From positions 9,723,001 through 9,787,000 of the forward strand of contig CM075778.1 of NCBI GenBank assembly GCA_037974665.1: a DNA stretch of 64,000 nucleotides, in the 5' to 3' direction. The DNA is from Ehretia macrophylla. Its lineage: Eukaryota; Streptophyta; Magnoliopsida; Boraginales; Ehretiaceae. Shown here piece after piece: positions 1 to 64,000 of the stretch. Position 1 is the stretch's first letter; each line of letters begins with the position of its first letter. The notes under the pieces were generated by a model. It was not told where the DNA came from. It saw only the letters and a list, made by a program, of their open reading frames with translations, and did no database searches. The translations under genes and the position numbers were made by a program.

Positions 1-736
1 CATACTAATTTAATGATCAACAAAATCAGAAACACGATCAAATTTCAGCATTTTAAGTACATACATGTAGTCATAATACATATAGACTTACATCACAAAT
101 ATGCACGTATATAAACACGTATAAGTCAACAATCAAAACAATTGCATAAGCAATAAATTGCATTTTAACTAAGCGTATTACGTATATACCTGTATCTATA
201 CATTCACACAGACCTATATAAAAAATAAGTACATTTATAGACACATAATTACACACATAAAAGTCAATAATCAAAGCAATTGCATATCTATGAGCAATAA
301 ATGGCAGTTTAAGTTAATGTATATCTTCGATCAAAAAAAAAAAAAAGAATTAATGTATATTTGTATACGCCTAAAGTTTATGATAAAAACAATTCTAAAT
401 TTATAAGCAAGAAATAGCAATTTAAGTAAGCTTATTATACGCATATAAATGTATTTATACATACATATAGTCGCATATCACGAAAAAAAAATTATAAACA
501 TATACACGTTATTATACACATAAAAGTCAAAGATCAGATCAATTGCATATATAAAAGCAAGACATAGCAGTTTAAGTAAATGTATATACATGTATTTATA
601 AATATATACTACGTTTTTACACACATAAAAAGTCAATGATCAAAAGAATTCCAAATTTAAGCAAGAAATAGCAATTTAAGTAAGCTTATATATGCATATA
701 CCCGTTATTACACACATAAAAGTCAAAGACCAGAGC

Positions 737-771
<35 letters not shown>

Positions 772-842
772 CTATATGTATATATATAAAAGCTAGAAAT
801 AGCAGTTTCAGTAAGCGTGTATATGTGTATGTGTGTGTGTGT
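1..842. repeat. Degenerate AT-rich tandem repeat with (AT)n and (TG)n microsatellites
   Basis: The segment repeats a diverged unit of roughly 110-190 bases containing the recurring words acacataaaagtcaa, then a run like caattgcata, then agcaagaaatagcaatttaagtaagc and a purine/pyrimidine alternating tata tract. At least five partial copies are visible near 120, 255, 400, 520, 640 and 720. It ends in a pure (AT)n run near 740-768 and a (TG)n run near 827-842. If the exon called at 855-944 is real, this whole stretch would be its first intron. No coding potential is seen. Confidence 0.6.
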
Positions 843-854
843 AATTTGACTTAC

Positions 855-944
855 TGTGTGAGAATGAGAACGGGAGAGAGAAGGGAGAGGAGAGAGAGCT
901 GCGAAGGCGAAAAGAGAGACGAGGAGAAGAGAGATCGAAGCCAT
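855..944 (-). CDS. Putative first coding exon, secreted or membrane protein (partial)
   Basis: On the minus strand an ATG at 944 opens 30 codons that read as a strong signal peptide: MASIS, then a leucine/alanine/phenylalanine hydrophobic core, then a Ser/Pro/His-rich stretch ending SHSHT. The exon would stop in phase 0 at 855, directly before GTAAGT, a near-ideal plant 5' splice site. An in-frame ATG at 1022 could extend the protein by 26 residues, but the ATG at 944 gives the better signal peptide. The remaining exons would lie left of the window, past an intron made of the AT-rich repeat. I do not recognise the family. The call rests on the signal-peptide character plus the donor site; a chance ORF in CT-rich DNA remains possible. 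Confidence 0.35.
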
Positions 945-1073
945 TGCTAAGCATTTGATGATTAGTGTTGTTGGTATTGCTCTGTGCTTGAGGGTAGCTT
1001 TTTTCTTCACTCCACTTTTCATGTTCGGATATTTGTCTAAAAATAATACGAGTGTCCTTATGGATAATAGCAA

Positions 1074-2159
1074 TGCTTTTCCGAGTGAGGTAATACCATA
1101 ATAGGATAACGTTATAAGTAAAATTTAATGATTATAAATTATACACATTATTTAATTATATTTATATTAATAATCTTTAATCGTTATTTTTAGGAATATG
1201 GTATAGCTGTAACAAGAATGAAATTAATTTTGTAAGGTTGCAGGTTTGAGATTTTTCACTCTAAATTTTCACCCTTGATTCATTTGGTATATATATGGGG
1301 ACGCACCAATACCTGAAAGTTTATCAGTTGGTAGTCAAATTTCATCGGATAATTTGATAATCAGACTTCTCTAACTAAGTTGTCACGTCATAAAAAAAAA
1401 AGTAATTTACAATCGTTAAATTTCTCTCATAATATTAAAATATTATGAGTATATTCGTCCTTTATTTTTTAGTAATTTAATTATTTAGATAATTAATTAT
1501 ACAATCAACAAAAAAAATATAATTAATTATACGATCATCATTGATTATAAATTATTCTTTAAAAGAATAAAATTTTAATTTTTGTATTCCGTTTTAATCA
1601 AGCAAAACAAGTCAAATAGAACTAATATCTTAGTGGTTTTAGAGTAGTTATTTTAGAAGGTAGTAGATTATTGTATATCTCCCTAATTGGTTGTACTAAG
1701 ACTTTTTTTCAAACTATTTATTCGACAATTGATTACTTTGTTTCCTTTGTTTTGTTGATTTCGCAAAAATAGAAGTGAATTTTGAATAAGGTATAATGGT
1801 CGAGGAATGCTATTTAGGGCAATTTTATATTTAAGATAATTATTTCGAATAGATAAAAAATCTTACAACGGAATAGTATTCTTTGTGTGAATAAGTTCTA
1901 CACATCACATGAAATGGTTAGCCAGTCCATTTATAGATCACTTCATTGGGATAGATTTTGCTAACTTTTTTTCTCTTGAATCCTCACAGCCGAACCGATT
2001 TAGAAACAAGCCACCTCATGAAATTTTTTTTTTTTTAAATGATCTTTAATCTTGTTCTTGTCGAGTCTAATTGTCGACATATTAATTCCCTTATAACACA
2101 ACAAAAATCATAGTTATGGGAAATGGAATACAATAAAGCATTTTCAAACACTTTGTTTT
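1074..2159. other. Intergenic, no gene seen
   Basis: AT-rich sequence with many stops in all frames. If the exon at 855-944 is real, this is its upstream region. I see no clear TATA box at a sensible distance and no transposon ends. Confidence 0.5.
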
Positions 2160-2832
2160 TTAGTGTTGGAGAAGGTAAATGTAATTTCCAAAATCTTTTG
2201 GGCAATTCATTACTTTCCTCCCAAATTTGCGCAAATTGTCATTATTTTCTTAAAATTCTAAATTTGTCTCTATTGTTCAAAATTAACAAATTTAGTTCAT
2301 ATCATTTTTTAAAAATTTTAAATTCATTCCCATTATTCAAAATTAGCCAATAATTTTAAATTCATCCCCATTGTTCAAATTAGCCAATAATTTTAAATTC
2401 ATCCTCATTGTTCAAAATTAGTCAATAATTTTAAATTCATCCCCACTATCAAAATTAGCCAATAATTATAAATTTATCCCCATTGTTCAAAATTAGTCAA
2501 TTTAGTCCCTATTATTTTTAAAAGAATTTTAATTTAGTCCCTGCCTAAGTTGTCTAAATTGAATTTTTTTGTGGAACAATAAGAACTAAGTTATTATTAT
2601 TTCTTTTTGGAAAACAACAAGAATTAAATTGGCTAATATTGAACAATAGGCATGAAATTGATTTTTTTTTTAAATAATGGAGACTAAATTGACTAATTTT
2701 GAATAATATAAATAAATTAAAATTTTTAAAAAATAATAATTAAAACTAAATTGACTAATTTTAAATAATAAAAATAAATTTAAAATTTAAGATTTAAAAG
2801 AAAATATTAAGGCGTGTTTGTGTAATTTTTCC
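2160..2832. repeat. Foldback repeat with ~47-bp tandem units
   Basis: Between about 2230 and 2520 a unit built around aattttaaattcatccccattgttcaaaattagccaat is repeated about six times. From about 2570 to 2832 the same words occur in inverted orientation (gactaaattgactaattttgaataat). The right end, gtttgtgtaatttttccc, resembles the ends of the foldback at 55564-56264. The short plus-strand ORF at 2123-2353 is a by-product of the tandem units and is not treated as a gene. Confidence 0.5.
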
Positions 2833-4799
2833 CATTGTGGTATACAATTGATTTTGTTTCACAAAGTCCTCGCGATGAGGTTTACTTCCACAATCTAACA
2901 TGGAACTATTTTATTTGTTGGATATTGCCATGTGTTATAATGGTTGGTTGAAATAATGATGAAGCTAACATGATGTTGACATATAAATGATTTCAACCGA
3001 GAGCAATATCATACCATGTTATTGTAAATTACAATTTGAAACTCAACTAACCTAAATCGAACTAATGAGAAATTAATACAGTAAAATTTTTTTAAATTAA
3101 TAATCTCTTTTAATTAATAAAAATATTCGGTCCCGACTCGGGACCAGTGTAAAAAGTTGATAAATTTGATAAAATTATAAGATAATACATTTAAAAAAAT
3201 TTCTTTGTATTTTATTGACTCTAATATTTTATAAATTAATAATTACTTAAAAATATATATAATAAATTGACTATAAATTTTTTTTAAAATATGAATCAAG
3301 AGTAGTTTGCCTTTTGTTGAACTTCAAATCTAGTTGAATCTCATATTTAGTTATTTAAAGAGAAAAAATTGTAATAATCCTACAAGGATTAGGATACAAG
3401 ATTAGACAAATTAGTTATCATTCTAATCGTACAAGGACTTGGATACGAGATTAAAAAAACTTTGTTCTAATCTTACTAAATTAAATTTTATCTTTTATTC
3501 TCATTACTTATCTTTTTAAATTGGACCGAAAAAATACAAGTCAGGTTTTTTTTTTAAAAAAGACTTCATCATCATAATATATTTACTATAAAGCCAAAAA
3601 AAATTAAAATATCTCTATAAATTAATAGTTATTAATTTATCGATAAATTAATATATAACTAAATTAATAGAATTTGGTGATCTTAATACTATTAATTTAA
3701 AGAGATTTTACTGTATAATGAATTATCCTCATGAGAACTTATCTAGGGAAAATAAGTCTAGTTGCTTAGCCAATCCATTCTAAACTTGGTGATTAACAGG
3801 TTCAATCTATAATTTATTATTAATGGATGTTGATAATTTTTTTTTGTTTAAAAACAAAGGAGATCTAACATATCGGTGTTAGTGGTAGAATGCTTTTAAT
3901 TAATCGAAATCCTTAAAAATCAAACAAATGCTGCAATGTCTGATATCTGATTTCAATTTCTAGGTTTGAAGTAACGTCTTGAAATATAAAATATAGTCCC
4001 ATACCCAAAGAGCAAATTTCCCAGATTTCAAGAAAATAACTAATTTAGATATAATGATTTTTATTTTAATAATCAGGGTAATCAATTAAATTGATTTAAA
4101 CTAAACGGGCCTTCACTTCTTACTGCTTTCACTTGGTCCACCTCCTTAACCTTTTAGGCCCAGCATAAATTTTCCAAGCTCTGGTTCTAGGCCCAAAATA
4201 CTTCCTGAGCAAAGAAGTTGGGCTTAGTCCGAGATTCTCTTGAGAATACACGAGGAGCTTGGTTTTGGGGCTTTCCTAAGCCTCCGTACTCCCTCATTGC
4301 AAGCCCACCACGGTAAGCGTAACCATTCTTGGTAGCATTCGTCGTATATATTGGACCTTTTGAGATCATTATAGATCTTTGGAGGTAATTCTAATTGGTC
4401 AATATTTTTACATTTAGAAGGTGGGGAGTTTTATTTTCCCATCGACTTATTTGGTTTTAGTCTTAAGAAAAAAAACGATGTTCCCTAATATTGAAGAACA
4501 TATCATAATTTATACATTTTTAACTTAGATTTGTGATAACTTGTAAAATACATTTTCATCCAATCAAAAAAGACTCTTTGATGGTTTATTGAATTGCAAG
4601 GCTCATTTTTAGTCGTAAGTCATAGGGCAGACAATTTTATCTGATTAAGGATAGGGGCACAGAGGTCCTGGTACTATCCAAGTGCGAAGAACCTCAGAAA
4701 TGACTGCAATGAGTAGAAATTTCACTCACGAGTCTAAACAACGACCAAACATTTGACCTGACAAAGTGGTAGGTGAGAATACACAGCAATAGGCATACT
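2833..4799. other. Intergenic, no gene seen
   Basis: AT-rich with no convincing ORF. A less AT-rich patch at about 4100-4380 (many gcccaa words) encodes a 60-codon minus-strand frame and may be a piece of an old LTR retroelement, but I could not identify ends or domains. Confidence 0.4.
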
Positions 4800-5297
4800 A
4801 TGTAACAAAATAAGCCAAGAATGTAACAATTTAAGTCCAAAGGAAAAGTTCATCCCAAAAGACTAGTCTGTTAGGTAGGAGAACCCATTGTACTTAAGAA
4901 GCACCCCTTGTGACTTGTGAGAGTGAGATTTCAATGTGAGATCATTACATTCCACTCCTCTTAAATTAAGAGCTGACGTCCACGTCGGGCTAGCCTATCG
5001 ACACTGACCCGATGGTAGCTCTTTTTTTTTTTTTTTTTTTGGCGGCTGGACCCACCTATCAGTATTCAGTGTAACACTTACTATACCTTAATCTAACTTA
5101 TAATCTACTCGCCATGGAAGCCACTTTTAACGAAAGCACCAATGTAACAAAATATGCCAAGAATTTAACAACTTAAGTCCAAAGGAAGAGCCCATCCCAA
5201 AAAATTAGTTTGTTAGGTGAAAGAATTTCTTGTATTTAAAAAACACTCATTGTAAGAGTGAAATTATGATATGGATCATTACATACTATTCCATTGA
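4800..5297. repeat. Pair of ~155-bp direct repeats
   Basis: Two similar blocks at about 4800-4960 and 5143-5297 both start tgtaacaaaat-gccaagaat, continue with aacttaagtccaaaggaa and agtttgttaggt, and end ggatcattacat. About 180 bases separate them, including a long T tract (5021-5040). This could be a tandem duplication or the two LTRs of a very small element; no primer-binding site is evident. Confidence 0.5.
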
Positions 5298-5860
5298 GAT
5301 TCCTTGGAAGACATTTAAATAAATATAATAGCTAAAATGCCCCATAAGTTCATCGGTAAAGTTCAAACAATACTCTCAACTTTTGACTTTCAAACTAACT
5401 ATTATGCCCCTACGTCTTACATGTATTCTTAACAATAATCATTATATACTAACATTGATTTCGTAAAGTTTTGAAAATTATCAGTGTGAATAGTAGTTTG
5501 TTGTGAGTGGAAATCAATCAAAACGTGTGTTATGTTGGTACCATGTTGTTTTTAATCTAGAATAATATAGATATGGTTTTATGGATATTCTTAATGATGT
5601 ATGTAGGGCATGCATTTGAATAAAAGGGTTGGGAGACCTCTCCTTTCCTCATAACCATCATGCCATTTCATCGTTTTAAATTTCAATCATTAAATTTAGA
5701 TTAAATTTTACTTTATTTATGAAAACAATGTATAAAATAAGCTTTAAAATAATAACTGATATTTTAAAGGACCAAATTCAATGATCTATAATTTACTTTA
5801 TCTTAAAATTGAGATAATAAAGGATCCCTACCAATAGTTGCAACTTCTTATAATGATGAA

Positions 5861-6255
5861 AGGTCTATTTGACCTAGCTTTTAGACATTTAAAACGCTAA
5901 ATTTAAAAGATAAAACTAACCTGATTGGCCTATTTTTTAAAGGATTTTTAGGTAAAAGATGAAGCTGAAAAAAATTAAAAAATAAGAAGTTCCAATTTGC
6001 AGCTTTTCAAAAAAAGTTTTTGCGAAACTATTTTTACATAATGTGAGTAGCTGCTTTTTTTTTTTTTTTTTGTTTCTTTCTCAAATATAATCATCTATAT
6101 TTTTGAAAGTCCAATATTACTTTCTAAATTTTTAAAAGCCCAACATTAAGCCAAATAGTCAACATATTTTATTCAACATTGTTTTTAACCAAAGCTCGTT
6201 GCTAAAAGTTTTACCCCTCAAAAGTTGAAATTTCACAATTAGACCAAATAGAGCC
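5861..6255. mobile_element. hAT-like MITE, family 1, copy A
   Basis: The left end reads aggtctatttgacctagc and the right end gaccaaatagagcc, forming an imperfect terminal inverted repeat. The interior shares words such as gaagttccaatttgcagctttt and tttctcaaatataatcatctatatttttgaaag with the copies at 13735-14124 (opposite orientation) and 44725-45061. No coding capacity. The 8-bp duplication expected of hAT elements is not clear, so the superfamily is inferred from terminal sequence style only. Confidence 0.5.
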
Positions 6256-6321
6256 GAAATATTAGATAGAAGAAGTCTGAACCTAAATGGAAACGATTTC
6301 CACATTATTATTTTTTTTTAT

Positions 6322-6940
6322 TTAAAGAATACCTAAATCGTACAATACAAATTAAAAAATGTCATTATGAGAATTAATTTTACAATCTCTGACACTTACA
6401 ACAAAAAACATATCAATAGAGCAAAGGGCTGGTGATTTCATATTCCAACCTTGGATTTCTCCGCTCTCAGATATGGTATGTAAGTCACTGAACCTCATGT
6501 TCCAATTATAGATGTAAGTTCAGCAAAAATTTAAAAAGAAAACTGAAATTTCTGGCAAAAGGCAGATGTTATTGAGCTGATGTCACTAAAGCAAAAGATG
6601 GTGCATAAATAGTGCCATAAGATACCTTTGTTTAAGACTTTCACCTAAAAAGAGAAAAAAAAAAAAAAAACTAAAAAATTACACATTTTTTATTTTTTTA
6701 TTCAAAGGAGTTTTAAACTATATAACACATAGTAAAGAATGTCTCTTACGAAAATTGATCTTGCAATCTTTCTCACAGTTTCAAGTAAAGGGTTGAACTG
6801 ATTTGTGCGTGAATAGCAACAAAGTACTACCAAGGACAATGCTTGGATTCAAGGAAGTTCTAAACCGTACAATACATATTGAAAGATACCGCTTACAAGA
6901 ATTGATCTTTTTCGCACAATTTCAAGTAAACTAATAAATG
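6322..6940. repeat. Three diverged ~90-bp direct repeats
   Basis: Blocks near 6322-6405, 6712-6790 and 6854-6930 share the order: ctaaa-cgtacaatacaaattgaaa, tgtctcttacgagaattgatcttgcaatc, then ttcaagtaaa. They are unequally spaced. No ORF of note runs through them and the origin is not recognised. Confidence 0.4.
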
Positions 6941-7651
6941 GCTGGACTGTTTCCTAAGTTGGACTTTAGTCCGTTTGTCGAATTGATCCATCTCTCACAT
7001 GGGAAGTGAGACGTCCCACTTGTGTGAGGTCTACCCCAACATGACAGATTAGGGAGTTTTCCCTGTTTCCTATACGTGAATAGCAAGAAACTATTACCAA
7101 GGACAATGGTGTACGGAGATGATGAAGAGCCAAAACAAATGCACTCTCTATGCTTGGTGAGACACAAAAAGGTTTTCACGTGCTCCTACATACTTGGAAT
7201 CCTGCAGGAACATCAAAACAAAAGTCGAATTCACGGGAGAAATTGTTCTGAAATTTCCATGAAGCATCATGTTTATTTGTACTTTGATTCCTTAGTATCA
7301 TTTTAGTTTGGAGGCATTTGCAGTAGGCCAGTAGCAATAATCAAAGGAAGTTGGGTTTGTTAACATCTTATGACGTGAATGTGGCTATACACTGTGTACA
7401 TGGGGCAACAACAATAAGAGACATACTTGACCAAACTATTAATTGCATTAGATCTTGTTTTGTCACGTCTCGAACTTGCAAAAGAAATTAGTGTCATAAA
7501 TTTTAAAAAATAATTACTTAACTTTCAAATCCATTAATTCAAAATAGTTAACTTTAATTATTATTTAAGCCACAACATCCATATAAATCACTAATTTACA
7601 ATATCTCCCACTAATATGGGCTATAATTACAAATTGTTTATGTATGTAATT

Positions 7652-8025
7652 CACTACCACAATTTTGATTTGTTGCAACACTTCAAACAGTTGTAAAAAG
7701 ACTAAAAAATTATTACAAATGAATTTAACCTCTTCATATATATGGTCGCATTGTAAATTCTCGACTGCAACGTTTTTTTTTTTAAATTTAAATTATTGTA
7801 ATTAAATTATAATTTTAAAACCGTTGCGAAAAGTAATTCATGAATAATTATTAACAAAAAGTGGTAAAAAAATTTAACCGTTTGAAATTAGATAAAAACG
7901 TCCCAAAAACTTTTAATTTATGCGAACGGCTAAAAAATCATTACAGTAAAATGCCTATAACAATAGTTTTTCTATATTTTAATTAGAATATTATAAAAGA
8001 GATAAAATATTACATTGCAATGTCG
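7652..8025. mobile_element. CACTA-like non-autonomous element, copy 1 (degenerate)
   Basis: It begins CACTACCACAATTTTGATTT, a typical CACTA-type terminus, and contains scattered gttgc/gcaac and accgttgcgaaa words like subterminal repeats. The sequence from about 7690 onward matches the element ending at 40922, whose end is a clean TGTTGTAGTG. The right end of this copy is decayed, so the boundary is approximate and no 3-bp target duplication could be assigned. Confidence 0.35.
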
Positions 8026-9872
8026 TAATCTCAGCAACTCTTGAAGTAACTCTCCAACTTAGGACAATGATTAACCAACCCCATTATTCAATTAAACTGC
8101 TGAAGTTGATAGATTCATTATTCTTGTCCTAAAAAATAAAATAAAAAAGCAAAAACTAAATATTTTTATCGTCCATGAACCTGTACGAGATGATTAAGGC
8201 TTATGAAAAAAGCCACCACATGTTGTACCCTGGCAAGTTCATGAGTCAGGCTAGTTTATTTCCAAATAATATTATATTATTAAAAAAATTTAATAATAAT
8301 GAACTGATTATACAGTTATAATAAAAATAATTTAGACCGACATTGATAATCTTTTGGGGAATCTAATAAATCCGTCAGTCTCGTCCATCATGTTCGCAAT
8401 TTGTGTGCCTTTGGTCCGTCAAACGTTTCTAAAAATATTGTTGCCTCAAAATTATACTCATTGTTTAATTTTTGAACAAAGTACAATAAATTAAAATACT
8501 ATGCATGCTTCATAGCTTAACTTGAATAAGTATACCTTTTAGAAAATTCTTTCATATTTCAACGCATTAAGAATGGTCTGTTTCACCAAGGAGGAAAATT
8601 AAAAAAAAAAAAAAAAATCTTTGTGGATTTGGCTTTTTATTTTTATTTTTTTAATATACAATGGAGGTCAAAATCAAGATTCAAACTTAAAATTTTAATT
8701 ACAATCACTAGTTAACCCATTCCTGGGGGTTTAATTTCGTTAAAAAATATAACAGTTGATTAGATATTAGAGTTCGAATTTTTTAGTGTGAAAATCAGAT
8801 GTAGTGATGGTAAAAAAAAAAAAGCAGGCCCTTTAGCATAATCCCCACATGATCAGGACCATTGGTCTGAAATCTCTGAGAAGAGACACCCACAGAGAGA
8901 GAAAAAGAGAAGTAAGGGAAAGGTAGCCATCATCTTTTTTCATGCTTTTTCCAATAGGAAAGTATGGTGATAAGTCAAACTTAGTGTAATGACAGGTCAT
9001 ATACCATGCCATAGATTCACACAAAACAAATCCCCATCCCCTTTCTGGCATGTTTATAGTGTATGTATATACTGCCAGAGAGAAAAGCTACCATGAGACC
9101 AATCAAGATTACATTTATTTGTAACCTAAGGATTGGGTATATGGATTGATCAGGTAATAATTTATTGTGATTAAATATATAATTAAATTTATGTATTTCT
9201 ATGATAAATATTGTTTGATATTTGATTGATTTAAAACATGCATTGAAGCATGATGCTATATGACAGAGTTTATAGTTTTAAGGTAGATTTAATGTGATCC
9301 TACTTGAGATGAGTTTCTTGTCATAAAATAAAATAAAAAAAAACAACAGATTACATATAGTCGATTGCATTTAATAGTGATTTATTAGATAATAAAAAAC
9401 AGAGAATTTTCAATATTCAAAATTCTGAAGAACTGCGTAGAGATCATTGAACAGCTGGAAAAAGTGCATATAATCGAAATTTTATGCACATGAGTACCCC
9501 TTAATTATGCATTCCCCTTTTCGGCTCCTCACCTACATGGCTACACCCCCTTTTCCCTGTGCATGATGGAAGATCTTCTCAACCCGTGTGCACTTGTGTA
9601 CAAGCACGCATCAATTTGGCTCTATTTTTTCCCTTTTTCCTTGGTTTGAAGGTGGGATATATATAGATAAATCAACAAAAAGGTAGCCCAAGCAAAATTA
9701 ATCATTAATCATCTTAAAAGACGTTTTGTTCTTTATATCTCTCTCCAAAAAAGTATGGGAGAGCCGCGGGAACTTATTCAATGGTATAACTCTTCAACGA
9801 GTAATTCAAATCAAAATTTGTAAGTTAGTTCGCATATTTATTTATTTCAAGATAAATATATCTCACATGAAA
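8026..9872. other. Intergenic, no gene seen
   Basis: AT-rich and stop-dense. A 72-codon minus-strand frame at 8833-9051 has no recognisable domain, start context or splice pattern. Sequence at about 9230-9350 is a diverged dispersed repeat also seen at about 21600-21700 (gagtttatagttttaaggtagattt ... tcataaaataaa). Confidence 0.5.
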
Positions 9873-10430
9873 GAGTAAAATGTATTATATATTTTTGTAT
9901 TTTTATAAAATTACATCATAAACTCTATATTTTAAAAAGTCGCGTTATAAACTCTGTTTTATAAAAAATATTGTATATGAACCATCGCCGTCTATTTTTC
10001 TGTTAATTTTAATATAGTGTGTAATACACATGCCTATGATGTAAGTATGACATTCATTAGAGAGAGTATTTGTAATATTTTTAATATCAGAATGGGTATT
10101 TGTCATCACTTTTTGAATATCAAATGGAGGTATTTACAACATTTTTCATTTTATAATATAATTAAGAAAATACCTTAAACAAGAGGGAATCAGGATGAAA
10201 CTGATTCTTGCACGATCTTTTACTGTGTCCAAATTACAAACACTTCTGACAAATATGTGTAAGAATCATAGACATATATATTACACTCCATATCAAAATT
10301 GACAGAAAAATAGACGGCGGAGAGTTATATGTAATATTTTTTATAACACAGAGTTTATAACACGATTTTTTAAAATACAAAGTTTATAATACAACTTTAT
10401 GAAAACAGTGGGATATGGTGCATTTTACTC
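9873..10430. mobile_element. Foldback (MITE-like) element with long inverted arms
   Basis: The left arm begins gagtaaaatgtattatatat and runs through aactctgttttataaaaaat to gccgtctatttttctg. The right arm carries the reverse complement, from cagaaaaatagacggc to gcattttactc. Arms are about 145 bases each around a non-repetitive centre of about 270. No ORF and no clear target duplication. Confidence 0.6.
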
Positions 10431-10511
10431 CATTGGTTTATGATAAACCATTAACATTAAATTTCAGCTAAAAGAAAATCATTTACCACTCCATCTAAAA
10501 TAGAACATTAT

Positions 10512-10650
10512 TATTTTTTTGATGATGTGAGAACTCAACTGAGAGAGCTCAACCAATAAATTTTTTAATGAAACGTGATTACTAACTGTTAAACCCTCAA
10601 AGTGCAGCAGTACACCCCTATATTTGTTAAGTCAAAAGTTTAATCACGAT
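10512..10650 (-). mobile_element. SINE-like relic (related to 16219-16454)
   Basis: The plus strand reads t-tract, gatgatgtgagaactcaact, gagagctcaaccaataa, then a run to aaaccctcaaagtgcag and acacccctat. The same order of words is found at 15280 and in the better preserved element at 16219-16454. Decayed, with approximate ends. Confidence 0.35.
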
Positions 10651-11330
10651 TGAAAAACTAACATACATATACAGTACCATGCTAAATTTCTTTCAGTGGG
10701 GCGTGGGCATGAGCAATCATTAGCTGTATTTGTAATCAGATAACGTGAAAATGATAAACATAAATACCTCCACCTTATCGTATTGTATATAGATTTATGC
10801 ATGCAAAATGTTATCTGACAGACAAAGACATATGATCTAGAGAGGTAAGATTTCAGAGGAATCTCTTTGTCATGCTAATTTTCTTTCCTTTTTCCTCCTA
10901 CAAGGACAGGTGCCTAACTGTTGCTGCCAACACCACTTTCAAAGTAGTATAAGCCTAGCTAGTAGCTCCACACATCCAAACATTGACCTAACATTGCAAT
11001 AGCAGAGACAAGCATCTCTCTTTGGTACATGTTTTGCTAATTCCACGTACAATGAATATGTATATTCTGATGTAAACGAAGATACGGAGACATTAGTATC
11101 AGAGATTCTGGTGAAATAAGGATATAGGTGGATAGGCTTATGTATTTTATTATAATGTTAAACTAATTCTTATCTTAACTAATGACACTTGAACATGATG
11201 TCTTAACACATGTGTCCAAGGTAATGCTTCATGTTATTCGACTGATATTTCACTTACAGAATTATTTTAGCTTTCTTTTATCTCGACTAAAATGTTTCGG
11301 TTTGTCAGGTTATCTCTTGCCTACCTCAAC

Positions 11331-11906
11331 GACTTGTTTGGATTTAGGAGGAAAAGAGTAATAAAGAAAAATAAATGATTCAATTATAAAGAAAATAAAA
11401 GGCGAAGTGAAGGGAAGGATTAAATCTTGCTTGGATTGAGTAAATTATAAAGAAAAGTTCATAAAAGAATGTATCTTTTCTTTGTTTGGTTTGAAAATGA
11501 AATCAAAGGGAGGGATAAATTTTATATACAAATTACTTTTGTTTTTATCATTTTCTAATATGTTTTATTCTTTTTTTGTTCTTATTAAGAAGAGTATTAT
11601 AGACATTTGATAATCATTTAAAGTTCAATCCCTGTAAATCATCGGCCAATTAGAAATCACATTTTGGCACATTTGTCGATCGGACCCGCTCTAAAATTAT
11701 ATTAGAAAAATAGAAGGGATCAAATATTCCTAGACTTGTTATTTTGTAATCTCGTATTGCTTCCCTTAGAATGAAAATAAATAATGATTCTGAAAACTCC
11801 CTTTCAACCCATCCTCCTCTAGTCCTCCAAATCCAAACAGAGAGAGAGATTTAGAAATCCCTCTCCAACCAAACTTCCCACCCTAAATCCCCAATTCAAA
11901 CAAGTC
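11331..11906. mobile_element. hAT-like MITE, family 2
   Basis: The terminal inverted repeat is gacttgtttggattta on the left and aattcaaacaagtc on the right. The interior has further inverted matches (aggaggaaaagag against cctcctctagtcctcc). About 576 bases, no coding frame. The target duplication is not evident. Confidence 0.5.
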
Positions 11907-13734
11907 CTAAGACTTTATATTCTAAATGTCAAATCTCGTCTTTATATGATAAAAGAATAGTAGGGTCGGGATATTCCCGTCCTCAAAACCGAACACTTCT
12001 ACAGCGAAGGTGCTAAAATCTAAAACTAAGCAACTTATTTCGAAAACTTAAACAAATTAATTCTCACTTAACCCATTTTTCTGACTGTAAACAATGCAGA
12101 AGTGAGCGTACCTCAAGGCTCTCCTCTCTCCCCTTTTTTATCCAATACCATCAACCCCATTTTTCACTTTGAATTAGTGAAAACCAAAAAATTGATGAAT
12201 AGAAGGAAATGAGATCAGAAAGAGAACGAACGACTTAGTACTTATTATATGGTGGACGATAACACATCACTTAGGTAATAAATAAAAATTAAGCATAATG
12301 TATTCAAAAATCAAATGATTTCTAGGTTTTGTCCTTATACTAGCTAATAGCACCAAGCCACCTTTCCATATGAAAGTCAAAAGATTCCAAATCCCCACCA
12401 CAATTTTTAACAGGTTATTCTTCTGCTCAATTTAATTATAAACTCTAACCGATACTTATTCTTTAATTTGCTAACACAAGTATTCATATTAACTATATTC
12501 TTTGACACAAATATTCATATTATCTATTTTGTATAAGTAATTCTGGTTTTCCGTAATGCATGTTATATTGTTTTCACATTGAATAGTGAGAGGGAACCTG
12601 AAAAATACAATGGTAAATTACCAAAAAAAGAAAATAATTTTTTTCCTGTATTTTAATTTTCAAATTGTCTTTTCTACTAAAAGAATAATAGTTTGATATA
12701 GGGTGGATCTAAAATATTTAGTTAGATGGGATTAAGGTGATTTTGGATATTAAAATTCATGAAAACCAAAATAACAATAACTAGTTGTTTGAATGAATTT
12801 TGTGAAGTTTTGTATCGGCCCTTGTATATATCTTAGTAACAAGCTAGAGGCACAATATGGTCACTTCCACTATTGAAATGACCGTGTTCATATGCACATT
12901 TCGTTTGAAGAGGCTTTTCAATCAAGGGAAACTCTTGCACACGTCCGTCAAGCAATCTAATAGAGGGTGAACCCCACTTGTGGCTTGTAAGAGTCTCCCT
13001 AAAGTGATTCTTTAGTCATTTTAGGGAGGCAAAAAGGTAGAATGTCTTTCAATAGACTTCCTATGCAAAGCTCTCTAGAATGTGGAGTTCATCTTTTTTT
13101 TGCTATGCTCGTTTGGCTCTCTCCATCCCAAAAGATTCCAAAAAGCAACCTTTGTAAAAATAAAAATAAAAATACAAAAGCATGGCAAAGAAAAAAAAAA
13201 AAAAAAAAGAGAAAGATGAGTAGTTTTTGTTGTCTGGGTGGGGTTGTTGTTGGGGGAGGGGGTTGCCGAAGAAGATGTTGGACAGATGGATATATGTTCA
13301 GTTGTGTTTAGTTATGTTGGTTTAATTTTTTTTTCTTGGTCAAAGCTGTGTTGGTTTAGATGGAAGAAGACTATTTATATTATTTTAAATTTTTTTTTTT
13401 TTGTTAACATTAGGTTACAGTTAATAAATTATATTTTTAACTTAATAATTAAAATAGTATATCATCATTAAAAATAAAAAACATAAATAAATAAATTAAA
13501 ATTGTGTGTTTAATCTAAAACAAAGATATATTAGGGTAAAAAAAATAGGGAATCCTTAAAATAAGGAACCTGTTGAAGTGAAAGTGAAATAGAAAACACA
13601 TGAAATAAGGATAGATTAAAATGAGAGACGCTGTTGGAGTGAAACTGGAATAAAGAGTACCTGAAGATAGTGAGGCAAGCCTAAACTCCCTACATGTAGA
13701 AAAAAAAAATAGGGAGACTATTGGAGTTAGTCTA
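11907..13734. other. Intergenic, no gene seen
   Basis: AT-rich. Plus-strand frames at 13042-13471 are low-complexity (poly-Lys from a poly-A run, Gly/Val from a G-rich run) and are not supported as genes. Nothing else recognised. Confidence 0.5.
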
Positions 13735-14124
13735 AGGCTCAGTTTGGCCTAGCTGTCAAATTTTAGCTTTTGAGTTGTAGAGCTTTTGCAGTAGAACTTT
13801 GGTTAAAAGTGTTGTTGAACAAAAATTGTCGACTGTTTGACTTATATTGGACAATATTGAGCTTTTAAAAAATTTGAGGGTAATATTGTAATTTAAAAAA
13901 TATGAAGGGTTATATTTGAGAAAGAAAAAGAAAACAGTTTCTTACATTATATAAAAATAGTTTTGCAAAAGTCTATTTTGAAAAGCTCCAATTTGGAGTT
14001 TCTTGTTTTTCAGTTTTATCTTTTACCTAAAAGTACTTTTAGAAATGGACCAAACAAGTGAGATCAGCTTCTAAATTTACAGAAAACACTTTTAACTGTC
14101 AAAAAACTAGACCAAACAGAACCT
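13735..14124. mobile_element. hAT-like MITE, family 1, copy B
   Basis: The left end aggctcagtttggcc and the right end ccaaacagaacct form an imperfect terminal inverted repeat. The interior (gaagggttatatttgagaaag, aagctccaatttggagtttc) is the reverse-orientation counterpart of copies A and C. No ORF. Confidence 0.55.
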
Positions 14125-15267
14125 AAAGCCATGTGGAACAATTTTCTTTCAATCAAATGATTATTTCTGCTTTATTCAACAAAAAAAAAAAAAGACTGTT
14201 TCTGCTTCACTCTAGCTTATTCTGACAGAATATTCCGTGAAAATTATTTGACTTGGGCGGGGTTGATTAATTTTCGTGTGCTTACAATCAATCAACTAAT
14301 CACACGTTTAAGAGATTCCTCAATCATTGGTATTTATTCCACACAATATAGTGAATCTTGAAACTCACACATTTAATCATGGATTGGAGAATAATAGTCA
14401 AGTTTTTCACCACTCGTCGCCCCTAAGGGGTAACTTAGTGATAAATAAAGAGAAGTAACATTTGATAAATATGGATTCAAATTTCTTGATTTTTTATTAG
14501 CTTTATACTTTTAATTGACTTCGAGCTTGTGTTAGGATACACCGTTACATTTGTGAGTTTACTAATTAGAGATCAAACCGTGTCAACTGGGTTACCACGT
14601 TAAGAAAAAAATTTAAAAGTTTTTCACCTCTCGTCATTTTGAGATACTACATCAAACTTGTTATAGTTCAAGCATTTGTGAATTCCTAATTGAAAACTCA
14701 ATTTGGTGGTTTTATCTAATAATGGTTAGAATACTCAAGAATATCAAGAACATCTTATGGAAAAGAATATAATTGAAATTAACAATAAAGTGGTACAGAG
14801 TCAGAGTAGAGCTTCGGAGCTAATCTAATTTATGGAGAAAAATATAATTGAAATTAACCCTAAATTGGGACATACATCATGTTTTTATTGTGATTTTGAT
14901 TGAAATTTTATTTTCCTTTGATCCTGCATGTGTTTCATGTGTATAGACGTAGATCCAAAACAATTATTCACTAGGTACTAAAAATACAAATTTGGAGACT
15001 AAACTTATTTTTTCAGCCTAAATACCTTAAATACAATTATAACTCACTCATTAATGGCTTTAGTGATAACTTCAACCCCAGATCACTCATAAAAGACTTC
15101 ACCATTGTGTGCATGTGTATCTCACCGATTGACTTAAAAAGCTAAGTAATTCTATAATACCAAGCGAATTCAAATCTCTCCAATTCATATAAGATTATGG
15201 TTTTGGAATTTTTACATGAATCAAAAGTAAGAAAATGATTTTTTCCGACCAGGAACTTAAATCCATT
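14125..15267. other. Intergenic, no gene seen
   Basis: Stop-dense AT-rich DNA; no transposon ends or coding exons recognised. Confidence 0.5.
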
Positions 15268-15425
15268 ATTTTTTTTTTTGGATGGTATGAGAACTCATAT
15301 AAGGGAGTCCGATTACCAGATTATTTGATGGAGTTTGACCACCAATTGATAGACCCTCGGTACGGTTATGCGCCCCACACATATATCAGGTCAGTCAAGA
15401 GTTAAAATTCTAAAATAATAAAGAA
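15268..15425 (-). mobile_element. SINE-like relic (related to 16219-16454)
   Basis: A T tract at 15268-15279 (poly(A) on the minus strand) is followed on the plus strand by ggatggtatgagaactcat, gagtccgattaccaga, ggagtttgaccaccaattgatagaccctcgg and a GC-richer cgccccacac. The same word order is in the SINE at 16219-16454. The tRNA-like head at the right end is decayed and no target duplication was found. Confidence 0.45.
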
Positions 15426-16218
15426 TGTTAAATATGTAACTTTATAAAAGCGATTTCACTTCTACTACGGGTAAATTATTCCCTTGGGACAAACCCATTG
15501 TTAGTTTAATGATATATTCTCTCGTTTGAGTTTGTAATTATCGAGTTTTTGATAAAAATGATTTCCCTGGAAAAAAGGATAAAATACTAGATTAAGACAT
15601 GAAAGGTCGAGACTTAATTATGAAGTGGAAAAAGTTGAGTAAATTAATAAACGAAGTTCAAGACATCCCATCTTGTCTGTGAATTTTATAATGGCAGCCT
15701 TATGGGTCCTTCCTCGGGATTGAATCCCACTTGCACCCGTATCAGGGATCAAACAGCATCTCTTTCTTTTTTGTTTTTGCAAAATAAGCAGCATATGCAA
15801 CCATGCTAACTTGCACATCTACGCAGATTTCACGAATCTTTCTGTGAAAAAGAATCCTATGCTTTTTTTTTTTTTGTTCACACTAACGTATATCCCCCTC
15901 ACTTTATAATCATACTTGCATTAGCAGAATGAATCCCGGATTTGAATATGCTCCTATTCTCATTTGTTAAGGTAAAATCTAGTTATCGGGTCGGGTAGTG
16001 TTATGACGACCTATAAGAAAAAAAAAGGTTCGATTCTATGGATAGACTCCAACAATTAAATTAGTGATACTTGAATGTATAAATTTGAGATGGAAGAATA
16101 TAAAGTATTCAAAAGACTGACATTGGTATGAAAATGAGATATTTATACTATTTAAAAATATATTCAGCCTAATTTTACCGGTGTGGGGTGCATGGTTATT
16201 TGAAGTCGTACATAGCTA

Positions 16219-16454
16219 CCTTTTTTTTTTTTTTTCTTCATTTTTTGATGTCGTAGAAACCCAGTTGGTAGAGTCTGACCAATAGAGACCGGTGGAGCTT
16301 GACCACCCCTTGATAAACCCCCGGGTGCAGCGGAACGTCTCAATACATGCACCGATTCAATCAAATGTACCCAAAGCAAATTACATAAATTGAACTCAGG
16401 AGTACACTGCATTCAACACTTGTCTTTTACCGCTGGACAGTCCCTTGGGAATTC
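16219..16454 (-). mobile_element. tRNA-derived SINE with poly(A) tail and target duplication
   Basis: Read on the minus strand, the element starts near 16454 with GGGACTGTCCAGCGGTAAAA, which resembles a Pol III box A. About 45 bases further a weak box B-like GAGTTCAATTT follows, then a body that ends in a poly(A) tract at 16219-16240. The flanks carry a 12-bp direct repeat, cgtacatagcta, at 16207-16218 and 16455-16466. Pol III-like head, A tail and duplicated target together support a SINE. Relatives lie at 10512 and 15268. Confidence 0.75.
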
Positions 16455-16466
16455 CGTACATAGCTA

Positions 16467-17678
16467 TCCTTTCTCTGTGGGATGGGAAATTTTTTCCTTA
16501 ACTCGAGTTTTGCGATCGTCACTCATATAGAACGCTTGTATTGGGTGGGGGTTGGAGGAGACTTCGGGGATCGCAACTATTTAGGTAATTTCAAGACAAC
16601 TTCAGGTCGGCTCATTTGGCCAAGAATCTTAATTATTAGACGGTGAAATTTGAAAGTCACTTTTCAATTGAGATTTAATCTTGTGATGTTAGACGGTCGT
16701 GTACATCTCATACTATGATAATTAGGAGACAATACGATTAAACCACAACATTAATGTCATGGATCATTATATGTCTACGTGTTACATACCCATATTTCAT
16801 CATCAAACTTAATGCAAACTTAAGACTGCTGTAAATCCAACGTCAACATCTTAGAATCTGTTGTATCCTTTCACAATATACCATGTAAGTTTTTTTTTTC
16901 CAAGTATCACGCAATCAATATAGGATGAAGTGCAACACAGGGAGGAATGTGTGGTCCAAACTGTTGACTATGTTACATACAGTAGATTTGGATCATATCA
17001 TAATATAGAATATTATGAGGGTCATAAAGATATATTTAAAATTTTTGTTCGATAAGTGCTAACCATACAATCTAAGACTGAATACAAATAAATTTTTTTT
17101 TGGTATGACTAAATTAATTTTTCAGACAAAAGTGCGTTAAAATCACACAAATCTTTAAAAAAAAAAGTGGGGTGAGCAGGGCTGCAACCTCGCTCATCCT
17201 TGAATACGTCCACCCTTGATGAGAAGATGTAGTTGTACATAATAAATTGTCTAAATCAGTTCATTTTATTGTACAAATAATTAATTATTATTTGATATAA
17301 TGTTACGAGAGGATGTAAACCTCTGTAAATTAACAACCAAATACAAACATTAATGTAAGTAAAATAGACATGGCAAGAATAATAAACTACCAAGATGCAT
17401 GAATCAAAATATTAACAACAAAAAGGTAAGTGGGGCTTTGCCTTTCGGCTTCCTTTTATTATTATGCATAAACTACATATAAGAATTACAACCATTAAAG
17501 GTTCTCAAAAGATAGCATGAAATTAAATAACATTCATAATGTATATCTAAGCAAAATTGCTGACATATTTAGGGTTTCAACAGTGTCTTTCCACTTCTGA
17601 AAAGTTAAACCACGACAAGTTTAACGAAAGAAAAGTGAAAAACTAGAGCTGTAAGTAAAACATGAGGTTCTTTAACTG
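16467..17678. other. 3' flank of the IDD gene, no gene seen
   Basis: Stop-dense sequence downstream (on the minus strand) of the IDD stop codon; the first few hundred bases presumably include its 3' UTR. No polyadenylation signal can be singled out in such AT-rich DNA. Confidence 0.4.
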
Positions 17679-20253
17679 CTAACCTTGCCATGGCTTCTGG
17701 TTTTGATTATGGTGATCATCACTAGAAGTGTTCATGCAGTTACCTAGGCCAGCTATGTTGAAAATGTCACTATGAGAAAGTGGTCTTAGACCCAAAAAGT
17801 CTCTTGTCATACCATCATTGCCACCACCACCACCACCATTACCGCCACCGCGGCCGCCGCCGCCACTATTTGCAGCTTCGTCTGCTGTACTGAAATGATG
17901 AGAAGAAGTTCTTGAGAGGGTTTCATGGAGGTGGTTGGTTTCATCTTTTTTGGGGTTAAGAAAACCACCAAATGCATCTTCAAAAGTTGACCCATCAAAG
18001 CCACCACCAGAAGAAGAAGAGAAAGATGTCATCATCATGTCGTGGAGAAGATTAGATGAAGGGCCACTTGTACCTGCTGCTGCACCACCTGCAGGGCCTG
18101 CAGCTTTATTCCCGTACGATGCCAAGTTATTGACAAACGTCCCAGTGGCTAACTCTTCACGTGAGGACAAATTTAGACTAAAACCAGTTATGTTGGTGTT
18201 ATTGTTGTTGTTGCTTGAATCAGTAGACACGTGAGTTTGGTGGGGTCCTTGCAGCATGGTTGGTGCTGCTGATGCTGATGCTGTTGTTGCTGAATTTGTT
18301 TTTCTGCTCATGGTTGCACCCATCTGTGCTGCTCTTTGCAGCAATGCAGTTGCAGAAATGTGTGGAGAGGCTGCTGTTGGATGGTATGGTGGAAGAGCAG
18401 GTCCAAGACTAGGGTTAGGGTTTCTACTTTCATGGCCTGTTGCATCTTGTTGATGTTGTTGCAAGTCTTGGTTCTGATGATCTCTATAATCAGCTTGATC
18501 AAATCTCGTGGGGAAGAATGATGACCCGAGATCGACTTGTGGTGGTGGAGGTGGAGGTGGACCTTGACCGGCTCCGGCTCCTACTCCTGCCGGAGAGAAA
18601 GCTAGCCATTGCGGAAACTCCGGCCTAAAACCAAATGTTTGTGGTTCTTTCTTCAAAGAAAATGCTTGGACATGATGATGATGATCATGGTGGTTGTGAT
18701 CAAATTGGTGTTGTTGAACATGGAGGTTAATGTGAGATGATGTTGAAGAACCAGGTGGTGGTTGAGAGGTGAAAAGTGGATTTGAATTTCCAGTTATTGC
18801 TCTTGCACTTTCTTCCGCTAATGCATCACAGAAGGCTCTGTGAGTGATAAAACTGTCCCTTCTGCAAACGAAAAAGACAAGAAAAACAAAAAGCATTACC
18901 ATCAGAAAAGAAAAAGGGGTCGTACAATTCAGAAACCAGTCATGTGTCTGACTAAGCTAAGCTAAAAATAATTAACTCCTTAATTATTTAGGAGTCTAAT
19001 TAATTAAGTTTCATCATCTTAATTAGCATCTTTCTGTGTACCTTAATTAATGTGCATTGTCACCAAGAGTTGGTAATGAAATGGAATTAATTATAATAAA
19101 AAAAAGGACTAATACCATGCAATTCTCTTTGTTAATTGAGGCCTCTTTTTCTTGTTTCTTAGACCACTCTAGCTAGGCCTTAGACCCCAAGTATATATAT
19201 ATATATATATATCTGCTAAGAATTATGTCGGTTTTAGAAATTAATAATAGAAGAAGTAGCCCGAGATAGCTATTCTCTAAGTCAATTATACGTGTATGAA
19301 TCTGTGAGCATAATGGCATTGATGGAGCTAATGCTCATACCACATTACTAAAATGATGGGAGTTTTATATAGTTACAAGATCCGTTCGTTCTTTTTTCTA
19401 TGATAGTCAGAATTTCATCTGGGTTTGACTCCTAACGATTAGCGGTTTGTTGGGCTGTGTTAGTTACCTTGAGAAAAGGGTTCCACAGTCACATCTGTAC
19501 TCTTTAGTGCCACAGGTCTTGGAATGAGCTTTCCAATCTGATTGAACTGCGTAACGCTTTGAGCATTTCTCACATTTCCATTTCTTCTCGCCGTGCTTTC
19601 TGAAGAAGTGCTTCTTGATCCCTGTCAGGTCACCAAGCGCCCTTGACGGGTCATGGTGGACACAGCTTGGTTCTGGGCACACATACACCTTCTTCCTCAC
19701 CTCCTTGCTTGTTCTCTGCTTGAGCTTCCATGGCAGATTGTGCCCTCTTCTATGGAGCTGCAAATTCTGATCTCTTTGAAACCCTTTGTTGCAGATTTCA
19801 CATACAAATCTGTTGGTTGTCAAGAGTGTCTTTGGTGATAAAGCTATGACTTCTGCATCAGGGTCTGTTACAAAACAAAGAAACCACATACAAGTGATGA
19901 ACAAAAACAAACAAAATCTAAATCAAGATAGACTAAAACCGTGAAATCCCATATTACAACAGGTCGATACTCGACTATTCCACCTAACTCTCGGTATCTA
20001 AATGAAGATTTTGAGGACAAGATTTGTGACCTGGATTTCCTGGTAGATTTCTCTTCCTCTTCACTGGCTGTGATTGAGTTTGAGTTTGACTTGGTGGAGG
20101 AACAAGGTACTGTTGTGGATAAATGCTTCCATTCTCATTTCTATTACCAGAAGAACCGCTTGCTTCACCAGAAGCAGAAGTCAAATTAGACATGTTCTCT
20201 TCAACAACTTGCTGTTGTGTTTGTTGTTGAATCATCACACCTTTCATCATCAT
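17679..20253 (-). CDS. IDD: INDETERMINATE DOMAIN (IDD) C2H2 zinc-finger transcription factor
   Basis: Plant-specific nuclear DNA-binding regulator; relatives act in gibberellin/DELLA-SCARECROW signalling, root patterning and metabolism. Coding exons are 20253-20031, 19864-19468 and 18861-17679 with GT-AG introns (166 and 606 bp), giving 600 codons. An in-frame TAG just upstream fixes the ATG at 20253. Residues 65-74 hold the basic nuclear signal KRKRNLPGNP, split from DPDAEV by intron 1. Finger 1 uses C96, C99, H112, H116; finger 2 uses C137, C142, H160, H165; finger 3 (C2HC) uses C172, C175, H188, C192; finger 4 uses C199, C201, H214, C218. The C-terminal region is His-, Pro-, Asn- and Gly-rich and keeps both family motifs, SATALLQRAAQMG (about 376-388) and TRDFLGL (559-565). 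Length and exon layout fit the family and no lesion is seen. The exact orthologue among IDD members is not assigned. Confidence 0.95.
19193..19212. repeat. (TA)n microsatellite in IDD intron 2
   Basis: A pure run of about ten TA units lies within the second intron of the IDD gene; likely polymorphic. Confidence 0.8.
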
Positions 20254-20880
20254 CTTCTTTCTATGCAGCTAAAAATCATCATCAAAACACAATAATCATT
20301 ATTCAAGAAAGAGCACAGATCTTTACTTTTTTTCAACTGTGTGTTAGATAAAAGATTATGTTAAAAATCCATCCATAAACAACAAATCCAAACCTAGAAA
20401 AAGAGTTGAAGTTAGGTGAAAACTGGACAAATCATTTTGGCTTGTTAATAGTCTTGTTTGAACATGAAAGAAAAAACACCTTCAACTGCCTCTTTGATGG
20501 TTGTTTCCTTCTTTCTTTGGCTTCACCCTAAGAGACAGACAACAACAACAACCCTTTGTTTTTTGGAAAAACAAGAGATAGAGAGAGAAAGAGAGAGAGA
20601 ACGGGAGAGAGAGAGCTAAGTGAAACTGAAGCAAACTCTCAACCCACTTTTCTTCTTCATGTTTTCAATGGCTTTTCTTGCTAAAATCAAGAAAATACCA
20701 ATAAAAACCGTTGATAAAAGAACAAATTTTCCAAAGCCAAGTTTTCTAAGAACAAGCAGGAGAGAGAACGAGAGAGAGAGAGGGAGGGGGAGAGAGATGT
20801 GGATGAGAAGGAATGGCTTTGTAAGTAATCCTCCACCCGTCAAAAACCATACCCCAACACCACAGCCCTCATGAGGCTAA
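20254..20880 (-). promoter_or_regulatory. IDD leader: CT-rich 5' UTR, possible UTR intron
   Basis: Upstream of the IDD start, the minus strand carries two CT-dinucleotide-rich tracts (20577-20613 and 20761-20796), common in plant leaders and core promoters. TTTTTAG at about 20269 could be a 3' splice site of a 5' UTR intron, with a candidate donor AGG|GTGAAG near 20530. A 75-codon minus-strand frame at 20616-20843 spans the leader and could be an upstream ORF, but is not supported as a gene. No clear TATA box. Confidence 0.4.
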
Positions 20881-22250
20881 CTCTGACGTGCACTTTCTGT
20901 CTTTTTATCAACTTTGTTCTCTTCCTCACCCCCAGAAAAAAAAAAAAAAAAATTCTCATCTCTCTTTATTGGTATTTTGATTTTAGCTCAGCTGAGCTCG
21001 ATTATCAGATTTTTTCATAGAATTTTACCACTAATTATTAAACTTCGAATGTAACGATATGTACCAATTTAGTTAAAATTTGATCTTAATTGATTTACTT
21101 TTAACTTTAAAGTTCAAATTTTTCGTGAGAACACTTTTTTCCTGTTCTCTCTCGTAAAGGTAACTGGGAAAAGCAACCATGTAAAAAGAGTATTTGATTT
21201 GTATATGTGTGATAGAGAGATGTTGATTTTTGCTTATTATTTTACCTCCAGGCTAGTAGCTTAGTAGACCCAATTCCTCCTTTTGCTTTCTACATTTACA
21301 ATGACATGATTGAGTCATTGATTAAGTCTTAACAGAGCCACTCTCATGGCTAAAAGTCATCTTTCTTCTTACAATGTATTGCCTTCTCTATTTCATTTCA
21401 CTTTCAGTAAACCTCTTTTTTTTTTTAACGGTGAACATTGCAGAATTTTCTGACAATTCAGCTTTGAATATCTTATTATGTAGTAATTAAAAGAAATCAA
21501 GTGATGCCTCTCAGGGTTTTATGAAATTGTCAGATAGTAATTCAATATAATCAAAGTTCTTAAGTAATTTGAAAATATAACCATCCATCACACATTGTTT
21601 GACTGTTGTACAATTGAGTTTGTAGCTTTAAGAAGGATTTGATATAGTCTTATCTAAGATAAATTTTTTGTCATAAAAAAATAAATAAATAAATAAAAGA
21701 AAGTGTTAAAGGACCACTAAAAGCTTAACCTTTTGGTATTAAAGCCTGGTTAGCAAAAGGTGTTGGGTTGAAAATTCACAGCCACCAAAAAATATTAAAA
21801 TTGTTCAAGTGCAACACTTAAAAAATAACTATGTCTCCACTTACAGGAATGTGTGGAAGACAATAAACGAATATAATAAACTCTTCTCTAATAGTTTAAT
21901 CTCTTAGATAAAGTGGTCACATAACAGAAACCAAGTAAAGGTAGCATAGTATTAACATGGTATTGAGCTTAGGTATCAAAATATTTTCGGTTTATGTCTT
22001 GCTGTCACCCATTTGTAAAATTACGTTCACGTGTAAAGTTCAATAAAAAAAAGTGTCTAGCCTAAATGTGAAAATGTAATTTAAACTTTCAAATGAAGTA
22101 GTCACCTAACAATTGTATAACCTAAGTGAACTGTATTTCAAGACCAAGTCCGGCGTCTCTACTTCTCATTTTATTATCAATGTATAAAGTGAAGAATCAA
22201 CACGATGTCCTTACATACTTGTTTTTACATAAAATTTTAGAAATTTCAAA
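20881..22250. other. Intergenic, upstream of the IDD gene
   Basis: AT-rich, no ORF supported. Contains a diverged dispersed repeat at about 21600-21700 (also near 9230) and ends at the 5-bp target duplication ggact of the copia-like element. Confidence 0.5.
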
Positions 22251-22255
22251 GGACT

Positions 22256-22575
22256 TGTTAAAGTATATTCAATGTTTCGATACAATTCCTTATGTTATGA
22301 CGTTAGTTTCGTCAGCATTCAAGTTGTTTCCATATTAGATTAGTTTTCAGGTTTCCTTATTAGATTATGTCCTAATTAGTCTAGTTCTCTACTCTTGCTC
22401 ACCAAGTTATAAGGCCTATAAATAGGTACTCTCATATTATATTTCTCAACACCAAGATTTTATAATGCAGTCATTTAATCTCTCTATTTTAGAGCCACCG
22501 TTGGTGGTGGCTCCCATTGTCTTCAATAAACATATAATTTCTCCCCATGTTTTCTTTTTTCTTTTTCTTTTAACA
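22256..22575 (+). repeat. 5' LTR of copia-like element
   Basis: A 320-base direct repeat partner of 23338-23632. It includes cctataaataggta (TATA-like, near 22424) and gccaccgttggtggtggct, both shared in form with the other LTR. Confidence 0.8.
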
Positions 22576-22799
22576 TAGTATCAGAGTTACCATCCTGGTA
22601 GCTTATGTCATTATTGTTCCATTATTACCACTTTCATTGTTGCGTCAAAATAGTCAAATCTTTTTCTTTACCACCATCTATATTGCAGCCATCAAATTCA
22701 TCATCATGCCTTCACACTATCATTATCTGGAATAGTCGTATCTATTTGGTTACGACTCGAATATCTTTTCATCTGCGTTTAAACTGTTAGACCATTATC

Positions 22800-23240
22800 T
22801 AGGGTTTTTAGACCCTCATGGGTTGGTCTCTGTTTTTCTCGATTCTATTTAGACCATCTTGTATCATCAATGGACTTTGATTTCTTGTTCATCGTGGCTT
22901 TGAAAATTCTATCAGCCACTACCATTTTTTTCGTGTTCATCGTGGCTCTGCAAATTGTATTAGCCACTATCGTTTCTCTTGATTTTATTTAGACCATCTG
23001 GTGTTATCTATGATCTCTGTTTTCATTTTCATCATGGCTCTAGAAATTGTTTAGCCATCATCATTTATTTTCATGTTCTTTGTGACTCCGAAAATTATAT
23101 CAGCCACTATCGTTTATTCTCATGTGTTTCGTGGCTCTAAAACTATATTAGCCCCCATAGTTGATCTTTGTGTTCTTTGTGGTTTTGTTGATCGCTCGAC
23201 TCTCGCTTGCTTTCTTATCAACATTCTCTTACGGATGTTC
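22800..23240. repeat. Internal tandem repeats of copia-like element
   Basis: The interior repeats, about six times with divergence, a unit of roughly 50-65 bases: tgttcatcgtggctctgaaaattgtat followed by agccactatcgttt, some copies also with tttagaccatc. No long frame runs through it. Confidence 0.65.
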
Positions 23241-23337
23241 TTTTGGCTACTTTGATCAATGCTTCCAAGACGTCTTAGCAATTTAGTTAACAAACTCAAG
23301 TTGGTCTTTGTTTACCCTACTTGAGTTTGAGGGGGGC

Positions 23338-23632
23338 TATTAAAGTATATTCAATGTTTCGATATAATTCCTTATGTCATGACGTTAGTTTAGACAACAT
23401 TCAAGTTGGTTCCTTATTAGATTATGTGCTAATTAAGTTTGATCTCTTTTATTTCTCACAAAGTTATGAGGCCTATAAATAGGCACTCTTATATTATACT
23501 TCTCACCACCAAAATTTCATAGTGTAGTCATTGTATCTCTTTTTTCTAGAGCTACCGTTGGTGGTGACTCCCATTGTCTTCAATAAACATATAATTTATC
23601 CCCATGTTTTCTCTTTTCTTTTTCTTTCAACA
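23338..23632 (+). repeat. 3' LTR of copia-like element
   Basis: The partner of 22256-22575. Its first bases are TATTAAAG instead of TGTTAAAG. Its last bases, aaca (23629-23632), are part of the target duplicated by the gypsy insertion. Confidence 0.8.
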
Positions 23633-23633
23633 G

Positions 23634-24108
23634 TGATAAAGATGAAATTACCGACCTCATCTAAAGGACTCTTATACCCCTGAGGTGCTCTCCAACACGA
23701 GGATAGGGCAGGTCTTCCATAAAATACTCGATCTCCACACCTCGATACAACTCTAAGTCCGACCTCCTGATAATATCCTAAATTTGACCTCCCAATGACC
23801 CAAATCCGACCTCCTGATGACGTCCCAAATCTTAACATAATGCCAACACACCCCGTGAAATCCGTAGGTGTCATATTCTCTCTCATCCAAAAAAGTATAA
23901 ATACGCCTACACACTCTCCAGGGGAGGTAACAGTTTCATTTATTGAAATTATATACACTTTCTTTCTTCAAGCACCTAACTAACTTAAGCTTTGGAGTGC
24001 TAACATGGGGCACAACCCCTTGCGGCTCCTTTCCTTTTGGTAGGTCTTCGGGAAGTCAAATTCAGTCAACTTTTCAAATTTAGCCACACCCAAATTCGTA
24101 CCTTAACA
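23634..24108 (+). repeat. 5' LTR of Tat-like element
   Basis: 475 bases, TGATAAAG to TTAACA. Contains short tandem copies of a ~25-base unit (gacctcctgatgacgtccca, about 23760-23835) and a TATA box, gtataaatac, near 23896. Confidence 0.85.
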
Positions 24109-24110
24109 GG

Positions 24111-24130
24111 TTGGCACCGTCTATGAGAAT
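24111..24130 (+). other. Primer-binding site of Tat-like element
   Basis: ttggcaccgtctatgagaat lies two bases after the 5' LTR and resembles the ttggcgccgtctgtgggaa site of many plant gypsy elements, with a few substitutions. Confidence 0.7.
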
Positions 24131-24626
24131 CGATAAAAGATTTCCACTGAGTAAAACCAATGGTTCATACAAGAAGCCATGCCAGCTCCGATATGATGAT
24201 CTACTGCCACATGACAACCACGATCAACAACTCCCTAGAATGACTCCAATACTGGAGACAACAATAGTTCCAACCAATAACACCGTACAAGCTGGCGCAA
24301 GTCCAGTGGGAACTTCCGGAATAGCTTAAGCTGAGTAGCAAGCTCAAGATCCAGTGTCTCATGTTGAGCTTCAAACTCTCACCCAGCTGGTTTACAACAT
24401 GAAGCAAACCATAGATAGTTTTATCCGTGAGTAGAGAATAGCTAAAGAACAACCTCCAGCCCTACAGCAAGCTCTGCAAATAGCTCATTCAGAGAATATC
24501 CACCAGGCCCCATCTAGAATTGAGGAGCCAAGACAAGAAGCACAAAGGAGAGAAGATTCTACCATCTCGTCCAGTAGAGAAGAAAAAAGACCACGGAGGC
24601 AAGAAAGTGAGAGATCCGACGTCGAT

Positions 24627-25277
24627 TTGGCAAAGATCTCTACAAATTTGAGGAGATCAGTGAGCGGCCAAGGTTTTCACCCGTTTATCAAGAGGATACG
24701 GGAGGTGTCAATAGCTAGATATAAGCTACCTAGTCTACCCACATATGACGGGACTAGAGATCCAGAGGATCACATGCGCTTTGACCATCTCATGTTTTTC
24801 AAAGAAATTCCTGAGGAAGTTAAATACAAAGTGTTCCCCGGCATACTTGACGATGCGGCAAGGAAATGGTTCTGTGTTTTACCTAAAGACTAAATTAGAA
24901 GTTATGTTAACTTAGTTGAAATTTTTCTGAACGGATTCACTAGCAGTACCAAGGCATCAAAACCAACTACCTTCTTTTTTAGGCTAGAGCAAGGGAATAA
25001 TGAGACCCTCCGCGAGTACACAGAAAGATTCAACAAGGATATTCTAGACATTCTAGGTCTAGAAGAAGTAGTGGCTATAGTAACTTATAAACAGGATCTA
25101 ATGAGGTCCAGGCATTTCCGTTTTTCCCTTACAAGAAAGGTACCAAGAGACATAGATTACTTGATGAAAAAGGCCAGGAAGTACATAACTTTAGAAGATG
25201 ATGTGGTAGACCTGAAGCAAAAGGAGAAGAGCTCTATTCGTGCAGCACCATCCCATGGTAGAGGGAAAGATGAATGA
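24627..25277 (+). pseudogene. gag (retrotransposon Gag) remnant, Tat-like element
   Basis: Two blocks in one frame (24627-24893 and 25071-25277) read as a typical plant Retrotrans_gag domain: LPTYDGTRDPEDHM, FPGILDDAARKWF, then RLEQGNNETLREYTERFN and RFSLTRKVPRDIDYLM. Stop codons such as the TAA at 24891 and the TGA at 25275 interrupt it. The N-terminal part (24111-24626) is also out of frame. The product would form the virus-like particle; this copy is inactive. Confidence 0.8.
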
Positions 25278-25566
25278 TATTCCAGAGGGGGTCCCAGGTC
25301 TGGTGCAGCTTCGAGCTCTTCAGCTTCCAAGAACAAATTTGACAAGTACATTCCTCTAACCATGTCTAGGTCAGAAGTGCTGATGGAAATAAAAGCCCGA
25401 CCTGACCTCAATATTAAATGGCCAGCGCGGATGAAGTCCAATCTAGAGAAAAGAGGGAAAGAAAAGTTATGATGGTTTCACCATGATTATGGTCACGAGA
25501 CCAACAAGTACAAAAATTTGAAGAACGAGATTGAAGCTTTAATCTAGAGAAGTAAACTAGACAGAT

Positions 25567-26307
25567 ATGTGGCGAAGAGGGGTCAGGACCCTGAGCCGAG
25601 GGTTGATCGAGAGAGAGCGATATCCTAGAAGGATCGACGACGGATTGGTGGATATCAACATGATCATAGGAAGATCGGCAACAAAGGGAGAAAGCAAGTT
25701 GACAAACAAGGCTTATGTAAGATCTGGCAGAGATGAATCGCTACCCAAAAGGTCGAAGGTTCATGAGGAGCTTATCATCTCTACCTATGACCTGGAATGG
25801 GTGAAGACCCTACATGACGATCCTCTGGTGATCACCGTAGAAATCTTGAAGTGCAAAGTTTGACGAATGATAGTTGATATAGGTAATTCAGCAGATATGT
25901 TGTTCTATGATGCTTACCTAAGGATGAGACTAACCAGAGAACAACTAGTTGCTTTCCACAGTGAACTTATGGGATTCACTAGCCACGGGTTCAAACCAGA
26001 GGGCACCATTAAGCTCCTCATCACCATCGGACCAAAAGGCAAATAGATTCAATTCATGACAGAGTTCGTGGTGATAGATTACTGCTCCGCATACAACAGG
26101 ATCTTAGGGCGCCTGACCCTATATCACTTTGGGGCAATCATCTCACCTTATCACCAGGTGATGAAGTTTCTGACCCTTGGAGGGATAGCAGTAGTCCAAG
26201 AAGACCAGAAAGCTACCAAGGAGTGCTACGTGCTACGTTACAACGCTGAAAATTCGGAGTCTGAATCCTTGGGATGGGGTAAGAGACGAGAGCAAGAAGG
26301 AAAATAA
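25567..26307 (+). pseudogene. Aspartic protease region remnant, Tat-like element
   Basis: Frame segments 25567-25863 and 26056-26307 flank a stretch reading RMIVDIGNSADMLFYDAYLR, the position of the protease active site (usually D-[ST]-G-S/A-S-A-D in this lineage), here DIGNSAD. FVVIDYCSAYNRILGR follows, typical of this protease's second half. TGA at 25861 and TAG at 26044 break the frame. The conserved tail leads into the position where reverse transcriptase should begin. Confidence 0.75.
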
Positions 26308-26403
26308 GCAAAAGGGAAAAGAAAGCTATCCCAGTTAAAAAATTGGATGAGGTTGTGGTCAAGCTAGGGAAGACAATTCGGGTTGGTAGCCAGCAATAGC
26401 AAC

Positions 26404-28695
26404 TGTCACGACCCCATTTTTCACTAATACCGTCTCAGATACCATAAAGAAAGCAAACAATATTCAAGCTTACAAAAGCACCGAACAACCTGGGATCGTA
26501 ATGCCACGGGCTTCAGAAGATCACTTCTCCTAAGTCCGCTAAGGCACATTTCGTTAGCCCGCACACTATTATGCATAAAGTAACACATCCAACCATTGAA
26601 ATATCTCAAATACATTAACACCAAGTTAGGATGGAATGGAATTTCAGCATAGTAACGACTAAAATATGGCCCAAAACAGAAATTTATTCTACACAAACTT
26701 TTTTGCCAACACTTTAACCCCAAAAAATACATCTCAATAATCATTGTCTAATACATCAATATATACATCATATCAGCGCCAAGAATAGACATTACAATAT
26801 AATTTATACAAACCCCACAAGTAATATATACAACCTCCAACAAGGCAAGATAAACAAAATAATCACATCACATCACTTCGAGGCTCTAACTCACTTCCAC
26901 CTGAAATGTGTTATAAAATGGGGTAAGTTTTACAAACTCAGTAAGGAAAGGAAGGAGGGAGGGAGGGCGGCAATGCATGGGAGATTTTGGAAAACATTTT
27001 AACTTTGAAAACTTCTTTTGAAAACATGCCATGAGAGGATGATATACAACAAGTATAAACAACTTGAGTAATACAAGACAACTAAACACTTAATAAGAAA
27101 TAAACATCACGTATAAATGGTGCGAGACATGTAAAGTAAATAACCACATAGTAAACTTATGCTCGTTCTGTTGATGCCGTTCCCCGAAATACCATTCTGA
27201 ATTCTTTCGATATACACCAGATGTACTTCGGATGTACTTTGACTCGACTCTTACGACCCAGACCCTCATGAAATACTCCGTTCATTCAGGATAGGGATTA
27301 GAATATCGGTGGTCGTGTCATTGCCTGACAGCCCGATGCTGCCTAAGGAGACACGAACCAACCACATCTGTTGATAATCACATTCATACAATCACGACAA
27401 TCAAGCACTTAATCCACATTTAACACTTAAGCATATAATCAAGCAATCAAGCACTAAAACCCACATTGAACACTCAAGCACATAATCAAGCAATCAAGTA
27501 CTAAAACCACATTGAATACTCAAGCATAAAATCAACACTCAACCCATATACATATATACTAACTATATTATCATATAGGTGCAAAATAATAAAAGCCAAA
27601 CCAATCTTAAAATAAGTTTTATAAGTAAAATAACATAATTGCACCAAGACTGGAAAATTTATTAAAATGCACCAAAATTCCACAATTTGTACTCCCAATC
27701 TATGAAAATAAGTTATAAACATATATATATACATATACAAACATTTAGGGAGCAATTTAAGCATTAAAAACACACACAAAATACTATTCACATTTTCATA
27801 AAAGTTTTCCAGCAAAACAACATTTTTCAAAAACTTATCCAATTTTGGTTCGAAACCATTAAAACATGTTATGAACACATATATATGTATATAAACATCA
27901 TATACAAGCTTTAAACCAAATTTTTATCTCATTTTTAGCTAACTAAGTCATTATACAACACATACATTCAACTACTACAAAACATGGATCAAATTAGCTA
28001 AGCTTCATGTATCTTATTCTCTTTGACCTACTTAGCAAGAAGCACAAGCATATACAACCTTATATATCATATACACATATATATAAAAATCATGCATCAA
28101 CTTTAAAATTGGGTTTAAAAAATCCCCTCACCTTTTGAAGATAAAAAAGCTAGAAACATGTAGGACAAGCTTAGGAGATGCAAGAATAAGCTCCAATTGA
28201 AGTGCTAGGGCTTTGATCTTCCTCCTTCTTCTCCAATTTTGCTAAAAACCCTTGAAAAATACTATTCTTCCCTCTCTTCATGGCTCACGGCTGAATGGGC
28301 TATTTTTTGGGGGGGTTTTGGCTTATTTTTTTATATGATAAAATGCTTAAATGAAAGGTCAAAAGAAGGGTCAATGGAAGACTAAGTCTTCAAATGGAAA
28401 AAAGACTAGTTTAACCTTGCATTTTTTCTTCTAATTCCAAGTTTTCCTTTCATTAAACTTTTCAAAATATCCACCTCATCCTAATTTGGTCAAAGAAGAT
28501 GACAAGTCAACTAGTTTGGTCAAAAAAGATGAAAAATCAATAAAATGCATATTTCGTTTAAAAATACTAAATAAGTTATGTAAATGCACATATTATGTCA
28601 AATAGTAGTTTAAACAAGTAAATGCACATATTATTTTTCAAATAATGATTGAGTAAATAAATGCACATGTAATGCATGCTCGGGTCCTTACAACA
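26404..28695. mobile_element. Solo LTR, probably Ty3/gypsy, nested in Tat-like element
   Basis: A 2292-base block begins TGTCACGACCCC and ends GGGTCCTTACAACA (TG...CA). It is flanked by an exact 5-bp duplication, gcaac, at 26399-26403 and 28696-28700. It has no gag or pol frame and no second LTR, as expected after LTR-LTR recombination. Start sequence and length fit LTRs of chromovirus (Tekay/Del-type) gypsy elements; that lineage is inference. Frames inside it (for example minus 26424-26744 and 27501-27878) are not recognised. Confidence 0.8.
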
Positions 28696-28700
28696 GCAAC

Positions 28701-29690
28701 TCTGGTCTAGGAGGATGAAAAAACCCAGAAGCCAGTTTATAACGTCAGCAGGGTTCTCCAAGAAGCGGAAGTGAAGTACCCGTAGATCAAAAAAGTTGCC
28801 TTGGCCTTGGTAACGACCTCTAGGGAACTAAAACATTACTTTGTCGCACATCCAATCCGGGTTATGACGAACCTACCTCTAAGGTAGGTCCTGCATCGAC
28901 CTGAGATGTCTGGAAGGTTGCTAAAATGGGCAGTTGGGTTAAGTCAGTTCGACATCGAGTACTTACCTCGGTTGGCGATAAAGGCCCAAGCACTTGCTGA
29001 TTTATAGTCGAATGCACTGGAGAAATTTGAAGAGAAACAGACCCAACTTGGCAGATACAGGTTGATAGGTCCTCTAGTACACAAGGAAGTGGAGCAGGTA
29101 TGGTGTTAATAAATCCACAAGGAAATGAGATGTTACGCTCACTTAAATTTGGTTTCCCTGCTTCAAATAATATAGCGGAATATGAGGCATTGGTGGTAGG
29201 CTTGAAGACTACGACATCACTAGGGGCACGAGCTGTAGACATTAAGACAGGCTCGCAGTTGGTAGCGTATCAAGTCCGTGGGGAATACAAAGCAAAAGAA
29301 CCTACTATGGCAGCCTACATGTCCCAAGTCAAAGACCTTATCGTAGGATTCCGTAATTTTAGCATATCCCAAGTTCTGCGTGGAAAAATTGAAAGAGCAG
29401 ATGCGCTCTTTAGACTCTTGTTGAACACTGCAAAAGGTACGATAGTCCAGCTCAGAGAGGTCAATAGTTCCAGTATTTCAGTTAAAAGTATGCAGGTAGC
29501 TATGATAGACAGGGAGGAGCTCTGGACTCAACCCTTGGTCCAGTACCTCAAATACAGAACACTTCCCGAAGGCAGGAAGGAAGCCAGAAAAGTTGAACAT
29601 CAGGCTTCCCGATTTACATTAATTACAGATCAGTTGTACAAAAGATCCTTCACCTGGTTGTTACTCAAATGTATGGACAAGGAGGAATGA
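28701..29690 (+). pseudogene. RT connection/RNase H and second RNase H remnant
   Basis: From 28701 the translation resembles the end of a plant gypsy RT: EDEKTQKPVYNVSRVLQEAE, then VALALVTTSRELKHYF and MSGRLLKWAVGLSQFDIEYL, broken by stops. The frame at 29100-29690 then reads as a second, archaeal-type RNase H: NIAEYEALVVGLKTTTSLGA and IKTGSQLVAYQVRGEYKAKE. The dual RNase H arrangement is a hallmark of Tat elements. The RT palm with its YVDD-type active site is absent from the whole element. Confidence 0.8.
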
Positions 29691-30750
29691 GAGTATGTGC
29701 TCTGAGAAACCCATGAAGGGATATGCGGAAATCACCTGGGGCATCAAGCATTAGCTCGACTGATATTAAGGCAAGGGTATTACTGGCCCACCATCTATGA
29801 GGATGCACGGTACTTTGTGCGGAGAGGTGATATATGCCAAAGATTGTCGAAAATCCCAAGGCTGCCAGCAATTGAACTAACCTGCAGTACCAGCCACTGG
29901 CCATTTGCTCAATGGGGGCTGGACATCATAGGAAAGCTTCCAGTCAACGTTGGGCAAAAAAAATATATCTTCATGGCAGTCAACTACTTCACCAAATGGG
30001 TAGAAGCAGTGCCGACCTTAACCATAACTAACAAGACAACTTGGAAGTTCTTGTGAAAATTTGTTGTCTATAGGTTCGGGATCCTGCGAGTTGTGATCAC
30101 CGACCATGACACCCAGTTCGACTGTGCTTACTTTAAAAAACACTGTGAAGAATTAGGCATATCATTGAGATTTGCATCTGTAGCTCATCCCCACACAAAC
30201 GGTCAAGTCAAAGTCACTAACCAAACTCTTATGCAGGGATTGAGAACAAAAGTGGAGGACGCCAAAGACCTGTGGGCCGAGATACTCCCCGAAGTACTAT
30301 GGTCAATAAGGTAGACCCTATGTTCAACAACAGGAGAGACTCCCTTCTGCCTAACATTCGGGACAAAGGCGGTGCTGCTAGTAGAGATAGACTCGCTGAC
30401 CTCTAGGACTCTACACTTCAATGAAGATGTGAATAAACAGGTCTTAAGGACTGACCTCGACCTAGCATAGGAGTTCCAGCAGAAGGCTCAATCAAAATGA
30501 TAGAGAGTAAGAGAGCCATGGAGCGAAGCAATGCAAAGCTCGTCTGACCCCGTCGTTTGCAAAAAGGAGACTTAGTCTTGAGAAAGGCAAGTTCCGACCT
30601 AATCCTACTCAGGGAAAACTTGAGCCACGTTGGGAAGGCCCTTACAGGATTGCAGAGGAACTAATGCTAGGAACTTACAAATTAGTTGAGCTAGAGGGAA
30701 GATAGCTTAAGAATGCTTGGCACACCGAGCATCTTAAAAAGTATTTTGTA
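29691..30750 (+). pseudogene. Integrase remnant, Tat-like element
   Basis: One frame with several stops carries an HHCC-type start (THEGICGNHLGHQAL ... YYWPTIYEDARYFV, then RRGDICQ) and the catalytic core: WGLDIIGKLP (first Asp), ITDHDTQF (second Asp) and HPHTNGQVKVTNQ. At this last position the catalytic Glu of the D,D-35-E triad appears as Lys (GAA to AAA). The first Cys of the zinc-binding CxxC pair also appears as Gly. Stops occur after WKFL (30054) and after VLWSIR (30312). Near 30600-30750 an integrase tail continues. Inactive. Confidence 0.85.
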
Positions 30751-31284
30751 TAAACATGATCAAAGTTATCGATAAAATACAATGCTTTCCCCATCTCTTA
30801 ATTTCAATAAAGTTTTATCATTGTAACTGCACCTCTAGATCGGAAAAGATTAAAAGAGCTGCAAAGCAAAACAGGTCAGAAGTTACTAAGAAAGGACCCA
30901 AGGTCAGAAGCCTTGAAGGCTCGACCTCCCTACCTAAATCACTAAAAAGTTTCTAACTTTAAGCAAGCCAATAAGCAGTAAGGTTATGGTACAACCTAAA
31001 GCAACTGGTAGTTGCTCCCAAGTGATCATAAAAACTAAAGGTCAAACAAATTGACACAGAAAATCATGCATGAAAATAGAAACGTACGTACAAAAAAGAC
31101 CTTGGAAAGGTTGAAGAAATCACAAAGTCATAGATTTCCAAAACAAGAAAAGAAAGTCAAACAAGTAAGGAAATGACAAAGATTTCCTGAAAATTAAACC
31201 TTTATTAAAGGGAAAAAGTTGATTACAAGAAGGTAACCAAAGACCTCAAAAAAAGAAGAAGAAGAGTTTTCCAAACAAACTATC

Positions 31285-33580
31285 CTAGTCAGCACCAGGA
31301 GGATTTTCTTCATTGTTCTCTTTATCGCCTTCTTCATCACCCTCTAGATCAGAGGTAGACTCCTTAAGCAGAACAAAGAAGTCAATCTCAACACCTTGAG
31401 CTCTGGCCAATCTCTCAGCACGTATCCAAGCTACCTCCTTACCCTTAGTGACGCCTCGATCTCGGGCCTTGAAATACGCCTTGGTAAAGACCTGTTGATG
31501 TGTGTCACTCATCTTGTACTCTTCAACTATTATCTGTGCTTAAGTAGCACTGTTCTCTAGAGTGGTGTTGAGCACAATGCTTAACACATCAGCATGGCGC
31601 TGAGTAGCAGCCTATTCCTCCTGAGCCTTTTTCAGCTCCCTATCCAGCTTTGTCAGCTCATTCTTGATTTATGCGAGCTTGACTTCATGCCTGGCCTTCA
31701 AGGCTCCAACCTCGGACTCATGCTGCGTCTTCAAATCTAAGATCTCTTGTTCCTTCTCTGCCTTGTATTTGGCATAACCTCGAAGGAATGCCTTATTTTC
31801 ATGATATCTCTTCGTCAGGTCGTTGACAAGGTCAGCAGCTTTGATGCAGTACTTGATACCATCATAGATGGCTTGGGTTTGTTGTAGGAAAATAAATGCA
31901 CATCATTATAAGTTGGGAAGACCAGAACCCCAAAAAGAGGGGAATATACTAACCCGCTTGAAACAGTACTTAATGGTCTCCCTCACGGTCAGAAAGTTAA
32001 CCAACTTGGAGAACTCACTAAAGATTTGCTCAAAATAAGCATCTCTCTCAAACCCATGCTCGGGACCGACTTGGAACCTGATTCTAGGCCAGCCTATAAT
32101 ACTAGGCTCTAGTTGAGCATCTTGTTGCGTTTCAAGGTCAGCCACTTCCTCAGGTGCTTCAGGTACCTCCAGAGGAATTGGACCCTTAGTCTTGTTAACA
32201 TAAAAATCAAGATCAGTCTGATCAGTGGCTTAAGGCCTATTGTCGACCTCATAGGTTTCCACTTCATCCTCTGTAATAGGCTCCAACCTCTGCCTCTTGA
32301 AAGAATTAGGGCCTTCGCCAACTTTACGCTTGCCTTTCCAACAAGCCTGCTGCACCAAAGCAGCCTTGAGCTCCTCAGAGATATCCATACCTGAAGGAAG
32401 AAAAATGAATAATCAGTACTGGTAGAAAATACACTGAAAGAAAAAACCTACGAGACACAACCTTACCATCATTGACAGCCGGGGGATGAGAAAAATTGGG
32501 AGTCTCAACTTCAGCCATAGAGGCAGATTGGGAAGACTCAGTATCATTCGTCTTAGCTTGAGATGCTTGGGAGACCTCTTTATATAGCCCCGAGTTGAAT
32601 ACCCTCCTAAGGTCTAAGTATCTATTACCATTGACAAACGTGCAACCCTTGAAGGCGTTTGCCACTAACGCTTCCTCGGGAGTCAAGACTATACCAGAAA
32701 GATAAGGTCAGGTAAGGACGTACCACTTAGATCTGACCCCCAAACCTTCGTTCGACTTGATGTAAACATATTTGGCGTGCCACCCCTTATTGGAGGAGGG
32801 CCACTTCTTGAACATGTTCTTACCCGCCTGGGCGGAAAAGTAATACTGCCCTAACCCATCGGAGATTTTCAGTGTGTAAAAATGAAAAAAAAGGTTTGAG
32901 GTTGGTTCAAAACCTAGCTTCTTGAAATGCATGTAAAATGCAATCATCATCCGCCAACTATTCAGAATTATTTGACCTGGGCTAAGGTCGATAATGTTTA
33001 GGATGACTCTAATAAAGGGAGGAAGGGATAAAGAAAAGAACTTAAAGATGTCTAAGTAAAAGGTCACCTCTCCCTCACTAGGTCGGCATGTTTTCTCTTT
33101 AGTGCCAGGTACACGAACAGTAAAACCAAAAAGGATAACCCCACTATCTTTGAGATCTGAAACTATGTCATCATCAATCTCACAATCTTGCTAAAAGGCA
33201 GCAAAACGTGGCTCTTTAACCCTATCTACGGCTACTGCATACCCATTTGGCCTCCTAGTAAAGTCAGGACCTGAAGACACAACAATAGAGGCACTAAGGA
33301 TCCCTACTGCCTCAGCAGGAGGTGGGGCAACTTCTATGGGAGGTGGTGCGGAAGGACCAAGATTGTTCCTCACAAGGGACACAACGTTAAGATGAGTGAC
33401 TTCTATAGTAGCGGTCCTAGGAGAAATCCTATAAGGATTTCTAACTTCAGGAGTCCTAGAGCTCCTCCCTACCGGTGTACCAAAACTAGAAGAAGAGTCA
33501 CTGCTCTCATCACCACCTCTGCGCCCATAAGAATTGCCAGTCCCATTCTGAGAATCAGAACCATTGGCACTTCTACCCAT
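31285..33580 (-). pseudogene. Antisense ORF of Tat-like element (Transposase_28-like), with intron
   Basis: Between integrase and the 3' LTR, coding character is on the opposite strand. The frame opens with ATG at 33580 (Ser/Gly-rich start) and passes one in-frame stop near 33191. It continues through LSLPPFIRVILNIIDLSPGQ, NSWRMMIAFYMHF and an aromatic-rich YYFSAQAGKNMFKKWPSS stretch, which resembles the Pfam 'putative gypsy type transposon' (Transposase_28) domain. A canonical GT-AG intron of 76 bases fits at 32466-32391. Lys/Glu-rich, coiled-coil-like sequence and an acidic C-terminus (GDEEGDKENNEEN) end at 31285. Such antisense genes are known from Grande/Tat elements, with unknown function. 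Stops and frame changes mark this copy as decayed. Confidence 0.7.
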
Positions 33581-34006
33581 TGTTTAAGAAAGAAGGGTTA
33601 AAGGAAAAGTAAGGAACGTACCTAGGACTCGAAGGCTCTAGAGAATCGGTGGAAGCTTTTTTTTTTTGGCAAGCGGCCTGAAAGGGAGAAATGAGAGGAA
33701 AAATAAATCTCGAGAGAAATCCTAGGAGATGGGAAGCAGGAGTTTCAAAGTGATTCGAAAAGTCAAGCAAGTCCCCTTATTTATAACCAAAATAGGCGGG
33801 AAATTGAAACAACACTGAAAGATCAATGGTCACGTCGGTTACAATAAGTGCAACATTTCTGAAAAGCTGCATAACTGACGCATTAATCAGAAGATGACAC
33901 GTAGCAAGGTCACTTAATGACCTGTCAGAAGCCATGTCACAAGTTGAGGCCGAGCAAAATTCACAGGCAAGCGATTCCTCGACCAGCTTTCACCTGATCA
34001 AGAAAT

Positions 34007-34016
34007 CGGGGGGCAG
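34007..34016 (+). other. Polypurine tract of Tat-like element
   Basis: cggggggcag immediately precedes the 3' LTR start (TGATAA at 34018) and would prime plus-strand DNA synthesis. Confidence 0.7.
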
Positions 34017-34017
34017 T

Positions 34018-34498
34018 TGATAAGGATAAAATTGCCGATCTCATCTAAAGGACTATTATGCCCCTGAGGTACTCTCCAACATGAGGATAGGATAAGTCTT
34101 CCATTAAAGACCCGACCTCCACACCTCGATGCAACTCTAAGTCCGACCTTCCGATGACATCCCAAATTCGATCTCCCGATGACGTCCCAAATTCGACCTC
34201 CCGATGATGTCCCAAATCTTAACAGAATACCAGCATACCCCGTGAAATCCTGAGGTGTCAGATTCTCTCTCATCCAAAAAGTATAAATGCACCCACATAT
34301 ACTCTCCAAGGGAGGTAACAGTTTCATTTACTGAAATTATACACACTTTCCTTATTAAAGTACCCAACTAACTTAAGTTTTAGAGTGCTAACATAGGGCA
34401 CACCCCTTGCGGCTCCTTTCCTTTTTCCAGTTCTTCGGGAAATCAAATTCAGTCAACTTTCCAAAATTAATCCCACCCAAATTTGTACCTAATTAACG
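34018..34498 (+). repeat. 3' LTR of Tat-like element
   Basis: The partner of 23634-24108. It ends TTAACG where the 5' copy ends TTAACA, and then meets the duplicated target aacaa and the distal copia target agact. Confidence 0.85.
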
Positions 34499-34507
34499 AA
34501 CAAGACT

Positions 34508-35552
34508 AAAAACATGAGGTAATAAATGAAACATAATTTTTCACTGAAATAAGCAAAATTTTCATATATATGCTAGCTGGTGGAGTCATCATGAAGTAAA
34601 AAGAAGAAAAAAAATGAAAAATAAAATTGTGGAGTTTGATGCCGGCTTAATATTTCATTGAGCAATTATTCCATCGATGACTATTGACTTTTGTCGTCAA
34701 TGATTTGCTACTTTCTTTTTGCATTTTCTTTGAAAATTGGATCGTGGTCATTATGGCGAAATAAATAAATATACCATTGTAAGATGAAAATAAAATTGAT
34801 ACAACAATTTAAGTCACTAAACAGCAGCTCTATTGAGAAGTTCCATCAAGAAATGCGATACACATGTCCTTACTTATTTTTTCCCTTCAATATTTATGAC
34901 AAGAAAGTATAGATTTGAAGTCGGGACTTTTAGTAAAAATCAATCATTGCTCGTATACTTCATCTAACCTTTGGGGCACAAATACTTTATGACATTCCGT
35001 TTCACATTAATTTCAAAAGAGATACATGATCAGTTTAATTACAATAACATGGGTTCACTAGTACTGCTAACATAGTTTTAAACATTTGGATTAATTAGTT
35101 AGACTTATATATTGACAGTCCAATAGTTGAGTCTGAATGATTACAGATGGTACCAGGAAAAAGTGTAGACTCCATGGTTCAGTTCTATTTGATACAACGT
35201 CATGTTCTGTTTTGTGTGATAAGGACATCACATATTTAAAAGGAAAAATATGTTACATCCCGTCACACATATAGGCAGACGAAGCGTGTAATAGGGTGTG
35301 CTTCTTTTTTTATTTTATTTATTTTTAATTATTATATTAGATATTTTTCCAATATGAATACATCCTTATTACTACATGAATATACACCCTAAATTTTGAT
35401 ATTTGAATCCACCACTGCACACATATCTTCCGTAGGAGATATAATTGACACTTGTATATATGTTCTACTAATTGAAGAGAAAAAGAAAAGGCAGAAGAGC
35501 ATATAGTACTGTGCACAATGTCTCTCAGTCTTCACATTCATGTTTATAAATG
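34508..35552. other. Intergenic, no gene seen
   Basis: AT-rich flank to the right of the transposon nest; it would be contiguous with 22250 before the insertions. No supported ORF. Confidence 0.5.
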
Positions 35553-36684
35553 GGGAAAATCTCACTAGAAGTCCCCATTGTTTCATTTTGTCTCAAATTA
35601 GTCCTCATTGTTTAAAGTGTACCAAATGAGTCCCCAATGTTTGGAAAAAAAGTCTCAAAATGGTCCTCACATCCAAAATTCTGTTATCTTTAACAAAAAA
35701 TTAGTAAAAAGACTAAATTAACCTCACAAATACTAAATTATAGATTGGAAAATCTCACTAGAAGTCCCCATTATTTCATTTTGTCCCAAATTAGTCCTCA
35801 TTGTTTAAAGTGTACCAAATGAGTTCCCAATGTTTGGAAAAAAAGTCTCAAAATGGTCCTCACATCCAAAATTTTGTTATCTTTAACAAAAAATTAGTAA
35901 AAGACTAAATTAACTTCACAAATACTAAATTATAGATTTTTAACTAATAATAATTATGAATCCATTCATGTGCACCACCACGTGACCTCTAACATTTTTT
36001 TTCTTTAATTTAAAAGAGATTTACAAAGTAATATTACATAACTTATAATATTAATTTTAAAAATTAATATCGATATCTCTCGCACATAAAATGATAATTG
36101 TATCAATATTATTTTATGTGCGAGAGATATCGATATTGATTTTTAAAATTAATATTCTAAGTTATATAATATTACTTTGTAAATCTCTTTTAAATTAAAG
36201 AAAAAAAAATGTTAGAGGTCACGTGGTGGTGCACATGAATGGATTCATAATTATTATTAGTTAAAAATCTATAATTTAGTATTTGTGAAGTTAATTTAGT
36301 CTTTTTACTAATTTTTTTGTTAAAGATAACAAACTTTTGGATGTGAGGACCATTTTGAGACTTTTTTTTCAAACATTGGGGACTCATTTGGTACACTTTA
36401 AACAATGGGGACTAGTTTGGGACAAAATGAAATAATGGGGACTAGTTTGGGACAAAATGAAACAATGGGGACTTCTAGTGAGATTTTTCCAATCTATAAT
36501 TTAGTATTTGTGAGATTAATTTAGTCTTTTTACTAATTTTTTGTTAAAGATAACAGAATTTTGGATGTGAGGACCATTTTGAGATTTTTTTTCCAAACAT
36601 TAGGGACTCATTTGGTACACTTTAAACAATGGGGACTAGTTTGGGACAAAATGAAACAATGGGGACTTCTAGTGAGATTTTCCC
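35553..36684. mobile_element. Large dimeric foldback element (near-perfect palindrome)
   Basis: The left arm contains two tandem copies of a ~195-base unit starting ggaaaatctcactagaagtc (35554 and about 35748), then a unique block. The right arm contains the reverse complements in mirror order, ending gacttctagtgagattttccc at 36684. The centre is near 36090-36100, where tatcgatatctctcgcacat faces its complement. Arms are over 500 bases each with few mismatches. No coding function: frames such as 36190-36405 are by-products. Target duplication is unclear (flanks are AT-rich). Confidence 0.85.
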
Positions 36685-38845
36685 TATATATATATATGGC
36701 CGCCTGGTGTCATACAGAAATTAAAAAATGGGTGTACTTTTGGATCTACTCTATATTCATATTTTTGTATGTATGGGGTTGATGTCTTTGGACACAGAAG
36801 ATATATTAAAGTGAGATAAATATTAGTTTTCATTTGTCATTATCTTGTTTATTCTTCAATAATTTAGCTTCTGAATGGGATCTTGCTCAAAGTCCCAACT
36901 CCCAACATGCTGATCCCAGCTCATCTCTCTCTTTATAATAACATAATTGTGTTTTGAAAAAACATATAAAAATATGAAAAGCATAAAGTAAATAAACCAG
37001 AAGGATTATTATAATCTCCGTAATGGATATTAATATTGTTTTTCCATACAAACGATATGTGCCAAGTGGCAAAATTTAAGCACGCTAATTAATAATAACA
37101 CCTGTTATATGTTATCGTTTATGTGACATCGCTTGTTTTTCATCTTCAAGATGACAAATGTCACATATTTATTTTTTCAAATAACATGCAACACTAGAAA
37201 CATAATATATGAATTAAAATGTAATTTTAGATGATATATATCATGTATACTTTATTTCGAGTATGTTCGGTCTTGGCCTCTTCTTCTATCTAATCTAAAA
37301 TAAAATAGAAAGTGTTGCGGACAAGTTATAAGTTCTTATTTTCAACAATTTCTTATATATCCATCTATTCAAAAGAATTTCTTGTATAGACTTAGACAAT
37401 GGTAAAGAGCTCTATTCACTTGGTGAATGAATGCATGCACTTGCACAAAATTGGTGCATGTAATTTCTCTATGATATTGTACGATTGCTTGTTGGTTTAT
37501 CCTAAACCTATACTATACGCCCACAAGGAAAAAAAGGTTGTTAGATTGATAGCTTGTTATGAGTACCAATGCTCGCACATATATATATGATAATCGATCA
37601 CATTGATCTTGCCCAACCAGATGGGCCTCGGTGGTGCCAGATAACCGATTTCGTATCAGTGTTCTTCTAGATGACGTGTCTTTTTAAAAAGAGCTCTCCA
37701 AATTTCTTGAACCTACCATATATTTTTAAAAGATTTTTTACCTAATAGTATAAGTAGCACTCCAACAGACACAAAAAGTAACTCATTATTTGTCTAAAAT
37801 ATTTGTTCCTTAAATTCCCATTGCACATTGACCGTGTTCAGACACTTTTACAGATAACTTGTTCAATACGGACACAGCGAATTTATACGTCAACAGTGTT
37901 TTAATATTTGAACCGAGGACTAGCTTATAATTTTTATCGACAGCAAGTGAACACCAGACGGGTCCCACATAGAAGGGGTTGCAAAAGGACCTTGGGCACG
38001 AGGTGGAAAGCAAATCAAGAAATATTTTGTACTATTGCTTAATAATGTCGACATCTCTGAAACTCGAAACTTGTTTTAAGGTAGAATTTGGGCCTCACAA
38101 GTCACATATATGCTATTTGCTGAAGATATTCGGATAAGGAGAAATCCCCTTCATGAAAGTCATTGGTAAATACCATGAAAAGAGAAAATTATTCAATGCA
38201 ATTCTAAGTAAAAAAGGTCTATGCATTTTATAGAAATTATACTATAGACTATATGTCATTATAATAATCTAATAACTTTTTATAATGCATAAAAAAAATT
38301 GTATTTTTGCTAATTGTTGCCGTAAATTATTTCACGTGGTATGTTCCTTTTAAGATACAGATGCATGGAATTATAATGGCCATACATGTGAATGAACCAA
38401 CATATGGAGCAAACACACGTCAACCATGCCACTAACCCTTTTGTTCAGTGTTAATGTTACTCACTATTATACGAGAGGTTGTGAGCTCGAGTTTCGTTGG
38501 TCACATTGTACGATCTTGAACTTTCCCTAAATAAAAAAAAACACACACACACGTCGACCATGTACATAAGGAGCCATCTCTCGATGGAAATCGAAGATGA
38601 AAGCAATGTATCGATCAACAAATAAGCTATGATGGCAGCAGTAGTGGCAGAGGTGGAGCAAAATGTGGGTTTGATCACATGGATAGATCATGGGGCACAA
38701 TGCTATAACCTTGTATGGTTAATTCAACCGTCGTAAATTAACTTCATTCAACATAATATGGTATGGCAGGTGGCAACATAAGGAGAAAGGAGGCAAAGAA
38801 ATAACAACCACCGGTTATTGAGCCGTCTCGTTTATAAAAGTAAGA
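36685..38845. other. Intergenic, no gene seen
   Basis: Stop-dense AT-rich DNA with a few short frames (for example 37399-37590 plus, 37810-38013 minus) that match nothing I recognise. Confidence 0.5.
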
Positions 38846-39382
38846 GTTATTAACATAAATGATCCTTTATCTTTGTTTTATGTACCAATTAATTCATTTA
38901 TCTTTCAAATGTAACATTTTAGTCCTTGATGTATTATCATAATGACACCGTTAGTCCTATTGGTTAAAATCTGTCAAAATTTTAACGGAAAACACATGTG
39001 TTGAATGAAGTTAATTTAAAAGAGCACGTGACCAATGCACATGTTTTTCATTAAATTTTTTGTGAATTTTAATTGATAGGACTAACGGCGTCACTATAGC
39101 AATACATCAGAAATCAAAATGTCACACTTGAAAGATAAGTGAGTTATTTGGCACACGGAGCAAAGATAAAATGATATTTGACTTGTAATGGACGATTTTA
39201 CCCTTACTTGGAAGAGCACGTGACCAATGCATGTGCTTTTCATTAAAATTTTGACGAATTTTAACCAATAAGACTAACGGAGTCACTATGACAATACATC
39301 ATAGACTAAAATATTACACTTGAAAGATAAAGGAGTTAGTTGCCACATGAGACAAAGATAAAGGATAATTTGTGTTAATAAC
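38846..39382. mobile_element. Foldback (MITE-like) element with an extra inner repeat
   Basis: The ends match in inverted orientation: gttattaacataaatgatcc on the left and aaggataatttgtgttaataac on the right. The sequence cattaaa-tttt-gaattttaa...gactaacgg-gtcacta occurs twice on the right side (about 39050-39180 and 39240-39370), facing one inverted copy on the left (about 38860-39010). The right arm is therefore duplicated. No ORF. Confidence 0.65.
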
Positions 39383-40559
39383 CCTAAAAGTAACATGCGG
39401 AGGCAGAAAAAAACAATATAGTCAATACCAACATCATGATGCTGAAGTCTTAATTTTTTATCCTTAAGAGTAGATATGAATAGCTTATACTACTTTCTTT
39501 TAAAAGTGATTGTAACATAAATTGGTTCTTGATAATATTAGAAATAAAGACCTTTTTTGTTTTCAACCAATTACTTGGTTACTCATGATGTTAAAACCAT
39601 TGAAGGCCTAGAAGCTCAAGACAAAGTCAGTCCACTTCACATTATCGATTTTACTGACGAAGATCGACTAAATGAATACTGACAAATTATTGTGGCAAAC
39701 TTTATGGCAAAAACCCTCTCATTATTAACGGATATAGAAAGATATATAATGAGATACATCCTTATAACTCATAACCTGTTATTAAATTATTACGATAATA
39801 GATAATTTAAATACTAGATGTCCGACAAAAATAATTAATCTTAAATCTCTACACGGCATTCATTGAGACCTTGCCCCGTGAGGTTCCTTTCCAAACAAAG
39901 GTCATAATCAAAGAGTACTAGACAGGCGCGAAATTTCGCAAGCCAGAAAAGAATGAAATTGTGTATATATAAGATGTCTGCCAAGAGAGTTCACGAGGAG
40001 GCATAAGAAAAAGCATAAAAAGAAGGGTCCACACCTTAAAATGATTGAGAAATCAGTGGACCTACCAAAATTTACAAAAGCTCGGCTTGATCTGATGTGC
40101 AAGAGCCAGCCTCCATCATTTCCTTAGCACACCCGCCCTTCGTGAATATGAAGACATCTGCATAAGACAATCCAAGAAGCCAGAAAAACGATGTATAATA
40201 ATATTTGCACATGAACACTTTTGAGCTTTGAAGATATTATTACCATTTTGCTATAGCTAGCCATGGCCCAATTATAGCAGTTTATTGTGAGGGTGGATAC
40301 TCACTCAGCTTTTTGTAGTCAACTATGTCATCTCCCCTTTTTATTGCTTTCCCTTTTGAAGAACTCTTCCGTCCGACAGACGGACGGTTAGTCAGTTTAG
40401 ACATAAGTGAGGTGAGAATGGATACTTAGCTTTTTGTAGTCAAATATGTTATTTATCTTTTTTATTATTTTCTCTCACCCCATGTGAGTGAGATTGACGT
40501 TTGTCTGTCGAACGGAAGAGTTTCTCTTCCCTTCAACCATTCAATAGATATTATTATAT
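39383..40559. other. Intergenic with a small direct/inverted repeat
   Basis: At 40289-40350 and 40410-40465 a ~55-base segment (gtgag-gtggatac-ctcagctttttgtagtcaa) is repeated. Nearby cttccgtccgacagacggac (40366) is inverted relative to gtttgtctgtcgaacggaag (40499). This may be a relic of a small transposon. No gene seen. Confidence 0.45.
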
Positions 40560-40922
40560 TTTTTTTATCTGTTGTGATATTTAAAATTATTGTAAAAAGA
40601 CCAAAAATATTACAAATGACTTTAACAGTTACATATGATCATGTTGCAATTTCTAATGCCCTGATTTTTTGCAAATGATAAGCAACAGTTTAAAAATTAT
40701 TTTATTTAAATTATAATTTTAAAAACGTTCCGGAAAAGCAATCTCATGAGTAGTTATTGACAAAAAATGACCGAAAGAAATTAACTATTGAACTTTAATA
40801 AAACCGTTGCAAAAAAATTTAGTTTATACATTGATAAAAATTCCGTTGTAAGAAAATACTTATTATAATAATTTTTTTATTTTTTAATTAGAGTGTTAAA
40901 AAATAGTTAAAATGTTGTAGTG
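40560..40922. mobile_element. CACTA-like non-autonomous element, copy 2
   Basis: It ends TGTTGTAGTG at 40922 (CACTACAACA on the minus strand), a CACTA-type terminus. It shares with 7690-8025 the words tgtaaaaagac-aaaaattattacaaatga, aattataattttaaaa-cgtt and attgacaaaaa. The left boundary is approximate. Confidence 0.45.
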
Positions 40923-43920
40923 AGCAATCAAATAGTCTTCCAAATGTGTTAAAAAAACCAAAATAAATTAATTTGTCCCGGAGAAAATGAAGCAAGACAT
41001 TCCCTTTCTGGGCAAGTAGGCTCTCACACGCAGGGAATGGTCCCCCAGAGAACAAATTTGGTGGACCTATAAATAGAGGGGAAACAACATGGTATTTTCA
41101 TAGGGAGTTACACGAATGAGCACTGGGGTGGAGTGTGGAAATGTTAGTGCTCATTCTAGAATTCAAAGCTAGAGATTTTTGTGTAGAAGTTTGAAGAAGC
41201 TCTGATGGAAGAAGCATCAAGGAAAAAATCATAAAATATCTTGATTATAATTGAATATTCATAAGTGGAAATAGTTGTATCTCATAGTTGACTTAGCACA
41301 TCTATAAGTAGGACTCTCATAATCAACGGTAAACTAAGCTCTCAAAATTAAAACTAAGCTAGAGAGCTTCAAGAGTGGTCAACAAGAGCTACTAAACTAA
41401 GGACTAATAAATTCATGATCTCTAAAATTAATATTGAAGAGATGGTGCTCCAATAATAAATATTGTAATTATTTATACTACTAAATTAATAGAAGATACA
41501 CACATTTATCTTCCGTCTCAATTTTTCAAGAGAGAAAAATGTCCTACATGAAAAAACTAGAAAGAAGAAGAGTGGTTTACATAGAGTTGCATCGGTACAG
41601 AAGACCAATTGCTTATGCGTAAGCATGTGGATACTTCAAAGCCCAACTCCTATAAAATCACTCCAAAGCCAACAAGACCAAATGAAATATTATCTTATTA
41701 GGTAAGATCGCTTATGATGAGTTAAAATTTTTCTAATGCACATTTGAAAAGTCAAACCCCAATCAAAACTGTGGAGTTCCAGTATTAAGAATTGAAGATG
41801 AGCAAGTTAGAAAGATGAGAGATTGTTTATTCGTGGATGGACAAGACAAGTTCACGACCTAGTTCTTATATCATGTGAAGAAATATATGGTTCGATTCTA
41901 AAAATAATTGGTCTTAGAAGGAGTAACCAAAATTTTATATGGTAATCTCTACCCAACCTTAATAACTCCCCTATTTTTTTCCTTACATATATAGGGATTT
42001 GGAGTAATTTTCCTATTTTTAGGTCTCTCTATTTCAGTTTTACTCTAACAAGACATATTCTCTTTATTAGTCTTTTATTTTTGAAATCTCTATTTCAGTT
42101 TCACAAAATCTTTTGAGCTTTTCTAGCTTTAGTTTCTACTAAAAGCTCTTTAAAAATTAATCAAACAAGTTATTTCAACTTCTAAACTCAAAAAAATTAT
42201 TTTAAATGTCTAAAAATTAGATCAAACGTACCCTTAATCATGTAACTATTAGTATGGAATAGGCGATGGTTCAGCTCTCCAAAATTTGGGAAAGTTGAAT
42301 ATTAGTATGAGGATCCTTTGTTTCTTGAGTTCATTTGTATAAAGATTCGAAAGGATATCTTAATTCATCCTCGATGTTTTCTCTTTATTTTATTTTATTT
42401 TTTATTTTTATAATAGAGATTCTTTTTTCACGTTTGCATGATGCATGGTGAGCATCAACTTTTCTTCTCCCATTGTAAACGCATGGGTTGAATTGAGACA
42501 GTTTCAAGGTGACCGTGCGGTGACACTTGAAAGCGACACACGCCTTTCATCACTGTGGAAAAGGACTAAAAGTAAACTCATCCTTGACCCAGCGACTACG
42601 TGGCAGGTCTTGATTGGATTGGCCAAGCAGAATCATGGAAATTGCGTACCACTGCCTGTCCTGTCTGTCTTCCCCTTCCCCCTTTCTTTATTGGTAATTA
42701 ATTTAACAGAATATAGATATTAATTTAATAATAATTGAAGTAATTCAAAGTCATTTTCGAAAATGACTATGGAATTTAATTTCACGGGGGGCGGCTAAAT
42801 TCTTTCCGACGCCTTTGTTGAGTCATGTCCTCTCATTTTTCTTACGCGTGGACCCTACTGATACGAGTCCTCAAAACTTATTAATTTATCATTTTATTCA
42901 CGTTTTATATGTATATACAATTCAAAGAGGTAGCGGCAAAACTTGAACTCTTTATTTTTTGATAATTTGGAATTTGATATCATATTTTAAATTATCATAT
43001 CATTTAAAAGCTCAAACTATGTGAAAAAAATTTAATAATTATTGTTATATTTATTTATTATTTTCAGCAAAATCAGAAATCAATTTTGATCTAATTGTCG
43101 AATTAATGGTGCGATCATTTTCTTCAAACCTAACCATATTATCGAAGATTAATTTGTAAGTTAGGGATGCTCAGCTCGAGAACCTCCTAAAATTTAATAC
43201 CATTTTTGAATCAACTGTCAAATTAATCGATGATCATTTTCTTTAAGTTTTTCTTTAAGTCCAACATTAATGAATTTCTATTTTTTTGATATATTAGACG
43301 TTAAAGTTATGATTTAAATTCAAAATTTTATTGTAGTAGATCATTACGTGCTATTCCATCCTAACTCTTGAGTGTTAAATTTCAATTTTTCGTTCGTGAA
43401 GATATATACAAGGTGAATATTTCAACTCATTGTGTTGTGTTGTGCGCCAGGAGTTGGCCCTTCTTTCCTTCGTTTTGTTGGTCCTGTACTTTTGGGTTGA
43501 TATTTCTATTGGGTTGGGCTTCTCCCTAGTTTTGTTTCTCTTTATTTGGACATGACCCAAGGTCTGTATATCTCTTTCTATATTGGGCTCATTGATTAGT
43601 CCTAATTGAGAAATTGGGTTTTTCTGCTTGGGCTTACCCAAACGCAGTGGTAATAAAAGTACTTCGAAAAGGCTTAAGTTGATTACACCATTGCAGGCCT
43701 GTGACCCTATCCTTTTGATGCAAAGCAGTGCAGTCCGTAGTTGCAAACAATAAAGTGCTTCGCTACTTTCATTCTTCTCTATGAGCACAGGTAAATGTAA
43801 CGGGAGAGATGTACGATATTATGATATTATTCTTTGTACGATTTCTGATACTTTTTAAAATATTTTACCTCTCTCTTAACCATGATTAGATAAAAAACAC
43901 ATACATAATGCAGTCAATAT
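40923..43920. other. Intergenic, no gene seen
   Basis: Contains a TATA-like cctataaatagagggg at about 41067 followed by transcribed-looking but ORF-poor sequence to about 41700. This could be an old LTR or non-coding unit, with no ends found. A 137-codon minus-strand frame at 43375-43788 has no recognisable domain and is not called. Confidence 0.4.
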
Positions 43921-44654
43921 AAAGTCTTTTTCATGACGCGTCAGGATTACATCGAGAGAGAATTAAAAAATATTTGAAGTGACATATTATAGATTTAAAA
44001 ATAAAACAAGTACAAACATAATAATAAGGGCAAAGCCTGATTGAAATATTTTGGCATGTAAAATCAAAACCTCCCAACCCAGCCAAAAAAAAAAAAAAAA
44101 AAACACTTTGACCATCACAGCAAACCTGATGGATTTATGTGAATTATATTTTTGACTCAACATTTGACAAAACAAAAAATATATTTTTGACTCGAGAGAG
44201 ACATGAAGTCAATAAATAAAGCTTGTTTTACTGGTAACAACGTGGCATAGATGAGTATATAATAATGTGGGGAATACGCATGATCTTTTATTAACAGATA
44301 ATGTTTGATGTTTTGCTTTCCTTGTCTTTTTTTTTTATTCTTTTTTCTTTTTGTTGCTTAATTGTTTGCAACCTAAATAAAATAACTAGAAACACCATGA
44401 ATATTTCATTGACTTTATATGATGATTATATATCACAAATTCACAATTAAGATGTTAAACTGTGTACTTGATCCAAACGAGGTGAACACCAACAACTTGT
44501 GTAATTAGAAAATAGGGAGGGAAAGTAAACTTGAAATATCAGTGTGATATTGGTCAAAGATTCAGTGATCGTGTTAAAAAAGGATACATACTCCTTGAAT
44601 TTAGAGGCTTAAAAGACTAAGGAAGTAATGGTATGCTAATCCTTACTAAAGACA
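43921..44654. repeat. Segmental duplication, copy 1
   Basis: Matches 54590-55553 over its length in the same orientation: agtctttttcatgac, gggcaaagcctgattgaaatattttggcatgta, cagcaaacctgatgg, gacatgaagtcaataa, caacgtggcatagatga, gatgttttgctttc and ctaatccttactaaaga. It lacks the Mutator-like element present in copy 2. No ORF; the sequence may be old promoter or flanking DNA. Confidence 0.8.
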
Positions 44655-44724
44655 GGGCAGATTTAGAATTTTATTTAGTAGAGGTTAAAAACGCACGATT
44701 TAAGTACAAATTGGAGCTAAAACT

Positions 44725-45061
44725 AACTTATTTGATCCATTTTTTAAAACTCCTTTTGGTAAAAGCTGAAATTAGAAAAGTTGAAAAAAAAAACCTCCAA
44801 ATTGGAGCTTTTGAAAAAATATTTTTACGAAATTGTTTTTACATAATGCGAGAAGTTATTTTTTTGTTTGTTTCTCAAATATACCCCTTCATATTTTTGA
44901 AAGCCCAACATTGCCATCAAAAATTTTAAAAGTCCAAAATTGTCTAACATATGCCGAGCAATCAACGCCCTTTGCTCAACAACACTTCTAACCATAACTC
45001 TACTACTAAAAACTCTACAAATCAAATTTTAAAATTTCACAACTAACCCAAATAGAGCCTT
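44725..45061. mobile_element. hAT-like MITE, family 1, copy C
   Basis: The right end acccaaatagagcct and the interior (cctccaaattggagcttttgaaa, tttctcaaatatacccc, ttgaaagcccaacatt) match copies A and B. The left end is diverged. No coding capacity. Confidence 0.5.
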
Positions 45062-45209
45062 AGACAACTTAATTGACACAAAAGTTGCTATTGGATGGTT
45101 ACTTCTATTGTATGATAAGATTCATTTCTATTAGTAAATTTAATACTTGATAGTTTACTTGCTCCACTCTAACATCATGTCTAGATTCGCGAGGGAAAGG
45201 AAAAAATAG

Positions 45210-46442
45210 TGTTGTATGATTTTTAACGCAAGTGCACGTATCGCAACAAGTAATAAAATGATGAATAAAGATCGGTCCCACAAGGACTGAGATTATGAAC
45301 TACCGAAATTGGGTTAGCTTCAATTTTATTCAGATGACCAAAATTTGAGAATTTTGTAATGAAAAACTAATGAAAGAACAAAACTATTGAAAATAACAAC
45401 TAAACAATTGCGAATTTGATGAAAATTTTGATTCAATAATTGGAGAGTTCTAGGGATTACGATTTCACCAAGATTTATCCTACTCGAATCTGTTGATGAA
45501 ATCTAATTGACGACTATTCCTTATGCTGCCAACAATTTCACTAAGGTAGATACTAATCTTTCTCAAGCATCAATACCCTACCCCAATAAGCAAGCTACCT
45601 ATATTTCTGTGATAACTGTGAACTTATGGAATGCATTAAGCCCTAGAAATTTAACCGTTGCACTAGATCTCATAACTATCTCTAGCTTATGATAATTTAA
45701 TGATACTCCACACATGATCTAGTTTTAATTATCACTTCTCAGTCTCAAACTAAACCACAAAACAAGCAATTATTGGCCAGATAACCACAAGCATTACGTA
45801 TAGTGTGAAATATTAAGCGTAAAACAGAATAATCAATCAACCAATCAATTCAACATAATCCGAGTAATCAAAATCTGGCTACATCGTATCCCTAGAAAAA
45901 TAATTTAGCAACTCATAATCAACGTAAATGAAATCAAGAATCTATTAAAATTCATGATGATAGAGAAAGAAAACTCTGAAAATCTCAAGAAAGTCATGGC
46001 TAATCTCGTCTCTAATCCGTCCTTCCTCGTCAATCTTGTAGTTTCCTCGCGTTTTCTCCTCTTCAAACTTTGGTTTTTCTCTCTAGAACTAGCTACCTCC
46101 CAAAAACTCACTTTTTTTCAACGTCTAATATCCTCTTTTATCGTAGGGTTTTCTTCTTTTCGCGCCTTTTTACAAAATTGCCCTTAAAAATCCTGCGACA
46201 CTGCGCAGCTGCGCTATGACTGCGCTACTTCTATTTTCTCTTTAATTGCTTCATGAACTGCATAAAAGATTGCCTCAGTCATTTTCCTTCAATCTTGGCC
46301 TCAAAAATTCATGTCTCCTCATATAATTCACCTACATCACAAAACAAACATGGAACCAATTAAATTGCTCATAAATTACTCAAGAACTAACAAAATTTAA
46401 GTGAAAAGGTGCTGATATAATATATCAATATTACACCCAACA
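45210..46442 (-). repeat. 3' LTR of Athila-like element
   Basis: Plus-strand left copy, tgttgtatga to tacacccaaca. Includes a GC-rich palindromic cluster, ctgcgcagctgcgctatgac, at 46201-46220. Confidence 0.85.
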
Positions 46443-46460
46443 AACACCCCTAAACTTAAG
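46443..46460 (-). other. Polypurine tract of Athila-like element
   Basis: On the minus strand cttaaggttt-like purine-rich sequence (CTTAAGTTTAGGGGTGTT) abuts the 3' LTR, as in Athila elements. Confidence 0.65.
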
Positions 46461-49400
46461 ATTTGCTTGTCCTCAAGCAAAAGACACAACTAAAGAAAGA
46501 AACAAACTAAAAACAAAAGACTCAACACAAAAAAACTCACGAAACCAAAGCTGTAGGATAGCAAATTTTTACGACCTCAGTAGCTTTTTCCCAACTCAAG
46601 ATGTGACTTACAATCATAAGCATGAGAAATAACAACTTCACATAAGTCTCATTTTACTTCAAATCCCCCAAGTGAGTATGTGAATAGCCCTATCCTAATC
46701 AATTGTACCCGGATGAGTTTATACAAGTTAAGTGAATCATCAATATGGATCTTTTGTTTTCAATCACTTAGGACTTCATAGGCTTACTTTTCATGCCACT
46801 CTCCACTAATGTAGGTTAATCATAGCATTAAAGATCAGTAGGACTTTACATTTGGTTGTAACGTGTGGCTAGGGTCAAGGGAGGATAATTGATATAACAT
46901 AATGCTAAACTACCTGTAAGCACACAATTATTCGAGGATGTTCTATGGAGCACATGCCAACTCTACTTCTTACCACCAAAACTATTCAACATATCTCTTT
47001 TCTTTTTTCTTTTATTTCACTTCCTCAACATACATCCACAACATTTAAAAACACAAAAAGAGTTCACACTCCCCCAAACTTGCATTTTGATATTAACTAC
47101 AAGGAGTGTGGTTGTTCTCTTTTCTTTTTATTCTTCTTTTTTCTGATGATTTTTTTTTTCAAAACAAAACAATACATCACCCAACCATCATACCTCCCAT
47201 CATTCAATACGCAACATGGCTCCATATAATCATCCTAGAACAATCATATGTTACAAGTAGGAAGGTCATGAAATGGGGTAATCAATTTGATAAGTTAAAG
47301 AAGAATTTGTAGGGTGCACATGAAAGAAAAGGCTAATTAGGCTCAAATTGGTGGACTAGGGATATTCAATTATTACAAGGGTTGGCTTAAAAAGCTCAAA
47401 CAATCCAAAGATGGCCTAAATCATTTCTCTAATACTATGCAACTTAGGATTTCGCCTCAAGTGACAATCAAGCAAGTTCTAAAGTCCTATACTCATTCAT
47501 TTTCATTTTTTTTTCCTTCACTTAAACTCACATAAACCTTCTCTAAGCGACAACATAACTAGGCGAGGCTAAGTGCGCAGTAGGTGGGGATTTTCCGTAA
47601 AACAAAACTATATTTTAGTCAATTATCCTCATTTCTATCATGTCATTCATACGCTACTCATCATCGGCCTATTTATTATCTTTCAGCATTACTTTCAATT
47701 TTTTCAATTTTTTTTTCTTTTTACTAAAATAATGAAAATAAATAAACAATAAAAAGAAAAAACACATGACACTAATACTAAGCAGAACAAGTTCACCGAG
47801 GAAAACACATAGCAACCACCCCCAAACTTGAAAATAGACATTGTCCTCAATGGCAAAAGGAAAGAAAATGAATTAGAAGACTTCCCTGAGTAGCTTCACG
47901 GACAACTTATGCACATTCATAGTTTCCACCCTTGAGCGAGTCTTGGAAGACAAGGCACCTGTGGACGTATCTCTCGGTCATTTAGGTGCCCTTATCATAG
48001 GGATACTACTACTAGTTTCCACTACTCAACAAGCACAGCTTCAACCATAACAATATCCAAGCCAAACAATTACCCAGCCACTACGGAGGTTCATAATAGA
48101 ATCAGTCTTTACTACAACAGGATTTCCAAAAAAAAAAATTTCTGCCTCATTTAGAACTTTAATCAAACAAGTAGTATTCAATCAAGATCCACAACATACT
48201 CGACCCAACAAACACAATTTTAACCCCAATCACCTTGTACTCTAACCAATATCACAAATTTACCCAAGCATCCATGACTTCTACAACTCAACAAGTCTAC
48301 CATAAGTCAATATAAATACACCCAACAAAACTGAGCTAACAGCAAAACAATCACAAGATTCCCAACCAATACGTCAACGCAACAAGGAGGAAACTGAAAC
48401 AGTTTGAAGGCCACAGAAGACCAATAATAACAAGAGAAAGCAGCAGTAACTGTGAATAACTAGAATCAACAATGCGATCACCAAAGTACCCCCAAACTGC
48501 GTCGCACAAAGAAATCAGTAAGACTAATGCCACAAATCACAAAAAGTTCACCAATGCAACCCAAAATCGTGGGCACAGCCCCGGTTCGCGCACAAGTGCC
48601 AAACATTTTCCTATCATCCTCTCTTTTTTTTCTTTTTTTTCGTTCAAGATACAAAAGACAACTAATCCAAACAATCTGGCTTGCTCGCTAGTATGAACAA
48701 AGTTTCGGTTCCTGTGTTCTTTTTTTTTAAAAGTAGATGTCTACCAGTAAGCAAATGAGAACACCAAAGAAATTAACAGAACATTTACCAAGGCAGTAGG
48801 GTCCTCCGTCGCTGCTGCAACGCCGCCGGATCCGTCGTCGCCGTGAAAGCCAATGGGTAGTGTTTCGCTGTTCGTTTTCTCTTCTTTTTTTTTCAGTATA
48901 TGGTGTCTGAGAAGAAGCTTACGTGAGAAGGAGAAGTTCTAATTTTGTTCAATTTTGGAGTTGATGATGTGGGTAAGAGTATTGGATGGGGTTTATAATG
49001 GGTATGGATCGGGTAGGCTTCTTGGGTATGTGTTGAGTTGTGAGGGTTGATAGGTTAGAGTGGGAACTGGGTTGGGTAATATGAAAGGGTTTATGGGCTT
49101 GGTAAGTAGTGATTTGATTTTTTTTTTTTTTTTTTGAATGTCAATGCAAAGGAAGCTAGCGCAGTAGCGCTATTTTGTAACGCAGTAGCGCTACTGTTTC
49201 TCTAAAACAAACGTAACTTCTAATGACGATAGCGCAGCTGCGCTAGAATTTAGCGCAATAGCGCTACTGTACAACTTTATTTCTTCTTGTTTTCCTTTTC
49301 TATGCACGCAACCTCTTCACTCTAAACACGAATTTTTTTTCATATTTTATCCTCTAAATGACTTGGTAAAAACCTCTCTTTACCTCGACTTCCCCCAAAC

Positions 49401-49633
49401 TTATTATTGAACCTATCATGACAATAAAAATGAACCATTTAGCTACGACAGTTGTAATTTAAAAATTAACTAAAAACAACTAAAACTATGAAATCTAAAA
49501 TAAGGAAAAGAATTCGGGTTGCCTCCCGAAAAGCGCTTGTTTTAACATCGACAGCCCGACAGAGTAATTTTTCATGACGAGTTGAGGTTGACAACGGTCT
49601 TGTATTTGTCAAACTCATCATCCCAATATCCCT
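46461..49633. other. Internal non-coding region of Athila-like element
   Basis: The region lies between the integrase tail and the 3' LTR, where Athila relatives carry an env-like ORF. I see no env-like frame with a signal peptide or transmembrane pattern on the minus strand; short frames (for example 48351-48533) are not convincing. The part near 48780-48850 is GC-richer (gccgccggatccgtcgtcgccg). Confidence 0.5.
49157..49270. repeat. Cluster of AGCGC palindromic motifs
   Basis: Within 114 bases, tagcgcagtagcgcta-type words occur about five times (agcgcagtagcgct, acgcagtagcgct, agcgcagctgcgct, agcgcaatagcgct). Each is a near-palindrome. A shorter version lies in both LTRs (46201-46227, 53391-53417). 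Function unknown. Confidence 0.75.
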
Positions 49634-49906
49634 TCAACCGTTGTTCCTCGACCTTAACATCCCTTTCTTTGAATGGGTGACTTCCACAGTACCATAAGGC
49701 AACACCTTAATCACAACAAAGGGGCCAGACCATCTTGACTTGCGTTTTCTAGGAATTCGTGGGTTATAAAGAAGTATTTGTTGCCCAGGAGAGAAATTTT
49801 TTCTCGAAACGGGTTTGTCCTGCCATTCTTTTGTCATCTTCTTGTAACTTCTTACATTCTCATTTTCTTCATCACCTAATTCTTCCAGCTCATTCAATTG
49901 CAACAT
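49634..49906 (-). pseudogene. Integrase C-terminal tail, Athila-like element
   Basis: The frame reads LQLNELEELGDEENENVRSY, then a KEWQDKPVSRKNFSPGQQIL stretch and SRWSGPFVVIKVLPYGTVEV. This is the familiar post-core tail of plant gypsy integrases. The catalytic core that should precede it is absent; the upstream sequence is already the post-protease region, marking the deletion junction near 49900-49920. Confidence 0.8.
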
Positions 49907-50532
49907 TCTTTCTCACCCGTTGCTTGCACACCTATGTTTAGTTGTTTAGTCGCCCAATATTCTTTGTGCTCCAATCCCACCAAAGAATTATCTTTTAACA
50001 AGCTCGCCTCCAAGGGATCCAATTGACCCCCATGGTTACACCTTATAACTTTTACGGCATCAATGCGAAAACAACTATCACTCGCTTCTGGGTACTTGTA
50101 AGCTTTGAACACATTAAATGTTACCTCGTCGTCTTGTACTCGCAACCTAAGCTTACCTTTTCGAACATCAATAAGTGCTCCTCCAGTTGCAAGGAAAGGT
50201 CTTCCAAGAAGGATAGAAATTTCTTTATCTTCCTCCATATCAAGCACTATGAAATCTACAGGAAAGATGAATTTATCGACTTTGACTAGCACATCTTCAA
50301 TGACTTATCTGGGATGCTTTAGCGAGCGATCAGTTAACTGTAGTGTTACTATTGTGGGTCTTGCTTCTCTTAAAACAAGTTTCCTGAAAATAGACAAAGG
50401 CATCAAGTTAATATTAGCACCCAAATCACATAAAGCTCGCTCAAAAATAACATTACCAATTTCACAAGGAATAGTAAAACTCCCTGGATCCTTGACTTTT
50501 GTGGTAGTTTCTTTTGTGGAATAGCGCTGCAC
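49894..50532 (-). pseudogene. Aspartic protease region, Athila-like element
   Basis: A single frame interrupted by one TAA near 50303. It contains GSFTIPCEIGNVIFERALCD and LGANINLMP, where CDLGANINLMP holds the active-site D-[T/L]-G-A signature of Athila/gypsy proteases. FPVDFIVLDMEEDKEISILL and GRPFLATGGALIDV follow, typical of the second half. Would process Gag-Pol; inactive through the stop and the loss of pol downstream. Confidence 0.8.
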
Positions 50533-50717
50533 TCTTCAGTAAGTGCAACTGTCTCATAATCTCTAAGCTTCCTCTTATTCGAAAGGATATCCTTCATAAA
50601 CTTCACATAACTCGGCATTTGTTGAAGCGTATTCGCGAATGGAATATTGATGTGAAGTTTCTTGAAGACTTCAACAAATTTAGCAAATTGCTTATCAAGC
50701 TTATTTTTCTTCAAGCA

Positions 50718-52149
50718 TTATGGAAAAGGAACTTTCAGATATGGTTCTTGAGGAAGTTGTGCATGTTCTTCTGTTTTCTCTTCATCTTTCTCCTTGTTTT
50801 TCGCTTCACCTTTCTCAGCCTTCTTGGCTATCACTGGCTCCTCTAACTTTTTACCACTTCTCAAGGTGATCGCTTTGCAATGCTCCATGCCATCTTTTCT
50901 AGGATTCACCTCAGAAGTACTAGGTAAGTTTTCTTGTTGCCTTTCAGAGAACATCGTAGCCATTTGGTTAAACTGTGCCTCTAAATTTTTGATTTGTGCA
51001 GATTGGTTCTGGAGATTTGTCCTAGTTTCGTTCATAAATTGAGTCTGGGAATTAGCCAACTGTGTATGCGAATTCGCCAATTGAGCAATTACCTCCTCCA
51101 AGTTCACCTTCTTCTTTGGTGGTGGGTTATTCTGCTCAGGCTGCAACACATTTTGAGTATTTATCCAGGAAAAATTCAGATGATTACGCCATGCTGGATT
51201 ATATTTGTTAGAGTACTGATTGTGCTGCTACCCATTAAAATTCCCCACATACTGTGCTTGTTCTACTGTGCCTTGCGCAAATGGATTTCCAACCTGACAT
51301 TCTGCACTATGATGTGGACCACAACAGAACTCACACACCATTGTTGCCTAAACAACATTAGCAGTTGCCTGGCTATTCTACAACTGTTTCGCGAGATTGT
51401 CAATTTTCGCTGTCAAGGAAGTTATAGCATCAATCTCATGGATCCCAACTGTCTTCTTTGGTATGACTCTCTCACTTGACCACTGTTGGTGGTTCAAAAC
51501 AATATCCTCTAGCAATGCATAAGCTTTATCTGCTGTCTTGTTCATTAAAGCTTCTCTTGCTGATGCATCTATCAAAGTTCTTGTGGAGCTAATTAACCCA
51601 TTGTAAAAATTATGAACTTGCATCCACCTAGGCACTCCATGATTAGGACACTTTCTCAGTAGCCTTATACCTTTCCCATGCTTCACATAGAGTTTCTCTT
51701 TCATGTTGCACAAAATTTTTGATTTCTATGTGCAGCTTCGCTGTCTTTCTAGGTGGGAAAAATCTTGACAAAAACTTGTGCACCAAATCCTCCCAAGTAG
51801 TGATTGAATCTGAAGGCAGCGAGTTCAACCATTCATTAGCTTGATCCTTTAAAGAGAAAGGAAACAAGCGAGGGCGCAGAGCTTCATCAGTGACTCCATT
51901 GTACTTAACTGTTCCACAGACTTCTAGAAAATTCACAATGTGTTGGTTAGGATCTTCAGAAGGTAATCCATGGAATTGAATATTTTGAATCAATTGTAGC
52001 GTCACTGTCTTCAAGTCAAAATCATGCGCCTGAATCGCTGGCCTTCTAATCACAGGTTGAATTCCAGTGGGTGGTAAAGCATACTCTCGCAGTGTTCTAT
52101 GCGGATTTTCCTGATTATTTCCTTCTTGTGCTACCACCATGTCAGCCAT
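50718..52149 (-). pseudogene. gag of Athila-like element (frameshifted)
   Basis: ATG at 52149 begins MADMVVAQEGNNQENPHRTL. The Gag domain follows (LIQNIQFHGLPSEDPNQHIV, FPFSLKDQANEWLNSLPS, FLSRFFPPRKTAKL, ERETLCEAWERYK). A frameshift near 51660-51700 moves to the frame with MQVHNFYNGLISSTRTLIDA, and a zinc-knuckle-like CEFCCGPHHSAEC occurs near 51300. The C-terminal frame (51149-50718) is Gln/Asn-rich with repeated QLANSHTQLANSQTQF and a Lys/Glu-rich end. The frame continues with stops to the protease. Structural protein of the particle; broken here. Confidence 0.8.
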
Positions 52150-52385
52150 ATTCCCTTACAAATGATGGGTAGTTGTAGTCGTTCTTTTCTTCTTTCTATT
52201 CTTCCGACAGGTTCGTTCTATCTCAGGATCGAAAGCCAACAAATTACTACCTCCTGACTTTCGCGTGCACGTAAAGGAATATGTTCCTCAAACACACCTA
52301 ACGAAAATAAGATAACAACACAAAACTAAATAAAATCCAAAGTAAAATCAATGTTATTTGGTATCGATATTAATAATTGACACAG

Positions 52386-52403
52386 TCCCCGGCAACGGCG
52401 CCA
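52386..52403 (-). other. Primer-binding site (tRNA-Asp) of Athila-like element
   Basis: The minus strand reads TGGCGCCGTTGCCGGGGA, complementary to the 3' end of plant tRNA-Asp, six bases inside the LTR. It fixes the orientation of the element as minus. Confidence 0.9.
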
Positions 52404-52409
52404 AAAACT

Positions 52410-53632
52410 TGTTGTATGATTTCTAACGCAAATGCATGTGTCGCAACAAGTAATAAAATGATGAATAAAGATCGTTCCCACGAGGACTGAGATTATTAAC
52501 TACCGAAATTGGTTTAGCTTCAATTTTATTCAGATGACCAAAATTTGAGAATTTTGTAATTAAAAACTAATGGAAATAACAACTAAACAATTGTGAATTT
52601 GATGGAAACTTTGATTCGATAATTGGAGAGTTCTAGGGATTACGATTTTACCAAGATTTATTTTACTCGAATCTGTTAATTAAATCTAATTGACGACTAT
52701 TCCTTATGCTGCCAACAATTTCACTAAGGTAGATACTAATATTTCTCAAGTATCAATACCCTACTCCAATAAGCAAGCTACCTACATCTCTGTGATAACT
52801 GTGAACTTATGGAATGCATTAAGTACTAGAAATTTAAAAGTTGCACTAGATCTCATAACTATCTCTAGCTTATGACAATTTAATGATACTCTACACATGG
52901 TTTAGTTTAGTTATCACTTCTCAGTCTCAAACTAAACCACAAAACAAGCAATTATTGGCCAGATAATCACAAGCATTACGTATAGTGTGAAATATTCAGC
53001 ATAAAAATAGAATAATCAATCAACCAATCAATTCAACATAATTCGAGTAATCAAAATCTGGCTACATCGTAGCCCTAAAAAAAGTAATTTAGCAACTCAT
53101 AATCAACGTAAATGAAATCAAGAATCTATTAAAATTCATGATGAGAGAGGAAGAGAAAACTAGAAATCTCAAGAAAGTCGTGGCTAATCTTGTCTCTGAT
53201 CTATCCTTCCTCGTCAATCTTGCAGTTTCCTTGTGTTTTTTCTCCTCTCCAAACTTTGGTTTTTCTCTCAAGAGCTAGTAGCCTCCCAACCAAGAACTCC
53301 TTTTTTTTCAATGTCTGATATCCTCTTTTATCGTAGGGTTTTCTTCATTTCGCGCCTTTTTATAAAATTATCCTTAAAAATCCTGCGACACTGCGCAGCT
53401 GCGCTATGACTGCGGTACTTCTATTTTCTCTTTAATTGCTTCAAGAACTGCATAAAAGATTGCCTCAGTCATTTTCCTTCAATCTTGGCCTAAAAAATCC
53501 ATATCTCCTCATATAATTCACCTACATCACAAAACAAACATGGAACCAATTAAATTGCTCATAAATTACTCAAGAACTAACAAAATTTAAGTGAAAAGGT
53601 GCTGAAATAATATATCAATATTACACCCAACA
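52410..53632 (-). repeat. 5' LTR of Athila-like element
   Basis: Partner of 45210-46442. Differences are scattered substitutions and a few short indels (for example a shorter acaact segment near 52566). Confidence 0.85.
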
Positions 53633-53637
53633 GATAG

Positions 53638-54071
53638 TGAGGTAGAGAAAAAGAAGTCTTCTCTCGTTTAGGTTGCAAAACAATAAGAAATGGAAAGAAA
53701 TGAAAGCAAAGAATAATTTATGTGCTTTCTATTTCCTTTTTCTGAGATTACAAATACCATTTTTTTCATATTAAATGTTATGATAAGGATATATTTGAAA
53801 TTACGAAAAAACATAAGGATAATTACAACTTTTTACTTATCAACTTTTCATTTTTTCTTAAAAAACACTAAATTAAGAAGATTACAAAATTCTCTCATTT
53901 TTAGTCTTTTTATTTTTTTAATTTCTAACTTTGCTCTCATCCAACATAAAATCCAAATAAAGGAAAAGATTCATTAATCCCTCCATTTTATTCTCTTTCC
54001 TTTAAACAAGTGAATGCAAAACATAGTATAAGAGACTCACATGCTGGAAAATGGTTCCCACATAAAGAAAA
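53638..54071. other. Intergenic, no gene seen
   Basis: AT-rich flank of the Athila insertion. A short plus-strand frame at 53720-53977 is low-complexity (Phe/Ile/Lys) and not called. Confidence 0.5.
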
Positions 54072-54532
54072 GGGTAATTTTTACAAAAGGTCCTAAATGT
54101 TTGCACTTTTTCTCAATTTTATCCCCAATATTTTAAAAGTGACACTTTTAAGTTTTAATCCCCAATATTTGTATTTTTTTCCAATTTCCTTCCTATTGTA
54201 TCAAAGTGACTCACTTTGTCAGTAGAGCTTGCAAAAAGTTTCAAGTTAGTCCCTAATATTTTCACTTTTTTTAATTTGGTCTTTAAAGTTTTATGTACCG
54301 GTGACAATTAAAATCTTACAATAGAGACTAAATTGACACATTTTGCAAATTTTAAGGACTAAACGCGTCACTTTTAAAATAATGTGAATGAAATTGAAAA
54401 AAATTATAAATATTAAGAACTAAATTAAAACTTTTTACAATTTTTAGAGAATAAATGTATCACTTTCGAAACAGTAAGAACAAAATTGAAAAAGAAGTTT
54501 AAACATTGAAGAGTATTAGTGAGATTTGCCTT
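54072..54532. mobile_element. Foldback (MITE-like) element
   Basis: The left end gggtaatttttacaaaagg and interior (tttgcactttttctcaatttt) face the right-end complements (aaaattgaaaaagaagtttaaac, gtgagatttgcctt). Repeated tccccaatatttt-type words fill the arms, as in the 35553 and 2160 elements. No ORF. Confidence 0.5.
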
Positions 54533-54589
54533 AAAGAAAAATAATACTCAACATCACACATAATTCTTCACCATCTTCAAATAAGTCTT

Positions 54590-55553
54590 TCTCATGACAT
54601 GTCAGGTGATTTAAAAATAAAATAAGTAAAACTAATAATGAGGGCAAAGCCTGATTGAAATATTTTGGCATGTAGTATCAAAAAACTCCCATGTGCTCCC
54701 CGACCGTTACAGCAAACCTGATGGTCCTATGAAGATTTAAATTTTGACTCAAGGGTAAATTTCACACTTAATTTCTATTATTTATATTTTTTTCAAGTTA
54801 GTATTTAATATTTAAAAAAAATTATATTAGTCTCTAATGTTTATAAAGTGATTCAAAATGTTTTCTATCATTTAAAATTAGTCAATTTAGTCTTTATTGT
54901 TTTCCATAAAATTTAAGTTAGTCTTTAAATAGGGATCATGTGCAGAATTGAATTGAATTTTTTTTAAAAAATAATAAGGATTAAATTTAATTTTTAAAAA
55001 TAATAAGGATCAAATTGGCTAAGTTTGAATAATAAAGACTATTTTGAATAACTTTTATAAACATTAACGACTATTATAAATTTTTTAAAATATTAATAAT
55101 TATATTAAAAAAGCAGGTAAATAATAAGTACTAAGTGTGAAATTTACCTTTGACTCAACAAAGACATGAAGTCAATAAGTATAGCTTTCTTTCGTGGTGT
55201 CAACGTGGCATAGATGAATAAATAATGACGTCAATAAGCATGGTCTTTAATTAACATATATTGCTTGATGTTTTGCTTTCTTTGTCTTCTCTTTTTTTCC
55301 TTTTGTTACTTCATTGCCTTTACATGATGATCGTAGATCACAAAATTCACAATCAAAATTTTGAACTTAGGAATAGTTCATCGAAATGAGATAGATATCA
55401 ACAACTCGTACAATTTAAAGGTAAGGAGAGAAAGTAAACTTAAAACATGTAGAGCCAATTAAAAACAATATAAATGATCGTGAAAAAAAGGATAAATAGT
55501 CCTAAAGTTTAGAGGCATAAGAATAAGGAGGCTATCCTAATCCTTGCTAAAGA
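54590..55553. repeat. Segmental duplication, copy 2
   Basis: Same order of sequences as 43921-44654 but split by the 396-base insertion at 54753-55148. It lies about 2.6 kb upstream of the invertase gene. The two copies differ by many substitutions and small indels, so the duplication is old. Confidence 0.8.
54753..55148. mobile_element. Mutator-like MITE with 9-10 bp target duplication
   Basis: The inverted ends are gggtaaatttcacacttaat and ctaagtgtgaaatttacc, with arms continuing as tttattattta. The flanks are tttgactcaa on both sides (54743-54752 and 55149-55158). Duplication length and long inverted ends fit Mutator-like elements. Copy 1 of the segmental duplication (near 44155) has no such insert, supporting true transposition. 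Confidence 0.75.
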
Positions 55554-55563
55554 TGTATTGACA

Positions 55564-56264
55564 AGGAAAAATTGCACAAACAGTCCTTGTTATTTGTTAA
55601 AATTTTCAATTCATTCATATTATTTAAAATTAGTTAATTTAATTTTTATTATTTTCTAAAAAAAATTAAATTCATCTCTATTATTCAAAATTTGTCAATT
55701 TATGCTCTATTGTTCTCCAAAAACAAAAAAAAAATTAATTTAACCAATTTAAGCAGGGACTAAATCGATTTTTTTTTTATAAAAATAATAGGGACTAAAT
55801 TGACTAATTTTGAACAATAATGATGACTTTAATATTTTTGAAAAATAATATAGACTAAATTAACTAATTTTAAATAATATAAATCAAACCAAATCAAACT
55901 AAGCCTTGTTCCACTAGGTGAGGTCGACTATATGGATCATGCGACGCCATTCTTTTCGGTCGAGAGTCATCTCTTCTATGAGCCGATGCAGCGGTCCTTG
56001 CTCACTTAACACTGTACTTGGACAATACAGTGTGTCGCAAGTAGGGGACGCCCCAACAGTAATTTTATTTTGTCGCAAATTCATGTGAAAGATTCGACAT
56101 GTTTTACATTGACTGTCGGCTGCCTAAAGCAACCCTCCTCCTTTATCCGGACTTGAAACCGGCAGTATCAGAGAGATATCTTAGCACAAGCGGAGTTTAA
56201 TTTTAAATAATATAAATAATTTTTTTTTAAAAATAATAAAGACCATCTGCACAAATTTCCCTGT
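55564..56264. mobile_element. Foldback element interrupted by a LINE-type insertion
   Basis: The left end aaggaaaaattgcacaaacagtcc pairs with the right end gaccatctgcacaaatttccctg. The arms are made of ttcaaaat-gtcaattta and its complement. Removing the 313-base retroposon at 55885-56197 and one target copy leaves a symmetric foldback of about 370 bases, of the same family as 2160-2832. Confidence 0.65.
55885..56197 (-). mobile_element. RTE-type LINE 3'-end (or SINE) insertion
   Basis: On the minus strand it contains ccggataaaggaggagggtt, then gcagccgacagtcaatg, and ends atccatatagtcgacctcac, ctagtggaacaaggctta, with a short ttgatttgg tail. This matches the conserved 3' terminus of plant RTE LINEs and the SINEs that share it. 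An exact 20-base target duplication (taattttaaataatataaat) lies at 55865-55884 and 56198-56217. Confidence 0.7.
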
Positions 56265-56504
56265 GGACAATGTAGCATCATTGTTAAAGACTAGTCCAAA
56301 TCCTAGAACTTCTCATAGGATAGACAAGATTTAGGTATAATGACCCACATTTGTGGCTTTTACCCAAATAGTACTTGAAAAGATGCTTTGCATTTTCTAA
56401 ACAAAACCAATGTATTAAACAGTCGCAATTGAGTTCACGAATTTGAAGTATAATAACAAAAGTTGGGTGATAGGTGATTAACATCAACTGTGGCACCACA
56501 CTAA

Positions 56505-57813
56505 GGGCATCCTCAATAGAGTATTTAAAGAATCTCTAAATAATAATGGTTGTTGTTTTAGAGATTTTATTGATCAAAATTTATTATTAATGGGGGTCTC
56601 TAAAATACTATTTGTTAGATTTTGGCAAAATTATGACATCACTCAAGCTTTTGAGTTTCCAAAATAGCACCTAGTCTCCATTTTCTTCAACAAATTTGTT
56701 GAAAAAAATGGAGACTATACAAAAAGAAAAAAACGAGTCTCTAAAAAAACAAGATCAGATCTGACGATGTCAGATTTAAAAAAAAAAGTACAAAAAAAGA
56801 TTTTGAACATCAACAGCGAGGAAGGGAAAGGGAAAAAGGGGAAGGGGGTAGGTGCGTAGGGGGGGGGGGGGGAGGGGGGTGCAGCGAACAGAAAGGGAAA
56901 GAGGGGAGGGGGTAGGTGCATGGGGGGGGGGGTGGTGCAGCGAACAGAAAGGGAAAGAGGGGAGGGGGTAGGTGCATGGGGGGGGGGGGGGTGGTGCAGC
57001 GAACAGAAAGGGAAAGAGGGGGGGGGGAGGGAGGGTGGGGGGCGGCGGGCTTTCACCATTGTTGTTTTTGCTTTTGCTGCTTTGCATTTTTTTTTTTTAA
57101 TTATTTTTTTTTTTTGAATTATGGTTTTGTATTTTATTTTTTTATTTTTATTTTTTAATTTAGTTTTTTTGCTTTGGTAAACTTTTTTAGTTTTTGTAAT
57201 TTTTTTATTTTACGTTTTTTTAGTTTAGGTAAAATTAATTAATTTTAGATTTGTGATTAAATTAATTAATTTTATTAATTTACAAATTAAATAAAATGAA
57301 GAACAAAAAAACAAATATAAACGCAACACACGAGAAAATTTTAATTTAATGGGTAAATTAATGAGGATTTTTAATTAATATTTTTTTTACGTTGGATTTT
57401 TTTTAATTAGAGATTTTTAATGCATTTTTTTTTGAAAATGCAATTATGTAATTAAACGTAATTCTAATTTTTTAAACCTTATGTTTGACGCAAATTATAT
57501 ATTTTTTTGCTTAAAATATTTGGGAAAACAATTAAGATAATCTAAATAACAATTAATTAAAAAAAAGTAACACACGATAAAAAATTACACATAATCAAAT
57601 TATTATGTAAAATTAAAATTAATACGATATAGTGATTCAATTTTATAGAGACCGTCATTGTAGATTTTTTTTTATCTTGGTCTTTAAATTAGTCTCTAAA
57701 ATAAATTTTTTGCCTTAGTCTCTAAGTGGGTATTTAAAACATTATTTGGTCTCTATATAAATCTGTATAAATAATTTATAGAGACCCATATAAAAACTCC
57801 ATTGAAGATAGCC
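56505..57813. mobile_element. PIF/Harbinger-like non-autonomous element
   Basis: Ends gggcatcctcaatagagtat and aaaactccattgaagatagcc form an imperfect terminal inverted repeat, flanked by TAA on both sides (56502-56504, 57814-57816). Three-base TWA duplication and this end sequence fit PIF/Harbinger or Tourist-type elements. The shorter element at 62380-62704 has the same right end (ctccattgaggatagcc, TAA). No transposase; the interior holds a G-rich array and T-rich DNA. Confidence 0.75.
56817..57050. repeat. G-rich ~58-bp tandem array
   Basis: About 3.5 copies of a unit made of gaaagggaaagaggggaggg, ggtaggtgcatggg, a run of 8-14 G, then tggtgcagcgaacaga. The plus strand has many G runs and could form G-quadruplexes. 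Proline-rich minus-strand and glycine-rich plus-strand frames here are translations of the repeat, not genes. Confidence 0.85.
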
Positions 57814-58054
57814 TAAATGATAACTGATATCAATTATATAGATCTACCAACAGTAATTTTTTTAATTTTATGCGCTATCTATGCCACATGATGACTAAAT
57901 TATTTAAACCAGCTGCAGTAACGTGAATCTGTTGTACAAGGCACATGAGATTTCAGGGATCGAATCTCGTGGGGTAAGGTAAAAAAAAAAAAAAAGAAGA
58001 AGAAGGGTTTGAAGGGTTGACTTCAAATCTAAATGCCGTGATTGAGCTCCTCTT

Positions 58055-58064
58055 TTATATATAA
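58055..58064 (+). promoter_or_regulatory. TATA box of the invertase gene
   Basis: ttatatataa lies 104 bases before the start codon, in ctcctcttttatatataatgc. With a usual spacing of about 30 bases, transcription would start near 58090, giving a 5' UTR of about 75 bases. Confidence 0.6.
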
Positions 58065-58167
58065 TGCTTCTCTGTTGGTTCTATAGCATAAGCCTGTCTT
58101 AATCTCAAACCACAGCTTCCATAAGTAACTGTGTTGTCTCTTCTCTTTTCATTTGTACAGAACAACA

Positions 58168-61100
58168 ATGGCCTCCTCATATGTTTGGCTGATATGTTTG
58201 TTCCTGCCAGTGATTGTTCATGGTCAGATTGAAGTTGAACCTTCTCACTGTCTGCACAGGCATCTCCAATCTTCACAGTCTTCATGTTCTGCAAATCAAC
58301 CTTACAGAACTGCATACCATTTTCAACCTCCCAAGAATTGGATGAACGGTAAACATTCTTCACATACTCCTATTTTTGAATTCCGTATTTGTATTATTTT
58401 CTTGAATTCCGTGCATAACTGAATTTTCGTGCACTAAACTGTCCATTTGTACTCGGACAGCTTATGCTTTTATCATTTAAATGTCTTAATGGTTTGGTTT
58501 TTTCTCTCAATCTTCCTGTGTCTTGACTTCTTATGCTGGTGAACTGAACGACTGTTGTCATTGGATGGACACATGGAACAGATCCAAATGGTGAGTTTTT
58601 CTTCTTCTTTTTTTTTTTCAAGATCTTTCTAGTCATTCATTGGTTTTTTATCAAAATTATTACCGACCCCACTTTGTGAAATAAAGACTTACTTTAATTT
58701 AATTTAATTTGATTTAATTCCATTTAATTTATCTTTCCAAATCATTGTTTCAGGACCAATGATTTACAAGGGAATATACCACTTGTTCTACCAGTACAAC
58801 CCCAGTGCTGCAGTATGGGTACAGAACATTTCATGGGGACACTCTACATCGATTGATCTTGTTAACTGGACTCCTCATCCGATAGCAATGTACCCCTCCG
58901 AGCCATACGACATCAATGGATGCTGGTCAGGTTCTGCAACAATACTCCCTGGAGATGAACCAGCCATTCTGTATACAGGAATCGACTCGAAAAACCAACA
59001 AGTCCAAAATCTGGCCCTGCCCAAAAATCTATCCGATCCATACCTTATAGAATGGTTTAAATCGCCGTATAATCCGTTAATGACGCCTACTCCAATGAAC
59101 AAGATCAACGGCACCTTATTTCGGGACCCGACCACTGCTTGGTTAGGCCATGACGAAAAATGGAGAGTTGTTGTTGGGAATGAAAAACACCGCACAGGAA
59201 CGGCTCTTCTGTATAGCAGCAGTGATTTTGTTCATTGGACAGAGGCTAATCACCCGCTGCACTCAACTGAAGACACTGGAATGTGGGAGTGTCTTGATTT
59301 TTTTCCAGTTTCTATAACTAACCAAACCGGTCTTGATACGTCTGAAACCGGTTTTGGCATTAAACATGTGCTTAAGTCTAGCATGTTTGATGTTACACAT
59401 GACTACTACACGATTGGAACGTATGATCCTGTTGAGGATATCTTTACACCAGATACAGATTTTGAGGTTGATCATTCAGGATTGAGAGTAGACTATGGAA
59501 AATTTTACGCTTCGAAAACATTTTTTGACAGCAGTACTAACAGGAGGATTTTGTGGGCTTGGGTTAATGAATCCACAGATGCAACTGCTGATATCATGAG
59601 AGGATGGTCTGGTGTTCAGGTAACATTGCCTCTCTTAATCTTAGATTCAGTCATGGCTCAATTGAGTTTTGTTAAATGTGGCAAAGGCTTTGTTTGATCA
59701 TCAATCAAATTTTTTTTATGTCTTTTGCAGGCAATTCCTCGCGAGATATGGCTTGATGAATCAGGCAAAGAATTGATTCAGTGGCCAATTGAGGAAATTG
59801 AACAGCTACGAGCAAATGAAGTTAACTTACAAAATAAACTGCTAGAAGGAAGTTCTGTATTTGAAGTGTCTGGGATCACTGCAAGCCAGGTAAAATCTGC
59901 CATGGAATAAAAGGGATCCTAGTTTAAAATATTTCTCAATTCATTAAAGGATAGTCGGTGCACGAAACTATGGTTATGTATGGGGTTTAGAGAAGCGTTG
60001 GACCCCCTTTGGGTCTACTGCAGCCTTACCTTGTGTATTTCTCTAGGGGCTATTTACATGACTCAAAATCGTGACTTTTCATGCCACATGAAGACAATTT
60101 TAGTGTTGCAGAAAGACTCCTAACTCTCACTTCACTATCAAATCAAACCAAACCAAGTTTTGTCTTATTAGGTAGGGTAAATTATATGGATATGACGACG
60201 CCACTTATTCTTGTTGAGAGCCGTTTCCTCCATTAGTTCCTCATCCCGGGTAGAGAAAACTCCAATAATATCATAATGTCTCAAGTCCATCTAAAAAATT
60301 CTGATGTGTTTACGCAGACTATGGACTACCTAATGCTCTCTCTCTTCCTGTATCTTGACTTGCAACCGACAATGTTAGGGATAAAATCTTTAACTACGCG
60401 GCGTTCTCTCAATTCACTACTTGACCAAAATAGTTATATTAATTCAAGAATTTTGAGCTAATTTCATCTTTCATCTAAACTTTTTTCTTCCCTACTAATT
60501 CTACAGGCAGATGTAAAGATTTCATTTTCAATCACAGAATTTGAGAAGGCAGAAGAGCTGGACCCAAGTTGGACTAACCCTCAAGTACTCTGTAGCCAAA
60601 AAGGTGCATCAGTGAGAAGTGGTGTAGGACCATTTGGCTTACTGGTGCTGGCCTCAAAGGACATGCAAGAATATACAGCAGTGTTCTTTAGAGTCTTCAG
60701 AAATGGAAACAAATATGTGGTGCTCATGTGCAGTGATCAAACCAAGTACTAATTATATTTTCCTTTCCCTTTCAATGATGCAACACTATTTCCTTTTACG
60801 ATTGTTTCGAACTATACTCACTTTTTTTTTTTTTTTTCTTCCACATTTTCCATTTGAAAGGTCCTCGTTACTCCTGGAATATGACAAATCCACTTATGGA
60901 GCATTTCTGAATGTTGACCCTGTCAAGGAGGAGCTCTCTCTTAGAAGTTTGGTAAGTTTGTATAATTTGAAAAGTTAACATGAATGGTTATAGCGGATTC
61001 TACACCGGTGCGAATTTAGAATTTTTTTTGAGGAAAGTTTTAATTTCACAACTAATACGAATATATTTTGTTTTGTTTTGTTTTGTTTTTTTTTTTTTTC

Positions 61101-61822
61101 TGGAGAGGGGGTTCCTCAGTTGAGTTTGCAACTCTTACCGACTATAAGCTAATTCGTCTATAATTGTACAAGAAAAGAAAAAATGTAACAGTTTTAGAGG
61201 GATTACTTTTGGAAATATCACAAGCCTGTATGCCATTGTTACTAACAAATTTACAGAGTAAATATACCCTACACCAGAATGTTCTTTTATTTATCATGAA
61301 GTGCCTTTTCCAGTAAATCCAGACCAGTAATTACCTTAATTTCACAATTTTTATGTACATTTCATGAATAAGCATTGTTGAACATTAAGGAAATTGATGT
61401 AGGCTAATCTTGCTAAACATAGGTGTACATCCTTGTATAGACTTTATTGTCCTGGTCAGTTCGTACGAACACTTTTGAGAAAATTCTTACATCAGGCCAA
61501 ACTGTCATTTTGCCATAAAATAAAATAGTGAATCTAGAGGATCAGATGGCCGTTAACTTAATGAAATACCAACTCATCTTTTTGTCATATTTCTCAGAAT
61601 ATTTTCCTCAACTTAGATACATGCTATGTGTTCCCCTCACAGGTAGATCACTCTATAGTTGAGAGCTTTGGTGGAGATGGAAAAATTTGTATTTCAGCTA
61701 GAGTATATCCTACGCTGGCTATTGACGATGAGTCTCACTTGTATGTCTTCAATAATGGAACTGAGGCAATAAAGATCTCAAGGTTGAATGCTTGGAGCAT
61801 GAAAAAAGCCCAGATCAATTGA
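58168..61822 (+). CDS. CWINV: GH32 cell-wall invertase / fructan exohydrolase-type enzyme
   Basis: Secreted beta-fructofuranosidase of the apoplast; family members split sucrose or trim fructans. Exons: 58168-58348, 58582-58590, 58754-59619, 59731-59889, 60507-60745, 60861-60951, 61643-61822, all GT-AG, total 575 codons including stop. The 9-nt second exon (ATCCAAATG) completes the WMNDPNG motif. Residues 1-19 look like a signal peptide. The nucleophile is Asp61 (NDPNG), the RDP stabiliser Asp188, and the acid/base Glu242 in WECLDF. Cell-wall enzymes usually have WECPDF and vacuolar ones WECVDF; Leu is unusual. N-glycosylation sites occur at about 88, 183, 253 and 335. At the position of the invertase-specific Asp239/Lys242 pair of Arabidopsis cwINV1 this protein seems to have Phe275 and Thr278, so sucrose cleavage is doubtful. 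The absence of a vacuolar-type N-terminal extension supports the cell-wall clade. The frame is intact. Confidence 0.93.
60138..60406 (-). mobile_element. RTE-type LINE 3'-end (or SINE) insertion in intron 4
   Basis: Shares with 55885-56197 the plus-strand order caaaccaaaccaag, gtcttattaggtagggtaaa, atggat-tgacgacgcca and cttgacttgcaaccgacaat, but is more diverged. Near-identical flanks tctcacttcacta (60125-60137) and tctcaattcacta (60407-60419) look like its target duplication. It accounts for much of the 617-base intron and does not touch the splice sites. Confidence 0.6.
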
Positions 61823-62136
61823 TTTAAAGAAGTTTTTTTGGCAATGGAAGTGGATAAAGGATGAAGATTTTTCATATAAAAGTTGGCTGGAAAAATAATA
61901 ACAAATAAATATTGAAAGTTTATTTACCAAACTATTCATGATTGTTCCACAACACTAATTCAACACCAAAAGGCTATGTAAAATCAACAAATTTTCTTTA
62001 TGAGTTCAAAGATGGTGAAAAACTATCTTGATATTGAATATTATACTCTTATTCGAATGACAGAGTGAAATTTCTCTCAATTTTTTATTTTATTTATTTA
62101 TTTATTTGTGAATGAGCAGACCCAATTATCTAGCTC

Positions 62137-62173
<37 letters not shown>

Positions 62174-62379
62174 CATTATTAACATTATTATTATTATTAT
62201 TATTATAATATTAATAATAATAATAATTATAACGATGCAAATAAGAGAAAAGCAATGCAACTAGGATTATTAGAATGAAGTGATGGAGTAGTCTAGGCAT
62301 CAGATTGCTAGTAAGTTAATGACCTAGGTTTGAGCTACAAGTCTAATCATTATTATTATATACGTACTAAAAATTAATT
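61823..62379. other. 3' flank of invertase gene with (ATT)n microsatellite
   Basis: Contains aataaa-like sequence near 61905 that could direct polyadenylation. A long (ATT)n/(AAT)n tract lies at about 62138-62232, changing from ATT to AAT at 62205-62215 so that the two halves can pair. No gene. Confidence 0.55.
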
Positions 62380-62704
62380 AATGGAGTCTTTAAATGTAAA
62401 ATTTTCTTAATTTATGTATTTTTAGAGACTCCAGTCTCTAAAAATAATACTATTCATGACAAAAGTACGTGGGGTTCACCACTTTTGACTTAAAAGATGC
62501 CAAAATAGAGACCCAGTCTCTATTTTCTTCCACAAATTTGTTGAAAAAAATAGAGACTGGGTCTCTATATTGACATCTTTTAAGCTAAAAGTAGTGGACC
62601 CCACGTACTTTTGTCATAAATAGTGTTGATTTTAGAGACTGGGGTCTCTAAAAATACCCAAATTAGAAAAGTTTTGTATTTTAGAGACTCCATTGAGGAT
62701 AGCC
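62380..62704. mobile_element. Foldback MITE, Harbinger-like family
   Basis: The arms are long inverted repeats: agagactccagtctctaaaaa, gacaaaagtacgtggggttc and agagacccagtctctatttt each have their complement in the right half. The right end ctccattgaggatagcc followed by TAA matches the element at 56505-57813; the left end appears trimmed at atggagtc. About 325 bases, hairpin-forming, no ORF. Confidence 0.7.
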
Positions 62705-62920
62705 TAATCCTTTAATCTAGTTGAAGTATAACTTTGTCCTATAAGCCTAAGCTCCAAAACAATAAGTTGAAAAAGATTAAAAAAATAAAAATGGATTGAA
62801 AAGATTGAAATTACAGTAGAGCCAATAGTTTCACAAATAAAGGATGAATAGATGGAACAAATATTTTCCAATCACAAATGATGCATTCAAGGTCGGCAAT
62901 ATAAATAGGTGTAAACTTGA

Positions 62921-64000
62921 CCAAGTTTAAATAACCCGCAAGTGCACCGATCTTATAGTGTAGTGTGCTTTGAGTATAGAATCATATCTACAGGGAAGCT
63001 CGTTAGTTAGTTAGTGAAATAGTGTTAAAGTGTTAAAGTAATTAAATAACAGTTTTGAAAAGGCGTTTGAGTTGCGTGTTAAAATGTAAGCTAAACTACA
63101 ACTAAACTAAACCAACTAAGTATTTGTTGAATACGAGAGAAAGGAATCTAGGAGGATGGACATGCAATGAGGCAGTCAATATAGGTTTTGCATTCATGTT
63201 CTCTAATTCTATGCAAGGGTTAAGCTACAAGCATTAACCTAGTCAATTATATTAATTTATTAAAATCCCGATTACTAACTCTATTGTAGGTGTCATTCTA
63301 TCTACGAGTCCGTTATATAGCCATAGTATGGATCTATCATTGCAACCTAATGTAAAAGGTCTGTTTTAACTAAGTAATCAACATCTCTTTACTAGTCTAG
63401 AATTATGGTATAACCTATAGTCATGGAATCTAAGGTTGTCAAGCTATTGATTCACTATTAAAGCATGAATATATGGAAAATAAAGCAATCATGACATCTA
63501 CTGAAAAACATTATGTATGAAAGACAATATTGAATTAAAGCAAGACATATATTGCAATTGAATTAAATAAACTGAATCCGATATCATATACTAAAATACC
63601 TTCATTTACAATATCCTCCCCTAGATAATAGCTCTATTCAGACATAATAATAAATACAAGTAGTACAAATAAGAGAGTCAAGAAAGGCTCCCCTGATATG
63701 ACGACTTTGTATTTCTAATTTCAGGAATTTGAACAGAGGTCCGATACAAAATAGCTATTCGGGCGGATATTCTCTCGAATAAAAGCTACTTAGGCAGAAC
63801 TTCCCCCGAATAAGAGTTTTTTTATTAAAAGCTATTCGGGTAGAACTTCTCCCGTATTCTACTAATACTACTAAATTAAACTAACTAATTAATTAAAACT
63901 AATTAATTAAAAACTAAAAATATATATTTTTCTCAACCGGGTAGGGGGTATTTATAGGGAAAATTTCAGAGGCGCTCTCGAGCTTGAGCGCGCCTCTGCT
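62921..64000 (-). mobile_element. Athila-like LTR, partial (runs off the window)
   Basis: The block begins aaataacccgcaagtgcaccgatc...tctacagggaagctcg, the same layout as the Athila-like LTR at 45210 (acgcaagtgcacgtatcg ... gatcggtcccacaaggactg). AT-rich, ORF-poor sequence follows, then a short GC-richer repeat region and a palindrome at the very end (gaggcgctctcgagcttgag, 63970-63989). The orientation would be minus. Whether it is a solo LTR or part of a full element lies outside the window. Confidence 0.5.
63748..63856. repeat. ~35-bp tandem repeats in Athila-like LTR
   Basis: gctattcgggcggatattct, gctacttaggcagaacttcc and gctattcgggtagaacttct, each followed by a cccgaata-like end, repeat about three times. 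It sits in the LTR where the other Athila-like copy has its tgcgcagctgcgc cluster. Confidence 0.6.

Follow-up and report, generated by a model that had tools for sequence, protein, structure and literature searches.

The window, by which we mean the whole stretch of 64,000 nucleotides analysed here, holds a GH32 gene of the cell-wall-invertase type. Does its product split sucrose, or is it a fructan exohydrolase (FEH)? The question arises from two residues, those found at the positions of Asp239 and Lys242 of Arabidopsis cwINV1 (hereafter, the couple). On the basis of similarity, databases call genes of this kind "cell wall invertase"; the two-residue check predicts that neither the window gene nor its nearest lamiid relatives belong among the sink enzymes that split sucrose.

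The gene and the residues at positions 239 and 242

The gene was spliced by hand (Table 1). All its introns are GT-AG, and the 574 codons run without stop or frameshift. The codon of Asp61 is split between exon 1 and the nine-base exon 2; a tblastn search with the spliced protein recovered the six longer exons but not this mini-exon. The same search matched the gene's own exons only, so that no second or tandem GH32 gene was found in the window. A signal peptide is probable, the first 19 or so residues being hydrophobic by eye. The protein has a calculated mass of 64.9 kDa and a pI of 5.1 as a whole, or 4.9 from the catalytic domain onward. Domains PF00251 and PF08244 and the motifs NDPNG, RDP and WEC place it in the plant family of GH32 acid invertases and FEHs. 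Judged on these sequence features, it is an intact plant GH32 gene of the cell-wall-invertase type.

Table 1. Positions of the GH32 gene, its main residues and neighbouring elements in the window
Feature	Position	Strand	Remark
GH32 cell-wall-invertase-type gene	58168-61822	+	seven exons, 574 aa plus stop, hand-spliced
Exon 1	58168-58348	+	start codon, probable signal peptide
Exon 2, nine-base mini-exon (DPN)	58582-58590	+	completes nucleophile motif N-D61-P-N-G
Exon 3, beta-propeller catalytic domain	58754-59619	+	Pfam PF00251, E 2.7e-82
Exon 4	59731-59889	+	splicing
Exon 5, part of GH32 C-terminal domain	60507-60745	+	PF08244, E 1.6e-4, exon 5 alone
Exon 6	60861-60951	+	splicing
Exon 7, including stop codon	61643-61822	+	splicing
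Trp85 (cwINV1 Trp47) to Gly92	58816-58839	+	loop W-VQNIS-W-G
Asp188 (cwINV1 Asp149)	59125-59127	+	RDP motif, transition-state stabiliser
Glu242 (cwINV1 Glu203)	59287-59289	+	WEC motif, acid/base
Leu244	59293-59295		follows WEC
Hypervariable loop 1, KSSMFDVT	59374-59397	+	within aligned stretch 59362-59409, exon 3
Phe275 (at cwINV1 Asp239)	59386-59388	+	
Thr278 (at cwINV1 Lys242)	59395-59397	+	
BIRD-IDD zinc-finger transcription factor gene	17679-19922	-	exons
LTR retrotransposon remains	29031-30056	+	RVT_3 (reverse-transcriptase-like) and integrase zinc-binding matches
Rfam snoR71 match	51634-51733	+	40.6 bits, cut-off 40
LTR retrotransposon remains	51643-52155	-	gag match
Probable non-autonomous DNA transposon	56506-57813		ends about 350 bases upstream of GH32 start codon
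G-rich tandem array in this transposon	56826-57049		56-59 base units
Foldback element	62392-62681		145-base arms, 86% complementary, no spacer

When exon 3 was compared with PDB sequences by phmmer, cwINV1 was the first match. The stretch around loop 1 aligns without gap to cwINV1 KHVLKISLDDTKHDYY (2ac1, 2xqr), and the loop-1 segment itself pairs gaplessly with KISLDDTKHDYY. The register was fixed by 2qqu, the D239A mutant of cwINV1 (PMC3360783), which reads SLADTK: Asp239 is the first D and Lys242 the K before HDYY. Phe275 and Thr278, which the preliminary description had put at these two positions by eye, are thus where it placed them, and its statement that the catalytic triad is intact also holds, since Asp61, Asp188 and Glu242 are all present in the spliced protein. 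It had named a one-residue shift, bringing Asp276 to position 239, as the alignment that would overturn the missing Asp. This shift was ruled out, as the flanks are joined without an indel and Asp276 falls at position 240. Nor is Asp276 a replacement for Asp239, because 110 of the 113 segments that have Asp239 also carry D or N at position 240 (see below).

According to PMC9366321, S-type enzymes carry the motif KXShDXX(R/K) and F-type enzymes lack the couple; the same rule is given in PMC3713406 and PMC8152283. The motif is absent from the window protein, whose loop 1 has no functional Asp/(Arg/Lys) couple, and both the triad and the fructose (-1) subsite are intact, as in F-type enzymes. On the fructose side, all of Q39, W47, W82, S83, R148, D149, E203 and C204 (cwINV1 numbers) are kept.

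To place these residues among relatives, 252 GH32 segments were cut from 237 different proteins, obtained in three protein searches (120 matches listed in each, out of 4016, 4160 and 3132); three proteins lacked a full segment. Adding the window gene and two sequences from the PDB made 255 segments, a set that is biased, as the second search used couple-less proteins and the third started from an FEH-like one. Among the matches listed, Asp239 was present in 113 segments and absent from 142. Lys or Arg stood at position 242 in 112 of the 113, and the window gene has neither residue of the couple. Taken by itself, the first search (4016 matches, 120 of them listed) gave 126 segments; Asp239 was kept in 100, 99 of them with Lys/Arg242. 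Some of the records (P0004, P0131-P0140 and others) are proteins of about 890-1170 aa with two GH32 segments each, either tandem genes fused by annotation or genuine double-domain proteins.

Other sites have changed along with the couple. At 118 sites, conservation among Asp239 segments reaches 95% or more; the window gene keeps 108 of these, the median being 117 in segments with Asp239 and 101 in the others. The ten changed sites are G48, V51 and A53 in the loop after Trp47, S146 beside RDP, L238 and D239 in loop 1, and I70, G263, Y273 and G296. Three of the substitutions are common where Asp239 is missing: A53G (4/113 with Asp239 versus 57/141 without), G263D (1/113 versus 57/141) and G296A (4/113 versus 65/141).

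Compared with cwINV1, the window protein has one extra residue in the loop after Trp47. A loop of this length was found in none of the 113 segments with Asp239 (two have two extra residues) and in 74 of the 142 without. Nevertheless, over six well-supported independent pairs on the tree, a sign test for the longer loop as a second signature was not significant (median p 0.5), and common ancestry explains much of its distribution; it is an observation and not a rule. No paper pairing Trp-47 with fructan exohydrolase was found in the literature searched.

Leu244 gives the window protein C-L-D after WEC instead of C-P/V-D. In Asp239 segments this residue is Pro in 106, Val in 7 and Leu in none of 113; Leu occurs in 9 of 141 others, and the Lithospermum-type relatives have Ile or Val.

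Relatives and the recurrence of the loss

The loop columns were left out of a 250-row tree, which needs no fewer than 14 changes of state at position 239; by this measure, loss of the couple is recurrent in plant GH32. Switches from invertase to FEH are already well known, and the window gene is probably one more example. What is of some interest is how old the loss seems to be in lamiids.

A careful tree was built from 50 chosen rows, again omitting the loop columns. The window gene groups with Lithospermum erythrorhizon P0032 and P0074 and with P0009 (100/99). These three are 70-72% identical to the window protein and have loop 1 KSSMFDVL or KSSMVDVQ; P0074 differs from it in a Trp47 loop of normal length and Phe at 82, and the annotation of P0032 and P0074 is apparently incomplete. 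The next sister (99/95) consists of four couple-less, CWINV3-like proteins of Solanaceae type, P0065 (Nicotiana attenuata), P0127 (Lycium), P0129 (Anisodus) and P0086. They share Phe at 239 with the window protein, have Leu at 242 and a pI of 5.4-6.1, and differ from it in loop 1 (VFRSL) and in a Trp47 loop of normal length. Since this sister group and the Lithospermum relatives all lack the couple, its loss is not private to the window gene and, from these sequences, looks old.

A Lamiales clade (Buddleja, Paulownia, Phlomoides, Elsholtzia, Salvia; 100/98) lies in the same, unresolved neighbourhood of the tree. Ten lamiids, P0009, P0086 and the window gene make 13 lamiid-type rows, and Asp239 and Lys/Arg242 are absent from all 13. 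Constraining them together was not rejected and gave a slightly higher likelihood (p-AU 0.557), which is no proof of one clade. Further lamiid proteins fall in other parts of the tree: the Rubiaceae rows (Coffea, Cinchona) sit in a couple-keeping clade, a second Phlomoides protein (P0138) has the couple and is placed away from the couple-less lamiid-type rows, and couple-less Penstemon and Oldenlandia proteins fall near CWINV3/CWINV6-type rows.

In a check tree of the catalytic domain only, with 12 further segments including lamiids, the window clade (100/98) and its Solanaceae sister (99/92) were retained. Bertholletia P0017, a non-lamiid with Asp239, fell beside the Lamiales rows with weak support (93/74).

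The 12 nearest lamiid-type rows of the careful tree keep R148, D149 and E203, and D149 and E203 are found in all 13 when the window gene is counted. The DPN residues of the mini-exon are missing from P0074 and P0039 as annotated, and P0032 begins after them. The gap in P0074 and P0039 could be annotation error or real loss; in the latter case it would suit a lineage in which the window gene is a decaying, functionless copy, as would its ten changes at normally fixed sites and its end branch of 0.15, twice that of Cornus P0005 (0.075). Decay is nonetheless very improbable for a gene with seven exons, GT-AG introns, a mini-exon kept in place and an uninterrupted reading frame, in a group where D149 and E203 are conserved throughout.

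The preliminary description had taken the source for a plant that may not store fructan. This is doubtful, as the nearest relatives on the tree are from Boraginaceae (Lithospermum), a family named among fructan accumulators (PMC8151721, PMC4771763), and an FEH would not be out of place if the source lies in or near that family. Going by this single gene tree, the source probably belongs to Boraginales, since no nearer relative came from the other lamiid families among the matches listed. In the Lamiales, a gene of Orobanche cumana has been named 6-FEH on the strength of similarity and a tree (PMC13164756). Among the open-licence papers listed, judged by titles and the opening parts of abstracts, none on an FEH gene of Boraginaceae or Boraginales was found.

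One may tentatively suppose that the couple was lost once, before Boraginales, Solanales and Lamiales split, founding a lamiid-wide F-type apoplastic enzyme that was kept with and without fructan storage; Boraginaceae would then have used it on taking up fructan storage, the lengthened Trp47 loop being a second adaptation. We hold this scenario to be possible but doubtful, our estimate having been lowered because Bertholletia P0017 fell beside the Lamiales rows. If true, it would offer a ready comparison for the question of why fructan exohydrolases persist in plants without fructan. Should the lineage have the age that the tree suggests, it forms a natural set spanning the fructan-storing Boraginaceae and the Solanaceae and Lamiaceae, which are absent from the accumulator lists cited above. 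Such a set would test what fructan exohydrolases do in fructan-less plants.

Predicted activity

Loss of the couple has been proposed as the first step from invertase to FEH (PMC9366321). In docking and calculations on cwINV1, Asp239 contacts the glucose O3 and Trp47 the fructose O6, and the poor sucrose hydrolysis of D239A was ascribed to three effects: sucrose is bound less tightly, the pKa of Glu203 drops and the pocket becomes more hydrophobic (PMC3360783). Maize 6&1-FEH2, which lacks the basic residue of the motif, was tested and had very low invertase and high fructan activity (PMC8152283).

The window protein has kept its fructose side and lost its glucose side, and is best read as a fructan exohydrolase. 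The absent couple, the altered, longer loop near Trp47, the acidic pI of about 5 and the kept triad all point that way, and we consider it reasonably probable that the gene encodes an intact, probably secreted, F-type GH32 enzyme derived from a cell-wall invertase and acting as an FEH. Such an enzyme would cleave terminal fructose from Fru-Fru linkages by double displacement, with Asp61 as nucleophile and Glu242 as acid/base. It would hold the glucose of sucrose poorly, Phe275 and Thr278 being unable to form the Asp239 contact and likely to render the pocket more hydrophobic. As part of a couple-less lamiid lineage, it may act on the plant's own fructans or on small fructo-oligosaccharides in the apoplast, provided that the plant belongs to the Boraginales. 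The preliminary description had left the choice between an FEH and a sucrose-inactive regulatory invertase; the S/F rule, with the couple missing and the triad intact, lends support to this pair of options as a prediction from sequence.

The fold, motifs and fructose subsite are those of cwINV1 (PDB 2ac1; mutant 2qqu); the 280 residues of the exon-3 model that were aligned with it are 63% identical. Unlike cwINV1, the window protein has Phe/Thr for the couple, the longer Trp47 loop, WECL rather than WECP, and the low pI. The exon-3 structure model has a pLDDT of 83.3, and structure comparison does not separate invertase from exohydrolase. Chicory fructan 1-exohydrolase IIa (PDB 1st8, 2aez; 53% identity) likewise lacks the couple and shares with the window protein the additional loop residue and W-G-H after position 47. 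It has Phe at 47, where the window protein has Trp, and a shorter loop 1 (KAGFEG-HDWY), and the chicory-type 1-FEHs form a separate clade in both the careful and the check tree. The position of chicory Ser101, linked to sucrose inhibition, is Ile in the window protein (aligned by eye). As Gln, Ile, Leu or Arg at this position goes with very weak sucrose inhibition (PMC8152283), little such inhibition would be expected here.

Could the protein still be a working invertase, with other contacts holding sucrose and the couple rule failing in its lineage? Both Trp47 and Trp82 are kept, and a couple-less Elsholtzia relative seems, from the title of a paper, to have been published as a heterologously expressed "cell wall invertase", although its match to P0121 is our inference. 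Exceptions to the S/F rule do exist, but those of PMC8152283 run in the opposite direction, the couple being present in fructan-active enzymes. The causes given for the poor catalysis of D239A, and the near-invariable pairing of Asp239 with Lys/Arg242 in segments whose couple the window gene has lost entirely, make this quite unlikely.

The pI bears on another possibility. The 101 proteins with Asp239 have a median of 9.0 and the 108 lacking it one of 5.2, against 4.9 on the same measure for the window protein; the split is confounded by ancestry, as couple-less proteins of Paulownia, Phlomoides, Elsholtzia and Salvia stand at 7.9-9.4. The window protein thus lacks the high pI for wall binding that is typical, though not strictly so, of S-type cell-wall invertases. 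A "defective invertase", a role proposed for tobacco Nin88 and tomato SldeCWIN1, would perform no useful hydrolysis and would raise or modulate true cell-wall invertases through protein or wall binding. Nin88 is described as lacking Asp239 (PMC11821009), as the window protein does, the triad is said never to be affected in defective invertases (PMC3713406), SldeCWIN1 is a possible regulator in tomato ovaries (PMC7604364), and the Solanaceae-type sister proteins are couple-less too. However, Nin88 also lacks Trp47 (PMC11821009), whereas Trp85 occupies that position in the window protein; the high pI speculated to serve wall binding (PMC3713406) contrasts with about 5 here; and a purely regulatory protein would not need its conserved fructose subsite. 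Given the presence of Trp47 and the low pI, a regulatory role like that of Nin88 is less likely than an FEH, and we regard it as unlikely.

Elements neighbouring the gene

The probable transposon upstream of the GH32 gene ends in GGCATCCTCAATAGAGT and ACTCCATTGAAGATAGCC, which are near-inverted repeats by eye, and could affect the GH32 promoter. The foldback element, on the other side of the gene, has a stretch of 48 bases in common (92%) with positions 56669-56716 of the upstream element and appears to be a MITE from the same family. Farther off lies a BIRD-IDD (INDETERMINATE DOMAIN) gene, and of the remaining elements (Table 1), the snoR71 match is antisense to the gag frame and possibly due to chance.
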